Source of the DNA: Methanomicrobiales archaeon HGW-Methanomicrobiales-3
Lineage (GTDB): Archaea; Halobacteriota; Methanomicrobia; Methanomicrobiales; Methanospirillaceae
Length of the DNA stretch: 64,000 nucleotides
Assembly (NCBI GenBank): GCA_002839605.1
Contig: PGYK01000002.1
Span: 124,001-188,000, forward strand
Reading direction: 5' to 3'
In this document: one piece after another, positions 1 through 64,000 of the stretch
Layout: each line of letters opens with the position of its first letter
Numbering within the stretch: the first letter of the stretch is position 1
The notes under the pieces: model-generated
The model's input: only the letters and a program-made list of their open reading frames with translations
The model's database searches: none
What the model was told of the DNA's origin: nothing
Translations under genes and position numbers: made by a program

Positions 1-970
1 TATGGAGTTTCTTGTGGGTATTTTTCAGTTCATCCTCTGCAAGCCGGCGTTCGGTGATATCTTCGAGTGTCTCGACAGCCCCGATGATCCTGCCCTGTGC
101 GTCCCGGATTGCGGCTGCGGTAAAATCAAGCCATTTCCCGCCCCCGCCAAGATCTGCAAAAAAGTCTGTTACCTCATAGCCGGTCTCCACCAGCCGGGAT
201 TTACACATCTTTTCCCCGTAATATACCGGGATTTTTTCCGGCATTTCATCCACGATGAGATCCGCAAGGCAGGGGCGCTCTTCATGGTAAAACGCCCTCC
301 AGTGCCCGGACGTCCCGATGATATCCTGCGCCCTGATCCCCGTGTAGTTCTCGATCGCCTCGTTCCAGTGGATAACCCGGTGGTTTTTGTCAATGACAAA
401 CTGCGGGATGGGTGAACCGTGGACAACCGCGTGGAGCCGGGCCTCGCTCTCGAGAAGTTTCTGCTGGCTGAGAATAAGGTCATCGAGATTTGACCGGACC
501 TCCTCTTCCATTGCCGTCAGCTCCTCGTACGCGGCGTTCAGCTCATCGTTCTGCTTTTTGAGGGCCCATTCGGCCTGCTGTTTCTGCACCGCCTGGGTGA
601 TCTTGTGGGCGAGCTCGGCAAACTGGGCTTTTGCATCGCCCCCCTTCTGGATATAAAAATCAGCCCCGGAGTTGAGGGCTTCGATGACCACCTCTTCCCT
701 CCCCCGCCCGGTGAAGAGGATGAACGGGAGCGTCCCGTGGTTTGACCGGACGTACTTCAGGAAGCTGATGCCGTCCATTTCGGGCATCTGGTAATCGGAG
801 ATGATGCCATCGTACACTCGGCCGTTGATCTTCGGGATCGCCTCTGCTGCCGAGCGTGCGGTATCAATCCGGAAGGATCCTGACTTTTCAAGAAATATCT
901 TGCCCAGGTCAAGGAGGTGGGGTTCGTCATCAACATACAAAATCGAGAGAGGATCAGCAGAGGGAGTCAT
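1..970 (-). CDS. Response regulator receiver domain + PAS sensor protein (truncated by window edge)
   Basis: Reverse-strand frame from ATG at 970 reads MTPSADPLSILYVDDEPHLLDLGKIFLEKSG...GIISDYQMPEMDGISFLKYVR...FILFTGRGREEVVIEALNSGADFYIQKGG (receiver domain), then a PAS segment ending in EDITERRLAEDELKNTHKKL; open to the window start. Confidence 0.88.
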   Translation of the reverse strand, partial: MTPSADPLSILYVDDEPHLLDLGKIFLEKSGSFRIDTARSAAEAIPKINGRVYDGIISDYQMPEMDGISFLKYVRSNHGTLPFILFTGRGREEVVIEALNSGADFYIQKGGDAKAQFAELAHKITQAVQKQQAEWALKKQNDELNAAYEELTAMEEEVRSNLDDLILSQQKLLESEARLHAVVHGSPIPQFVIDKNHRVIHWNEAIENYTGIRAQDIIGTSGHWRAFYHEERPCLADLIVDEMPEKIPVYYGEKMCKSRLVETGYEVTDFFADLGGGGKWLDFTAAAIRDAQGRIIGAVETLEDITERRLAEDELKNTHKKLH

Positions 971-1235
971 CTTTAGCACGGAGAATGAAGGGGCATGGGA
1001 GGGCCAGGTTCCGGGTACAGCGTTCGTGGTTCAGTACGGAATATTTTATCATTGACATTCGGAATGATTGGAGGAGGAGAACTATCTTCCCCGTTACTAA
1101 AATGAACGGTCAAAACGGTATTTAACCTTTTATCATTGGACCTGCCATTGGTATGGTGTCACACCGGCATGGCCTGCCGCAGTTCCCCAATCCATATATC
1201 CTCCGGATCGCCATTCTTCCTATAGGAGCACTGGG

Positions 1236-2543
1236 ATGAAATCGTACGAGCAGCAGTACCGGGCAAAACTCACCAGCCCGGACCATGCCATGGAGCACGT
1301 CAGGAACGGGGACACGATCATCTACGGCATGAGCATCGCCCAGCCGCCGGCGCTGCTTGCCGCTCTTGCCAATCGTGCGAGGCATGGCGGGGTGAGCGGC
1401 CTGAAGATGTACACGTTCCTCCCCCGCGACCCTGCCGCCCGGACCGTCCTCTCCCCCGACCTTGCCGACATCATCGAGCACCACTCGTGGTTTGTCACCG
1501 CCGCCGACCGGGACTCGGTCAAAGTCGGCCTCAACTACCATGTCCCCTCATACCTTCACCAGATCCCGCAACTGGTCGAGGATTACATGGAGACCGATGT
1601 GGCGATGGCAACCGTCTCGCCCATGGACAAGGCCGGCTTCTTCAGCCTCGGGACGGCAAACGACTACTTCTCCACTGCCGCCCGGACCTGTAAGAAACTG
1701 ATCCTTGAAGTCAACAACGCTATGCCCCGGGTCTTTGGCGACTCCTTCATCCATATCTCGGAAGTGACCGCTGTTGTCGAGAACCACGTACCGTTGATGG
1801 AACTGCCGCCTTCAAACGCAAAACCCGAGGACGATATCATCGGCCCGGCCATTGCGGCGCTGATCCCGGACGGTGCCACCATCCAGCTCGGGATCGGGAA
1901 CGTTCCCAACGCGGTTGCCCGGTACCTCATGAACCATGCGGATCTCGGGATCCATTCGGAGATGTTCACGGAAGGCATGGTCGACCTGATCGAGAACGGC
2001 GTGGCGACCGGCGCACAGAAATCCATCCATCCCCACAAGCACGTCTTCACGACAGCAGCCGGCACCAAACGGATGTACGAGTTCATGAACGACAACCCGT
2101 CAATCGAGAGTTATTCTGCTGCCCATGTCTGCTCGCCGGCGGTGATTGCCAAGAACACGAAGATGATCTCCATCAACTCGGTGCTGGAAGTCGACCTGCT
2201 CGGGCAGGCGAATGCCGAGCATCTTGAGGGTGCCACCTTCTCCGGCACGGGAGGCCAGCTCGATTTCGTCCGTGGCGCGTTTGCCTCGAAAGGTGGCAAG
2301 TCGTTCCTTGCATTCTATGCAACTGCAAAAGGCGGCACCATCTCCCGCGTGGTCCCGCAGCTCCCGCCCGGCGCGGTGGTCACGACCCCCCGTGCCGACA
2401 CCCATTACCTTGCAACCGAGTACGGGATCATTGACCTGAAAGGCAAATCCACCCGCGAGCGGGCGCTTGCCATCATCAGCATCGCCGCCCCGCAGTTCCG
2501 CGACGACCTGACCCGGGCTGCCGAGGACATGTACCTGATCTGA
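1236..2543 (+). CDS. Acetyl-CoA hydrolase/transferase family (4-hydroxybutyrate CoA-transferase-like)
   Basis: 435-aa ORF; GATIQLGIGNVPNAVARYL, LGIHSEMFTEGMVDLIENG and GTGGQLDFVRGA motifs typical of the family. Confidence 0.9.
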   Translation: MKSYEQQYRAKLTSPDHAMEHVRNGDTIIYGMSIAQPPALLAALANRARHGGVSGLKMYTFLPRDPAARTVLSPDLADIIEHHSWFVTAADRDSVKVGLNYHVPSYLHQIPQLVEDYMETDVAMATVSPMDKAGFFSLGTANDYFSTAARTCKKLILEVNNAMPRVFGDSFIHISEVTAVVENHVPLMELPPSNAKPEDDIIGPAIAALIPDGATIQLGIGNVPNAVARYLMNHADLGIHSEMFTEGMVDLIENGVATGAQKSIHPHKHVFTTAAGTKRMYEFMNDNPSIESYSAAHVCSPAVIAKNTKMISINSVLEVDLLGQANAEHLEGATFSGTGGQLDFVRGAFASKGGKSFLAFYATAKGGTISRVVPQLPPGAVVTTPRADTHYLATEYGIIDLKGKSTRERALAIISIAAPQFRDDLTRAAEDMYLI

Positions 2544-2686
2544 ACGGGTGCCGGGATCGGGCTTTTTTCGTAAACCGGGTCCTTGCACAGGGTGCAGACG
2601 GCAGCATCCCGGGTCCCGTATCCTCCGGGAAGGGTGAGAATAAATACCGTCATGCAGATGGTATCCTGAGAAGTGAGGACACAAAA

Positions 2687-4777
2687 ATGGACCTGCGCAG
2701 GAAAGTGCTCTTGGGCTTTTTCATCATCATCATCGCCACGATGGTCGTTCTCGCCTCCCTGCCGGTCCTGGTCATTTTAGGGAATTACCAGACCTTAGAG
2801 TCCACCTATGTCCGTACCGATGTCAGCCTTGTCCTGAAAAACCTTGAAGGAGAGATCCGGAGCCTTGAAGCCAATGCCCCGGACTGGGGGGCGTGGGATG
2901 ACACCTACGCTTTTGTAACCGGGGAAAAACCTGACTTTGCCGAGGTGAACCTCATGGCATCAACCTTTGAGACCCTCCGGGCCAGTTTTTTCATCATCAC
3001 GGATGAAGAGGGCACGATCCTCTACGCGAACGGGTATGATCTTGTTAATGGCACCGCAGAGCCGGTCAGCCCCTCTCTGGTTGCAGAACTCGAAACGGGC
3101 GAAATTTTGTCGCGAACCCTCGATGGGATGACCGGGGTCTCGGGGTTCCTCAGCCTGCCCGAAGGCCCGGTCATTATGAGTTCCTATCCCATCCTGAAAA
3201 GTGACTACTCCGGGCCCCCGGAAGGGATGGTGATCATCGGCCGGAACGTAGCCGATACGGAGATTCTCCGCTCAAATGACGATACGGTTCCCACCATCTC
3301 GCTCATGCCGTTTGACCCGTCCACGGTCCGGCCTGCCGATCCCGCCCTGCGTACGGGAAGTGGGGAGGGATCCGTCCTGGTCCGGCCCATCAATGATGAA
3401 CGGGTGGAAGGACAGACCGTGATCCGGGACATTTACGGCAGGGACGCGCTGCTGCTCACCATCGGGACACCCCGCGGCATCTACCAGCAGGGAAAGGAGA
3501 CCATCCTCACCTTCATCCTGCTCCAGCTTGCCATCATCCTCGTGGTGGGGATCTTCGGGATCCTTGCCCTTGACCGGGGAGTTTTTGCCCGCATCAATGC
3601 CATCAACACGGATATTGAATCTATCACCGGAAAAACGGGAGGCACCCGGCGGATCCGGGCTGACGGCAGCGACGAACTCTCGCGCCTTGCCGGTGCCATG
3701 AACGCCCTGCTCGACCAGATCGGGAAGAACCAGGCTGAACTTTTAGAGAGCGAAGAGAAGTTCCGGTCGATTGTCGAGACCTCGCCCAACCTGATCTGGG
3801 AACTGGACCGTGAGGGAACATTCCTCTACCTGAGCCCGGCCGTCACCTCCATCCTGGGGTATACCCCGGAAGAGGCGATCGGGCGACGTGTCACGGACCT
3901 GGTCCCGGAGGAGGAGAGAGATGCGGCACTCCAAAAAATGGCAGGGCTGGTCTCATCGGACACCGGGCAGGTTACCCTTGAGATCCCCGCCCGCCACCGG
4001 AACGGGCATATCGTGTATCTCGATATCCGCACGGCCCGGATGGCCGGCCCGGCAGGAACCCTCAAAGGGTTCCGCGGGGTGGCAATCGACATCACCGAGC
4101 GGAAACTGGCTGAAAATACCCTCCGGCAGGTCATCAAAAAGCTCACCATCCTCTCAAGCATCACGCGCCACGACATCCTCAACCAGCTCTCGATCCTTCG
4201 CGGGTTCTTAACCCTGGTGAAGAAGAATGTCACCGACGCAAAACTCCAGACCTATATTGCAAAAGAGGAGTCAGCGGCAGCAGCCATTGAGCACCAGATC
4301 AGCTTCACGCGGGACTACGAGAATATCGGGGTCCACGCGCCACAGTGGCAGGACGTGAAGGCAACCATTGAGGGAGCGCTTGTTCCCCTCCGGCCCCTCC
4401 CCTTCCCGGTGACCGTGGATATCGAAGGTCTGCTCATCCATGCCGACCCGCTCCTTGCCAAGGTCTTTTACAATCTTGTCGAGAACTCGATCCGGCACGG
4501 GGAGAAGGTTACCCGGATCACCTTCTCCTGCCAGGAGTCGGCTGACAGCCAGCTCATCGTGTACGAAGATGACGGGAAAGGGGTCCCGCTCCCCGAGAAG
4601 GAGAACATCTTTAACCGGAAATACTTCAGCCATACCGGTCTTGGCCTCTTCCTCTCCCGGGAGATCCTCGGGATGACCGGTATCCGTATCCGGGAGTGCG
4701 GGGAAGAGGGCCGGGGTGCCCGGTTCGAGATAGCCGTGCCAAAGGTGGCGGTCCGGTTCAGCAAAAATCCGCAGTAA
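2687..4777 (+). CDS. Membrane sensor histidine kinase (CHASE4-like sensor, HAMP, PAS, HATPase)
   Basis: N-terminal TM, extracytoplasmic sensor region, second TM, PAS (SIVETSPNLIWELDREGTFLYLSPAV), DITERK, HDILNQLSIL, and N/G boxes NLVENSIRHGE...DDGKGVP...GLGLFLSREIL. Confidence 0.93.
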   Translation: MDLRRKVLLGFFIIIIATMVVLASLPVLVILGNYQTLESTYVRTDVSLVLKNLEGEIRSLEANAPDWGAWDDTYAFVTGEKPDFAEVNLMASTFETLRASFFIITDEEGTILYANGYDLVNGTAEPVSPSLVAELETGEILSRTLDGMTGVSGFLSLPEGPVIMSSYPILKSDYSGPPEGMVIIGRNVADTEILRSNDDTVPTISLMPFDPSTVRPADPALRTGSGEGSVLVRPINDERVEGQTVIRDIYGRDALLLTIGTPRGIYQQGKETILTFILLQLAIILVVGIFGILALDRGVFARINAINTDIESITGKTGGTRRIRADGSDELSRLAGAMNALLDQIGKNQAELLESEEKFRSIVETSPNLIWELDREGTFLYLSPAVTSILGYTPEEAIGRRVTDLVPEEERDAALQKMAGLVSSDTGQVTLEIPARHRNGHIVYLDIRTARMAGPAGTLKGFRGVAIDITERKLAENTLRQVIKKLTILSSITRHDILNQLSILRGFLTLVKKNVTDAKLQTYIAKEESAAAAIEHQISFTRDYENIGVHAPQWQDVKATIEGALVPLRPLPFPVTVDIEGLLIHADPLLAKVFYNLVENSIRHGEKVTRITFSCQESADSQLIVYEDDGKGVPLPEKENIFNRKYFSHTGLGLFLSREILGMTGIRIRECGEEGRGARFEIAVPKVAVRFSKNPQ

Positions 4778-4826
4778 CCGGCCCGCTGTTGTGGAACGGA
4801 ACCCTTGTCAGCCCGGTCAGCGGTTC

Positions 4827-5570
4827 CTAGATCTCCACGGTCAGCCCGTCTGTTGCCGCGATGAGGCCGGGGAACATCTTCCCGAACTCCTCCTGCACGG
4901 CAGCCCGCTCATCCAGCGTTTTGTACACCTCCGCCCCGAAGTGCACGAGCGCAAGCCGTTTTGCGTGTGCCCGCTCTGCGATCCCGATCGCGTCCTGCGG
5001 GTTTAAGTGCGGCCAGCCGGGGCTCTCCTCGCCGGGCTTCAAGGCGCATTCCGTGATGAACAGGTCGGCGTTCCGGGCAAGGAGGGCAGCATTGTCGCAG
5101 ACGCCGGTGTCCGTGCAGAACGCGATGACCTTCCCGTCGATCTCCACCCGGTAGCCATAGCAGGGGGCGGGGTGGACGAGCGGCCGGCACTCCACGGTGA
5201 AGGGGAGCTGGTGGACGCCCTCGGAGAGTTCGTGCGCCTGCGCCGGGAAGGGGAGCTTGTCGAGCGGGACGGTGAATGGCTCGTTGACAAAAGTTGCGAG
5301 GAGCGCACACCCGCCCGGCAGGGTGTAGATCTTCAGCCCTTTGTGGAACCGGAACTTGACGAGCGTATGGAGCCCGGCGATATGGTCGATGTGGAAGTGG
5401 GAGAGGAAGAGGTATACCGGTTTCTCCTGCGAGATGTACTGGTCGGCCTTTGCGATCCCGTTGCCGGCATCGAAGATGATGTCATACTCCTCTGTCTGCA
5501 CGAGCACGGAGACGGTGTTGCCGGTGGCGGTATCAAACCAGCCGTTGGTTCCAAGGAAGGTCACCTTCAT
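4827..5570 (-). CDS. MBL-fold metallohydrolase (RNase Z-like)
   Basis: MKVTFLGTNGWFDTATGNTVS; SHFHIDHIAGLHTL (HxHxDH); FCTDTGVCDNA; ALVHFGAEV. Confidence 0.88.
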   Translation of the reverse strand: MKVTFLGTNGWFDTATGNTVSVLVQTEEYDIIFDAGNGIAKADQYISQEKPVYLFLSHFHIDHIAGLHTLVKFRFHKGLKIYTLPGGCALLATFVNEPFTVPLDKLPFPAQAHELSEGVHQLPFTVECRPLVHPAPCYGYRVEIDGKVIAFCTDTGVCDNAALLARNADLFITECALKPGEESPGWPHLNPQDAIGIAERAHAKRLALVHFGAEVYKTLDERAAVQEEFGKMFPGLIAATDGLTVEI

Positions 5571-5666
5571 GGTACAAGGGTTTACCGGGCAGGAGAAAAA
5601 GGGTGGCGGTGGGGTATCCTTTAATGCCTCACGGGAGGACTCGTTATATATCAAAAGGAGAAAAAA

Positions 5667-6512
5667 ATGGCCCGAACACTCTACTTACCCCTAATCCTCG
5701 TTGTCCTTGTCCTGTGCCTCGGTGTGCTGCCGGTATCGGCAGTCATCATGGAAGTCACGCTTTCAGGCACCGTGTCTGCCATGAGCGCGGAGACAAACAC
5801 GCTCACCATCGAAAACCCGGCCCGGTACGGCTGCGATTACCCGGCAGAAGGAAGCCCGGTCTGCACCTTCACGCCCATCGACAGCGTGCCCGTGACCGGC
5901 TCCGTGCCCGACAGCGCTGCGTTCTCTGTCTTCAAACCGGGGGATACCGTTGTTGCGACCAGCCTCGGGGATGTTGGCGGGAACTGGATCACGCTTGCAA
6001 AACTCTATGGTCCCGGCCCGGGCGAAGAGTTTGTGACGGATATCGTGGGCGACCCTTCGACGGTTGTGGTCCCGCTTGCTGGTGACTACTCGCTCGATAT
6101 CGCGACCAGCCCCGACTGCACAACCTGTTCCGGCACGACCTGCACGGCACAATCGGCAAAGGTGAAAGTGCAGAGCAGCGGATCCGTGGTGTTTGAGAAG
6201 ATCCTCCTGCCCCGGTATGCGCTTGAGTATAATGGCCGCAACGACGGGTCGGCTGTCGCGGTCACGTTCGTGCACGGCGAGGCGTCATCCATGACCTGTG
6301 CGGCGGGCAGCGCCGGTATGGCCGGCCCGCAGCCAATTTCGGTCTTTATCGTGAATGTCGTGCCGCCCGTCGGGTTCTCACCGCAGGCTCCCGCCCCGGC
6401 AGAGACTCCCGCTCCGGCGACACCGGTCCCGACCACGAAGTCCCCGCTTTCGGCTGCTGCCGCGCTCGGTGCGCTGGCTCTGGTGGGGCTTGCCGTTATC
6501 CGACGGCAGTAG
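5667..6512 (+). CDS. Exported hypothetical protein with C-terminal TM anchor
   Basis: N-terminal signal peptide; Pro/Ala/Thr-rich linker; C-terminal KSPLSAAAALGALALVGLAVIRRQ. Confidence 0.75.
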   Translation: MARTLYLPLILVVLVLCLGVLPVSAVIMEVTLSGTVSAMSAETNTLTIENPARYGCDYPAEGSPVCTFTPIDSVPVTGSVPDSAAFSVFKPGDTVVATSLGDVGGNWITLAKLYGPGPGEEFVTDIVGDPSTVVVPLAGDYSLDIATSPDCTTCSGTTCTAQSAKVKVQSSGSVVFEKILLPRYALEYNGRNDGSAVAVTFVHGEASSMTCAAGSAGMAGPQPISVFIVNVVPPVGFSPQAPAPAETPAPATPVPTTKSPLSAAAALGALALVGLAVIRRQ

Positions 6513-6619
6513 GTGGCACGTATCCGGTCACAAACCGGAATGTACCCGCATCCTTTTTTTCCTGCACCGTGCAAAACTTTTTATCCTGACAGCAGGATTG
6601 ATTTTTTATTTTCAGGCAG

Positions 6620-6856
6620 ATGAACAACAACGGAGGTGAGGTGAGGATGGTGCGAAGTGGAAAGAGTCGTGCCGGCAGCAAGGCAGGCAGTTCATCGGTC
6701 AGGACGGGTGCCCGGGGTGGCAGGAACACGGTTCCGGTGCCGGCGGTGGAGGATGAGGATCCCCTGCATGACCTGCGGGTGCAGGACGACGACTGGCAGG
6801 ATCCCGCAAACGACGAGTACGTGTGGCCGCAGTTCGATGAAGAGGTGGATGACTAA
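6620..6856 (+). CDS. Small hypothetical protein, basic N-terminus and acidic C-terminus
   Basis: 78-aa ORF in a gap between genes; GGAGGTGAGG just inside the annotated start suggests the true start may be the ATG near 6647. Confidence 0.4.
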   Translation: MNNNGGEVRMVRSGKSRAGSKAGSSSVRTGARGGRNTVPVPAVEDEDPLHDLRVQDDDWQDPANDEYVWPQFDEEVDD

Positions 6857-7107
6857 TTTTTTTTGCAGTCAAATCCTGTCGGGTTTTTGGGGTCGCCGGC
6901 TTGCCCCTTGGGGCGGTTCCATTGCCGATATTTTTTGCTCCCGACTGTTTTGAGTGGGTACAATAAACGGTGAATTCATCTGCCCTTTGCATTGCGTGAG
7001 CCGCGGCGGAAGCGTCCGTCGGCGTGGCGGAGTTCATCGTAAGGGGGGAGTATATGGCAAAACAGGTGGACCGGTATAAGGAGAACCAGCCGGTCTCCCC
7101 GTAATTT

Positions 7108-7416
7108 TTACATCTTTGACTGGTCCTTGGGCCGCGCCGTGCTGTGGACCGTGGGCCCCTTTGCCCCGAGGCCGAGCATCGGGTCGCGCTTCTTCTTCCG
7201 CGCCTCACCGGGTTCCGCTTCGGGCATCTTTGCCAAAAAGCACTCCACCGGGTCCCTGCCGCCGGCGCAGGTCCGGTCTTTGAACTCGCTGCACTCCTCA
7301 CAGGCTGGCACCTGGGTTGGCAGCAGCGATGGGAAATGGTTCTTCCAGAGCGCGGGGTCGATCTTCCCCTGCTCCAGGAACCGCTGGATGTGACGTGCCG
7401 TGTATTTCATGCTCAT
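7108..7416 (-). CDS. Small hypothetical protein with Cys cluster
   Basis: MSMKYTARHIQRFLEQGKIDPALWKNHFPSLLPTQVPACEECSEFKDRTCAGGRDPVECFLAKM; likely start 7410/7416. Confidence 0.6.
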   Translation of the reverse strand: MSMKYTARHIQRFLEQGKIDPALWKNHFPSLLPTQVPACEECSEFKDRTCAGGRDPVECFLAKMPEAEPGEARKKKRDPMLGLGAKGPTVHSTARPKDQSKM

Positions 7417-7623
7417 CTCTATGGGTGTGCTCCTGTTTATGATTCTTTGCTGCAGGCCAAAAATTCCGTTCATTTCCCGCACGGAAGGGGGGATGCCCGG
7501 ATGGGACCGGATCCTCCTGCTGCTTGCGGATGGCATGAAAAATATATACGCTCCAAAATACAATGGAGATGAGCGGATGGTTCTTTGGGCTGCCATGGCC
7601 CGGGACCCGGCCGGGAGCCGGTT

Positions 7624-8667
7624 ATGCCAGAAGAATTTACCCTTGCCACGTTCAACTGCGAGAACCTCTTTTCGAGGCCCGCCATCTTTGAAGAGAACGA
7701 TGAACGATCCCGGGAGCTCCTGCACGAGGTTGATCTCCTCAAGGCCGAGCTCAAAAAACCGGTCTTTGACAAAGCCGAGATCGCCCGGCTGGAAAAATCC
7801 CTCAAAGGGTTTGCCGTCATCACCGATATCCGCGGCAAGGCTGCTTCTGCCAAAGGTGCGGCGGACTGGCTCGGGTACGTGAGCCTTGTGAAGACCACGC
7901 TCGCGGACGTGACGGCGAGCAACGTTGCCCGGGTGATAGCCGATACCAATGCGGACGTGGTCTGCTTAATCGAGGTCGAGGACCGGCTCACGCTCAAGGG
8001 GTTCCACAACGATATCCTGAACAAACAGTTCCTGAAACCGGCACAGCAGGAGCCGTACCCGTACCTCATGTCCATCCAGGGCAACGACGGCCGGGGGATC
8101 AACGTGGCCGTGATGTCGCGGGTTCCCATCACCTGGATGCAGAGCCATGTCCATGACAGGACGGAGAAGAACACACCGCTCTTCTCCCGCGACTGCCTTG
8201 AAGTGAACCTTGCTCTTGAGAATAAACCCTTACACCTGCTCCTGAACCATTTCAAGTCCATGGGGTACAGTTCCGGAGACGACCCGCAGGGGAGCAAGCG
8301 GCGGCTCGTGCAGAGTACGCGGGTTGCAGAACTGCTCGATTCCCACGATCTGTCGGAGGAGTACGTGGTTGTTGCCGGCGACTTCAACTCGCCCGCGGAC
8401 AGCCCGTCGCTTGCCCCGGTCCTGAAAAAAGCCGGGATGTATAACGTGAACGAGGAACTTCCCGAGGGAAAGCGCGGCACGTACCGGACCGGCAAAGACC
8501 AGCTCGATTATATCGTGGTCTCCGATGCGCTGAAGGAGCAACTCTCCGGGGTCCGGATCGAACGCCGGGGCGTGTACACCGCCCGGGGGGAGAAGTACCC
8601 GACCGTGACGAGCCGGCGCACGGAAGCCTCGGACCATGCGGCGGTCGTGGCAACGTTTGCGGTGTGA
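7624..8667 (+). CDS. Endonuclease/exonuclease/phosphatase family protein
   Basis: LATFNCENLFSRP, VVCLIEVED, VVVAGDFNSP, DQLDYIVVSDAL and ASDHAAVVATF motifs. Confidence 0.87.
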   Translation: MPEEFTLATFNCENLFSRPAIFEENDERSRELLHEVDLLKAELKKPVFDKAEIARLEKSLKGFAVITDIRGKAASAKGAADWLGYVSLVKTTLADVTASNVARVIADTNADVVCLIEVEDRLTLKGFHNDILNKQFLKPAQQEPYPYLMSIQGNDGRGINVAVMSRVPITWMQSHVHDRTEKNTPLFSRDCLEVNLALENKPLHLLLNHFKSMGYSSGDDPQGSKRRLVQSTRVAELLDSHDLSEEYVVVAGDFNSPADSPSLAPVLKKAGMYNVNEELPEGKRGTYRTGKDQLDYIVVSDALKEQLSGVRIERRGVYTARGEKYPTVTSRRTEASDHAAVVATFAV

Positions 8668-8717
8668 GGCGGGGCGTCCCCGGAACGGTCAAAATGATTC
8701 ATCGAACTGCTCTGTAA

Positions 8718-8940
8718 AAATCATTCCCACAGTGTCATTTTGTGGAATTGCGAGAGTGACCCCCTCTCTACCTAAAGAGGAGGGAGCACCCCAAGGGAGA
8801 AGCCCCCAAAAACCCCGGTTCTATCGTTTTAGTTTCAAGTGCCCATGTACGGCCTGCTCCTCGGGGCGAGGGTCGATGAGGCCCCGAGCGCCCGTGGCCC
8901 CCATCGCAGATCAATCTATGATTTCTGGCAGGTTTTCTAA
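8718..8940 (+). repeat. Dispersed non-coding repeat, copy 1
   Basis: AAATCATTCCCACRGTGTCATTTTGTGGAATT...CCCTCTCTACCTAAAG...GGTTCTATCRTTTTAGTTTCAAG...GGGGCGAGGGTCGATGAG...TCTATGATTTCTGGCAGGTTTTCTA also present at 39264-39488. Confidence 0.9.
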
Positions 8941-8971
8941 ATGAAAAACACAATTTCTAAAAGAATATATT

Positions 8972-8991
8972 ATGGGGGCTGATGCCCCCAT
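8972..8991. repeat. 20-bp hairpin ATGGGGGCTGATGCCCCCAT
   Basis: Exact reverse complement of the hairpin at 42649-42668. Confidence 0.85.
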
Positions 8992-9011
8992 GCCCCCGGT
9001 TGCGATTCCTG

Positions 9012-9050
9012 CCGCCGCCCCCGCGGGAGCGCTCCCGCGGCGGCTTCAAT
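9012..9050 (-). repeat. GC-hairpin repeat family member
   Basis: Contains the perfect palindrome CCGCGGGAGCGCTCCCGCGG (9021-9040); minus strand reads GAATTGAAGCCGCCGCGGGAGCG, like 39160 and 58185. Confidence 0.75.
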
Positions 9051-9281
9051 TCGGGTTTATTTCATATCCGGTGGTTTCCCCCACCGAGCCGTATCACGTC
9101 CCTGAACGGATAAAACCCCTGTAAAAAGGCAGTATTTTTCATAGTTCTAGTGTGAACCCCCGTTCATGCCCGTTTCTACAGAGCAGATTTTTTCTGAACC
9201 GATCCGGTGCATCCACGTTTCACCAGAAGAGACTATTCCGGTCAGGCATCCCTGCCAGAAAAGAGCGAAGGGGAAAAATCC

Positions 9282-9734
9282 CTATTTCACCCGGGTGAAC
9301 GAGTCGATCGAAGCGCTGTAGGGCGAGCCGTCCTCAAGGTAGGTGATCTCGATGGTGTCCGGCCCGAGGATCTCCCCAAAGCAGTAGCCGCCGGTCTGTT
9401 CGGACATTGCAAACGTCCTGCCCTCCCGGCCGATGACGCCGGCAAACTCTGTTGCCGATTCGGTGCCGTTCACCACAAAGAGGATCCGGCCGGCGAAGAC
9501 CCGGTCTTTCTGTTCGGTGACGATCATCCGGATGTCAAGGTCGCGGTAATCGGAGAATCCCACGCCCTCCTCATATCCCGCGGAAGGTCCGTTCCAGGTT
9601 CCGACAAGGCTGGGGATGGTTGGTGCGGTAGTCGGGGTTGTTGCCGGAGTTGTTGCTGCCAACGGTGCGGAGGCGGTACATCCTGCGGCGAGGACGGCGA
9701 GGATGACGATCAGAAGGATACCTGCATTTCTCAT
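9282..9734 (-). CDS. Putative lipoprotein
   Basis: MRNAGILLIVILAVLAAGCTASAPLAATTPATTPTT: signal peptide, lipobox Cys, Thr/Pro linker. Confidence 0.78.
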   Translation of the reverse strand: MRNAGILLIVILAVLAAGCTASAPLAATTPATTPTTAPTIPSLVGTWNGPSAGYEEGVGFSDYRDLDIRMIVTEQKDRVFAGRILFVVNGTESATEFAGVIGREGRTFAMSEQTGGYCFGEILGPDTIEITYLEDGSPYSASIDSFTRVK

Positions 9735-9965
9735 GAACAGGCCATTGGGGAACCCGCGTGATAAATATAGCGGGTTCACGGATCGTTGACGGTATCCCCC
9801 ATGCGGGAATTAGGTATTCAGAGTCTCGTTTGGGTAGCCCGCAGGGTTGGTACCGTGAGGAAGAGACCGTTGCACTATCCAAAAACAGGTTGGCCGGTTT
9901 TTTACGTCCGGGGATAATTTTATCAGCCCTGCCCGGTTCTTCAATCTGCCCGTTCTTTTTGGATC

Positions 9966-11222
9966 CTACGGCCGGAAATCGATGAGCCATTTCCAGACCG
10001 GCATCACCTGTATCGTCACGTCCCCTTCCGTGATATACTCCTCCTGGTGATACGTGAGAATGAGGCCGGATTTCAGGTGGTTGGCTTGCAGGGCATTGAC
10101 AAGCCCGCCAGTCTCCCGGTCGCGGTTATCCTGCGAGAGTTCAAAGCAGACCTGGATGGCACTGGTGATCTTCCCCCGGTCTTCTGTGACAAAATCGCAT
10201 TCCTTTGGATTTTTGAAAAAGAAGACCGTCAGTCCCCGGCGCAAAAGTTCGATGAGGACGAGGTTCTCAAGAAGCCTGCCCCGGTCATCCGAAAACCGGA
10301 ATGCCACCGCATTGCGCATCCCGGTATCGATGCAGTAGAGTTTCTTTTCGTGGACATACTGTTTCTTGAGCGAGAAGTCGTACCGGAATATTTCAAAGAC
10401 CAGGTACGCTTCCTCAAGGAACCCGACATAGTCCCTGACCGACACCACGCTCTTGAACCCGAGGGTGTTTTTCAGGGCATTGTATGTCTGGGCATTTGCA
10501 AGGTTGGTGAAGATATACCGGGCGAGCTGGCGGAACCCCTTCACCTCCCGGATCCCATACCGGCTGATGATGTCCCGGTACAGGATGTCATCATAGGTCC
10601 GCTTGAGATAGTCAGGATCCTCAAACTTCAGGTACTCGGGAAATCCGCCGCCATCGAGATACCGATCGAATTCTGCAAGGATGGCGGCCTTCTTCTTCTC
10701 CGTGATCCGGCCGGGGGTCATGGACAAAAACCGCAGTACTTCCCGAAACGAGAACGGGTACAGGGTGATGACGGTGTACCGCCCGGTGAGCCGGGTGCCG
10801 AGTTCGGCCGAGAGGAGGTTTGCGTTGGACCCGGTGAGAAAGACCTTGTATCCTTCGTCATGGACCCGGCGGACGAACCGTTCCCAGCCGGTAACGTTCT
10901 GGACTTCATCGATGAAGAGGACTTTTGTGCCCGGGGAGGTCTTTTCGAAGACCAGCATGAGAGTGGGGAAGTCTGCTACCGTGAAGTCCATGAGCCGGTC
11001 GTCGTCGAAGTTGACGTATAAAAAATCGCTGTACTGTTCTGCGAGCTGGCGCATGAACGTTGATTTCCCGCACCTCCGTATGCCGGTGATGACGACAATG
11101 GCGCCACTCTTCGTAAACCGCCCGCAGTCGATCTCCCGGGGGATGCCCGGGTTGCGGGAAAGGAACGATTCTTTCTGGGATAGTACCAGTTCTTCGAGCT
11201 GCGGTGCGGAGATCATGTTCAT
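9966..11222 (-). CDS. AAA family ATPase with DUF4143-type C-terminus
   Basis: VVITGIRRCGKSTFMRQLAEQ (Walker A), VLFIDEVQNVTGWE, VFLTGSNANLLS, LYPFSFREVL; C-terminal KNPKECDFV. Confidence 0.88.
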   Translation of the reverse strand: MNMISAPQLEELVLSQKESFLSRNPGIPREIDCGRFTKSGAIVVITGIRRCGKSTFMRQLAEQYSDFLYVNFDDDRLMDFTVADFPTLMLVFEKTSPGTKVLFIDEVQNVTGWERFVRRVHDEGYKVFLTGSNANLLSAELGTRLTGRYTVITLYPFSFREVLRFLSMTPGRITEKKKAAILAEFDRYLDGGGFPEYLKFEDPDYLKRTYDDILYRDIISRYGIREVKGFRQLARYIFTNLANAQTYNALKNTLGFKSVVSVRDYVGFLEEAYLVFEIFRYDFSLKKQYVHEKKLYCIDTGMRNAVAFRFSDDRGRLLENLVLIELLRRGLTVFFFKNPKECDFVTEDRGKITSAIQVCFELSQDNRDRETGGLVNALQANHLKSGLILTYHQEEYITEGDVTIQVMPVWKWLIDFRP

Positions 11223-11583
11223 TACCAATGTACACTTTTATCTGATTGTTTACATTACTAATGTATAAAATTATTTCTCCGGAGGGGCAGTCATTCCCGG
11301 TCAACGGCCATTGCTGCAATCGCGGGTGTAGGAATGGGCTCAACGGTGATGTCGGCATGGCTGCCGGATGCCTCCGGCACCATGATGCGTAACCGTGCGC
11401 ACGGACCGTTTCATCTGCCGGCACAACCGTGTTGCAACCCCGCTGGCGCCACGGCTCGTCCGGGTCATTGGCAGCGTCGAAGACGAGGGGATCCTACAAC
11501 CATAATCACCCGGGGGATTTCCCTGGCAGCGGTCCCCTTCAGAATTAAAAAGGTGGGCAGGGGAGGTCCCCGCCCGGTTGTTC

Positions 11584-11706
11584 TTAGAACTTTCCTCCCA
11601 TGTGGTCGAGGACCCGGTCCCACATCACGAGGAGCCCGGGGATGATGACGTAGGCGATGAGCCCGGCGCCGAGGAAGGCGCCGGTGATGATGAGTTCGTT
11701 CTCCAT
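11584..11706 (-). CDS. 40-aa single-TM small protein
   Basis: Read directly from the minus strand: MENELIITGAFLGAGLIAYVIIPGLLVMWDRVLDHMGGKF*; starts 13 bp after the stop of the gene at 11719-12222, with GGAGGGGGAAG upstream. Confidence 0.65.
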   Translation of the reverse strand: MENELIITGAFLGAGLIAYVIIPGLLVMWDRVLDHMGGKF

Positions 11707-11718
11707 GCTTCCCCCTCC

Positions 11719-12222
11719 TTACGCCAGCGCCGGGACGGTGTCCGCCCAGGTCTCGACTTTGGTCCGGATGGCGTCGTCCGAGTACGAGGTGAGGCTCACG
11801 CTCTCCCGGCCGAAGGTGACGAAGTACAGTTCCCCGTTGGGGTCGTGGCACTTGAGGGTGGCCGAGTAGGTCTCGTTTCCGAGATCCCGGACCGCCGTGC
11901 CCCCGTGGGCTGCGGCAAGGCCGGTGTCGGCGAGGAGCGCAGCGGCGCCGGCAGTGAACCCGGCGATGGTGTCGAACTTCGAGGAGTCGGTGCCCACGGT
12001 CTTTGCCTCCGTGTCCTGGTACACGAGTTTGGTGACGTAGTACTCCCTGGTCTTCTCAACGGCCGGGTGGGTGACGCCGGCAGTCATGTATTCCACGCAG
12101 CCGAACGGGTTTGTGGTGAGCACCGATGCGACGATGGCATCGAATGCCGCAACGTCCGTAATCGGGCTTGCGAGTGTTCTGAGTGCGGTCTTGACGGTTG
12201 TTTTCTGGATAAAGTCTGCCAT
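11719..12222 (-). CDS. Hypothetical protein (MADFIQ... family)
   Basis: 167 aa, MADFIQKTTVKTALRTLASPITDVAAFDAIV...; N-terminus is repeated as a fragment at 27355-27438. Confidence 0.7.
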   Translation of the reverse strand: MADFIQKTTVKTALRTLASPITDVAAFDAIVASVLTTNPFGCVEYMTAGVTHPAVEKTREYYVTKLVYQDTEAKTVGTDSSKFDTIAGFTAGAAALLADTGLAAAHGGTAVRDLGNETYSATLKCHDPNGELYFVTFGRESVSLTSYSDDAIRTKVETWADTVPALA

Positions 12223-12776
12223 GTTTTTTCTCAACTCTTTTTGGTTTTGCTTGTTTTGTCCGGCAGGTCCTGCAGAACCTGGCGGGCGGGAAGAATCCAC
12301 GAGGATTCTTCGCGGTCTCCGGGGCCCCTTTGACATACACTTATACGTCGTGAAAGGGCTTAGTCGTGACTGAACCGCTGGTTTTTTTGGAAAACGGCCG
12401 GGTATGCGCAGCGGGTTTGGGGAATTACGTGAATATCGGGGGGCGATTATCCGGGAAAAAACGGGGTACTCGTTGCACCGGTTGCCACATGGGAGTGACC
12501 GGGATCATGGTACCTGTGACCGGCGGGAATTTTTCTTTACTACGATTGGACCAGTGGGGATTTATGCCCCGGCTCTGGTATCCGGAATGGGATATCGGGC
12601 CTGTCCTGGCAACGGAGGGGAACGATACGATCTCATCTCTTAAAAAAAAGAACGTTCCTTTCGGAGATCCTGACACTCTCCATGACATAGTTATGAATAT
12701 TGGGAGAAATACCAATACATACGAATCCGGAACTGACAATGGCACAAAATTATCAGAATTTTTTCCCGGTGCGTCC

Positions 12777-14306
12777 ATGAAGCCGGGCAAGACGCTGCTC
12801 ACCCTCATTTTCATTATTGCGCTCACCAGCTGGTGTCCCGTAAGTTCGACAACGATCCCCTGTTTTATCAACCCGCTCTCACCGGATCACGACCTCGTTA
12901 TCATCGACCGTTACTTTGAATCTGTCCGTTCCGATCCAGAAGAGATCCGGGCATTTTTTTATACAATGCCAAAAGGCGGGGATCTCCACACCCATCTCTC
13001 CGGAAACGTCTATGCTGAGGACATCATCGACATCGCAGCCCGGCACAATCTCGTTGTCGACCCCGCAACCGGGCAACTCTTTGATCCCGCAACCGGACAA
13101 CCCTCTGGTGTGCAGATGCCAGCGTCAGTTGTCCCGGTCACTGCCGCATACAGCAATGCCACCCTGTATGACGCACTGGTTGGATCCTGGTCCATGCGGG
13201 ATTATATTCCGGGCAACCAGTCGGGACATGACCAGTTCTTTGGGACATTCGACCTGATCGACCCGGTAACGTATTACAATGGCGACGTCATAGCCACGAT
13301 CCGCAACCGGGCGGCAGACGAAAATATCCAGTATCTTGAGCTGATGACGTCCCAGACCGACACGGAACAGGTACACGAGATCGTAGCGGCCGTGGACTGG
13401 GATGACAACTTCAGCGTGATGCGAAAGAACCTCCTCGATGCGGGGCTCGATGAGATCATTGACCGGAAGGTGCGGACACATGAATTCTATGACCGGGAAT
13501 CGTGGGAACTCGCGAGCCCGGCGGGAAAGAATGTGACGGTACGGTATATCTATGAGGCCCTCCGGTTTTACCCGAAAAAAGAGGTTTTTGCCAATCTTCT
13601 CCAGGCATTTGAGATCGCCGACCGGTGCCCCGTAGTCGTTGGCATTAACTTAGTGGGCGATGAGGCTGACGATTATTCCCGGACCGATTACCACCTCCAC
13701 ATGGAGATGGTATCGTACCTTGCCTCGGTCTATCCCCAGGTCTCTGTCTCCCACCATGCCGGTGAGCTGACGTACGGTCTCGTCCCAGAAGAAGACCTCC
13801 GGTTCCATATAGCCGATGCGGTGTATACCGGAAAAGCCTCGCGGATAGGCCACGGGGTATCTATCCTTTCCGAAGATGCCTGGCAGGAAACCCTCGCTGA
13901 AATGAAAAAACGGGACATTCCTGTTGAGATTCTCCTGACCAGCAACGAACAGATCCTCTCGATCAGTGGTCATGACCACCCGGTATCGGTGTACCTGGAT
14001 CACCAGGTTCCGGTGGTGATTGCCACCGATGATCCGGGCATTGAGAGAACCGACCTGTCCGGGGAGTTTGTCAAGCTCACGCTCCAGCATCCTGAACTAC
14101 GGTATGAGGATATCCGTGCTATCACCATCAACAGCATCCGGTTCAGTTACCTCCCCGGGCCTGAGAAGGAACTGATGCTTGTGCAGTTTAATGAACGCCT
14201 TGAACCGTTCGAAAGATCGATTGCGAAACGAGAGCGGCCGTTCATGATTACGGCTCTCCCTTCATTCTTTAAGGAACCCTGCCGGGTGCAGGATACCGCC
14301 CTTTGA
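12777..14306 (+). CDS. Secreted adenosine deaminase-like amidohydrolase (ADGF-type)
   Basis: Signal peptide MKPGKTLLTLIFIIALTSWCPVSS; GGDLHTHLSGNVYAEDII, SHHAGE, RIGHG, TSNEQ and ATDDPGI follow adenosine deaminase metal/catalytic motif order. Confidence 0.87.
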   Translation: MKPGKTLLTLIFIIALTSWCPVSSTTIPCFINPLSPDHDLVIIDRYFESVRSDPEEIRAFFYTMPKGGDLHTHLSGNVYAEDIIDIAARHNLVVDPATGQLFDPATGQPSGVQMPASVVPVTAAYSNATLYDALVGSWSMRDYIPGNQSGHDQFFGTFDLIDPVTYYNGDVIATIRNRAADENIQYLELMTSQTDTEQVHEIVAAVDWDDNFSVMRKNLLDAGLDEIIDRKVRTHEFYDRESWELASPAGKNVTVRYIYEALRFYPKKEVFANLLQAFEIADRCPVVVGINLVGDEADDYSRTDYHLHMEMVSYLASVYPQVSVSHHAGELTYGLVPEEDLRFHIADAVYTGKASRIGHGVSILSEDAWQETLAEMKKRDIPVEILLTSNEQILSISGHDHPVSVYLDHQVPVVIATDDPGIERTDLSGEFVKLTLQHPELRYEDIRAITINSIRFSYLPGPEKELMLVQFNERLEPFERSIAKRERPFMITALPSFFKEPCRVQDTAL

Positions 14307-14702
14307 GCCGGGTGATCCGTTGTTTTTCGGGAGGCTGGTATCGCGTTTCGCAAACGCTTCGATTCGGTCTTCTGAGGTTTTTACCGTTCCCGGGGTCGTC
14401 ATGATGTTTTTTTGCCCATCGTCTTACGGTTCATTCGGGGCTGTTGCATGTTTCTCCCCTCTCTTTTGGCAGTCCGCATCTTTTCTTCAGCGAATACGAC
14501 TGCTATGGTTTTGATCTCCCTTGCTGCGTTCACCCGCAGGCACCCGACTGGTGCTCTTGAAAGCGGACATACATTATGTCACGATCTTCGGACAGAAACT
14601 CTGGCACGCTACACTCGGGTTTATTCGTTCACCCCCGGCGTTTATCGTGGTGGTCGCTACGAAGGAATCACCTGAAGTAACTTATTTGCAAAGTGCTTGT
14701 AA

Positions 14703-14790
14703 TTCGCCCGCGTTGTGGAGGAGGTGGAGCGGATTTGTGAGCGGCAGGTGGCATCGGGTAGGGAGATTGAGGGGTTGTGCGAGTGGGTGA
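14703..14790 (+). repeat. ~88-bp direct repeat, left copy, flanking MntA-HepT module
   Basis: TTCGCCCG[C/T]GTTG...GTGAGCGGCAGGTGGC[A/G]TCGGG...AGGGAGATTGAGGGGTTGTGCGAGTGGGTGA, also at 15541-15627. Confidence 0.85.
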
Positions 14791-14832
14791 AGGCGAGGGT
14801 GGTTGAGGGGGAAGTTGGCAGGACAATCCTGC

Positions 14833-15177
14833 TCACGCATATTCTTTGAGCAGCACCTTCACCGCAGCCGCAAGCGGTGCGAGATCGTGCCGGCTCGTCT
14901 CCCAGATGATCGTCGGGCTGATCATGAAATAGCCGTGTACCCTCTTGTCCCGCATTCCGCTGAACTCCTTCCAGGGGACATCCGGGTGGCGATCGATGAT
15001 CTCCTGCGGGATCTTCTTGATCGCTTCTCCTATCACGACAAAATTGAGAATGATTGCCTCACGGGTTTTCCGGTCGGCAAGCAGTTGCTCGTAGGTCATG
15101 TCCTGCGTGTAGGACTGGATCGTGGAGATGGCATCGTCAATATCCGTGAGATACAATCTCATCTCACGTTTAGACAT
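14833..15177 (-). CDS. hepT: HepT-like toxin (HEPN family, DUF86)
   Basis: RX4HXY motif in GMRDKRVHGYFMI; paired with MntA-like nucleotidyltransferase. Confidence 0.88.
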   Translation of the reverse strand: MSKREMRLYLTDIDDAISTIQSYTQDMTYEQLLADRKTREAIILNFVVIGEAIKKIPQEIIDRHPDVPWKEFSGMRDKRVHGYFMISPTIIWETSRHDLAPLAAAVKVLLKEYA

Positions 15178-15466
15178 AGATGACCTCGGCGAGCACGTCC
15201 TGTCGGATCACCGGTTTTAAGGAATCTGATGTCACCAGGTCCACCTGTTCCCCGAGGCGCTCGGAAAGGAAATGTTCAAGCCGCATGAAGGTGACGAACC
15301 CCACCGGCTTTGAGAACTCCACCAGCAGGTCGATATCGCTGGTGCCCGTCTGCTCGTTCCGGGCAACTGAGCCAAACACTCCGATAGTTTTGACAAAATA
15401 CTCTTTTGCCACTTCCCCTTTGAGGTTTTTTAAGGAGGCGAGGATATCCTGCCGGGTGGACTTCAT
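15170..15466 (-). CDS. mntA: MntA-like minimal nucleotidyltransferase antitoxin
   Basis: GSVARNEQTGTSDID matches GS-X10-DXD; overlaps hepT by 8 bp. Confidence 0.88.
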   Translation of the reverse strand: MKSTRQDILASLKNLKGEVAKEYFVKTIGVFGSVARNEQTGTSDIDLLVEFSKPVGFVTFMRLEHFLSERLGEQVDLVTSDSLKPVIRQDVLAEVIYV

Positions 15467-15540
15467 GGCTGTACCTATGTAACAGTGGGTGATGAACTAT
15501 TAATAAATATTTTAAGGACGGGGGTGTCTTCCGGCAGCAG

Positions 15541-15627
15541 TTCGCCCGTGTTGGGGAAGCGGTGGCGCGGATTCGTGAGCGGCAGGTGGCGTCGGGAGGG
15601 AGATTGAGGGGTTGTGCGAGTGGGTGA
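15541..15627 (+). repeat. ~87-bp direct repeat, right copy, flanking MntA-HepT module
   Basis: Near-identical to 14703-14790, with a 1-nt deletion that frameshifts the translation. Confidence 0.85.
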
Positions 15628-15721
15628 TGTAAGATCCGTCGGTAATTTCTCATGAGCGGGTATCACTGTTTAGGGATAGGTATTTCAGGGTATCAGTGAT
15701 GGGGGGTAGCCGGCGGTCTGG

Positions 15722-15853
15722 ATGCGGAGGTATCCGGTTGTGCATTCCTTGCGGGCGATGGGGATTACAGACCGGGCCTTATCCAGGCAACTGCCTGACT
15801 TAATCCGGCAGCGGGATAAGGCGATTGCAGCGCAGAGTCATACATTCCGGTAG
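15722..15853 (+). pseudogene. Possible remnant of a small HTH/terminase-like protein
   Basis: Open frame MRRYPVVHSLRAMGITDRALSRQLPDLIRQRDKAIAAQSHTFR*; lies among phage-type gene fragments. Confidence 0.35.
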
Positions 15854-16107
15854 ACCGAGCTGCGATGATCGATGGTAATGACAAAGATCACGAGTATGCC
15901 GTTGTCAATGGTGAGGATCGCCCGGAAGCTGCCGATGCGACAGGAATAGATCGGTACGTGCTCGTGACCCTTGAGTTTCTTGACGCATGCCTGCGGGTTT
16001 TCTTCCGCGGCAAGATCGTTTAACGCCGCTCGGATACGCCGGGCATCTTTTTTCGGAATTGCCAGCAGGTCTTTCTGTGCCCCGCGGGAGAGGTGAACCG
16101 TATACAC
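15838..16107 (-). CDS. RelE/ParE-family toxin
   Basis: MYTVHLSRGAQKDLLAIPKKDARRIRAALNDLA...VKKLKGHEHVPIYSCRIGSFRAILTIDNGILVIFVITIDHRSSVYRNV. Confidence 0.9.
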   Translation of the reverse strand: MYTVHLSRGAQKDLLAIPKKDARRIRAALNDLAAEENPQACVKKLKGHEHVPIYSCRIGSFRAILTIDNGILVIFVITIDHRSSVYRNV

Positions 16108-16108
16108 G

Positions 16109-16339
16109 TCAGATCCCGTGGGCGTCGCAGAACTCGTTGAGTTCCCGGGTCTTCTTGTTCCGGATGTCGGCGAGCCCCTCTTCGATTGCCTTGATGGTCT
16201 CTTCGCTCACCATTGTTGAGTCCACCTGGGAATCCATGAGCCGGGTGATGACCTCATCGTAGGTTTCCCTGGGGTGTGTCCGGAATTTGGTGAGTGACTC
16301 CTTAGTCTCTTTCCGGATCCGGATGGGGATGCTCTCCAT
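16109..16339 (-). CDS. Antitoxin of RelE-type module
   Basis: MESIPIRIRKETKESLTKFRTHPRETYDEVITRLMDS; immediately upstream of the toxin. Confidence 0.82.
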   Translation of the reverse strand: MESIPIRIRKETKESLTKFRTHPRETYDEVITRLMDSQVDSTMVSEETIKAIEEGLADIRNKKTRELNEFCDAHGI

Positions 16340-16477
16340 GATCCTATGTAGTGCGGGGTAGCATATCAGACTACTGGTGTATGCATGCGTGCAACAAAAA
16401 AGGAAAAAGGCCGGGTGTTCCGAATGTCAGGATGCGGATGATTGCTGTAAAAAGATATTGAGTATCGCTTATGGGGA

Positions 16478-16810
16478 ATGGAGGTGGCGCGGGTGTTTCT
16501 CAATCCGCCGTTCGGGCCCGGTGTCGAGCGGTGGTTTTCGAAGTTATACCAGGAGCGGTCCGCAGGCCGGACCACGGAGGCGATTGTGTTGTGGAAATCG
16601 GCGACCGAGACTGCTGCGTGGAAGACGCTAACGGCGATCTCGTGCCGGGTGTGTTTTCCATCGGCACGGATCCGTTTTGTGGGGCCTGCTGGCTATGAGG
16701 GTCCCGGTCCGACGTTTTCACCGGCACTGTTTTATGTTGGCGAGAGACCGGAGCGGTTCGAGCGGGCGTTTGCGGGGATTGGGGCTGTATGGGTCGTGCC
16801 GGGGAAATGA
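16478..16810 (+). pseudogene. C-terminal fragment of phage-type DNA N6-adenine methyltransferase (Dam-like)
   Basis: ARVFLNPPFGPGVERWFSKLYQE...VGPAGYEGPGPTFSPALFYVG: NPPF catalytic motif retained, N-terminal half missing. Confidence 0.65.
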
Positions 16811-16881
16811 GAGAATTCTCCATATACTTTTTAAAAAACAGGTCAATAGCATTTTTTATGTTCAGATATAAATGACCAGTA

Positions 16882-19239
16882 ATGATCACTGAGGCTGATA
16901 CCTGCCGAACTTACATCCTGCCCAAACTCTATGATGCAGGCTGGACCAACGAGCAGATCAGCGAACAGAAATCTTTCACCGACGGCCAGATTTTTGTTTC
17001 TGGAAATACAACCCAACGGGGAAAATCAAAACGTGCGGATTATCTCCTACGAATCACCAGGAATTTTCCTATAGCGGTCCTCGAAGCGAAAGCAGCGTAC
17101 AAAAAACCCGGTGACGGTCTTCAGCAGGCCAAAGATTACGCAAAAATTCTCGATCTGAGATTTGCCTACGCAACAAACGGTCATCGCATCATTGAATACG
17201 ACGACATCACTCACCTCGAACGCGAGATCGATAAATTTCCAACCCCTGACGAACTCTGGAAACGCCTTAAACAGGTAGATGGAATTGCGGATGACGTTGG
17301 AGAGAAGATCCTCGAACCATTCCATCATATTGCAGGGAAGACACCCAGGTATTATCAGGAGATAGCGATCAACCGGTCGATCAAGGAGATTTACCGGAAT
17401 CGGAAACGTATCCTCCTCACTCTCGCAACGGGAACCGGGAAGACATTCATAGCATTTCAGATCATCTGGAAGATCTGGAACCAGCGCTGGAACCGGACTG
17501 GAGAACATCGGCGGCCGAAGGTGCTGTATCTCGCTGACCGGAACGTACTGATTGATCAGCCTAAGGATAATGTCTTCACCGACTTTGGCGACGCCCGATG
17601 GAAGATTCAGGGCGAAGCAAACAAGAGTCGCGACCTGTACTTCTCGACATACCAGGCAATCGCCGGCGATGAAAACCGGAAAGGACTGTACAAGGAGTAC
17701 AGCCCGGAATTTTTTGATTTCATTGTCGTGGATGAGTGTCATCGAGGCAGCGCAAAAGATGACGGGAACTGGCGCGAGATCCTCGATTATTTTTCTCCTG
17801 CGGTAAAACTCGGGATGACCGCAACCCCGCTCCGGACCGATAACGTCGATACGTACCAGTATTTCGGCAACCCGATTTACACGTACACGCTCAAGCAGGG
17901 GATCGAGGATGGATTCCTTGCACCGTACCGGGTCCACCGGATTGTGAGTTCAGTTGATGCGACCGGCTGGCGTCCCTACAAAGGTCAGAAAGACAAGTTT
18001 GGTAATGAGATCCCCGGTGGCGTTTATGAGACGCCGGACTTCGAGCGGATCATCTCGTTCCGAAAACGAACCGAAGCGGTTGCCCGTCACCTGTCAGAGT
18101 ACCTGAAAAAAGACGATCGGTTTGCCAAAACGATTGTTTTCTGCGTTGACCAGGAACACGCTGATGAGATGCGACGGGCACTCTCGAATATCAACGCCGA
18201 CCTGATAGGGAAATATCCCTCGTATGTTGTGCGGATCACTTCTGAAGAAGGAGATATTGGCAGAGGATTCCTTGATCAGTTCATGGATATCGAGACGATT
18301 ACCCCGGTCATCGCGACGACATCGAAATTGCTGACAACCGGTGTCGATATCCCGACCTGTAAGAACATCGTGATCTTCACAACGATTAACTCCATGACCG
18401 AGTTCAAACAGATCATCGGGCGAGGGACACGCATCCGGGCGGATTACGATAAGCTGTTCTTCACGATTCTCGACTATACTGGCAGTGCGACGCGGTTATT
18501 TGCGGATCCGGATTTCGACGGGGAACCGATTACGCTCACTGAAGAAGAGATAGATGAGAATGGCGACCCGGTATCTGCAACCGAACCGGTCGTCCAGCCG
18601 GTCCCTGAACCGGACCTCAAGCCCCGGGAAAAATGGAGGCCGAAGATCTCGAATGATGATGAAGGCAGGAACCGGAAGTATTACGTTGATGATCTTCAGG
18701 TTGAGATCACGACAGAGATGGTCTACGAACTCGACAGCAGCGGCAACCGGCTCCGGACCATCGAGTTTACGGATTACACCCGGGAACAGGTGAAGAAATT
18801 ATTCCCGTCGTTCGATATTCTCCGGTCCCACTGGACAACATCGGATGAGCGGAAAGCGATTGTCGATAGTCTCGCGGATCGCGGGATATCGTTCGAGCAT
18901 CTCGTGGAAGTTACGAAACACCCGGAGGCCGATCCTTTCGATCTCCTCTGTCACGTCGCATACAATACACCCATCCGAACCAGGAAGGAACGGGCCGAGA
19001 AGGTAAAGAAAGAGCGGATGGCGTTTTTTGAGAAATATAGTCTGCCCGCCCGGGAGATCTTGCAGGAGATTCTCGACAAATATACCGAGTACGGGTTCGA
19101 GCAGATCGACAACATGAACATTCTCAAAGTCCCACCGATAAGCAGACACGGGAACGTGATGGAGATCGCGCAGGCATTCGGGGGAGTTCCCGAGCTGAAG
19201 AAGGCACTCGCGGATCTCCAGACAATGATTTACGCATAA
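16882..19239 (+). CDS. hsdR: Type I restriction enzyme R subunit
   Basis: LLTLATGTGKTFIAFQI (Walker A), VDECHRGSAKDD, GMTATPLRTDNVDTYQYFG, IIGRGTRIRADYDK. Confidence 0.96.
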   Translation: MITEADTCRTYILPKLYDAGWTNEQISEQKSFTDGQIFVSGNTTQRGKSKRADYLLRITRNFPIAVLEAKAAYKKPGDGLQQAKDYAKILDLRFAYATNGHRIIEYDDITHLEREIDKFPTPDELWKRLKQVDGIADDVGEKILEPFHHIAGKTPRYYQEIAINRSIKEIYRNRKRILLTLATGTGKTFIAFQIIWKIWNQRWNRTGEHRRPKVLYLADRNVLIDQPKDNVFTDFGDARWKIQGEANKSRDLYFSTYQAIAGDENRKGLYKEYSPEFFDFIVVDECHRGSAKDDGNWREILDYFSPAVKLGMTATPLRTDNVDTYQYFGNPIYTYTLKQGIEDGFLAPYRVHRIVSSVDATGWRPYKGQKDKFGNEIPGGVYETPDFERIISFRKRTEAVARHLSEYLKKDDRFAKTIVFCVDQEHADEMRRALSNINADLIGKYPSYVVRITSEEGDIGRGFLDQFMDIETITPVIATTSKLLTTGVDIPTCKNIVIFTTINSMTEFKQIIGRGTRIRADYDKLFFTILDYTGSATRLFADPDFDGEPITLTEEEIDENGDPVSATEPVVQPVPEPDLKPREKWRPKISNDDEGRNRKYYVDDLQVEITTEMVYELDSSGNRLRTIEFTDYTREQVKKLFPSFDILRSHWTTSDERKAIVDSLADRGISFEHLVEVTKHPEADPFDLLCHVAYNTPIRTRKERAEKVKKERMAFFEKYSLPAREILQEILDKYTEYGFEQIDNMNILKVPPISRHGNVMEIAQAFGGVPELKKALADLQTMIYA

Positions 19240-19254
19240 TTCAGGTGATTTTTT

Positions 19255-20811
19255 ACGGTAAAATCAAAGAAGACCGAGACTCCGGTCACGACCGGGCAAC
19301 AGCTGGCGAGCATCGTCAAGGCGTGCCGGGACATCATGCGCAAGGACAAGGGCCTGAACGGGGACCTTGACCGGCTCCCGATGCTGACCTGGATCATGTT
19401 CCTGAAGTTTCTCGATGACATGGAGAAGATCCATGAGACCGAGGCACAACTGAAAGGAAAAACTTTCGTCCCTGCCATCGAGCCACCGTACCGCTGGCGT
19501 GACTGGGCAGAGAAGTCCGATGGCATCACGGGTGACGACCTGATCGCGTTTGTGGACCAGGACGAGGCAATGCGCCCGGATAGCACAAAGGGAAAGGGCC
19601 TGTTCAAGTACCTCGAATCCCTGCATGGAGAAAATGGAGGCGACCGTCGTGATGTGATCGCAACAGTCTTCCGGGGAACCGTGAACCGTATGATCAATGG
19701 GTACCTGCTCCGCGACGTTGTAAATAAGATCAATAACATTCACTTCACCTCTTCGGAAGAAATCCACACTCTTTCGCATCTCTATGAATCTATGCTGAAG
19801 GAGATGCGAGACGCGGCAGGAGATTCCGGCGAGTTCTATACCCCGCGTCCTGTTGTGCAGTTCATTGTCGAAGTCATCGACCCAAAGATCGGCGAAACGA
19901 TACTTGATCCAGCGTGCGGAACCGGTGGTTTCCTTGTCGAGACGTTCGAACATCTGAAGAAACAGGAGAAGACGACCAAGGATCACGAGCGTATCCAAAA
20001 AGGTTCGATTTTCGGCGGTGAAGCAAAGTCATTACCGTATCTCCTTGCGCAGATGAACCTCCTTCTCCACGGGCTTGAATCCCCGAAGATTGATCCGCAG
20101 AATTCTCTGCGGTTCCCTCTCCGTGAGATCGGTGATACTGAACGGGTGGACGTGATCGTGACGAATCCGCCGTTCGGAGGCGAGGAGGAGAAGGGAATTC
20201 TTGGGAATTTCCCGGAGGACAAACAGACCTCCGAGACAACGCTCCTATTCCTACAACTCATAATGAGGAAACTTAAGCGCAGTGCCTCCGGGAAGAAGGG
20301 CGGGCGTTGCGGGATGGTCGTACCGAATGGAATGCTCTTTGGCGATGGCATCGGTGCTCGAATAAAGGAAGATCTTCTCCGGGATTTTAACCTTCATACG
20401 ATCGTCCGGCTGCCGAAGGGAGTCTTTTCTCCCTACACTGATATCGAAACAAATCTTCTGTTCTTTGATCATGGCGATCCAACAAAAGAAATCTGGTATT
20501 ATCAGGTACCACTTCCCGAAGGACGAAAGACGTACACCAAAACGAAACCAATGAAGTTTGAAGAATACGCACCGGTGCTCGCATGGTGGAAGAATCGAGC
20601 CGAGAGCGAGCAGGCTTGGAAAGTTCCTGTCGATGCTGTTCTTGAAAACAATTTCAACCTCGATATCAAGAATCCGAATTCGGCAAAGATGGATGAGCAC
20701 CGCGAACCCGAAGAGATTGTGGTCGTGATTGTCGAGAAGGAACAGCGGATCATCACGCTGATGCAAGAGATCCAGATGGAGATAGGAAAGGGTCGGGGTA
20801 ATGCAGAGTAA
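19255..20811 (+). CDS. hsdM: Type I restriction-modification DNA methyltransferase M subunit
   Basis: GEFYTPRPVVQFIVEVIDPKIGETILDPACGTGGFLVETF; NPPFGG. Conserved N-terminus KSKKTETPVTTGQQLASIVKACRDIM lies in frame upstream of the first ATG (19336); candidate ACG start at 19255. Confidence 0.92.
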   Translation, partial: TVKSKKTETPVTTGQQLASIVKACRDIMRKDKGLNGDLDRLPMLTWIMFLKFLDDMEKIHETEAQLKGKTFVPAIEPPYRWRDWAEKSDGITGDDLIAFVDQDEAMRPDSTKGKGLFKYLESLHGENGGDRRDVIATVFRGTVNRMINGYLLRDVVNKINNIHFTSSEEIHTLSHLYESMLKEMRDAAGDSGEFYTPRPVVQFIVEVIDPKIGETILDPACGTGGFLVETFEHLKKQEKTTKDHERIQKGSIFGGEAKSLPYLLAQMNLLLHGLESPKIDPQNSLRFPLREIGDTERVDVIVTNPPFGGEEEKGILGNFPEDKQTSETTLLFLQLIMRKLKRSASGKKGGRCGMVVPNGMLFGDGIGARIKEDLLRDFNLHTIVRLPKGVFSPYTDIETNLLFFDHGDPTKEIWYYQVPLPEGRKTYTKTKPMKFEEYAPVLAWWKNRAESEQAWKVPVDAVLENNFNLDIKNPNSAKMDEHREPEEIVVVIVEKEQRIITLMQEIQMEIGKGRGNAE

Positions 20812-21970
20812 TGTCCCGAGGGTGAAACTCGGTGAGGTACTCACTCATCGAGGAGATTTCATCACCGTTAATGATTTGCAATTGTACAGACGTGTGACCG
20901 CACAACTCCATGCAAAGGGGATTATTCTCCGTGACGAGATTGACGGGTCACTAATCAAAACAAAGAAACAAAGGGTGTGTAGAGCGGGCGATTTTCTTGT
21001 TGCGGAGATTGATGCAAAACTTGGGGGTTTTGGGATAGTTCCCCCATATCTCGAAGGATCGATTGTCAGTTCTCACTATTTTCTATTCGAAATAGATGAA
21101 ACGAAACTTGAAAGAGAATATCTGGATTTTTTTATCAGGACTGAGGAGTTTCAGAAACAGATTACCGCACGAGGTTCAACAAATTATGCAGCGATCAGAC
21201 CTCCCGATGTTTTACAACTGGAAATTCCTCTTCCTTCGGTTAAAGAACAGCGGCGAATTGTTGCGACGCTTGAAAGGTTGTTTAATGATGTTAATGCGGC
21301 AAGAAAAGAGCGAGCCGCATCTATTAAAGAATTGGAAACACTCCAATCCCAAATAAAAAATACTGCATTTCCTAAACCTCACACAACGACTGTCGGAGAA
21401 TTTGTCAGATTCCAAACCGGTTATGCGTTCAAGAGTGAGTGGTTCAGTGAGGAAGGAATCCGATTAGTACGGAATGCAAACATAGGACATGGCAATATCG
21501 ATTGGTCTGACACAATGCGAATCCCTGAATCACTCCGAAAACAATTCGGAAATTTTGAACTTCGAATGGGGGATATCCTGGTCTCATTGGATCGTCCCAT
21601 TATCTCAACAGGTGTTAAAGTTGCAAAGGTATCAGAAGCTGATCTTCCCAGCCTTTTGTTACAGCGCGTTGCTCGGGCTCAATTCGACGAGAATAAGGTA
21701 GATGTAAATTATTTTTTCCACTGGCTGACGTCGCCGAATTTTATTACTGCAATCAATCCTGGTCGTAGCAGCGGAGTTCCGCATATCTCCCATAAAGAAA
21801 TTGAGAGGATTCCTTTTTCGCTACCACCATTCAAAGAGCAGCGCCGTATCGTCGCCCGTCTCGATCGATTGCAGGACAAGGTTGATGAGGTGAAACGGCT
21901 GCAGGCTGAGACAGAGCGGGAGATGGTGGCGCTGGTACCGGCGGTGCTGGCGAAGGCGTTTGGGAATTGA
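20801..21970 (+). CDS. hsdS: Type I restriction-modification specificity subunit
   Basis: Two target-recognition regions each followed by LPSVKEQRRIVATLERLF / LPPFKEQRRIVARLDRLQDKV. Confidence 0.93.
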   Translation: MQSNVPRVKLGEVLTHRGDFITVNDLQLYRRVTAQLHAKGIILRDEIDGSLIKTKKQRVCRAGDFLVAEIDAKLGGFGIVPPYLEGSIVSSHYFLFEIDETKLEREYLDFFIRTEEFQKQITARGSTNYAAIRPPDVLQLEIPLPSVKEQRRIVATLERLFNDVNAARKERAASIKELETLQSQIKNTAFPKPHTTTVGEFVRFQTGYAFKSEWFSEEGIRLVRNANIGHGNIDWSDTMRIPESLRKQFGNFELRMGDILVSLDRPIISTGVKVAKVSEADLPSLLLQRVARAQFDENKVDVNYFFHWLTSPNFITAINPGRSSGVPHISHKEIERIPFSLPPFKEQRRIVARLDRLQDKVDEVKRLQAETEREMVALVPAVLAKAFGN

Positions 21971-21977
21971 TATTTAA

Positions 21978-23615
21978 TTATTTAAGAAATTCACTTTCAA
22001 GAAAATCTAATAAATTGGCAGAACGGGTTAGAATTTCCCGATAAATGTCTTGATATCTCTTTTTACCGATTCCCCACTTTTTCGCCACCGATTCATACTC
22101 TCTACCTTTCCTATGGCTTGTTGATGTAGATTTTAAACTTTGAAGGTCCCTCAAAAATTGGATATGACTCTCAAAGTTTTTCACTCCTTTTTCGGATAGG
22201 AAGCGATAAAATTTAGAAATCCCTCTCTCGTCTTGTTCCTTCGATGATAATTGTTCTCCAAGTTTTGCTTCGTTTATTGAATCAATGATTACCTTGGTAA
22301 TCGCTAATACCAGTTCGTCAAATTCTGACTGACTTTCTTTGAGAGGAACACGAATTTTATTAAAGAAGTGACTATCGCTTTTACCGAGTGGAAGAAAAAG
22401 ATCCCACCCAAGTTTCTTCATCCACGATTCTTGGAATCTCTCGAATTTTCCTTTGAAAATGAGATCCTCCATTGAGGGGTCAGTCCATTCAGCTGCAAAA
22501 CCTCTTTTAAATGCAACCTCACTGAAGCCTCCATCCGGTTTTACGTTGAAACTTCTCCAATACCTTTGTTCAGATATTGAAAGATGCCCAAGATCTCCGA
22601 GCATTACAATAACGTATTTTTCATGATTATTATCTAACCTCAACGACCACAATCCCCCACAAAATAGATTCCCGTCGTGAATGGAATATTTTTCAGTATT
22701 TGCGTAATATTTTTCCAGTACTTCACGTTTAAAAAAAACTGGTGTTACATAATTTGGTTTTCCTTTGTTTTTTCCAAAAAAATTCGCCAATTTTTCTTCA
22801 TCACAGGAAAATAAAATTTCTTTTCCTTCTGAATCAACACCAATGATAAATTCCAGGTATTCATCGTGTTTGACCCCACACGGATCAAATGTCTCTGGAT
22901 CAAAATCATCCAAACCTGAAATTATTTTTTTTCCTAATAGTCTGCTAAAAATAACTGTATCATCACGTTTACGAGGATCGTCAGAAATACTAATTTCGCA
23001 AGTTACAAAATTTGTTTGTTTAATATCTCGAATAATCTCATCGCCAAGTTCTGAAAATTTTCCTGATAAAAACCGATCGACATTGAAGTACAAAACCAAA
23101 TTTGCGTTCTTTACAGCAAGGTATTCTTTAAGATATTTTGCATTGATCTGAATCAATTCATCAGAAATTCTGATAACATCCTCTTCTTCCCCATCATCGA
23201 GAATAATTATGAATTTCTTTTCATGTTCATCGAAATATAGGTTATATAAATGCCGAAATTCTTCAGACAGATCAAAAAATGCCTTTTTTATTCCATGAAA
23301 GTGCCGTTGGATCAGTATTGGTTCAATTCCATCCTCTCGTCCATATCGTAAATATTTGGCATCAGTCATCTTCCCTCGACCATAACTAATAATGTGCCCA
23401 GGGTAAAAGCTTGCAATATCGATTTCCCATTCATATTGTGATAAAATTTGTTCAGTTGAAGTTTTTGGGGCGATAGCTGAAAAAAGGAAGAAATCATCAT
23501 CAGTATCAGGGATTTTATCGTGTAAATAAAGGGGAATCCAGGCATCGGTTCCTAATTTTTCTTGAATGAATCGATACCAATCATTCATATGAGGATCAAT
23601 TTTTTGCATTGTCAT
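21978..23615 (-). CDS. Uncharacterised 545-aa protein in defence island
   Basis: Long clean ORF convergent with hsdS; C-terminal GREYESVAKKWGIGKKRYQDIYREIL looks HTH-like. Confidence 0.75.
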   Translation of the reverse strand: MTMQKIDPHMNDWYRFIQEKLGTDAWIPLYLHDKIPDTDDDFFLFSAIAPKTSTEQILSQYEWEIDIASFYPGHIISYGRGKMTDAKYLRYGREDGIEPILIQRHFHGIKKAFFDLSEEFRHLYNLYFDEHEKKFIIILDDGEEEDVIRISDELIQINAKYLKEYLAVKNANLVLYFNVDRFLSGKFSELGDEIIRDIKQTNFVTCEISISDDPRKRDDTVIFSRLLGKKIISGLDDFDPETFDPCGVKHDEYLEFIIGVDSEGKEILFSCDEEKLANFFGKNKGKPNYVTPVFFKREVLEKYYANTEKYSIHDGNLFCGGLWSLRLDNNHEKYVIVMLGDLGHLSISEQRYWRSFNVKPDGGFSEVAFKRGFAAEWTDPSMEDLIFKGKFERFQESWMKKLGWDLFLPLGKSDSHFFNKIRVPLKESQSEFDELVLAITKVIIDSINEAKLGEQLSSKEQDERGISKFYRFLSEKGVKNFESHIQFLRDLQSLKSTSTSHRKGREYESVAKKWGIGKKRYQDIYREILTRSANLLDFLESEFLK

Positions 23616-23717
23616 TCAACTCGCACTCGTGGCATTTTACTATTTTATGTCATATAACATATCATGCATTCTTATCTTGAAAATTAATTTGCCATTTCTT
23701 CATTAAAAAAAGGGGTT

Positions 23718-23864
23718 TTACCATCGGTGGCCAGACCACCAGAAACTCAGAGCAAAACCTCCAACGAGAACAAGCCATCCCGCAGGATTTCCTGCGACGA
23801 TGAAGAATGCACCAACAAGGATTGCTGCTGCCGGGCCGGTACCTGCACTCAAATTCGGAAACAT
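23718..23864 (-). CDS. 48-aa small hydrophobic membrane protein
   Basis: Minus strand: MFPNLSAGTGPAAAILVGAFFIVAGNPAGWLVLVGGFALSFWWSGHRW*, preceded by CAGGAGGTGAT Shine-Dalgarno. Confidence 0.65.
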   Translation of the reverse strand: MFPNLSAGTGPAAAILVGAFFIVAGNPAGWLVLVGGFALSFWWSGHRW

Positions 23865-23954
23865 ATTGGTATCACCTCCTGAGGGAGTATTTGTATCAAG
23901 GCGATATTTAACCCTGAATAAGTTATTTAGATAAAAAAACTAAATATGGTTTAA

Positions 23955-24707
23955 ATGACCCGGGCCTCACTCTTCAAACTCCGTGTTCACATTGTACCTG
24001 TCGGGTTTGAAATTGACCGGGTGATCGAGCCACTCATCCGGTTTAAGGCAGACAAGGTTTGGTTGATCATCGAAGAAAATATCGAGACCAGCGATGCGAA
24101 TTACCACTACCAGGAAATTAAACGCCGATTAAGCGAGATCGATATGAAATTCGATGAACGGAGATGCCAGTTCAGGGCTCTGTTCGAATTATTAAATGAA
24201 TACCGGATTATCATCGAGCAAGAACATGAACACGAGATTTTTATCAACGTCTCTACCGGAAACAAGATCGAGGCGATCGCCGGCATGATGGCGGCGATGA
24301 TGTTTCATTCTGATAAAATCAGCATAACTCCTTATTATGCGGTCCCGAAAAATTACGAAATAAAACCCAAAGAGGGCGAACAGTTTACCAGCGGTTACAA
24401 AGATGTAATCCAGTTGCCGAATTACAGAATTGAACGTCCGAAAGAACATCTCGTGGCCGCGCTGAAAATAATTAAAGAGAGCGGGATAGTAAGCAAGAAG
24501 GAGCTCATTGAGATATTTCTATCAAAGAAGCTGATCGTAATCGAGAAAATTAATCATTCTGAGTCTGCCAAGCATTCCCAGTTGAATAAGAAGTTTTTAG
24601 AACCCTTGAACGAGAAAAAATTCATCGAAATTGAAGGTAAGGGGAAAGCAGCCCGTATAAAAATCTCTATTGACGGAGAGAATATATTGAAGTTTTTACC
24701 GAAATAA
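23955..24707 (+). CDS. CARF-domain winged-helix regulator (HFX_2341/DUF6293-like, Csa3-related)
   Basis: VHIVPVGFEIDRVIEPLIRFKADKVWLI; FINVSTGNKIEAIAGMMAAMMF; wHTH-type C-terminus LKIIKESGIVSKKELIEIFL. Confidence 0.82.
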   Translation: MTRASLFKLRVHIVPVGFEIDRVIEPLIRFKADKVWLIIEENIETSDANYHYQEIKRRLSEIDMKFDERRCQFRALFELLNEYRIIIEQEHEHEIFINVSTGNKIEAIAGMMAAMMFHSDKISITPYYAVPKNYEIKPKEGEQFTSGYKDVIQLPNYRIERPKEHLVAALKIIKESGIVSKKELIEIFLSKKLIVIEKINHSESAKHSQLNKKFLEPLNEKKFIEIEGKGKAARIKISIDGENILKFLPK

Positions 24708-24709
24708 TC

Positions 24710-26008
24710 TTACAAATTTCCTAAAAAATCCATGAGGTCCGGTGCCCTCTGGGGGACAACAATGTTGTCCATGATATCCGGATTTTCCTGAATTGCGGCC
24801 TTTGTGTTGAGATATTTCTTTACCGATTTTGTCTCGCTGATTGTCTTCTTTGTCCGTTCCACTTCGAGATGCATCAGGGTGCTATTCAGGAACTGGTTAA
24901 CCGCGTTGTCCTTCAATAACGTAGAGTCTGAAATCGGCAATGACTGAGGATAATGATCAAGATTCAGGTAATAATAGGAATCAGGGTCGAAGATGCGGTG
25001 TTTGTGAAAAGTGTGAGCTTCAAGATAAGCGTCCTTAGTTGCGAAGTTATTTTTACTGGCCCGTTCTGCAAGTGCATCGTCATTGTATAAATTACCTAAA
25101 AATGGTCGCCATGGTTCCCGGTCGGTCCCTATGAAATCTGCCCCTAAAAATTGAGTTAGGATGTCGGAAGCTGCAGCTTTATTTTCTTGAACATGTGGCA
25201 GAAGTTCCTTTTTAATATGGGAGAAATATAGGGTAGCGTTGGAATTTCCCATAATCTTGTCAATGAGATGAATTATTGTTTTCAGTCGGGATGAATATGT
25301 ATCATTACAAGACTTGGCATCGAAGTCGATCCAGATATTAGTGTAACCCTGAGTTTTATAATGAGACAGGATCGCCTCTAGATTTTTCTTGGATAATTCA
25401 ATATGCAGGGGAGCAAAAATCGGCCGGTTATTGCGGTCCATTAGGATTTTGATGCTCTGATCGACAAAGGCAAGATACTGGGTTGTATTGATATCGTCCT
25501 TTTTTTCAAGCCGGACATCAGGACATAACACAAACGCCTTCGATGCTGAATGAATATAATCGAGCAGGCATATGTAGCTGTTTTCATCAAGACCCGGAAA
25601 TGTTTTTTTTGTCTCGCCGGAGCCTACTGAAAATTCTTTAAATGGATTTTTTGGGAAGACTAGGGATACCGTTGTCAATGCGGAATTCCACATGCGCTTT
25701 TTTATATTGAAAAAAGAGTCGAGACCGTGAACCCGGTCGGGGCCTGCCTCATTCAGCAGATGGTAGAGAGAATTCCAGCTGCGGATATCAGTGATAAATT
25801 TCTGGTATTCCAGGAATGGTTGTGCTATCATTCCGGAAACCGGAGAGACATCCTCAACGTTAATCCCGTTCCCGGCCAGAACCTTGAACGGTGTCTCTAT
25901 CTTCCGCCGGAGATGTTCAATCTCGATCTGTTTGATGTAATAATCGCCGTCTTTTGCGTGCGTGATCGGATCAATGGAAATATGGGGATCAAACTCACGC
26001 GCTGACAT
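24710..26008 (-). CDS. Uncharacterised 432-aa protein of three-gene cassette (possible alpha/beta-barrel)
   Basis: MSAREFDPHISIDPITHAKDGDYYIKQIEIEHLRRKIETPFKVLAGNG...; overlaps the start of the upstream gene by 14 bp. No confident family. Confidence 0.75.
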   Translation of the reverse strand: MSAREFDPHISIDPITHAKDGDYYIKQIEIEHLRRKIETPFKVLAGNGINVEDVSPVSGMIAQPFLEYQKFITDIRSWNSLYHLLNEAGPDRVHGLDSFFNIKKRMWNSALTTVSLVFPKNPFKEFSVGSGETKKTFPGLDENSYICLLDYIHSASKAFVLCPDVRLEKKDDINTTQYLAFVDQSIKILMDRNNRPIFAPLHIELSKKNLEAILSHYKTQGYTNIWIDFDAKSCNDTYSSRLKTIIHLIDKIMGNSNATLYFSHIKKELLPHVQENKAAASDILTQFLGADFIGTDREPWRPFLGNLYNDDALAERASKNNFATKDAYLEAHTFHKHRIFDPDSYYYLNLDHYPQSLPISDSTLLKDNAVNQFLNSTLMHLEVERTKKTISETKSVKKYLNTKAAIQENPDIMDNIVVPQRAPDLMDFLGNL

Positions 26009-26573
26009 GATAGTTCCTAATATATTCGATCGCAGGCATAAGGATTGTCCTCAAAATCTCGGGATCGATGCTGCACGGGCGTTGTTTTTCCCCGCTTATA
26101 AGCACATTCTCAATTTTCAGGAGAAATTCGAGTGCCTGGGCCGGGGTAATCTTCTGATCTTCACAACAGGCAACCTGAACAAATCCGATTGTTCCTTTCA
26201 CACGGGGTGCAAGGTTCCTGAAATGTTTTTTCGCAAACTTATTGGGGCGGCGGTCATCGAGAATCAGGAAGCGGAGTCTGCCCTGTGCATCCAGCATATA
26301 CCCGATACCGATTGCTTCATATTCCCCGTCATTGATATGACGCGGGTTTCTGCCAAAAAAGGGTTTGATGAGCTGATAATAGTCAAAATTGTACGTTGTA
26401 ACGCTGCGGGTAAAATCCCCGTCATTCGTGAGTCGTTCGGGTAACTCACCTAAGATTTTGTCACCGAGGAAGAAGGGATATGCCGAAAGAAACCGGAAAA
26501 GGATATCCTTGCGTTTGATATCACAGGCACAACAGCTGTAAAACGTTGAATCAGCGGCGACAGAATCTCTCAT
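25995..26573 (-). CDS. PIN-like nuclease domain protein
   Basis: Acidic residues spaced as in PIN folds: MRDSVAADSTFYSCCACDI...NDGEYEAIGIGYML...FLILDDRRPNKFAKKHF...GTIGFVQVA. Confidence 0.65.
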   Translation of the reverse strand: MRDSVAADSTFYSCCACDIKRKDILFRFLSAYPFFLGDKILGELPERLTNDGDFTRSVTTYNFDYYQLIKPFFGRNPRHINDGEYEAIGIGYMLDAQGRLRFLILDDRRPNKFAKKHFRNLAPRVKGTIGFVQVACCEDQKITPAQALEFLLKIENVLISGEKQRPCSIDPEILRTILMPAIEYIRNYHVSA

Positions 26574-26574
26574 T

Positions 26575-27150
26575 TCAGTTGCTCGCCATGAGGTCTTCGT
26601 ACCGCTCTGCGTCGATATATCCCTTCTTTACAAGATTATCTGCCAGTTTCTTTTTTGATTTCTGGATGCCGTCAAAAACGTTTGATTTTTTCTGATATTC
26701 GGGGTACGTATCATAAATGAGAAGAAGCAATTCTTCGGGACTGAGCTTGTCATAGAGTTCGCGGACCATCTTCATGGCTGCGAGGATCGGGCCCATCTGC
26801 GGATTTGCGGAACTTGCAGCATAGAGACGCTTGTACTCGGACCTGCCTTGGGTCGTCAGCTCTACATATCCCCCGGTAAGGGTATCATACCGTGCAGGTG
26901 GAATGTACGTCCAGCAGTTAATGAGGTAAAAGGGATTCCTGATAATCTGTTCAATCTCTTCTGAATACGGGCCCCGGTAATGAGAGATGAATCTCATGAA
27001 TTTCTTGATATCGGGATGGAAATTCCAGATGAAGAATGCTTCCTTTTCCAGATGGAGGATAGAGATTTTCTGGTCCTCGGCACCCAGAAGTAAGAGGATG
27101 AGATGTTCCAGCGCCCTGGACCTCGTGTCTGCTGCGTTTCTCTGTTGCAT
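26575..27150 (-). CDS. SocA/Panacea-like protein (putative antitoxin or adaptor)
   Basis: ISILHLEKEAFFIWNFHPDIKKFMRFISHYRGPYSEEIEQII...YDKLSPEELLLLIYDTYPEYQKKS; 1-bp gap to downstream PIN-like gene. Confidence 0.5.
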   Translation of the reverse strand: MQQRNAADTRSRALEHLILLLLGAEDQKISILHLEKEAFFIWNFHPDIKKFMRFISHYRGPYSEEIEQIIRNPFYLINCWTYIPPARYDTLTGGYVELTTQGRSEYKRLYAASSANPQMGPILAAMKMVRELYDKLSPEELLLLIYDTYPEYQKKSNVFDGIQKSKKKLADNLVKKGYIDAERYEDLMASN

Positions 27151-27354
27151 TCTTTATCATCACGAATTTTTCGTCGAATTCTAGTGAAATGTATCCATAT
27201 GGGTGTTTAAACAGTTTATCATAAACCCGGCACCGCATGGAGCGAAATTGATTTTTTCCTGTTTTACCAGTGGATCCGCTCCCTTCAGTAAAACCTAAGC
27301 CCCGCCTCCCACAGAGTACTATTCAGCCCAAGGGCCCAAGGGCGGGAGAAACGT

Positions 27355-27438
27355 ATGGCAGATTTCGTACAGAGTGCAAATGTCAAGAGTGCAGTCCGCA
27401 CCCTTGCAGAATCCATTGCGGATGTCGCGACGTACGGG
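27355..27438 (+). pseudogene. Truncated N-terminal copy of the 11719-12222 gene
   Basis: MADFVQSANVKSAVRTLAESIADVATYG aligns with MADFIQKTTVKTALRTLASPITDVAAFD; homology then stops. Confidence 0.75.
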
Positions 27439-27461
27439 CACGATCGTCCAGTTGGCATGTT

Positions 27462-27977
27462 TCACCCCATCCCCCACACCGCCTCCTCCACCGCCGCCAG
27501 CCTCTCCTGCACCCTCATGCACGCCTCCCGGTCCAGCACCGACTCCTCGACCCAGTACTCTATCCGGGTCTGAACCCTCCCGTCGTCCTCCATCCACGCG
27601 AGAACCGAGAGCTGCCAGACAAACACTCCCGCCATGATATACGGCAGGAACCTGGCTGCACTCTCATTTTTCCGGAACACCTCCATCGTCTTCTCCTGCT
27701 CCTGCTGCTCTTCTTCCATCATCGCGTGGTGGAGATTACCAAAATCGTCCGTTGCCGTTGCGCAGATCGCCCGCACCTTTGCGAGCATCTCCGCAGGCCC
27801 CCCCTCCCCGTCACGGAATGCCGATGAGATGATACAGGGCTCGCAGTTCCCGATCTGCCCGCCGGATTTTTTTGGATCCGGCGGACACTGGACCTCGACG
27901 TTCAGGAGCGTCACATCGTTACCCCTGATCAAATCCTCCCGGCCAGCATCAGTCAGAAGATCCACAAGCGGGCTCAT
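27462..27977 (-). CDS. Hypothetical protein with a C-terminal-half TM segment
   Basis: MSPLVDLLTDAGREDLIRGNDVTLLNVEVQCPP...ARFLPYIMAGVFVWQLSVLAWMEDDG; start overlaps the stop of the upstream small ORF. Confidence 0.7.
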   Translation of the reverse strand: MSPLVDLLTDAGREDLIRGNDVTLLNVEVQCPPDPKKSGGQIGNCEPCIISSAFRDGEGGPAEMLAKVRAICATATDDFGNLHHAMMEEEQQEQEKTMEVFRKNESAARFLPYIMAGVFVWQLSVLAWMEDDGRVQTRIEYWVEESVLDREACMRVQERLAAVEEAVWGMG

Positions 27978-28111
27978 CCGTCCACCCCCGGCTCCCGGCC
28001 GACAACGGGCCCTGCCCCGGCAGCCTGCCTGTCCATTTCGTGGATGTTCGCACCGCTATCCGGAATAATCCTGTACGCTTCGTTACCTTGTGTGTCGAAA
28101 ACTGGTCTCAT
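27974..28111 (-). CDS. 45-aa hypothetical protein
   Basis: MRPVFDTQGNEAYRIIPDSGANIHEMDRQAAGAGPVVGREPGVDG*; ATGA overlap with the next gene. Confidence 0.5.
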   Translation of the reverse strand: MRPVFDTQGNEAYRIIPDSGANIHEMDRQAAGAGPVVGREPGVDG

Positions 28112-28284
28112 GGTAAATTCTCCATCGTTTGATTGTGCCCTCGCATCCGTCCGGATTCCGGCCCGGCACTTGCGTCACATTGCATGCCATTTCCGGAATC
28201 TTTTTTCTGTACAATTTTCTCGTAAGAGATCCCGGAAAAAGGGTACATAGTGACGCAAGTGACGCAAAACCACTTTTTTCCGCT

Positions 28285-30846
28285 TCATCCATCCGCAGGA
28301 AGCACATCCTGGTATCCTCCGTTTCGCTCTGACTCAACCCTCTCCTCATGATTCTTCCACCGGATTCCGGACCAGAACCGTTCATTCCCCGACCTCCCGC
28401 CTTCAAGTACGCCCCGCTCTTTGAGTGCCAGGGCGATCCTGCGTCCCGATGGAACATGCCGGACACCTTCTTCTTCACACCATTTCACAAACAATTCCTT
28501 AAACGCAGACCTCGACAACGACGCCCCGGCTTCAAGCACGCACTCCGTTGCAAGGAACAGCCCCACCGTGTCGCTCACCGTCCGCAGGTTCGCCGTTGCC
28601 TGCGAGACCTTCTTTGACTGCACGAGCCGGCTCCCGTTTGCGTAATACCGCTTGAGCCCTTCAAGGCACCAGTTCAGGATGCCCGGCGACTCCGCGAGCA
28701 GTTTTGCCGCAATGTCCGGGTCGCACTTCTCCTCCGGGATCTGGACCGAGAACGGCACCATCCAGATCCGGCGCCAGATCCCGTCATCCGTGCCGGGGAT
28801 GACCGGCTCGTGGTTGGTGGTCATCCAGATCTTGGCAACCGGCGTGAACTCGAACTCGTTCTCGTAGAGTTTCCGCACCGTGATGACATACTCGCCCGTG
28901 AGCTGCTTGATGATAGCCTCGTCCATCCGGGCGCCCTCCGCCCCCTCGGCAGCCGTGGCAAGCCGGGCCCCGGCAAGGCGTGCAAGGTCCGACCGGGCGT
29001 TCTCGAAGCGCCGGGCCATCAGGGAGTCGGCGGCGATGTTGACCGCGTAATCAGAAAAGATCCGGGCCAGCACCTCGATGGTCTTGGACTTCCCGTTCCG
29101 GCCCCGGCCATAAAGGATGAACATCACCTGCCGGGGGTTGGTGCCAAGCAGCGTGTACCCGCACATGGACTGGAAGCCATAGATGGAGTCCGCGTCGCCT
29201 GCGAAGATCAGGTCAAGGTGGGCGAGCCACTGGGGGCACTCCGCCTTCGGGTCGAAGGTGACCGCCGCCATCTTCGTGAGCATGTCCTCCATCCGGTGCT
29301 CGCGGAAGGTCATCGTGGGGAGTTCGAGGGTGCCGTTATAACAGTTGAAGAGATCCGGCCGGGCATCGAACCCGTCCGGCTGGACCGGGATGTGCGGGGC
29401 GGCGGAGTCGATCATCGCTTTCCTTGCGTGCAGGCTCTCGGAGATGATCGCCCACCGGGAGAGTGCCCGCGAGCGGTCGGCAGTCGGGGCCGTGGCAGCC
29501 TCCCGGTGGATCGAGCGGGCAACGCTGGTCGCAATCAGGAGCATCCGCCCGGCATCGTCCCGCACCCAGACCCGGCCGTTCCAGAGGTACCAGGCATTGA
29601 AGGCCGCACAGTACCGCACCCGGTCGCCGAAACCGGCGATCAGCCGCTCGGCATTCCCGGCATCGGTGAGGGGGTACTCGTGCGGTTCCCCGTCGGCGGA
29701 ATCCGTCGGGCCCAAAGGCCCGTAGGATAAACCTGCCGGCAGTTTATTCGCATCCGGAACCGCGGGTCCGGCCCGCTCTGCTGCGGCTTTTGCCCTCGCT
29801 CGTTCACGACGGCCGGCGTCCAGCCGCTCCTCCGCGGTCCCGTACCGGTCCCGCAGCTCCTTCCAGCGCTGCTTCCCGCCGCCGCAGGAGGCGTGATGGC
29901 AGCCGGCATGGATGGCGCCGCTCGCAAACTGGATCGCGTACGCCCCGTCATTGTGGGCGGAGGAGAAGGGGCACGATTCCAGGAGATAGATCCTCCCGTC
30001 CAGGTAGGGCTTTTCGGACCGGACCGGGATGCTATGTTCCCGGAGCCAGACAGACAGGTCAAGCCTGTTCTTCCCCGCCGTTGCCTCCGCAGGAGGCCCG
30101 TCATACGGGGGGAGTGCCATGCCCAGCCGTTCGAGCAGTTCCGGGCCGGCAACCTCCAGCCGGTCCGGCACCGAGAGGATCTTACTCCTCCGGTGCGGCC
30201 GGTCGGGCGTGCTGTCGCCCTTGCGGGAGACCGTGCCGTAGAGTTTCCAGATCCGGCCGGCATTATGGTTTGCCGCATCCACGGTCACCGACCGGTCCGA
30301 GAAGATTGCATCGAGAACCCGGAGCCCCCGCTTCACGAGCGCGAGCGATGCCGCATCGTTGGGCAGGTCGATCCGGTAGAGAAGGTGCGCCCCGTTCCCC
30401 GAGGCAGCCCGCACCGGCTCCGGAAAACCGAGCTCCGCGAGCCATGCACCGACTGCGTCGGCCATCGCAAGTGCCGCCGCGTGCTCCGCGTCCGTTGACG
30501 AGATCCCGGCAGGCCGGACCGGGTCGATATCGACCGGGAACCAGCGGCGCCGGAGGATATCCGCATCGCCCGTTGTCGCATCGGTGCGGGAGAGGCGCAT
30601 CCGGATCCGGTTCGCCCGCCGGGACAACAGGGACGGGTTCACTTCGTTCAGCGTCACGTAGATCCCGTGCACCGAAGGGTCGGTATCGAGCGCCTCGCAG
30701 GAGCGGGCAAGGGCCGCAGGGTCCGTGAAGTACCCGCTGTGCACGGCACCCGAAGATAACGCCCGCACCTCCACGACATTCCCGGCGCCTGCCAGCAGGT
30801 CAGCGGCAGCAGCAATCTCCGGCATTGCGGGGGCCGGATCAGGCAT
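28285..30846 (-). CDS. D5/P4-type phage/plasmid primase-helicase
   Basis: N-terminal archaeo-eukaryotic primase-like region (RRRWFPVDIDPVRP...SGNGAHLLYRIDLPND); D5 region TFREHRMEDMLTKMAAVTFDPKAECP; SF3 helicase FILYGRGRNGKSKTIEVLARIFSDYA, KIWMTTNHEPVIPGTDDGIWRRIWMVPF. Confidence 0.92.
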   Translation of the reverse strand: MPDPAPAMPEIAAAADLLAGAGNVVEVRALSSGAVHSGYFTDPAALARSCEALDTDPSVHGIYVTLNEVNPSLLSRRANRIRMRLSRTDATTGDADILRRRWFPVDIDPVRPAGISSTDAEHAAALAMADAVGAWLAELGFPEPVRAASGNGAHLLYRIDLPNDAASLALVKRGLRVLDAIFSDRSVTVDAANHNAGRIWKLYGTVSRKGDSTPDRPHRRSKILSVPDRLEVAGPELLERLGMALPPYDGPPAEATAGKNRLDLSVWLREHSIPVRSEKPYLDGRIYLLESCPFSSAHNDGAYAIQFASGAIHAGCHHASCGGGKQRWKELRDRYGTAEERLDAGRRERARAKAAAERAGPAVPDANKLPAGLSYGPLGPTDSADGEPHEYPLTDAGNAERLIAGFGDRVRYCAAFNAWYLWNGRVWVRDDAGRMLLIATSVARSIHREAATAPTADRSRALSRWAIISESLHARKAMIDSAAPHIPVQPDGFDARPDLFNCYNGTLELPTMTFREHRMEDMLTKMAAVTFDPKAECPQWLAHLDLIFAGDADSIYGFQSMCGYTLLGTNPRQVMFILYGRGRNGKSKTIEVLARIFSDYAVNIAADSLMARRFENARSDLARLAGARLATAAEGAEGARMDEAIIKQLTGEYVITVRKLYENEFEFTPVAKIWMTTNHEPVIPGTDDGIWRRIWMVPFSVQIPEEKCDPDIAAKLLAESPGILNWCLEGLKRYYANGSRLVQSKKVSQATANLRTVSDTVGLFLATECVLEAGASLSRSAFKELFVKWCEEEGVRHVPSGRRIALALKERGVLEGGRSGNERFWSGIRWKNHEERVESERNGGYQDVLPADG

Positions 30847-31084
30847 GATCCTCCGCCTCATCCGGTAACGCCTGCCCGGGCAACGGGGACTCACCGGGGA
30901 AGTCCGGCCGGGTACTGCGGGCATCCCGTGCCCGGCACGTGTACTTGATCCGGTACTGGTGTTCTGCGATCCGGACAACCGAGATCCGGAAGAGCTTCCC
31001 GCCCCGCTTCTTCACGCCATTCGCTATGGCGGAGGCGATCATGAAGAGCGGCACATCCGGATCATAGACTTTCCGCCGGGTCAT
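30839..31084 (-). CDS. Small hypothetical protein of the D5 module
   Basis: MTRRKVYDPDVPLFMIASAIANGVKKRGGKLFRISVVRIAEHQYRIKYTCRAR; overlaps both neighbours by a few nt. Confidence 0.65.
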   Translation of the reverse strand: MTRRKVYDPDVPLFMIASAIANGVKKRGGKLFRISVVRIAEHQYRIKYTCRARDARSTRPDFPGESPLPGQALPDEAEDHA

Positions 31085-31497
31085 CGCTGCCCCCTCCCCT
31101 CCCGGAGGTTTTGCATATCTTCCTCTACGTCATCGAGCCGGTACCCGAGGTCGTTGAGTTTTAAGAAGATCGCCTCGTTCATCCGGTCCTGCCGCTCCAG
31201 TAAGGAGCAGACAAGGTCGCGGACTGCCCGCTCGGTCTTCGCGTACGGGATTTCAGGATCCGAAGACGAGAGATCCCGCTCGGTCCTCCGCCGCATGGTA
31301 CTCTTCGGTTCCCGGCGGGCGGCGATCCCCTGGCCCCGGAGTTCTGTCTTCCGCTCCACCAGCCGGGGCGGGGATGCCGTCTTTTTGGCCACCCCCTCCC
31401 CACCGGGAATATTCTGGTCTTCCTGCGTTACGGTACGGGAAGCTGCGGTCTTTTTTCCCTCTTCCCGGATATCTTGTGTCTCATCGTTGTTTGTCAT
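31081..31497 (-). CDS. Hypothetical protein with C-terminal coiled-coil-like region
   Basis: AVRDLVCSLLERQDRMNEAIFLKLNDLGYRLDDVEEDMQNLREGRG; 4-nt overlap with the next gene. Confidence 0.65.
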   Translation of the reverse strand: MTNNDETQDIREEGKKTAASRTVTQEDQNIPGGEGVAKKTASPPRLVERKTELRGQGIAARREPKSTMRRRTERDLSSSDPEIPYAKTERAVRDLVCSLLERQDRMNEAIFLKLNDLGYRLDDVEEDMQNLREGRGQR

Positions 31498-31688
31498 CGC
31501 TTGTGGTTCTGTCTCGTGTTCCCCCTGCCATACCGGAAAAGAGCCGTTCGCTCTTGAGAATAAATTAAAAAAATCCCGGTCGCGGTGCAGGGCCCGGGCT
31601 TGTCCGGACTACCACAAACTCATGCCGGCAGGCGGCAGGTTCCCTCGCAGGAACAAACCATCAGCCAGCCGGGGACCGGGAACAAACG

Positions 31689-31927
31689 CTACCGTTGTAT
31701 CAGGAAAAGAGCAGGGCAGCCCCGTACCGGGCCCTGCCCGCAGGCACCCTGGCGGGTTCCAGGAATCTCAAAATCCGTTATGTCCTGCACGATCCGCAAT
31801 GCCCCCATCAGCGTGGCGACAATCACCATCTCCACGATAAAGAATCCGGCATAGAAGCGGGCCGCTGCGTGTGCGTACCCGAGCTTGAGGATCTTCGTCG
31901 TTAAGCGGTGAAGGATTTTTGCGATCA
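31689..31927 (-). CDS. Small membrane protein, first gene of the D5 module
   Basis: MIAKILHRLTTKILKLGYAHAAARFYAGFFIVEMVIVATLMGALRIVQDI. Confidence 0.5.
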
Positions 31928-31954
31928 TTGCAATAAAGAAAAATCGTGATGATG

Positions 31955-31966
31955 GATTATATACTA
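31955..31966 (-). promoter_or_regulatory. Candidate archaeal TATA box upstream of the D5 module
   Basis: Minus strand TTAGTATATAATCC about 30-40 nt upstream of the ATG at 31927. Confidence 0.4.
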
Positions 31967-32116
31967 ATTGGTGATTGCGATTATTTTCGCACTCATCCGC
32001 GCGATCCGGCTGCTCTGCGGCCGCCAATTGTCAGACCGGATCAAGGGGGTCGGGTGGCGCGGTAAAGCGGGCTTCCGGCACCCCAAAAGCACGCCGAAGA
32101 ACCATTCCGGGAAGCG

Positions 32117-33052
32117 TCAGTTCTTCTTGTGGTACACGGTGTAGTACTGGTACACCCGGGGCGAGGTGGACGTGGTGCCGGTAGCCGGGTTTGTCACCGT
32201 CCGGGTATCGAAGAACCAGCCGATCTCCCGCGGCTCGTCAAGGACACCCCCCTGCGGGAACGAGAGCACCTGGAGAACTTTTCCATCCTCTGCCACCGTG
32301 TAATGGGGGGCGTTCTTCGGATCCGGGACCGCATCGAACCCGAAGACGATGATGTCCCCGTCCTGCAGGGTCACCTGCGGGGCCTGCCCCTTCTCCACGT
32401 ACCCCTGCGATGCAACCTCGTAGCCGGCAAGGAGTCTCTCTCCCACCTCCCCCTTGCGCTGGCCGCCGGCATATGCCCGGGCCGCGGGGCCGAGGTTCTC
32501 TAAAGAGTCCGGCGGCTTCCTGAAGATCTCGGTATAAGCAAGATCCTGGCAGTACACGTACCGGTCCGTGTTCTCGTGGTAATAGTCGGTTACGCCCTTC
32601 CCGGTGCCGACCGCTCTGAGGCAGTCCTCCTTACTGAAGGTTCCCGAAAACATGCTCGAAGATCTGCCGCTTCCCATCTGTTCGCAGACGGACGGGTCGC
32701 CGGCCGCGATCGCCACCCGCTGGAGGCATTCGAGGCGCGAGTACTCCCCCGTGGGACCCGGGGTGTCCTTCATCCGGTCGCAGTACGCGGGGTCCATCTC
32801 CTTCTCCGCGATCAGCATGTAGCACTTGCTCTCGGGCGGGGGGCGTTCGATGTCAGCGCAGAGCTCCGCGTCGCTCTTCCGGATCGCCGCGTCCTGCACG
32901 CAGTGGTCGCGGTCAACCCCGACGGAATCAAGCGGCACGTTTGCGCAGATGCTTGCCTCAACAGAACCAAGGATGAGGTCGATCTCGAAGCAGCCCGCGC
33001 TCAGGGCTGTGACCGCAAGAACGAGTGCCAGAGGGAGGTGGCCCGGTCGCAT
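32117..33052 (-). CDS. Cys-rich putative lipoprotein
   Basis: MRPGHLPLALVLAVTALSAGCFEIDLILGS lipobox; repeated Cys spacing; C-terminal LQDGDIIVFGFDAVPDPKNAPHYTVAEDGKVLQV. Confidence 0.75.
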   Translation of the reverse strand: MRPGHLPLALVLAVTALSAGCFEIDLILGSVEASICANVPLDSVGVDRDHCVQDAAIRKSDAELCADIERPPPESKCYMLIAEKEMDPAYCDRMKDTPGPTGEYSRLECLQRVAIAAGDPSVCEQMGSGRSSSMFSGTFSKEDCLRAVGTGKGVTDYYHENTDRYVYCQDLAYTEIFRKPPDSLENLGPAARAYAGGQRKGEVGERLLAGYEVASQGYVEKGQAPQVTLQDGDIIVFGFDAVPDPKNAPHYTVAEDGKVLQVLSFPQGGVLDEPREIGWFFDTRTVTNPATGTTSTSPRVYQYYTVYHKKN

Positions 33053-33203
33053 GATCGGAACATACGGGCCGGAGATGAAAAAGGTTCGTGTGACTGTGTC
33101 CGCACCCGTACCCTTCCGGACGGTCGCCTTGCACCCTGGCAGCTACGAAACCGAGAAAAATGCCGTGCGGGTATTTATTACCCGGTATCCACAACAGACT
33201 TTC

Positions 33204-33974
33204 ATGGACGATGATGCGGTATGGACGCTGGGAGGCACGGCAATCTTGATCGCGGTCTGCCTGCTGGTGGTTGCCGTGATCGTGACGGCGGGCTGGGCAG
33301 TAAAATGCGGCACGGGAACCACGAGCTGCGATTGTTCTGCCGAAACGGTTCCCCCGGAGTGCAACTACCAGTGTTACGAATCCTGGAAATGCACCTGTGA
33401 CGATCTGGACGATATGAAAGCCGTGCGGAACAACATCAACGCGTTTGTTGAAAAGAAGAAGACGGAAGGGTCAGAGAGCGGGAGTGACGGTGATTCCGGT
33501 GGCAGCGCGGGTGCCGGCCAGCGGGACTGGCTCTCGGGCGGCAAGATCGCGGGGCTGAATGACAACGGGGAGATCTGGATTGCCGACAGCGTGTACAACC
33601 ACTGCCAGGACGTGGTCGAGTCGGTGTACCTCCACGAGCAGGTGCATGCCGGCGATGATACCTGCCGGAACCCGTGGACGTTCCTCACCGGCGTAATCGG
33701 GGGCATGGGGGATTCCAGTTATGCACTGACGGTCCACGACCGGTCCGAGTTCTCGGCATATGGCACCCAGCTCGCATATCTCGACCAGCGGATCCAGGTA
33801 CTGGAAGGCAGCTGCAACACGGAATACCGGTGTTCCTGGTCCGGTGAACGGTATGATAACCGCTTCGCCTGCATCGATGCCTGCCCGTGCAGCCTTGCCC
33901 ATCCCTGCGCCGGTATCCCGCCCTGCATCGAGCAGAACAAGGATACCGGTGAGCCGACCGGGATGCGGTATTAA
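33204..33974 (+). CDS. Membrane-anchored zincin-like protein with Cys-rich extracytoplasmic domain
   Basis: N-terminal TM ILIAVCLLVVAVIVTAGWAV; ESVYLHEQVHAGDDTC (HExxH) and downstream DRSEFSAYGTQ; many cysteines. Confidence 0.68.
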   Translation: MDDDAVWTLGGTAILIAVCLLVVAVIVTAGWAVKCGTGTTSCDCSAETVPPECNYQCYESWKCTCDDLDDMKAVRNNINAFVEKKKTEGSESGSDGDSGGSAGAGQRDWLSGGKIAGLNDNGEIWIADSVYNHCQDVVESVYLHEQVHAGDDTCRNPWTFLTGVIGGMGDSSYALTVHDRSEFSAYGTQLAYLDQRIQVLEGSCNTEYRCSWSGERYDNRFACIDACPCSLAHPCAGIPPCIEQNKDTGEPTGMRY

Positions 33975-33983
33975 ACCCTTTTT

Positions 33984-34034
33984 TTACGCTCCCGCCCGGA
34001 TCGCCTCCAGGAATGCCAGCCCGTACCTTGTCAG
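33984..34034 (-). pseudogene. Duplicated tail of recQ C-terminal coding sequence
   Basis: TCCCGCCCGGATCGCCTCCAGGAAtGCCaGCCCGTACcTtGtCAG matches 36537-36581; minus strand reads RLTRYGLAFLEAIRAG. Confidence 0.55.
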
Positions 34035-34188
34035 CCGGGACTGGTTCATGCAGTGAATTGTTCTGACCTCCGGCCGGAATGCGGGCGAAAATACATGGCC
34101 GATATAACTCAAATCTTGTAGTTTTTAAAATTAAAAACAAAAGCAATAAATCAGTTTATTAAAAAACAGGAAATGAAGGTGATTTATT

Positions 34189-36468
34189 CTGCTGACAAAA
34201 AGCGACGGTATCCTGATAGTCCTTGGATGCATTATCGGAATTCTTGCAACACTCGTCCTGCTACCCCTGGTCCTGCCGGCAATGGGCCCGATGAGTACTC
34301 TCGCTGAAGAAACTCCCGTGGTACCGGAAAAAATCCCGGTAATTTCCGGTATCACGACCAGCGTCAGCCAGCTCGCAACCAAAGAAGACGTGGCAGCATT
34401 CATCCGCTCCCATTCGGGGCAGACGCAGGTATCTTCATCGCCAGATTATTCCCCGGTCATTGTCCCGGGCGGGGCACGGAGCTTCAGTTTCGACGTGGAC
34501 ACATCGACATTTATGCCGGATGAATATATCGTGACTGTCAATGCCGTCCGCCAGGACGTAACCAGCACGGCGCTTTTTAATGTCCTTGAAGCCCCGGCTG
34601 GCCTGAAGATTGCATTGCCGACCCAGATGCCGGTTTCGATAACCACAAGCAAAGACGGGTTGTACATCTCCATCAACCCGATCAGTGACAAGTATGTTGG
34701 TGAGAAATTCAGTATTACCGGCACCACCAGCCTCCCGGCAGACGAAGAGATCCTCGTGGAGGTCTACTCCTCCTCTTTCAAGCCGACCCAGAAAAGCCAG
34801 TCCGGCGAGTTCTCCGGTGCCACCGGTACGATAAAGACCTCGTCATCAGTTCCGCCGCCCGTGTCAACCCGGGCACCGACCCTGGCAATGACAGCCGCAC
34901 CGACTGCGGCACCCGGGACCCCGGACCGGGAATATTCGACAACCAACGTCCAGGTCAAGGAGGTAGATGAAGGGGATATTATCAAGACAGACGGCGAGAA
35001 CATCTATATCGTCACCCGCAACTGCATGCATATCGTAAAGGCATATCCCGCAAAGGATGCGGAGATCCTCTCTACCCTGCGGTTTGCTGGCAGCCCGCAG
35101 GCACTCTACATCAGCGGCAACCGGGTCGTGCTTATCGCAACCGATTACTGGACGCGGCCGGTCACTGAATGCAGGCCGGGATTTTGTAATGGCTATTCTT
35201 CCTCGACCCAGAGGACGCTGGTCTATGTCTTCTCGGTAAAGGACCCTGCAAACCCCGTGCAGGTCCGGGAACTGGCCATCGACGGGGGATATTCGAGCTC
35301 CCGGATGATCGGGTCGCAGCTCTATTTCGTCACGGGCACATCCATCCCCTACCAGCTCGATGACCTGGAACTCCCCACCATCCACGATGACCACGGGGGT
35401 ATCACGACCCCGCCGGTGTACGGGTTCAATACCACCGACAATGCGTTCGCGTTCTCCACCATCGGGTCGCTGGACGTGGGAGGCAACACACCGGTAATGG
35501 CAAAGTCGTTCCTCGTCGGGACGGCCGGGACTGTGTATGTCTCCCCCACCCATCTCTACATCGCTGTCCCTGACCAGACCCTGTACCGTTTATCCCCGTC
35601 CACAACCATCCATTCCTTTGCCATCGATAACGGGAAGATCTCCTATGCCGCAGGAGGAAATGTTGACGGCACGCTCCTCAACCAGTATTCGCTCGATGAG
35701 TATGACGGCAACCTGCGCGTGGCCACAACGATAACGGCCGGTTCATGGCGGTGGAATACCGACTCTTATAGCAAGATCTCGGTACTTGACAAGAACCTCG
35801 ATATTCTCGGCACGCTTCCCGGCATCGCACCCGGGGAACGGATCTATGCAGCCCGGTTTATGGGAGACCGCCTATATCTCGTGACGTTCCGGGAGACCGA
35901 CCCGTTCTTTGTGATCGGCCTTGCGGATCCAAAACACCCGGTAATTCTTGGCGAACTGAAACTGCCGGGGTTCTCGAACTACCTGCATCCCTATGACGCT
36001 GACCATATCATCGGCATCGGCAAGGAGTCACAGTCGGGCCCGGTCAAGATCGCCCTCTTCGATGTTTCCGATGTGAGCAGCCCGGTACTGAAAGACAGTG
36101 AATCTCTTGGCGGGACCTACAGTTCGTCTCCGGTCCTTGACGATCCGAAGGCATTCCTGTTCGACAAGGAGAAAAATCTACTTGTCCTGCCAGTTCATCT
36201 GAACAACGGGGAATACCGGTGTCCTGTCAGCGGGCCGTGTACTGCCCCGACAGTCTGGGGCGGCGTTTATGTGTATGGCGTGAACCCGAAGACGGGTTTT
36301 GTCCTGAAAGGCACGGTGACGCACTATGACAATTATTACGGGGCACAGGACCCGGTCCGGCGTTCTTTGTACATCGAGGACACGTTATACACTATGTCCG
36401 AGAAAAAGATCGTGATGTCCGATCTCGCACATTCGCTTGAGAGGATGAACGAGATCGATTTCCGGTAA
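34189..36468 (+). CDS. Exported beta-propeller domain protein
   Basis: YSTTNVQVKEVDEGDIIKTDGENIYIV; repeated blades to the C-terminus. First ATG is 34282, but a signal-anchor segment (LLTKSDGILIVLGCIIGILATLVLLPLVLPAMG) is in frame upstream. Confidence 0.85.
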   Translation: MLTKSDGILIVLGCIIGILATLVLLPLVLPAMGPMSTLAEETPVVPEKIPVISGITTSVSQLATKEDVAAFIRSHSGQTQVSSSPDYSPVIVPGGARSFSFDVDTSTFMPDEYIVTVNAVRQDVTSTALFNVLEAPAGLKIALPTQMPVSITTSKDGLYISINPISDKYVGEKFSITGTTSLPADEEILVEVYSSSFKPTQKSQSGEFSGATGTIKTSSSVPPPVSTRAPTLAMTAAPTAAPGTPDREYSTTNVQVKEVDEGDIIKTDGENIYIVTRNCMHIVKAYPAKDAEILSTLRFAGSPQALYISGNRVVLIATDYWTRPVTECRPGFCNGYSSSTQRTLVYVFSVKDPANPVQVRELAIDGGYSSSRMIGSQLYFVTGTSIPYQLDDLELPTIHDDHGGITTPPVYGFNTTDNAFAFSTIGSLDVGGNTPVMAKSFLVGTAGTVYVSPTHLYIAVPDQTLYRLSPSTTIHSFAIDNGKISYAAGGNVDGTLLNQYSLDEYDGNLRVATTITAGSWRWNTDSYSKISVLDKNLDILGTLPGIAPGERIYAARFMGDRLYLVTFRETDPFFVIGLADPKHPVILGELKLPGFSNYLHPYDADHIIGIGKESQSGPVKIALFDVSDVSSPVLKDSESLGGTYSSSPVLDDPKAFLFDKEKNLLVLPVHLNNGEYRCPVSGPCTAPTVWGGVYVYGVNPKTGFVLKGTVTHYDNYYGAQDPVRRSLYIEDTLYTMSEKKIVMSDLAHSLERMNEIDFR

Positions 36469-36533
36469 ACCTTTTTTTTCGTTCAAGTTCGTATGATACA
36501 TGAAGTTTTTTACCGAGAGTTAACCTGCGCCTT

Positions 36534-37961
36534 TTATCCCGCCCGGATCGCCTCCAGGAACGCCGGCCCGTACTTCGCCAGCTTGAACGGCCCGACCCCG
36601 GAGATCGCGGCAAACCCGGCCCGGTCTTCGGGCTTTGCCTTTGCCATCTCGCGGAGGCTCTTGTCGGCGAAGATCATGTAGGGGAGCACCCCCCGCTTCT
36701 CGGCAAGGGTCTTCCGTACGGTCTTTAAGCGGAGGAAGAGGGCGTCCTCGGCATCCATACCAGCAACCCCGGCGCACGCATCGCACGCCCCGCAGGTGTC
36801 GGCCGGGTACGCCTCGCCAAAGTACCGGAGCAGGGCGCGGCGCCGGCAGCCGGACGCCTCGCAATAGTCCCGCATGGCATCGATCTTGGCAAGAGCCACA
36901 CGGAGGGTGCCCGCGGTATACCCGTCCCGGGAAGCAAGGGCGCGGAGCCGTGCTGCATCGGACGGGCTGTAGAGGAGGACACACTCGCCGGGTTTGCCGT
37001 CCCGGCCGGCCCGGCCGGTCTCCTGGTAGTAGGCTTCGGGCGAGCGGGGGAGGCTCGTGTGGACCACGAACCGGACATCGGGCTTGTCGATGCCCATCCC
37101 GAACGCGATGGTTGCACAGACCGCCTGGAGCCCTCCCTTGAGAAAAGCGTCCTGCACCGACTCGCGCACCTGCTGCGAGAGGCCGGCGTGGTAGGCGGCG
37201 ACCGTAAACCCGCGTTTCTTCAGCGAGCGGGCAAGGTCCTCGGTCTCCTGCCGGCTCCGGCAGTACACGATACCGGTCTCCTTCCGGCGGTTGGCGAGAT
37301 AGGTGCGGAGGAAGAGGTCCGGGTCGGTCCTCTTCCGGACCTGGTATGTCAGGTTCTGGCGATCGAAACTCCCGACAAACTCCTTTGGGCGAACAAGGCC
37401 GAGCTGACGGGCAATGTCCTTTCTCACATCGGGGGTTGCCGTTGCGGTCAGGGCGATGACCGGCACATCGGCAAAGGTTGTGCGGAGGCTTGCGAGCTGC
37501 CGGTACTCGGGCCGGAAGTTGTGGCCCCACGCGGAGATGCAGTGCGCCTCGTCCACCGCGATGAGCCGGAGCGGGCAGTCTTTGAGGCAGGCGAGGAAGG
37601 CGGGCTGCACGCAGCGCTCGGGCGAGACGAAGAGGATCCGGATGGTGCCGTTTTTGAGCCCCTCGCCGAGCTGCGACCGGCCTCGGGAGTCGAGGGTGCT
37701 CGTCCAGGCAGCGGCGTGGATGCCCCGGCGGTTGAGGGCGTCTACCTGGTCTTTCATCAGCGCGATCAAGGGGGAGACGACCAGCGTCACCCCGCCAAGG
37801 CACAGCGCCGGCAGCTGGTAGCAGAGCGACTTGCCGCTCCCGGTGGCAAGGATGGCGAGCGTGTCGTGCCCCGCGAGGACCGAGCTGATGATCTCCTGCT
37901 GGAGCGGGCGGAACGTGGAGTAGCCCCAGTAGCGCCGTAAGAGTTCCTTTGCCGTGTCCAT
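36534..37961 (-). CDS. recQ: ATP-dependent DNA helicase RecQ
   Basis: STFRPLQQEIISSVLAGHDTLAILATGSGKSLCYQLPAL; VDEAHCISAWGHNFRPEY; GRAGRDGKPGECVLLY; HRDC-like C-terminus. Confidence 0.95.
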   Translation of the reverse strand: MDTAKELLRRYWGYSTFRPLQQEIISSVLAGHDTLAILATGSGKSLCYQLPALCLGGVTLVVSPLIALMKDQVDALNRRGIHAAAWTSTLDSRGRSQLGEGLKNGTIRILFVSPERCVQPAFLACLKDCPLRLIAVDEAHCISAWGHNFRPEYRQLASLRTTFADVPVIALTATATPDVRKDIARQLGLVRPKEFVGSFDRQNLTYQVRKRTDPDLFLRTYLANRRKETGIVYCRSRQETEDLARSLKKRGFTVAAYHAGLSQQVRESVQDAFLKGGLQAVCATIAFGMGIDKPDVRFVVHTSLPRSPEAYYQETGRAGRDGKPGECVLLYSPSDAARLRALASRDGYTAGTLRVALAKIDAMRDYCEASGCRRRALLRYFGEAYPADTCGACDACAGVAGMDAEDALFLRLKTVRKTLAEKRGVLPYMIFADKSLREMAKAKPEDRAGFAAISGVGPFKLAKYGPAFLEAIRAG

Positions 37962-38188
37962 TCCGCTGCCTGCCGTGTATAGGAGAACGTTCGAACGGGG
38001 GGTATAAAAACCACGGAGAGCGGGGGATGAAAGTGAAGGGCGCGTGGTTATGAGGAGTTTGTGAACGCAGCGTTCCAACCCCTCCCCCCTTCGGGCCGGC
38101 TGGTCCATTCTGCGTATTCACGCCAGCTCAAAAAATTATAATGTTTAAATATTTGGAAATTTTACCTGATAATGGTGATTTTTTCAGA

Positions 38189-38971
38189 ATGGACCACAGT
38201 GCAGCAGTATCAGCATCGATCGATTATACCAAAGAAGCATTCATCGGAAAATGGACCCGCTGGATCATCTTTGTCATCCTCGGCCTTCCCATGGCGTTGT
38301 TGCCGTTTGTCTTTGACGCAAATACGATCCCGGTATCGGAAAATTTCAGCTGGGACCAGGTGCCGTGGGGCCAGGTTGCCGCATTAGTCATTGCCGGCAT
38401 TCTCCTGTCCTTCATCCTCTCGGGATACATTGTCCGGATTTACCGCGGGATACAACCCGCCCCGGATTTTGAGGACTGGGGAACCCTCTTCATCGACGGA
38501 CTGAAACTGAATATCCTGAGTCTTATCTGGATCCTGCCCATCCTCATCTTCGTTCTTGGTGTCGTCGGGCTCGCGGTTTTCCTGATGGGAACACCGGAAT
38601 CCGGGTCGATGGCCCTGGTCGCGGTGCTGCTTGCCGTCATTGCAATCGCGATGGTCTTCTTTATTGTTATCGCTCTCTTCATTCCCATGGCCCTGATCCG
38701 GTTTGCCCGGACGGGAAGCATCCGCGAAGGCCTCCGTTTCTCGGAAATCTCGTCTCACATCGCCAGGATCGGATGGGGGCAGTACATCATCGCGCTCATC
38801 GTTCTCCTTGTCGTGATGCTCATCTACGGGATAGTCGTGACCATCCTCTCCCTAATCCCCTTCATCGGCTGGGTGCTGGAACTGGTTGCAACCCCGCTCA
38901 TCACGGTCTTTGCTGCCCGGTTCTATACACTTGTGTACGAGCAGGGCACGGAGCAGCCGGTTGTTGCCTGA
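38189..38971 (+). CDS. DUF4013 membrane protein
   Basis: MDHSAAVSASIDYTKEAFIGKWTRWIIFVILGLPM...YIVRIYRGIQPAPDFEDWGTLFIDGLKLNIL. Confidence 0.88.
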   Translation: MDHSAAVSASIDYTKEAFIGKWTRWIIFVILGLPMALLPFVFDANTIPVSENFSWDQVPWGQVAALVIAGILLSFILSGYIVRIYRGIQPAPDFEDWGTLFIDGLKLNILSLIWILPILIFVLGVVGLAVFLMGTPESGSMALVAVLLAVIAIAMVFFIVIALFIPMALIRFARTGSIREGLRFSEISSHIARIGWGQYIIALIVLLVVMLIYGIVVTILSLIPFIGWVLELVATPLITVFAARFYTLVYEQGTEQPVVA

Positions 38972-39154
38972 ACACCGCCAACTTTCTTTTTTTGCAGGGT
39001 ATCAATAAAAAAAACAAATGCTCTGTAGAAACGCACATGAACGGGAGTTCGCACCCGAAGCATGAAAAACGCTACACGTGGGATTTCTTTGAGTAAGATC
39101 GATTCAGGGCCTCCAATGAGACATGGCGGGGCAATTTCCATCCCGGGAAATCGG

Positions 39155-39205
39155 TAATTAAAGCCGCCGCGGGGCGCCCTTCGGGGCGGCGGCCGTTCAT
39201 CCCAT
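39155..39205 (+). repeat. GC-hairpin repeat family member
   Basis: GTAATTAAAGCCGCCGCGGGGCGCCCTTCGGGGCGGCGGCCGTTCATCCCAT. Confidence 0.75.
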
Positions 39206-39263
39206 TCAGGGAAAGTGGAGCAGTGTGCACCTGTTATCATATCATTACGCTTTTTTTCATGGG

Positions 39264-39488
39264 AAATCATTCCCACGGTGTCATTTTGTGGAATTATGAG
39301 GGTAACTCCCTCTCTACCTAAAGTGGAGGGAGGCAGCCTGCGGGGGCAAGCCCCCTTGACCCCCGGTTCTATCATTTTAGTTTCAAGCGCCCATTTACCT
39401 CCTGCTCCACGGGGCGAGGGTCGATGAGACCCCGAGCGCCCACATCCCCATCGCAGATCATTCTATGATTTCTGGCAGGTTTTCTACA
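39264..39488 (+). repeat. Dispersed non-coding repeat, copy 2
   Basis: Same orientation and near full-length match to 8718-8940. Confidence 0.9.
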
Positions 39489-39573
39489 AGCAAAAAAATC
39501 AAACGTTCTTGGGTGCTGCGCCCCTGCAGCGCCAGCGTTTTCCGGCACGCCTGTCGATCCAATCCGGGGGAAA

Positions 39574-39786
39574 TTATGTCTTCTTCCCGCCCACGATCTC
39601 CGCGGCCGGCGCCTCGAATTTTGCTGCCAGGTGCGAGCCGTCGCAGAGCGGCTTGGTCTTCGAATGGCCGCACCGGCAGAGATAGCAGGGGGTCTTGAGC
39701 GGCTTTTCGCCCGCATCGGTTTTGAGGGTCAGGCTCTCTTCCGTCTCCAGCATGTTGGGCCCGTTTGGCAGCGATTTGATCTTCAT
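39574..39786 (-). CDS. CDGSH iron-sulfur domain protein
   Basis: YLCRCGHSKTKPLCDGSHLAAKF. Confidence 0.93.
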   Translation of the reverse strand: MKIKSLPNGPNMLETEESLTLKTDAGEKPLKTPCYLCRCGHSKTKPLCDGSHLAAKFEAPAAEIVGGKKT

Positions 39787-39872
39787 GCTATCCCCTCTTG
39801 CCGCGGGAAATAATGAGGTTTTGGGTTACTGCATGGAACCGGAATGACCTGGGGGAACCCTGAATTTTTTTC

Positions 39873-40592
39873 TTAAAATGCGATGAACTGCACCGGCTCG
39901 TCCGGGTGGGCTGCCTCGTAATGTTTCCGGAGGTGCATCCGGATGTCCATCCAGGTCTTGAGGGCGAGGAAGAGGACAAGCACCGGGAGCACCGTGGGAA
40001 CCCCGAGAAGTTCAAAGACCAGCACGACAATCGAGCCGAAGATGATCGTCAGGTGCATCGGGATGATCCGGTTGTAGGGCCGGAAGAACTGGCCGTTGAG
40101 GTACCGGGCGCCCTGCCGCTCCTTTCCGCGGTTGTAGAGGAACGAGTAGAGATGGTTGAAGAAGAAGATACCGCAGGAAGCCCAGACGCCGGGGTTTGAG
40201 AAGTCCGGCGGGCCAAAGAGGCCGCCATCGACAATGAACGCGAAGTACCCCCAGTGGAAGAGACCGTAGTGGAGGCAGAAGAACCCGGCCATGACGAGAA
40301 GGTAGAGCCCGATGCTTCGCTCGCTCCAGACCGCTTTTTTCGGGGTATCGGGATCCGGTGTGTTCATGTCCGCGATGAGCGTCGTCCTGTCGCAGGAGAG
40401 GATGGCAATGACGGCAAAGAGCCCGATGATGATGCTCTGCGCCCAGTACACGAAGAGGACGGTCGCAAGGTCCCAGTTCTCTGCGATGGCGAGAACGATG
40501 GTGAACAGGTTTGCCAAAAGCAGGGCGGCGAGGGAAGGATCGGTTGAGAAATCTTCCGGCAGGACACGGGAGATGGCGGGGGGGAGCTGCAT
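39873..40592 (-). CDS. DUF6498-type multi-pass membrane protein
   Basis: LLLANLFTIVLAIAENWDLATVLFVYWAQSIIIGLFAVIAIL; FCLHYGLFHWGYFAFI; FRPYNRIIPMHLTIIFG. Confidence 0.8.
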   Translation of the reverse strand: MQLPPAISRVLPEDFSTDPSLAALLLANLFTIVLAIAENWDLATVLFVYWAQSIIIGLFAVIAILSCDRTTLIADMNTPDPDTPKKAVWSERSIGLYLLVMAGFFCLHYGLFHWGYFAFIVDGGLFGPPDFSNPGVWASCGIFFFNHLYSFLYNRGKERQGARYLNGQFFRPYNRIIPMHLTIIFGSIVVLVFELLGVPTVLPVLVLFLALKTWMDIRMHLRKHYEAAHPDEPVQFIAF

Positions 40593-40716
40593 GGTCCGTA
40601 TGCTCTGGTTGGCGGGCGGGGGGATGGATGTTGTGGTGAACTGGTATGCCCGTTCCACAACTTCCTAATATCCCGCACACAACGGTATGATCAGGAAATT
40701 CCATGGAGGAACAACG

Positions 40717-41556
40717 ATGGTGAAAGTCGGGGTGCACGTCTCGATTGCGGGGTCGCTCGACCTTGCGGTGGACCGGGCCAAAGACGCCGGGTGCGATGTC
40801 TTCCAGATGTTCTCGCGCAACCCCCGGGGGTGGGGGTATGCCCCGGTCACTGACGAGGTCCGGGACGCGTTCCGCAGAAAGGTGAAGACGACCGGCATGA
40901 TCCCGGTCGACCACATGCCCTACCTGCCCAACCTTGCCTCGCCCAAGCCGGAGGTGTACGAGAAGTCGGTCGCCACCCTGACCGCGGAGCTCGACCGGTG
41001 CGGCACGCTCGGCATCCCGTTTCTCGTCACCCATCTCGGCCACCATCTCGGGGACGGCATCGCGGGCGGCCGGGCCCGGGTCATCAAAGCGATCAACACC
41101 TCCCTTGCAGCATCGGGCGCTGACGTGATGCTCATCCTCGAGAACACCGCGGGCGAGAAGAACAGCGTGGGCAGCAGTATCGAGCATATCCGGGGGATCA
41201 TCGACGGGCTCGATGACACCCGGCGGATCGGGGTCTGTTTCGATACCTGCCATGCCTTTGCCGCCGGCTACGAACTCCGGACTGCGGAAGGGCTTGAAGA
41301 GACGCTCGGGCAGTTCGATGAACAGATCGGGCTGGAAAAACTCAAGGTCATCCACCTCAACGATACCAAGGGCGAGAAGGGCAGCGGCCTTGACCGGCAC
41401 GAGCATATCGGGCTTGGCCAAATCGGTGAGGACGGCTTCCGCTGCATCCTCCACCACAAGGTCATCGCCGCCCTCCCGCTCATCTGCGAGACGCCGGTCG
41501 ATGACCGGCGGGACGACCGGGGCAACATCGCGGTCGTCCGCAAACTGGCAGAATAG
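40717..41556 (+). CDS. nfo: Deoxyribonuclease IV / AP endonuclease
   Basis: MVKVGVHVSIAGSLDLAVDRAKDAGCDVFQMFSRNPRGW; GVCFDTCHAFAAGYE; HLNDTKGEKGSGLDRHEHIGLGQIG. Confidence 0.95.
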   Translation: MVKVGVHVSIAGSLDLAVDRAKDAGCDVFQMFSRNPRGWGYAPVTDEVRDAFRRKVKTTGMIPVDHMPYLPNLASPKPEVYEKSVATLTAELDRCGTLGIPFLVTHLGHHLGDGIAGGRARVIKAINTSLAASGADVMLILENTAGEKNSVGSSIEHIRGIIDGLDDTRRIGVCFDTCHAFAAGYELRTAEGLEETLGQFDEQIGLEKLKVIHLNDTKGEKGSGLDRHEHIGLGQIGEDGFRCILHHKVIAALPLICETPVDDRRDDRGNIAVVRKLAE

Positions 41557-41600
41557 CCCGATACCTTTTTCTTCCTGCCTCGCGGTATCCACTTACTATC

Positions 41601-42632
41601 ATGCCTCCCCGGTTCTGCCCGGCATGCGGCGCACCCCTCCAGTTCTCTGCGCAGAAGTTCTGCACGAGCTGCGGGGCGACCGTTCCGGAAGTCCCTGCGG
41701 CAGCGCCGTCACCGGGTTCGACCGGGCCGGCCGGCATCCCGCTCATCGTTCTTGCGGCCGGGGCGGTCGTTGTCCTTATCCTCATCGCTGCCGGGGCACT
41801 CTTCCTCCTCCCGGGCCTGGCAAAAGACGCCGGAGCATCCTCCGCTGAAGCGGGCGGCAGCGGCAACGGCGCGTCCCTGGCCGGCTCCCCTGCCATGACA
41901 CCAGCAGCGGGCCGGACAACCCTCCCCGTCACCACCACGGCAACAACTGTTCCCACCTCCCCGCCAACCACAATCCCCACGACCATCCCGACAACGTCCC
42001 CCACCCCCACGCTGACTCCCACTCCAACAACAACCGTCCCGACCCCTACGCCGACACCAAGGCCGACCTCGGTCATCATCGCGTCGGAGACCCGGGTGCC
42101 CGAGCAGCCGCCCGCGTCATCGTACACCAGCAGCACGCCGGGGGCGCCGTACATTGACCCGGGAGCGCTCGAGGCGCGGGTTCATGAGCTGACCAATGTT
42201 CAGCGGCAGAACAACGGTCTTGCCACGCTCTCCTATGATTTGTTCCTTGCCGACATCGCCCGGGGGCACAGCTGGAATATGGTGCGGCTTGACTTCTTCG
42301 AGCACGTGGATCCCAATGGCATGAATGCCCGGGCCCGGGGGGACTGGGCCGGGTACCCGTGTGTCCGGGTCATCGGGCTTTACACCTACAGCGGTATCTC
42401 GGAGAACCTGTACCAGGGACACCGGGCCGGCTCCTACTATACCAATGCTGAAGGAGACGTCGTCTCGTATGACTGGCGATCCCTTGAGGAGATTGCACAG
42501 GTGACCGTGGATGGCTGGATGGCAAGCCCCGGTCACCGCGAGAATATCCTCACCCCGCACCTCTCCAACGAGGGAATCGGGGTGGCGTTCGGGCCGGATG
42601 ACAAAGTGTACGTAACGCAGAACTTCTGCTGA
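41601..42632 (+). CDS. Zinc-ribbon, TM, CAP/SCP-domain protein
   Basis: FCPACGAPLQFSAQKFCTSCG; TM; Thr/Pro linker; HELTNVQRQNNGLATLSYDLFLADIARGHSWNM...GWMASPGHRENILTP. Confidence 0.9.
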   Translation: MPPRFCPACGAPLQFSAQKFCTSCGATVPEVPAAAPSPGSTGPAGIPLIVLAAGAVVVLILIAAGALFLLPGLAKDAGASSAEAGGSGNGASLAGSPAMTPAAGRTTLPVTTTATTVPTSPPTTIPTTIPTTSPTPTLTPTPTTTVPTPTPTPRPTSVIIASETRVPEQPPASSYTSSTPGAPYIDPGALEARVHELTNVQRQNNGLATLSYDLFLADIARGHSWNMVRLDFFEHVDPNGMNARARGDWAGYPCVRVIGLYTYSGISENLYQGHRAGSYYTNAEGDVVSYDWRSLEEIAQVTVDGWMASPGHRENILTPHLSNEGIGVAFGPDDKVYVTQNFC

Positions 42633-42648
42633 AGGGGAGTCGGCCGAT

Positions 42649-42668
42649 ATGGGGGCATCAGCCCCCAT
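42649..42668. repeat. 20-bp hairpin ATGGGGGCATCAGCCCCCAT (possible terminator)
   Basis: Inverted repeat just after the CAP-domain gene; reverse complement of 8972-8991. Confidence 0.8.
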
Positions 42669-42723
42669 GGTATCAGGCCAGGAATTATGCCAGGCCGTTT
42701 TGAACAAACCTGCCTTCTGGTGG

Positions 42724-42927
42724 TTACCGCAGTCCGTTCTGCTGGTATTCCGGCACTTCCACCGGCTGCTCGTAGTACTCCGCGGTGTATTCCCGCTCTT
42801 CCACGGTCCCGACCGCATCCTCGATATTTTTCGTGAGCGCAAGGCACCCTTCACCTTTCACGCCGCGGACGGCAACCTGCACCCTTCCTTCCCTGTCAAT
42901 CGTTATCTCCAGTTCCTGCATCTCCAT
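42724..42927 (-). CDS. DUF2997 protein
   Basis: MEMQELEITIDREGRVQVAVRGVKGEGCLALTKNIEDAVGTVEEREYTAEYYEQPVE. Confidence 0.9.
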   Translation of the reverse strand: MEMQELEITIDREGRVQVAVRGVKGEGCLALTKNIEDAVGTVEEREYTAEYYEQPVEVPEYQQNGLR

Positions 42928-42941
42928 AGTTTCAACTCCTT

Positions 42942-44555
42942 TCAGGTCAGCCGGTGGACCGGCTCGTTCTGTTTTATGTACTTTCCCGTCACCAGGTCCC
43001 GGGCCGAGAGGCAGAGATTCCGTTCGGCATCCACCGTAAACGTGCATTCAAAGCGCGGCTCGCCTTTCCGGGCCGGGGGGTTTGCCACAAGGAGGGTGGG
43101 CGCCCGCTCGTTGGCAGGGACTGCCTGCCGGTGCGCATCCGCGTCCTGCACCGGCCCCGCGAGCCGGACCCCCCCGCCCCGTTCCGAGACCAGCTCGATT
43201 GCCGGCGTGTGCCCGGCATCCCCGTCCTCGTGCCCCATCCTGCAGAGCGGGATGCCAAGGTGGGTCTGCCCGTCATACGCGGCGCTGATGATAATCCTCG
43301 CAACCTGCCCGGCGCTCGGGTAGCGGGCGCCGCTGTGCACGAGATAGCGGTAGTGGTGCTCCTGCGCCACCGGGTCCCAGTACCGGAGGGCATACGAGCA
43401 CGCAATCCGGTTCTCCTTTTTCGGGAGGAAGGCCGGCTCCGCTGCCCCGCGGGCGATGGCATCGATCGGGTGAGCGGTATGCACCGTTGTCGACGGGAAC
43501 TTCTCCCGCACCGCATCCTGCACCTGCGGCAAAAGCCCGCCTTCCCCGAGGATGAGCACGTGAGTAATCCGGGCCGGATCCCCGCCCCGCATACGGAGTG
43601 CCGAGAGGGCCCGGTCCATGCAGTCCTGCAGGGATTGGATGACGTTGTGGGAAGAGAGGATGCAGTCAAGGTCGGCAGCGGTGTACACGGCAGCAAAGCT
43701 CCTGCCGGAAACGGGGTCGTCCAGCCGGACCGTCGCCTCCCTGGTGCGGGGGAGCTCTTCGCGGAGCCGTGCCGCCTCGCGCCGGAAAGTCGAAGCGAGC
43801 CGGACTGCCCGCGGGCCGCCGGGGGAGAGCCGGCATTTCAGGATCAGGTCGTTCGCGATCCAGCCGTCGATTGCATGGCAGCCGGAAGAACCGGTGGCAG
43901 AGGCGAGTACCCGCAGCCCCCCGGCAGCTTGTCCTGCCCCCGCCCCTTCTCCGGCAACGATGACTGCCTCCGGCTCGGTCTCCGGAACGGAAAGGATGAG
44001 GACCGGCTCCCCAGCCGCGGGCTGGCAGCCGTTGCCCGGAAGTGCTGCCCGGTACTCGGGTACCAGCGAACAGGACCGGGCGCCGGCGGTGCGGGCGGCC
44101 CGTTGCAAAAGCTCCCCGTAGGAAGGAGGAGCGCCCGCCGGCACGGCAAAGACCAGTGCTGCACCGGGGTGTGCCGCTAAAACCCGGGCAAGGATGCAGG
44201 TCAGGAACGATGCCGTTGCCTCTTCGTAACCCACGGTCCGGCCGTCCCCCCGGGGGATCTGCACCGGGCTCCCCTCACAGAGATACCGCCGCATCCAGCG
44301 GACGGTGCCGGGATCCGGGCCGGTACCGGCTGCCTCTTCCCCGCATCCGGCCAGTTTCCCGCCCGCGTACTGTACCAGCGAAGGGATGGCGTGGACCGAA
44401 GGATCGCCCGGGTACTGGTGTGAGATGCCGGGAATGGCAAACGTCGTGGTCCCGCTGCCCGGCACCGCAACGGCTATCACGGTGGTGCTCACGCCAAAAT
44501 CCACCCCGATGCGTGTCGTGTCCGCCCCTGAATCCTGCTGCTGTGGCATCGTCAT
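42942..44555 (-). CDS. Hsp70/DnaK-like ATPase
   Basis: TRIGVDFGVSTTVIAVAVP (phosphate-1), VILILSVPETEPEAV region, THVLILGEGGLLPQVQDAV (adenosine motif), DAIARGAA, C-terminal beta-like domain. Confidence 0.85.
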   Translation of the reverse strand: MTMPQQQDSGADTTRIGVDFGVSTTVIAVAVPGSGTTTFAIPGISHQYPGDPSVHAIPSLVQYAGGKLAGCGEEAAGTGPDPGTVRWMRRYLCEGSPVQIPRGDGRTVGYEEATASFLTCILARVLAAHPGAALVFAVPAGAPPSYGELLQRAARTAGARSCSLVPEYRAALPGNGCQPAAGEPVLILSVPETEPEAVIVAGEGAGAGQAAGGLRVLASATGSSGCHAIDGWIANDLILKCRLSPGGPRAVRLASTFRREAARLREELPRTREATVRLDDPVSGRSFAAVYTAADLDCILSSHNVIQSLQDCMDRALSALRMRGGDPARITHVLILGEGGLLPQVQDAVREKFPSTTVHTAHPIDAIARGAAEPAFLPKKENRIACSYALRYWDPVAQEHHYRYLVHSGARYPSAGQVARIIISAAYDGQTHLGIPLCRMGHEDGDAGHTPAIELVSERGGGVRLAGPVQDADAHRQAVPANERAPTLLVANPPARKGEPRFECTFTVDAERNLCLSARDLVTGKYIKQNEPVHRLT

Positions 44556-47335
44556 CACCCCATGATCTGGATATCGTAACACCCGGCCACGTCAAGCGGC
44601 GGGCAGATCTCGATCTCGCCCCGGAACCGGGCGGTAAGCAGGAGTTCCAGGAACGACCACTGGGCCGAAGCCGTACTCCCCCGAACTAACCCTGCCTGCT
44701 CCTGCACGGAGGGGATTGTGTCAAGACCGGCATGCACAAGAAACGGCGCGTGGGGCAGCGGGTGGAACCGGCAGAGCCCGTCCTCCCCGCTGGTGACAAG
44801 CGTCCTGCCATCGGCGGTGATGACGGCCCCGGTCACCGAGCCGCTGTGGGCCGGCAGCGTGCGGATGAGGGAACGGTCATGGACGGAGAAGAAGGCGCAG
44901 GTCCCGCTCGCGTATCCTGCGACAAGGATGCAGCTGTCCGGCGTGAAGGTAAGGGCAGTCACGGTGCCGGGGAGGCCCGGCAGCTCGCCTGCGGGGGTGG
45001 CGTACGGGAGGAAAAAGAGCCGGACCGGACCATCGGAACTGCCTGCCGCAAGGAGCGTGCCGTCCGGGGAGAGGGCAACGGCACCCACCTCGGACCGGAA
45101 CCCATCGGCCACGGCATATGCCTCATCTTCGTCAGGCCGGAAGAGCCGGACCGTGGTGTCGTTGCTGCCGGTCACAAGCAGGGTGCCGTCGCCCGACACC
45201 GTGCAGCAGGTGACAACGCTCGTGTGACCGGCAAGGGTCCGGAGTGGTGTTGCGTCCGGTACGGCAAAGAGCCGGACCACCCCGTCCCATCCCCCGGTGA
45301 CGAGCACCGGGCGATCAGGGAGAAAGGTGCAGCAGCGCTGGGAGGTTTGGAGCTTTTCGGCAGCGGCAGCGAGACTGCCATCACGGATGTTCCAGATCCG
45401 TATGGACGCGTCCGCCCCGGTGCTGGCAAGAAAGGTGCCGTCACGGTCAAGAGCGGCCGACCGGATCTCTGCCGTGTAGAGGTCGATGGTGCGGAGGGTG
45501 GTGCCGTCGCGGGCATCAACAAGCCGTGCCGCGCCGTCCTGTGTTACGGGAACCACAAGGGAGCCGGCCGGGCCGGCAAGGCTGACGATCCCGCCGGCAT
45601 GAGCGTCCAGCGTCCGGACGATCTCCCCGCCCGGCACCCGCCAGAGTTTCGTGGTCCCGTCCCAGCTCACGGTTGCAAGCCGGCCACCGTCCGCTGCCAG
45701 GGTACAGGAGGTGATGGTCTTCGTATGTCCCCGGAACTCCCGCAGGAGCCTGGCGTCCGGCATCCGGTACAGCCGGACCGTGCCTTCGTGGAACCCGCAG
45801 GCGAGCAGGCTGCCGTCCGGCGCGGCAGTGCAGGAGGTGAGGCGGCGGTTGTAGGTCGGAACCTCCGCCAAGGGTGCGGTATTGTCAAGGCTCCAGACCC
45901 GGATCATCCGGTTGCTGTCCCCGATGGCAAACCACCGTGCGGCTGCCGCGGTGCAGACAACCCGCCCGGTCATCCCGGTGAAGGTCCGGCATTTTTTCCG
46001 GGAGGGAAGATCCCAGAGAACGGGTGATCCTTCCTCGTGGACGACCAAAAGTCCGGTCCCGTCAGCGTCAGGCACTATGGAGCGGACCGGGCTGCCGCTG
46101 CCCGGCAGAATTACCGGTTGCTCCGCCCCGACCGGACGGACGATCGAGATCGTGCCATCGGCATGACCGCAGGCAATGGTCTGCCCGGCAGGGACAAGGC
46201 AGGTTACGGGCGACGGATGGAGCGGTGTGGCGGGAAGCGTCCGGCCGTCTTGGCACGCGAGCGTGTGCAGGGTGCCCCGGTCATCCCCGATGAAGACCAA
46301 CCCGACGTCCGAATCGAGAGCGAATGCCGTTGCACCGGTCCAGCCCTCCCGGCACCAGAGCAGGGAACGGTCAGTGAGGCTGTGGCAGCACACCGTCCCG
46401 TTGTCTCCGCTGCTCACGATGCGGGGGTTGTCATTTGGGATGGCAAGGAACCTGACCGAGCTCTGCCCCAAAGAGAATTCTGCGGTCGTCCCGGCAGAGG
46501 TTGTGTGCCGGACCGTGATGGTGCCGTTGCAGGAGCCGGTGGCAAGGAGCGTGCCGTCCGGCGAGAAGCAGAGCCGTGTCACCTGCCCGGCCGGCCGACT
46601 CCCGGCCGATTCCCTGCCATTCCCCGCAGGAGCCGGGTGCGTCCAGCGGTCCGGAAGCGTTGCGGCAAGGTCGAAAAAGAGGGCCCGGTCGTCTCCTGAC
46701 GTGATCCAGCCGGAATCTATGAGTGCCGCAAGCGCGGTGATGGCATGCGGGACCGGCGCAAGGGAGCTCAGGAGCCAGAGATCCTCCCACCGGCCGTCCC
46801 CGATAAGGCCGGTGATGACGATCTCCCATTCATCGTACGACCAGGTGCCGGCGTTTCTGGTGGTGCCGGTGCCCATGAGTGCCTGTCCAAGCAGGCTGCA
46901 CGTCCCGAACCTGCGTGCAGCACTTCGGACCCTTGCACGGACTGGTGCGGATGCCCTGGTATAACCGGCAGCAAGCAGCAGGCAGTCTTCCGTGCCGGTG
47001 CTGCCGGGTCCACCCGTGGTTGTACAGAAATACCAGAGCGCCTGTTCTTCCGCATCTGACGGGAGATGACCGGACTCCTGCACCAGGGTAAGAAGCGCCG
47101 GGTTGTCCCGGAGCAGTGCCTCCCGGCAGAGGATAACGGCTTGCACCGGTACAGGGAGGGACCGGAGGGCTCCTGCTGCCCGCTCCCGCACCTTCGGATC
47201 GGGCGTGGTGCAGAATACCCCTGCCAGTGCAGTCACGGCCGGAATATCCCCGGCTGCTGCCCTGCGGGCGAGCTGCCATACCTCTGCCCGGTACAACCAT
47301 TGGCCGACCAGGGGGAGTACGCAGCGGGACTTCAC
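44555..47335 (-). CDS. Large WD40-repeat protein
   Basis: Many repeats such as LREFRGHTKTITSCTLAADGGRLATVSWDGTTKLWRVPGG and RTLAGHTSVVTCCTVSGDGTLLVTGSNDTTVRLF; TGATG coupling to the Hsp70-like gene. Confidence 0.92.
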   Translation of the reverse strand: MKSRCVLPLVGQWLYRAEVWQLARRAAAGDIPAVTALAGVFCTTPDPKVRERAAGALRSLPVPVQAVILCREALLRDNPALLTLVQESGHLPSDAEEQALWYFCTTTGGPGSTGTEDCLLLAAGYTRASAPVRARVRSAARRFGTCSLLGQALMGTGTTRNAGTWSYDEWEIVITGLIGDGRWEDLWLLSSLAPVPHAITALAALIDSGWITSGDDRALFFDLAATLPDRWTHPAPAGNGRESAGSRPAGQVTRLCFSPDGTLLATGSCNGTITVRHTTSAGTTAEFSLGQSSVRFLAIPNDNPRIVSSGDNGTVCCHSLTDRSLLWCREGWTGATAFALDSDVGLVFIGDDRGTLHTLACQDGRTLPATPLHPSPVTCLVPAGQTIACGHADGTISIVRPVGAEQPVILPGSGSPVRSIVPDADGTGLLVVHEEGSPVLWDLPSRKKCRTFTGMTGRVVCTAAAARWFAIGDSNRMIRVWSLDNTAPLAEVPTYNRRLTSCTAAPDGSLLACGFHEGTVRLYRMPDARLLREFRGHTKTITSCTLAADGGRLATVSWDGTTKLWRVPGGEIVRTLDAHAGGIVSLAGPAGSLVVPVTQDGAARLVDARDGTTLRTIDLYTAEIRSAALDRDGTFLASTGADASIRIWNIRDGSLAAAAEKLQTSQRCCTFLPDRPVLVTGGWDGVVRLFAVPDATPLRTLAGHTSVVTCCTVSGDGTLLVTGSNDTTVRLFRPDEDEAYAVADGFRSEVGAVALSPDGTLLAAGSSDGPVRLFFLPYATPAGELPGLPGTVTALTFTPDSCILVAGYASGTCAFFSVHDRSLIRTLPAHSGSVTGAVITADGRTLVTSGEDGLCRFHPLPHAPFLVHAGLDTIPSVQEQAGLVRGSTASAQWSFLELLLTARFRGEIEICPPLDVAGCYDIQIMG

Positions 47336-47341
47336 GCGGCT

Positions 47342-48904
47342 TCACGTCCGGATCGGATCGAAGGTCTCAAGCGCAATGGTCTGGCCGGCTGGTGCCGTGG
47401 TGCGGCCGGCCGGCCGGGAGGCGGAGACTGCCCGCCCCTCGGCAAGATAGGCCCGGAGCGAGTCAACGGTCTCGCGCTGGGAGATGGAGAGCGGGACCTG
47501 TTTTTTAATGCAGGAGAGGATATCAGCCGTCGTCACCCGGCGCAGGTTCTCGTTGAACGCAAGGTACATGGCATCGATCACGGTCTGCTCGATCTCGGCC
47601 CCGACATACCCCTCGCTTGCCTGCGCCAGCAGGTCAAGGTCGTAGTCGGCCGGCACGCACTTGCGTTTCTTTAGGTGAACGCTGAAGATCTCGCGGCGCT
47701 CTTCTGTACTCGGCAGGTCTAAAAAGAAGATCTCGTCAAACCGTCCCTTCCGGAGAAGTTCGGGCGGGAGGGCAGCGATGTTGTTTGCCGTTGCCACGAC
47801 AAAACAGGGCGAGGTCTTGTCCTGCATCCACGTCAGGAGATGGGCAAAGACCCGCTGGCTTGTGCCGGCGTCCCCGCTCCCGAAGGCAAAGGCCTTCTCG
47901 ATCTCGTCCACCCAGAGGATGCAGGGCGCGATAGTCTCGGCAAGGGAGAGTGCCCGCCGGGTCCGCTCCTCGGATTCCCCGACCAGGCTCCCGAAGAGCG
48001 CCCCGACATCGAGCCGGAGAAGCGGGAGGTGCCAGAGGTCGGCTATCATCTTCGCAGTCAGGCTTTTTCCGGTGCCCGGAATGCCGATGAGCGCGATGCC
48101 CTTGGGTGACGGCAGGCCGTAATCGCGGGCCTCTTCCGTGAACGCCCGCTCGCGGAGCCGGAGCCAGTCTTTTAGGACCATGAGGCCGCCGACATTGTCG
48201 GGCGTCTCGGTGAGGCTGTAGAATTCGAGAGCGTCCGACTGGGAGAGGATGTCCTTTTTGTCGGCGATGATGGTGTCGATGTCCCGGTCATCGAGCGTGC
48301 CTTTTGTCACGATCGCTTTTGAGAAGGACCGGCGGGCCTGGTTGAGCGTCATCCCGAGCGCTGCCTGGATGATCTTCTCGCGGCCGGCTTTTGAGAGGGC
48401 AACCTCGATCCCGCTCGTTGCAAGGAGCAGATCGAGGTCTGATGAGAGTTCGGCTGCGGAGGGTGGCGGGAAGTGGACGAGGACGGCATCGTCCCGGATC
48501 TCCTCGGGCACCCGCTGGACCGGGGTCACGATGACGATTGACCGCCGGTTGTACTTGAAGGAGTGGGAGAAGTTCCGGATCCGGCGTTTCACCTGCGGGT
48601 TGTTCCAGTACTCGTGGAAGTCCTTGAAGATCACCACCGCGTTCTCGTCAGTCTTCTGGATGTCGTCGAGTGCAGCAAGGGGATCGCGGGACTGGGTGTG
48701 GAAGTTCTTGTTGCCCGCAATGACCGAGTAGCCGTCCACCGCATCCCACGCAATGCACTGCCGGGGCGGGTCCCAGGTCTCGCATACGTCTTTTATCTTT
48801 GCAACCACCCGCTCCTCCTCCGGGGTCATGACCACGATGAGGGTCACCCGCGCCCGGAGCGAGACATTCAGTTTCCGGGAAAAATCCGGTTCTGTTCTTG
48901 CCAT
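47342..48904 (-). CDS. Ycf46-like AAA ATPase
   Basis: [77 protein letters not shown]. Confidence 0.94.
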
Positions 48905-49302
48905 CACTTCCACCTCCGTACCACGATCCGCAGGCTGCCGTCCTGCGCATCGGTCTGGCTCACGACCTCAAAACCGTCGCGGGCTGCCTGTTCAAGGACC
49001 ATCCGGGTTGCATAGGCTTTCTGGATCGTCTCCGCCTGCACGGCAAGTTCCTGCGTCATCTTCCGCTCGTCCGTGCCGGACACGCCCCACCAGTCAGCAA
49101 CCATGTCGTATGTGCCGTCAGGGCCCCGGACAAACCCGATGCCGTGCCCGTCTCTCTTCTTCACCGCGATGTCCACCGTGTGCTCGCCGTGGTGGCCCCG
49201 GATGACCGTGTCCGTCTCCACGGCATAGTTGAGGTTCTGTAAGCAGGCAACGAGCGCTTCTTTGTTGTGGAATTTTGTCTTCACGCGGCTGTAGTGCGAC
49301 AT
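48904..49302 (-). CDS. DUF1257 / Ycf35-like protein
   Basis: MSHYSRVKTKFHNKEALVACLQNLNYAVE...GFVRGPDGTYDMVADWWGV...DGSLRIVVRRW; overlaps the AAA gene start. Confidence 0.93.
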   Translation of the reverse strand: MSHYSRVKTKFHNKEALVACLQNLNYAVETDTVIRGHHGEHTVDIAVKKRDGHGIGFVRGPDGTYDMVADWWGVSGTDERKMTQELAVQAETIQKAYATRMVLEQAARDGFEVVSQTDAQDGSLRIVVRRWK

Positions 49303-49303
49303 T

Positions 49304-49900
49304 TCAGGTACCCCGTAATTGTGCTCGGATCTGCCGGACCAGCGAGGGTTCGGGAAAACCGGTGGCGGTGATGGAACCGTCCGGCGCGATGGTGAATTCC
49401 GTCCGGCTGCCGAAAGTGTCCTGCCTTCCCGCGGAGAGCCGGGTCCCGAGCGCGATCACCTGCTGGTTTGCCGATCCGGTGAGGGAATCCGGCCGGGCAC
49501 GGGACGCGATGAAGGGGCCGGCGATGAGGAGATCGGTTGCGGCAAGCAGGGCCGGCCACGCGGGATCGTCCCCCTCTGCCAGATCTTCTGCGGTATACCC
49601 GGAGTAGGTGATGACACTCAGCCCGGCATTCCGGAGGGTAGCACCGAGCTCCGCGAGCGGTCCGGCCTGCGCAAACGGTTCGCCGCCCGAGAAGGTGACG
49701 CCGTCAATGCCTTCAAGGGAGAGGATCGTCTTGGCAAGCGTTGGTACCGAAGTAACGGTTGCAGGAGAAAAGGGCTGGAACTGCGGGTTGAAACATCCCT
49801 CGCAGCGGCGGGGGCATCCCTGTACCCAGAGAACGGCCCGGATGCCGGGACCGTTCACCTCTGACCGCGCGAGAAATCCCGCGAGGTTGAGCACGCTCAT
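49304..49900 (-). CDS. Radical SAM activase-like protein (NrdG/PflA-type 4Fe-4S)
   Basis: VLWVQGCPRRCEGCFNPQFQ (CxxxCxxC), VTFSGGEPFAQAGPLAEL, SVITYSGYTAEDL. Confidence 0.92.
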   Translation of the reverse strand: MSVLNLAGFLARSEVNGPGIRAVLWVQGCPRRCEGCFNPQFQPFSPATVTSVPTLAKTILSLEGIDGVTFSGGEPFAQAGPLAELGATLRNAGLSVITYSGYTAEDLAEGDDPAWPALLAATDLLIAGPFIASRARPDSLTGSANQQVIALGTRLSAGRQDTFGSRTEFTIAPDGSITATGFPEPSLVRQIRAQLRGT

Positions 49901-50237
49901 CGGTCGGCATCCGGGGTCGTTGTTTGGTTTCACCATTTTTTTCGCCGCGTTAAGTATTGGCTGAAAAATTTTTCCGGTGTGGGGACGGATCTATCTATGA
50001 AGTATTACCCAGGTATTCCCGGAATGAGGATTCATCCGCGGGGACGTGCAATTTTAAGCATACTTATAGGATACGATCTGACTATACACGTAGGATTTTC
50101 CCCTTTTTATAGGCAACGATCTGCACTTTTGTAATGCTTAAGGAATTTTTGTGGGGTGATGGACTAGTGCCCGGGTATCCAAAAAACTCACGCGCTTTTT
50201 TGAATTCCTGAGGGGGGTTGCGACCCTCATACCCCAT

Positions 50238-50297
50238 TACGATGAACCCCGACGCACCCGAAGGAACGCCCCCGCGGCGGTTCAAAACGGTTAAAAA
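50238..50297 (-). repeat. GC-hairpin repeat family member
   Basis: Minus strand GAACCGCCGCGGGGGCGTTCCTTCGGGTGCGTCGGGGTTCATCGTAATGGGG. Confidence 0.8.
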
Positions 50298-50341
50298 CCC
50301 TGTGTCGTTTTTCCTGGTTCGGGTGTGAACCGGATTGGTTC

Positions 50342-51463
50342 ATGTGCGTTTCTCCCGAGCATCCGTTTCCCTTTCTAGCCCTGCATCCCAGGAGACCTGC
50401 GCCAGCCCTGCCCCGTCGGGATTATAATCTTCCGGGCACAATAGATTCATACGTGTTGGCGAAATTTGATGGCACGACCGTGCGCACGGGAAAAGACGGA
50501 AGATCGCTGTATGACCAGAGCGGGTACGGCAGGCCGGACGGCGAGGGCCTCCGGCTCTCCCCGCAGGAGGCGCTGTATCTCCTCCACCGGCAGAAGATTG
50601 CCGTACCGGGTTACACGTTCGATTCCCTCTTTGCCGCATTAGCCGACCAGCCCACCTTCATGCGCAGTTTCCTGGTGTACCGCGACCTCCGCGAGCGGGG
50701 CTACGTGGTCCAGACCGGCCCGCACGATTTCCGCGTATTCCGGCGGGGCGAGAAGCCGGGGAAGGGCGAGTCGCTTTACCTTGTCCGCGTCCTCTCCGAG
50801 CGGGACCCGATCCGGTTCGAGAAGCTCATCGAAGAGGTGATCGCGTCCCGGAACATGCGCAAGCAGTACGTGCTCGCGGTGGTGGATGACGAGGAGGAGC
50901 TCACTTACTACGAGATCAAGCTCCAGAAACTGGCCGATGCCTGCTCCGCCCTCCCCGCCCTTGGCCGGCACAATGCCGTGCTGGTCGGCAAATCCGCGAT
51001 GGTCCGGACCCCCGCGGGATCCGACCTTGAACAGGCAGGGTACGGCAAGCGCCTTGACCCCGAACGTCTCATCCTCTCCCCAGTGGAACTCCTCTGCTTA
51101 ATGGAGAAGGGGACGGTCACGCTCACCCGGGGAAAAGAGACGATTGCCCCGCAGGCATTTCTCGAAATGGCCGGCGAAACCGACAACGAACTGGCAGGAA
51201 AGATTGCCGTTTACTCCGAGCTCCGGTCCCACGACTATACGCCCCGGACCGGCTACAAGTTCGGCCACCACTTCCGCGTATACTGCGGCAAGAACGTCCA
51301 CTCCGATCTCCTCGTCCATGCCGTGGAGAAGGAAGCCGCGCTCCCCATGAGCGTCATCTCCCGCTCCGTGCGGATGGCGCACAGTGTCAAAAAGAAGATG
51401 TTCTTTGGCGCTGTACACTCCTCAGGAATCCAGTTCGTCGAATTCGCACGAATCAAACTGTGA
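50342..51463 (+). CDS. endA: tRNA-splicing endonuclease (two-repeat archaeal form)
   Basis: Tandem repeats; catalytic-type FMRSFLVYRDLRERGYVVQTGPHDFRVFRRG and VYSELRSHDYTPRTGYKFGHHFRVYCG. True start may be downstream of 50342 (homology begins near YVLAKFDG). Confidence 0.9.
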   Translation: MCVSPEHPFPFLALHPRRPAPALPRRDYNLPGTIDSYVLAKFDGTTVRTGKDGRSLYDQSGYGRPDGEGLRLSPQEALYLLHRQKIAVPGYTFDSLFAALADQPTFMRSFLVYRDLRERGYVVQTGPHDFRVFRRGEKPGKGESLYLVRVLSERDPIRFEKLIEEVIASRNMRKQYVLAVVDDEEELTYYEIKLQKLADACSALPALGRHNAVLVGKSAMVRTPAGSDLEQAGYGKRLDPERLILSPVELLCLMEKGTVTLTRGKETIAPQAFLEMAGETDNELAGKIAVYSELRSHDYTPRTGYKFGHHFRVYCGKNVHSDLLVHAVEKEAALPMSVISRSVRMAHSVKKKMFFGAVHSSGIQFVEFARIKL

Positions 51464-51470
51464 GCTACCC

Positions 51471-52727
51471 ATGCCAGAACCGCACATCAACCCCTGGTCA
51501 GGCACCCCGTCCCTGGATATCGAAAAGACGTTTGCCGAATTCGGAATCGACCCCATAGCCCCGGTCATGGATGAACTCCCTGAGGCCCCGTACTTCATGC
51601 GCCGGGGCATCGTGGTCGGCCACCGCGACTACCGTCCCATCGCGCAGGCGATCCGGAACAAAACGCCTTTTCATATCCTGACCGGGTTCATGCCGAGCGG
51701 CCACCCGCACCTCGGTCACCTGATGGTGATGAAGGAGGTGGTCTGGCACGTGCAGCAGGGCGGCAACGGGTACATCACCATCGCCGACCGGGAAGCCCAC
51801 GCGGTCCGGGGTCTTTCGTGGGAGAAGTGCGACGAGTTCGGGCGCGAGTACCTCGCCTGCCTTTATGCTCTCGGGTTCGAAGGCACCACCTTCTTCCAGA
51901 GCCGGAACAACCGGCTCAAGGACCTGGCGTTCGAGGCGGCAACGAAAGTCAACTTCTCGGAACTGGCGGCCATCTACGGCTTCGGTCCCGAGACCGATCT
52001 CGCCCATGCGGATGCCGTGATCACGCAGGTTGCCGATATTCTCTATCCCCAGATCGACCGCGAGCCGGCGCCAACGCTGGTGCCGGTCGGGGTTGACCAG
52101 GACCCGCACATCCGGCTCACCCGGGGCATTGCCCACAAGATGCGGATGTTCACGGTCGAGGAGCGGGACGGGTACATCAGCGTCCGGTCCAAGAATGCCC
52201 CCGATGCCGCAATGGGCGCAGTGGCAAAAGCATTCCCGCACGCGAAGAAGTACGAGGGGCACGTGGATATCAAGGGGGCGCAGTGCGTGGATGTTGCGGC
52301 AAAGGTGCGGGAGATCGAGCGGGCGCATGGCGGTTTTGCGTTCTACACGCCCTCGTCCACGTATCATATCTTCATGCCCGGCCTTACCGGAGGGAAGATG
52401 TCAAGCAGTATTCCCGAGAGTATCATCTCCTTCTACGAGACCGAGGCGGTGGTGAGAAAGAAGGTGATGAGCGGGATCACCGGGGGAAGGATGACGCTTG
52501 AAGAGCAGAAGCGGCTTGGCGGCGAGCCGGACAAGTGCTCGATCTTCCTCCTCAACCTCTTCCACATGGTAACGGACGATGCGGAACTGGCTGAGATTAA
52601 GCGGAAGTGCATGGCCGGCGAGGTCACCTGCGGCCAGTGCAAGAAGGATACCGCCGAGCGGGTGGTGGCATTCTTAAAGGATTTCCGGGAGAAGATGGAC
52701 GCATGTGCAGACAGGATTGTGATGTGA
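51471..52727 (+). CDS. trpS: Tryptophan--tRNA ligase
   Basis: FHILTGFMPSGHPHLGHLMVMKEV; PTLVPVGVDQDPHIRLTRGIAHKM; GGKMSSSIPESI. Confidence 0.95.
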   Translation: MPEPHINPWSGTPSLDIEKTFAEFGIDPIAPVMDELPEAPYFMRRGIVVGHRDYRPIAQAIRNKTPFHILTGFMPSGHPHLGHLMVMKEVVWHVQQGGNGYITIADREAHAVRGLSWEKCDEFGREYLACLYALGFEGTTFFQSRNNRLKDLAFEAATKVNFSELAAIYGFGPETDLAHADAVITQVADILYPQIDREPAPTLVPVGVDQDPHIRLTRGIAHKMRMFTVEERDGYISVRSKNAPDAAMGAVAKAFPHAKKYEGHVDIKGAQCVDVAAKVREIERAHGGFAFYTPSSTYHIFMPGLTGGKMSSSIPESIISFYETEAVVRKKVMSGITGGRMTLEEQKRLGGEPDKCSIFLLNLFHMVTDDAELAEIKRKCMAGEVTCGQCKKDTAERVVAFLKDFREKMDACADRIVM

Positions 52728-52728
52728 G

Positions 52729-54171
52729 ATGGCGGAACTGACCCAGAACGAGAAGCGGTTGCTGGCACTCCTTGCAACAGAGAAGAAGGCGGATGCCCCG
52801 CACCTTGCCGGGCTCCTTGATGCTACCCCCGAAGCAGTGGTGCAGTGGGCTCACCTTGCACAGGACAACGGGCTTGCCACGGTTGAGCGGATTGTTGCAA
52901 AAGAGTTTGTGTACACGGATGAGGGGAAGACCTGCAAACAAGACGGCCTCCCCGAGACACGGCTCCTCCGGTTTATCCTGCCCGGCACCACTCTTGCCGA
53001 CCTCCAGAAACACGAGGCGTTCAGGATCGGGTTTGGCCAGCTCCGGAAAAAGGGCCTCATCAAGGTCGAGGGCACCTCCGTTACCCAAGTTGCCGGAGCC
53101 TCCACGGACGCGGATGAAGCAGCACTCCACCATCCCACTGCTGCCGACCCGAAGACAAAGGAACTCATCAAACGCGGGATCCTGCGGGAGGAGGAGACCG
53201 TCCGGTACGCCATTGCCATCACTCCTGAAGGGCTTGCCCTCGCAGGAAAAGGCCTCGACCTCCGCGAGGAGACCGGCACGCTCACCCGCGAACAGATCAT
53301 CTCCGGCGGGTGGAAGAGCCTCAACCTGCGGAAATATGATGTGACCAAGCTCCCGAAGAAGGCGTATCCCGGCAAGGTCCACCCCTACCAGCGGATCATC
53401 GGCGAGATGCGCGAGATCCTCCTCGAAATGGGATTCGAGGAACTGTACGGCGGCATCGTCCAGCAGTCTTTCTGGAACTTCGACGCCCTCTTCCAGCCGC
53501 AGGACCACCCGGCCCGCGAGATGCAGGACACCTTCTACCTCAACGAGACCCTCCCGCTCCCGCCGGGGTACGAGAAGGTGAAGGCCATGCACATCTCCGG
53601 CGGGGAAACCTCATCCACCGGCTGGGGCGGAACGTGGAAGGAGGAGAAGGCCGAGCAGTGCGTGCTCCGCACCCATACCACGAGCGTCTCGATCCAGCAC
53701 CTTGCAAAGAACCCGAATCCGCCGGTCAAGGCGTTCTGTGTCGGGAGAGTGTACCGGCGCGAGACCATCGACACCACCCACCTTGCCGAGTTCGAGCAGC
53801 TCGAAGGGATCGTGATGGACGAGGATGTCTCGTTTGCCAACCTGCTCGGGATCCTCCGCGAGTTCTACAACCGGATGGGCTTCGAGAGCGTCCGGTTCAA
53901 ACCCTCGTTCTACCCTTACACCGAACCCAGTCTTGATGCTGAGGTGTACGTTGACGGGATCGGCTGGATCGAGATGGGCGGCGCCGGGGTCTTCCGCGAG
54001 GAGGTCACCGCACCGATCGGGATCCAGTTCCCGGTCCTTGCCTGGGGCCTTGGCGTGAGCCGGATCGCGATGCTCCGGCTCGGCTTAAAGGACCTCCGGC
54101 TCCTGCATAAGAGCGACGTGGCATTCCTCCGGGAAACGCCCTCGTTACGGAAGGCAAAGGGAGGTATCTGA
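52729..54171 (+). CDS. pheS: Phenylalanine--tRNA ligase alpha subunit
   Basis: [69 protein letters not shown]. Confidence 0.97.
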
Positions 54172-54172
54172 C

Positions 54173-55801
54173 ATGGCAGTTATCACCCTCCCCTACAAGT
54201 ATCTCGAACGGCTCACCCGCACCGACCGGAAGACGATCTTAGAGAAAGTCCCGCTCATCGGGTCGGACGTGGAACGGACCGAAGAGGACCATGCGGACGT
54301 GGAGTTCTTCCCGGACCGCCCGGATCTCTTCAGTCCCGAAGGGGTTGCCCGGGCCATGCGGGGCTTTCTTGAGATCGAGACCGGCCTGCCGTCCTATTCG
54401 GTCAAGCCGTCCGGAATCTCGTTCACGGTCGATCCCCAGCTTGCAGAGATCCGCCCGGTGCTCGGCGCAGCGGTCATCCGCGGCGTGCAGTTCGACGATG
54501 AGTCGATCCAGAGCATCATGTCCCTGCAGGAGTCGCTCCACTGGGCGGTAGGCCGGGGCCGGAGCAAGGTCGCCATTGGTATCCACGACATGGATACGGT
54601 CAAACCGCCGTTCCATTACATTGCCTCGCGCCGCAGCCGGGGTTTCATCCCGCTCGACTTTACCGGGAAGATGACGATGGACGAGATCCTCGAGAAGCAC
54701 CCGAAGGGCCGGGACTACGCGAAGATCGTGAAGGATTTCCCGCTCTTCCCGCTGATCGTGGACGACGACGACCATGTTCTATCGTTCCCGCCGATCATCA
54801 ACGGCGAGCGGACCCGCGTCACCATTGATACCAAGAATATCCTCTTAGACACGACCGGCACCGACAAACGGGCAGTCGCGGTTGCCGTCAACATCATCTG
54901 CACGGCGATGGCAGAGGCAGGAGCGACCATCGAGAGCGTGGAGATCGGTGGAGTCCAGACCCCCACGCTCGCCCCCGCGGAGCGGACCGTCAGTGTTGCA
55001 GAATGCTCCCGGCTTCTCGGGGTTGACCTGGCCGCCCCGCAGATGGCAAAACTCCTCAGAAAGATGCGGTTTGGCGCTGAACCCTCCGGTGCGGAGCAGG
55101 TGAAGGTGCAGGTACCGTGCTACCGGGCCGACATCATGCACGACTGGGACCTCTTTGAGGACGTGGCGATCGCGTACGGGTATGACCGGCTCGAAAGCCA
55201 GCCCCCGAAGACTTTCACGGTGGGTAAACCCCACCCGGTGCAGGTCAATGCAGCCCTTGCCCGCGAGGCGTTCTGCGGACTTGGCTATCTTGAAGTGATG
55301 CCGTTCACGCTCACGAACGAGGGGGTGCTCTACCAGAAGATGCAGCGGGAAGAGAAGAAGGGCGTCCTCCACGTGATGCACCCGATCAGCATCGAGAATA
55401 CCGTGGTCAGGACCGAACTTCTGCCGCTGCTCCTCGAGTTCCTCACCATCAACCGTCACCGCGAGCTTCCCCAGCGCCTCTTCACCGTGGGCGATGTGGT
55501 GCTGGACTGTAAAACCCACCAGCAGGCAGCCGGTGTCAGCACGCATCCCGATGCAGACTTCTCGGAAGCCTATGCTTCAGCCGATGCGGTGCTCCACGAG
55601 CTCTCCATCGATTACACCGTGAAAGAATCTGCCGACCCGGCATTCATCGACGGGCGGCGGGGCGATATTATCGTGAACGGAAAAAAGGCTGGCGTGTTTG
55701 GCGAGATCCATCCCGCCGTACTTGTCGCGTTCGAGCTCGAGCACTCCGCTGCTGCGTTCGAGTTCGACCTCAGAGCCGTACCGGGATACCCCGGCGCCTG
55801 A
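54173..55801 (+). CDS. pheT: Phenylalanine--tRNA ligase beta subunit
   Basis: Archaeal Phe[50 protein letters not shown]. Confidence 0.97.
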
Positions 55802-56576
55802 GATACTCTTTAACCTCTTTTACCGTGAACTCGCCGTAGTGGAAGACGCTTGCCGCAAGGCAGGCATCCGCCTTTCCTTTCGTGAACCCGTCGTAGAAAT
55901 GCTCAAGGGTCCCGACACCGCCACTGGCAACCACGGGGATGCCGACCGCATCGGAGATCGCAGCCGTGACCGGGATGTCGAACCCGTCTTTTGTGCCGTC
56001 GGTCTCCATGCTGGTCAAGAGGATCTCACCCGCACCCCGGTCCTCGGCCTCCTTTGCCCATGCAATGGCATCGATGCCGGTCGGCTTGCTGCCGCCATAG
56101 ATGACCACCTCGTACCAGCAGATCCTGCCATCGGGCAGGTGGATGATCGTAACCCCCGGCTTTGGCGTGTAATTTCTCTTCACATCGATTGCAGCAACAA
56201 TGCACTGGGTGCCGAACGTTTTTGCACCCCGCGTGATGAGCGAAGGGTCCTGGATGGCGCTGGTGTTCATGCTGACCTTGTCGGCACCTGCCCGGAGGAT
56301 CTGTTGGATGTCGTCAACGGACCGGATGCCGCCACCAACCGTGAGCGGCAGAAAGAGCTGGTCGGCAGCCCGCTTGATGACATCGATGATGATGGCGCGC
56401 TTCTCGGTTGAGGCGGTGATATCGAGAAATACCACTTCATCTGCGCCCTGTTCGTTGTACCGGCTGGCAAGTTCCACCGGGTCCCCGGCATCGCGGAGCC
56501 CGACGAAGTTTGTCCCTTTTACGACCCTGCCGTCCTTTAAGTCAAGGCACGGGATGATGCGGCGTGTCAGTACCAT
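55770..56576 (-). CDS. hisF: Imidazole glycerol phosphate synthase subunit HisF
   Basis: [58 protein letters not shown]. Confidence 0.98.
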
Positions 56577-56722
56577 GATATCCTGATTTGGTCGGGGGAT
56601 CCTATCTAGATTTCCAAACCCGTGTGCAGCGCACGGAGTTTTTATGATGCCTGCCGCCCCTATTGTTAGGGTAGTCAGTACAAGGGGCAGGCCGGTATCC
56701 GGCTCCCGTTTCGAGGATGTTC

Positions 56723-57949
56723 ATGAGCTCAGGAAAACTCAAGATCGAATGGGCTGCGCAGTACATGCCGGTGCTCGCCGCCATCAAAAAACAGTTCGTC
56801 AAGGAAAAACCGTTTGCGGGTATGACGATTGGCATGGCGCTCCATGTCGAGGCCAAGACCGCAAACCTCGTCACCACGCTCGCCGCGGGCGGTGCCACGG
56901 TGCACATCACCGGTTGCAACCCGCTCTCCACGCAGGATGATGTGGCTGAAGCCCTCAACAAGGTCAAGAACGTGCACTGCTATGCCAAACGGGCATGCAC
57001 GACTGAAGAGTACTACGACGCCATCAACCAGGTGCTGGATGCAAAACCGACCATCACCATCGATGACGGGATGGACCTTATCCACTATATCCACACCAAG
57101 CGCCGCGATCTCTTAAAGAAGGTCATCGGCGGGTGCGAGGAGACCACCACCGGTATCCACCGGCTCAAGGCAATGGCCGCCGAGGGCAAACTGGAATTCC
57201 CGGTCGTTGCGGTCAACGACACCCCCATGAAGCACTTCTTTGACAATGTCCACGGCACCGGGGAGAGTGTCCTCTCTTCGATCATGATCACGACCAACAC
57301 CCTGATTGCCGGGAAGTATTTCGTTGTCGCGGGTTACGGCTACTGCGGCCGCGGGCTTGCCCGGAAGGCCCACGGGCTTGGCGCCAAGGTCATCGTCACC
57401 GAGATCGATCCCCGCCGCGCTCTTGAGGCGCACATGGACGGGTTCATGGTCATGACCATGGAGGATGCCGCGGCAATCGGTGACATCTTTGTCACGACAA
57501 CCGGCAACTGTGCGGTCATTGGAAAGAAGCAGTTTGCAAAACTCAAAGACGGCGCCATTCTCGCCAATGCCGGTCACTTCAATGTCGAGATCGACCTTGA
57601 ATGGCTCCACAAGAACGCGGACAAGGTCATTGTGCGCGACGGCATCGAGACGTTCGTGCTCGGGAAGAGGTCCGTTCACGTCCTTGCCGAAGGCCGGCTC
57701 GTGAACCTCGCCACCCCCAAGGGCATGGGTCACCCGATTGAGGTCATGGACTTAAGTTTCGCCCTCCAGGCGCTCTGCACCCTTCACATTGCAAAGAACG
57801 GCAAGAAGATGAAAGGCGGCGTGTACGATGTGCCAAACGAAATCGACGAGCAGGTGGCAAACCTCAAGCTCGCGTCGCTTGGGCTCTCCATCGATTCACT
57901 GACAGCAGCCCAGAAGAAGTACGGGTGCAGCTGGGATATCGGGACGTAA
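56723..57949 (+). CDS. ahcY: Adenosylhomocysteinase family (possibly S-inosylhomocysteine hydrolase)
   Basis: WAAQYMPVLAAIKKQF; GYGYCGRGLARKAHGLGAKVIVTEIDPRRALEAHMDGF; NAGHFNVEIDLEWL; GHPIEVMDLSFALQAL. Confidence 0.95.
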   Translation: MSSGKLKIEWAAQYMPVLAAIKKQFVKEKPFAGMTIGMALHVEAKTANLVTTLAAGGATVHITGCNPLSTQDDVAEALNKVKNVHCYAKRACTTEEYYDAINQVLDAKPTITIDDGMDLIHYIHTKRRDLLKKVIGGCEETTTGIHRLKAMAAEGKLEFPVVAVNDTPMKHFFDNVHGTGESVLSSIMITTNTLIAGKYFVVAGYGYCGRGLARKAHGLGAKVIVTEIDPRRALEAHMDGFMVMTMEDAAAIGDIFVTTTGNCAVIGKKQFAKLKDGAILANAGHFNVEIDLEWLHKNADKVIVRDGIETFVLGKRSVHVLAEGRLVNLATPKGMGHPIEVMDLSFALQALCTLHIAKNGKKMKGGVYDVPNEIDEQVANLKLASLGLSIDSLTAAQKKYGCSWDIGT

Positions 57950-58180
57950 ATAGACGATCCATATTCTTTTTTCACATTGATTGCGTCCAGATTTTTTTTT
58001 TATCACCCGGCTTGTTATCCTGAACGGGATTCCGGTTCTATTCAATTAAACGAGCGGGTTCCCCCCAGTCCCCCCGTCCATCAGAACTGCCGCCACGGGC
58101 ACGCAGTTCTTCAGGGGGGGTTCCTTAAAAAAAATTTGTATTTCCTGTTGGTTAAAAACAGACAATTCTGTTAAAACCGT

Positions 58181-58240
58181 AATTGAGGCCGCCGCGGGGG
58201 CGCCCAGTCGGGGGCGGCGGAGTTCATCGTAATGGGGGTT
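58181..58240 (+). repeat. GC-hairpin repeat family member
   Basis: AATTGAGGCCGCCGCGGGGGCGCCCAGTCGGGGGCGGCGGAGTTCATCGTAATGGGGGTTTGGG. Confidence 0.8.
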
Positions 58241-58318
58241 TGGGGGCGAAATAGCCCCCATCAACGTGTTTACCGTAATCCAGGTTACCCACACAGATCA
58301 GCAAAGAGCCAAAAACCC

Positions 58319-59167
58319 TCACCCCTCCCGTCCCGCGAACAGGTACTCCTGCGCATACCCGCAGTACTCCCCGAAATGCTCCCGCGCAAACCGGCGGATG
58401 GTATCGTATTCCCGAATTGTGAGAGGAGCACCAGTGGCAAGATCCGGAAGATAGTGCTCCTGCATGATCCGGCGGATCCAGACATCGACCGGGAACGCCT
58501 CGTACTTCTGGAACGCAAAGAGAAGGATACAGTCCGCGGCTTTCGGGCCGATACCGTGCAGTTTTGTCACCTCCTTTCTGGCTTCCTCGTACGGGAGCTT
58601 GTGAACCTTCTTCTCCCATACCCCTGCATCGGTGACGGTGCAGGACGTGCCGAACACGTACGGCTGCCGGTACCCGAGCCGGCATTCCGTGAGCCCGTTA
58701 TGCCCCCCGCAGGCAATGATGCCCGGTTCCGGAAAGGAATAATACGTTGTCCCCTCACATTCGATCGGTTTTCCATACCGCTTTGCGATGGCGGCGATGC
58801 GGCGTCGGATCGTGGGGATGTTGGAGTTCGTTGCGCAGATATACGATGCCGTGCACTCCCAGGCCGGCTGGCGGACGAGGCGCAGGCCCCGGTTTTTGAT
58901 GATCGATGCATGGATGAAATCATCGCAGTCAACGGAGCGAAGGACCGCGTCAAGGTTGGTGTCGAGCGAGAAATAGTGGCGGATGAACGATGCCGGTGCG
59001 CCCCGGAACGTGAGGGTGTCCCCGTCCTGCCGGATTTTAATGACCCTGTCCGTAACCACCCCGCACCACCAGCCATCCGTGGCCCGGTCCCAGCGGAAGA
59101 CCTGCCCGCAGGAGAGCGTTGCGTCAAGGTTGAATGGCTGGTCGGGTTTCAGGGTAAGTGTCGGCAT
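58319..59167 (-). CDS. DNA glycosylase / 8-oxoguanine DNA glycosylase (OGG1-type)
   Basis: FNLDATLSCGQVFRWD; SNIPTIRRRIAAIAKRYG; LHGIGPKAADCILLFAFQKYEAFPVDVWIRRIM (HhH-GPD). Confidence 0.93.
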   Translation of the reverse strand: MPTLTLKPDQPFNLDATLSCGQVFRWDRATDGWWCGVVTDRVIKIRQDGDTLTFRGAPASFIRHYFSLDTNLDAVLRSVDCDDFIHASIIKNRGLRLVRQPAWECTASYICATNSNIPTIRRRIAAIAKRYGKPIECEGTTYYSFPEPGIIACGGHNGLTECRLGYRQPYVFGTSCTVTDAGVWEKKVHKLPYEEARKEVTKLHGIGPKAADCILLFAFQKYEAFPVDVWIRRIMQEHYLPDLATGAPLTIREYDTIRRFAREHFGEYCGYAQEYLFAGREG

Positions 59168-59325
59168 GCGTGATCCGGTGAACTCCGGTTTGTGCTGCGA
59201 TCTTATTATCCTTGATTTTGCCGCACCTGCGCACATGCCCGGCCGGGTTTTCGTGGCTGACTACTGATCTTTGGGTGGCCCGGGATCCCGGATCAGAACG
59301 AATAGGCTTTTAATATATAAATCAA

Positions 59326-59664
59326 ATGTTGAGTACTATGGAACTTGTTGAGAGCCTGAAGGAATTCATTGAAGAAGGGCAGGACTGGGAGCGCAAGAAC
59401 ACGTCGGTCAAGGGAGTCTCGATCATCCGCCTCCCGCAGTACAAGAACCGGCCGGCATCCCTTGCCATCGACATCAACCCCGTTGGCGAGACCGGTCTCC
59501 CGATGAAGAAGAAGGGTATCATGATCATGAGCGCGGGGGAACTCCAGGCATTCCGCGAGGTCTTTAAAAACGAGAAACTCGACAATCTCATGAAGGTGCT
59601 CGAGGACGTTACCGGAAAGAAACCCGCGGGAAAAGCAGCTAAGCCCGATGTTGTCCAGATCTGA
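59326..59664 (+). CDS. Conserved hypothetical protein
   Basis: 112-aa ORF, clean intergenic placement, KGVSIIRLPQYKNRPASLAIDINPVGETGLP. Confidence 0.75.
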   Translation: MLSTMELVESLKEFIEEGQDWERKNTSVKGVSIIRLPQYKNRPASLAIDINPVGETGLPMKKKGIMIMSAGELQAFREVFKNEKLDNLMKVLEDVTGKKPAGKAAKPDVVQI

Positions 59665-59677
59665 ACCGGACGGAGTG

Positions 59678-60166
59678 ATGCGTATCAGCAGTTGGAAAAT
59701 TGTCTGTTTAATCTGCCTGGTTATGGCAGTTCTCCTGAGCGGATGCCTTGGAGAGCGGACGTCCCCACAAACAAATGATCAACCGCCAGTAATCTTTGTT
59801 GATTACCAGCGGACCGGTGGCATTGCCGGGGTGAATGACCGGGTTGTCATCTTTGATAACGGTGTTGCGCTGGTCTCGACCCGGAAGATGACAACCGAGA
59901 TCGCGCTCAACCAGACCGAGCTTGATAAAATCAACTTGCTCTTCACCACAAGTGATTTTCTGGCTTTCGAAGGGAACTATACTTCCGGACGGGGCGGGGC
60001 GGATCTCCTGCAGTACCGTATCAGTTATTACGAAAAGACTGTCCAGACCGAGGATACGGCAATCCCTGTCAGGATGCAGCCGATCATTGATGAGATGAAC
60101 CAAATCGTTGCAGAAACCCTCGTTACTGCAAGGGCGGGATCGTCGCTTCCCCACATCATCCCGTAA
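59678..60166 (+). CDS. Putative lipoprotein
   Basis: MRISSWKIVCLICLVMAVLLSGCLGERTSP lipobox. Confidence 0.82.
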   Translation: MRISSWKIVCLICLVMAVLLSGCLGERTSPQTNDQPPVIFVDYQRTGGIAGVNDRVVIFDNGVALVSTRKMTTEIALNQTELDKINLLFTTSDFLAFEGNYTSGRGGADLLQYRISYYEKTVQTEDTAIPVRMQPIIDEMNQIVAETLVTARAGSSLPHIIP

Positions 60167-60472
60167 TCCTCATTTTTCCTTAGCATTTTCGGGGCAGCAG
60201 GGTCACGGGCACGCCGGGTTAAAACCTGCCGGGGTGATGCTTCATCTGTTCTGATGGGCACTGAGCCTTCTTTCCGTTAAAAAAAACCTGCCTTTGCGAA
60301 GGAGGGCACGTTTTTGCCTGCATCGATCCCCGGACCTTCCCGGAGTGATTGGAGTTTTCGTGTTCCTGCTGATACCCTGAAGGCACTGCGAACGGGGGTA
60401 GCCCCTATTGGGGGGACAAAGCCAAACAAAGAGCCTTGCGATATTTACCAGGTTTATTGGTGTAAAAAAGGG

Positions 60473-61363
60473 TTATTTCTCGTACATGCACGACTGGATA
60501 TCATGGCCGAGTTTTCCGATGGCGTCGGCACGGCAGCGCTGGCAGTGGCGCATCTGTTTGACATATTTGCCACACTCGTCCTGCATCTTCCGCTTCATCT
60601 CGGGGGTTGGCGGAGTGATGTGGGCAAACTTGTACTGGGCGATGAGCGGGATGAGGTTGAAATTGTATACTCCCATCTCACCGACCTTTTTGGCGATGGC
60701 CGGGATATGATCCTCGTTGATGCCCGGGATATAGACCGTATTGATCTTGACGAACATCTTGCGTTCGACCGCCATCTCGATACCTTTGAGCTGCTGGGAG
60801 AGGAGAAGTTTCGCGCCCTCGAGACCGGTATAGCGTTTCCCCTCATAATCGACATGCTGGTAGATCTTTGCCCCGATCTCGGGGTCGACAGCGTTGAGGG
60901 TGACGGTGATATTCCCGACATCGTATTTTTGCAGGATATCGATCTTGTCCGGCAGGAGGAGCCCGTTGGTGCTGATGCACTTGATGACATTGGGGTACTG
61001 TTCGTGAAGCCGTTTCAAGGTCTCGAAGGTCTCCTCGTTTGCCAGCGGATCGCCCGGCCCCGCAATGCCGACGACCTTGATGTAGTTGTACTTTTCCACG
61101 ACTTTCTTGACAAGATCCATGGACTCGTCCGGGTTCAGCACCTTGGTCGTGACCCCGGGCCGGCTCTCGTTGACGCAGTCAAAATCCCGGATACAGTAAT
61201 TGCACTGGATATTGCACTTGGGGGCAACCGGGACATGGCACCTGCCAAAACCGTGACATGCTTTCTCGGAAAAGCAGGGGTGTTCCTGGATCTTCCGCAT
61301 TTGTGCCGGGTCCCACTGGACTTTCTTGCCGTTGACTTCAGCAACCCGTATCTCATCAGCCAT
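60473..61363 (-). CDS. nifB: NifB-type radical SAM protein
   Basis: HPCFSEKACHGFGRCHVPVAPKCNIQCNYCIRDFDCVNESRPGVTTKVLNPDES; VGIAGPGDPLANEETFETL. Confidence 0.93.
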   Translation of the reverse strand: MADEIRVAEVNGKKVQWDPAQMRKIQEHPCFSEKACHGFGRCHVPVAPKCNIQCNYCIRDFDCVNESRPGVTTKVLNPDESMDLVKKVVEKYNYIKVVGIAGPGDPLANEETFETLKRLHEQYPNVIKCISTNGLLLPDKIDILQKYDVGNITVTLNAVDPEIGAKIYQHVDYEGKRYTGLEGAKLLLSQQLKGIEMAVERKMFVKINTVYIPGINEDHIPAIAKKVGEMGVYNFNLIPLIAQYKFAHITPPTPEMKRKMQDECGKYVKQMRHCQRCRADAIGKLGHDIQSCMYEK

Positions 61364-61494
61364 GCTAATCACCAGTACGTTCGCGCTCGTGGTATAAATA
61401 CCGTGCAATTCTGCACGTTTCCTTCATGGATCGGGAGTGCTGGTTCGGCACCTGTATAAACCATCCCTGCCAACGCTCTTTTCAGGAGCCGGGC

Positions 61495-62055
61495 ATGAAA
61501 CGATCCGAGAAAGAGAAGGGCAGGCAGAAGGCAGAGAAAGACAAGAACAGGATCCTGATGGTTGTTGGCGGTGCTATCGCGGCGCTCATCCTCGTGAGCA
61601 TCATCGCCCTCGTCTTTGTCAACCCGTCCGGTGCAAAGGCCGGTGACACCGTCGCGGTCTATTATACGGGGACGCTGGATGACGGGACGCAGTTCGATTC
61701 CAATATCGGAAGAGATCCCCTCGTCTTTGTCATCGGGCAGGGCAGGGTTGTTCCGGGAATGGAGGAGGCAGTCATTGGTATGACACCCGGCTCGACCAAA
61801 ACGGTTACCGTTCCTGTTGAGAAGGCATACGGCCCGTACCGGGACGACCTCGTTCATGTCATGGACCGGTCCCTGCTCCCGTCCGATGTCGATCTTGTGC
61901 CGGGAAACTATTACCAGATACGCAGGTCAGATGGGGCTGTCGCCACCGTGAAGATCCTCAACGTCACCGAATCGACCGTCACTCTCGATGAGAACCACGA
62001 ACTTGTGGGAAGGGATCTCACCTTCACGATTACGCTGTCCGAGATAGCCCGGTAA
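61495..62055 (+). CDS. FKBP-type peptidyl-prolyl isomerase, membrane anchored
   Basis: N-terminal TM; GDTVAVYYTGTLDDGTQFDSNIGRDPLVFVIGQGRVVPGMEEAVIGMTPGSTKTVTVPVEKAYGPY. Confidence 0.95.
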   Translation: MKRSEKEKGRQKAEKDKNRILMVVGGAIAALILVSIIALVFVNPSGAKAGDTVAVYYTGTLDDGTQFDSNIGRDPLVFVIGQGRVVPGMEEAVIGMTPGSTKTVTVPVEKAYGPYRDDLVHVMDRSLLPSDVDLVPGNYYQIRRSDGAVATVKILNVTESTVTLDENHELVGRDLTFTITLSEIAR

Positions 62056-62225
62056 CGGCTGACAATCTCATCTGTTTTTCTTCAGCATCGCCCGGTGTTC
62101 TCCAAACCAGCCCGGGTGTGGTGCAGGAGGATGGTTCCGGTTGCTGCGGTCAATCCGACCTTCCGGAAACCCCTGAAGCGGGAGAGGATAGGTGAAGTAC
62201 CTTTCGTAACACTCACAAAAGAAGA

Positions 62226-62299
62226 TGGGCCCGGCCGGATTCGAACCGGCGATCTTCGCCGTGTAAGGGCGACGTCATAACCGACTAGACCACGAGCCC
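62226..62299 (-). tRNA. tRNA-Val (TAC anticodon)
   Basis: GGGCTCGTGGTCTAGTCGGTTATGACGTCGCCCTTACACGGCGAAGATCGCCGGTTCGAATCCGGCCGGGCCCA folds as a cloverleaf; anticodon loop CTTACAC. Confidence 0.96.
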
Positions 62300-62424
62300 T
62301 GATTCCTACTAATGTCGCCCTGCTCACTATTAATGATACTGTTTTTTAAAAAACCCGAATGACAGACCACGGGTCGGTGGATGCCAGTAAAAAATGAAGA
62401 GTCTGATCCGGATGGAGACCGCTT

Positions 62425-62934
62425 TTAAGCAACCGGGTCGAACTGGAGGATCTTCTTGCCGCTCTTGTCGAAGAAGATGAGCTGCCCATCGGTTATTGCG
62501 TACGTCTCTGACCATTCAAGATCCGTAAAGTACGCGGACTCCTGGCTCATCACGCCGGTCGGGGTCTGGCAGATCTTCTGGGACACTCCCGGGCGGCGGA
62601 ACCAGACATGCGGGGATTCGGTGAGCTGGTAATCCGTGACATAGTCGCTGCATCCCGAGAAGCCGCGGACTTTGCCGTCAGCAGAGAAATCAGCGGTGAT
62701 GGTGCTGCCTTCGGCAACCTTGGACCACATGCCTTTTGTGTCATCGAACCAGCCGAGCTTCCAGGAGGTTGCAAGGAGTGTCTCGGCATTGGTGGGGGCC
62801 GGGGTTGCGGACGGTTGTTCAATGACTGGTGCAGGGGCCGGGGTTGCAGGAGCAGCCGCCGGTTCGCTGGTACAGCCGGAGATCAGCACAGCAAGGACCA
62901 GGAGACCAAAACAAACGAAGAAACACGGTTTCAT
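62425..62934 (-). CDS. META-domain lipoprotein
   Basis: LVLAVLISGCTSEPAAAP lipobox; LLATSWKLGWFDD...TITADFSADGKVRGFSGCSDYVTDYQL. Confidence 0.88.
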   Translation of the reverse strand: MKPCFFVCFGLLVLAVLISGCTSEPAAAPATPAPAPVIEQPSATPAPTNAETLLATSWKLGWFDDTKGMWSKVAEGSTITADFSADGKVRGFSGCSDYVTDYQLTESPHVWFRRPGVSQKICQTPTGVMSQESAYFTDLEWSETYAITDGQLIFFDKSGKKILQFDPVA

Positions 62935-63125
62935 AGTAGTACGGGAGGTTTTTCTGGGGAATAAATATAACGATTTGCAATTATCCTGCGATATACAACC
63001 GCCGTCGGGAAACGGGTGCAGCGGTGGCACTTCGATGTTCTTTTTAAAATACCTCGCAGGTGCATGAATCCGTGCCATCAATGCCCCGGTTGTTCCCGGG
63101 CAAAATAAGAAAAAATGGGAGGGGA

Positions 63126-64000
63126 TTATTCTTTCTTTGGCGGGAGCTTGATATCCAGCCCGTACTTCTCTGCATTCCGGTCGGCAATGGCCTGGATGGC
63201 GGCGATCTCGGTCTCCTGCAATTTTGGCTTGAAGAGGTGACGGAACCGTTTCTGGGTCTTGAGATATTCGGTGACCGGTTTCCTCACAACCTTTTTGACC
63301 TTCGTGACTTTGCCGTCCACCATCTCGAAGTTCACCCAGAGGCCGGTCTCGATGGCCAGCTTGGCAATGGCTACCGTCTGGTCGCCTTCAAAGCCCCAGC
63401 CGGTGCAGCAGGGGACATGAACCTGCACGTAGCAGGGCCCGGGGGTGTTGATGGCCCTCTCGATTTTCTGCATGAGGTCGGCCGGATAGGCAACGGACGC
63501 AGTGGCGACATAGGGTGCGCCGTGGGCGGCAAGGATCGCGGGCATATCCTTTTTGGGCAGTTTGTTCCCAAACGAACATTTCCCGGCCGGGCTTGTTGTG
63601 GTGCTGGCATCGTACGGCGTTGCCCCGGACCGCTGGATACCGGTATTCATATAGGCCTCGTTGTCGTAGCAGATGTAGGCAAAGTCATGGCCCCGCTCGA
63701 ACGCACCGCTGATACAGATCATGCCGATGTCAAACGTTGCCCCGTCCCCGGCCATGATAACGACTTTTTCCTTCCTGCCCTGTTTTTTCAAGGACGCTTC
63801 AATCCCCGATGCAACGGCCGCGGCGTTCTCGAAGAGCGAGTGGATCCACGGAACTTTCCACGCGGTCTCGGGATAGGGAGTGGAGAAGACTTCCATGCAT
63901 CCCGTGGCATTGACCACGATGGTCTCGGTCCCGGCAGCCTGCATGACAAGCCTGGCGGCAAGGGCTTCCCCGCAGCCTCCGCAGGCGCGATGGCCACAGT
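63126..64000 (-). CDS. porB: Pyruvate:ferredoxin oxidoreductase beta subunit (truncated by window edge)
   Basis: [88 protein letters not shown]; open to the window end. Confidence 0.95.

Follow-up and report, generated by a model that had tools for sequence, protein, structure and literature searches.

Gene organization of the cassette

The stretch of DNA analysed (the window) comprised 64,000 nt of a contig of the Methanomicrobiales archaeon HGW-Methanomicrobiales-3. It contained a cassette of three minus-strand genes, designated A, B and C (Table 1), with a gap of 1 bp between A and B and an overlap of 14 bp between B and C; the coordinates, strands and lengths all agreed with the first-pass annotation, which had described the genes as translationally coupled. 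A type I restriction-modification (RM) system, hsdRMS, lay beside the cassette, as also claimed there, in the opposite orientation. Next to the RM genes was a gene for a CARF-HTH regulator, convergent with gene C. This regulator, listed earlier as a neighbour, was present but was not conserved with the trio at other loci; it was therefore rejected as a part of the module, and its position here is incidental. The gene for a 545-aa protein, which had no match in Pfam, NCBIfam or PADLOC, was rejected on the same ground. The large D5_N/DUF5906 primase-helicase-type protein encoded upstream of the cassette had related proteins near the cassettes of loci L024 and L074, which suggests a mobile element.

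Two short palindromes before gene A fit a candidate operator. At the place of the first, GTTTATGATAAAC, locus L017 carried ATTTATCATAAAT, in which the symmetry was kept through paired changes, while the second, TGTTTAAACA, was kept in L016 and L017.

Table 1. Features of the cassette and its surroundings in the window
Feature	Position (nt)	Strand	Product	Remarks
hsdR	16882-19239	+		type I RM; neighbour, outside cassette; similarity to PADLOC-matched HsdR of L022
hsdM	19336-20811	+		type I RM; neighbour, outside cassette; PADLOC
hsdS	20801-21970	+		type I RM; neighbour, outside cassette; PADLOC
545-aa protein gene	21978-23615	-	545 aa	between hsdS and the CARF-HTH gene
CARF-HTH regulator gene	23955-24707			adjoins C
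gene C	24710-26008	-	432 aa	predicted TGT-fold TIM barrel
gene B	25995-26573	-	192 aa	predicted DUF3368-type PIN-domain nuclease, predicted RNase toxin
gene A	26575-27150	-	191 aa	N-terminal region remotely Panacea/DarG-like; predicted antitoxin
palindrome TGTTTAAACA	27204-27213			upstream of A; candidate operator
palindrome GTTTATGATAAAC	27214-27226			upstream of A; candidate operator
D5_N/DUF5906 primase-helicase-type protein gene	28285-30978	-		upstream of cassette

Predicted products of the three genes

A profile of the A family matched the DarG chain 7yk3_B in the PDB (5.7e-5), and the A protein of the window matched DarG in PADLOC (4e-4). The suggestion that A is SocA/Panacea-like held to the extent of this remote DarG similarity, but Pfam Panacea (PF13274) was matched by only 2 of 29 A relatives, with a best E of 0.03 that did not reach the curated cut-off. 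A UPF0175 domain was located at the C-terminus of 13 of the 29 relatives (Pfam, 6.4e-11); no UPF0175 match was detectable in the window's own A. The protein is thus predicted to be a remote Panacea/DarG-like antitoxin.

Pfam DUF3368 was matched by 9 of 26 B relatives (best 9e-8). The B protein of the window alone had no match in Pfam, NCBIfam or PADLOC, and its assignment was made through relatives, fold and profiles: the acidic set of PIN nucleases was intact (D8, E43, E84 and D106/D107), and named PIN proteins ranked first and fourth, with weak scores (E about 0.3), in a fold search with the predicted structure (pLDDT 88.5). The PIN-like character proposed for B was borne out by these data, and B is predicted to be a DUF3368-type PIN nuclease acting as an RNase toxin. 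The gene was broken or truncated, with A kept, at L019, L076, L078, L163 and L164, the last two lying on chromosome-sized contigs, and B without A was not seen among the loci found. Such repeated decay of B with retention of A fits the pattern of a toxin and its antitoxin.

The C protein had no match in Pfam, NCBIfam or PADLOC, and the Pfam model of tRNA-guanine transglycosylase (TGT) was matched by none of the family members scanned. With the predicted structure (11 sequences; pLDDT 77.7, pTM 0.81), a Foldseek search against the PDB returned TGT for all of the top 11 matches (best 3.4e-7), the match being partial (TM 0.50); a fold search of BFVD gave nothing at E below 0.001. Since the hhalign comparison of C with TGT in local mode was, by itself, modest (P about 0.015), shuffled and other-barrel controls were included. 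Profile alignment with TGT sequences from the same genomes scored 27.5 local and 22.4 global, versus means of 14.2 local (maximum 23.6) and 2.5 global (maximum 10.9) for column-shuffled nulls, and 11-16 local and 1-3 global for C against two other TIM-barrel families, the DeoC control set possibly including some wrong-strand ORFs. The fold search and the profile comparison with its controls together predict a TIM barrel of TGT type for C, and the earlier guess of an alpha/beta barrel was correct.

The profile alignment paired the N-terminal TP, last-strand GxD and C-terminal N-x6-E motifs of C with those of TGT. It also placed Gly294 of the window C at the catalytic Asp of TGT, the residue (Asp280 in Z. 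mobilis TGT) that attacks tRNA (PMC6165067). Gly occupied this position in 38 of the 39 aligned C proteins, two of which were nearly identical; according to this mapping, the Asp nucleophile of TGT is replaced by Gly. No conserved Cys was found among the 39 sequences, and the CxCxxC...H zinc site was thus lacking. Altered catalytic residues are known from the TGT paralogue QTRT2, which can serve as a partner subunit (PMC6165067). Six residues of C (E67, D282, Y347, N375, E382 and K403) were nearly invariant in the same 39 sequences. Together with the TGT fold and with the TGT-type DpdA, the DNA-modifying protein of the Dpd system (PMC12839542), they would agree with C being an enzyme that is active through a remodelled catalytic site and exchanges, for example, bases or nucleotides in RNA or DNA, while B would cut the unmodified substrate, the two forming a modification-restriction pair that acts on RNA or DNA; this is quite improbable, however, given the Gly at the nucleophile position, the unconserved zinc-site Cys and the failure of Pfam TGT to match the members scanned.

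Distribution and genomic context

Relatives of the trio were sought with searches by class and by phylum, with a single scan of a genome collection and through the calling of neighbourhoods. A-B-C was present in Methanoregula, related methanogens and further lineages of the same phylum, and in genomes of the phylum to which the Nitrososphaerota locus L031 belongs, where 15 of 250 had C matches; the trio also occurred on one Cloacimonadota contig (L028), a 3.2-kb MAG contig that could be mis-binned. Gene A adjoined C in 38 of the 39 aligned C homologues, usually with B, the exception being L083, where C was solitary. B was recognizably intact at about 33 of these 39 loci and missing or degenerate at about five A-C loci (L073, L076, L078, L172 and L175). 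Strong A matches numbered 27 in 394 genomes, with C in the same genome for 23; A was solitary at L161, L162 and L165. The pairwise distances of A, B and C were correlated over 28 loci (r = 0.88-0.92; permuted maximum 0.29). Several loci had C transcribed away from A-B, so that the link between the genes exceeds mere translational coupling. B homologues were not found in the viral and plasmid collections, nor C homologues in the viral, plasmid and phage collections.

Conserved synteny elsewhere, set beforehand as a test of the cassette, was thus found: the set recurs in dozens of genomes with correlated divergence, which shows that the arrangement is not due to chance, and A-B-C is a real conserved unit. 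An ordinary two-part VapBC-like pair, stabilizing an RM island or a mobile element and carrying C as an accessory passenger with no role in B action, would account for A-B alone matching the known UPF0175-PIN pair and for the D5-type primase genes adjoining the window cassette and near L024 and L074. We consider it unlikely, because C is kept with A in all but one of the aligned cases, diverges in step with A and B as closely as these do with each other, and has conserved residues of its own.

The cassette was situated inside hsd clusters at L018, L022, L023, L072 and L079 and between HmaA and HmaB at L071, and further cassettes adjoined DUF1156 or Eco57I-type methylases. Methylase-based RM genes were present in 9 of 25 cassette regions compared with 1 of 40 control regions of comparable length (Fisher p about 5e-4), a count that is partly circular since some reference proteins were taken from cassette loci. 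About one third of the loci lay in or beside methylase-based restriction loci, and about two thirds had no RM neighbour in the stretch examined. RNase guards embedded in RM systems exist, for example PrrC (PMC12707154). With PrrC and PARIS as precedents, the fact that cassettes of several lineages are inserted in hsd and Hma operons could indicate a dedicated guardian that monitors the restriction complex and fires, as PrrC does, upon binding of an antirestriction protein; this is distinctly unlikely, as many loci have no recognized RM neighbour, which also argues that RM is not the sole trigger. With regard to the earlier proposal of a new toxin-antitoxin or anti-phage system, the toxin-antitoxin part is well supported by genomics, whereas an anti-phage role is no more than hinted at by RM proximity.

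Various other genes were observed in relatives. At L023, an nSTAND3 NTPase that also matched an Mrr-type nuclease (11942-14260, minus strand) was encoded between the cassette and hsdR, and at L164 short repetitive proteins, ERFGERFGE and GEKLGEKL (4991-5281 and 7506-7808, plus strand), were encoded near hsdR and hsdS. In L105 and L106, a further member of the TGT family, of about 345 aa and distinct from archaeosine TGT, was followed by a 279-aa gene. A Csa2/DevR CRISPR gene was located downstream of the cassette at L169 (10099-11418, plus strand), and related genes for 266-267-aa proteins directly preceded A at L066 (2595-3398, minus strand; no Pfam match) and L067 (1686-2486, plus strand).

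Proposed mode of action and comparison with known systems

To the reading of A-B-C as a three-part toxin-antitoxin module, with the TGT-fold C as a binding or sensing subunit and with a backup function at RM loci, we give about an even chance. In the scheme that we infer, A would bind and silence B, the PIN ribonuclease, and would probably repress the operon; C, of TGT-fold descent without the catalytic nucleophile, would bind or sense nucleic acid, most likely tRNA, and target or license B. At loci beside or inside RM operons, the module would act as a backup in phage defence: when restriction is inhibited or failing, the hold of A would be lost, B would cut RNA, and growth would stop. A more specific and rather doubtful version makes C a pseudo-transglycosylase: it would hold on to particular tRNAs and hand them to B, and the whole would be a new type of tRNA-directed defence effector in which a modification enzyme put to another use chooses the target or senses altered tRNA.

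The toxin-antitoxin core is of a known kind, whereas the TGT-derived third part is new to such modules. No description of the three-part module was found in the literature, although one could have been missed among preprints and many subscription papers, which were outside the search. With this module, a widespread archaeal toxin-antitoxin type gains a conserved third component of unexpected descent, a TGT-fold protein in which the catalytic Asp is predicted to be replaced, and becomes tied to restriction systems. If the proposed scheme is true, a gene family that lacks annotation would be accounted for, archaea would offer an example of RM backup that is open to testing, and a tRNA-modification fold would have been recruited to immunity.

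UPF0175 (COG2886)-PIN (DUF3368/COG2405) type II pairs, a described archaeal toxin-antitoxin pair (PMC2701414; PMC6929052), are known mostly from archaea and cyanobacteria and likewise have the PIN toxin gene directly after the UPF0175-bearing antitoxin gene. The cassette differs in that its antitoxin also has a Panacea/DarG-like region, in the fixed TGT-fold third gene, and in that the window's own A lacks detectable UPF0175. Panacea (DUF4065) pairs similarly consist of a small antitoxin-like protein beside a toxin-like gene, and A resembles the DarG chain 7yk3_B; however, A is below the Pfam Panacea cut-off, and the cassette has a fixed partner B instead of swapped toxins, plus a conserved third gene. 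The RM guards PrrC and PARIS share an RNase-type effector gene beside or inside restriction operons, but the trio has no recognized ABC ATPase, HEPN or TOPRIM parts, and an RM neighbour accompanies it at only about one third of loci. With the TGTs (TGT, archaeosine TGT, QTRT1/QTRT2 and DpdA), C appears to share the TIM-barrel fold, the N-terminal TP and the C-terminal N-x6-E. It differs from them by the predicted Gly in place of the Asp nucleophile, the unconserved zinc Cys, the unmatched Pfam TGT and its genetic fixation to a predicted PIN toxin. QTRT2 provides a precedent of a non-catalytic TGT partner.
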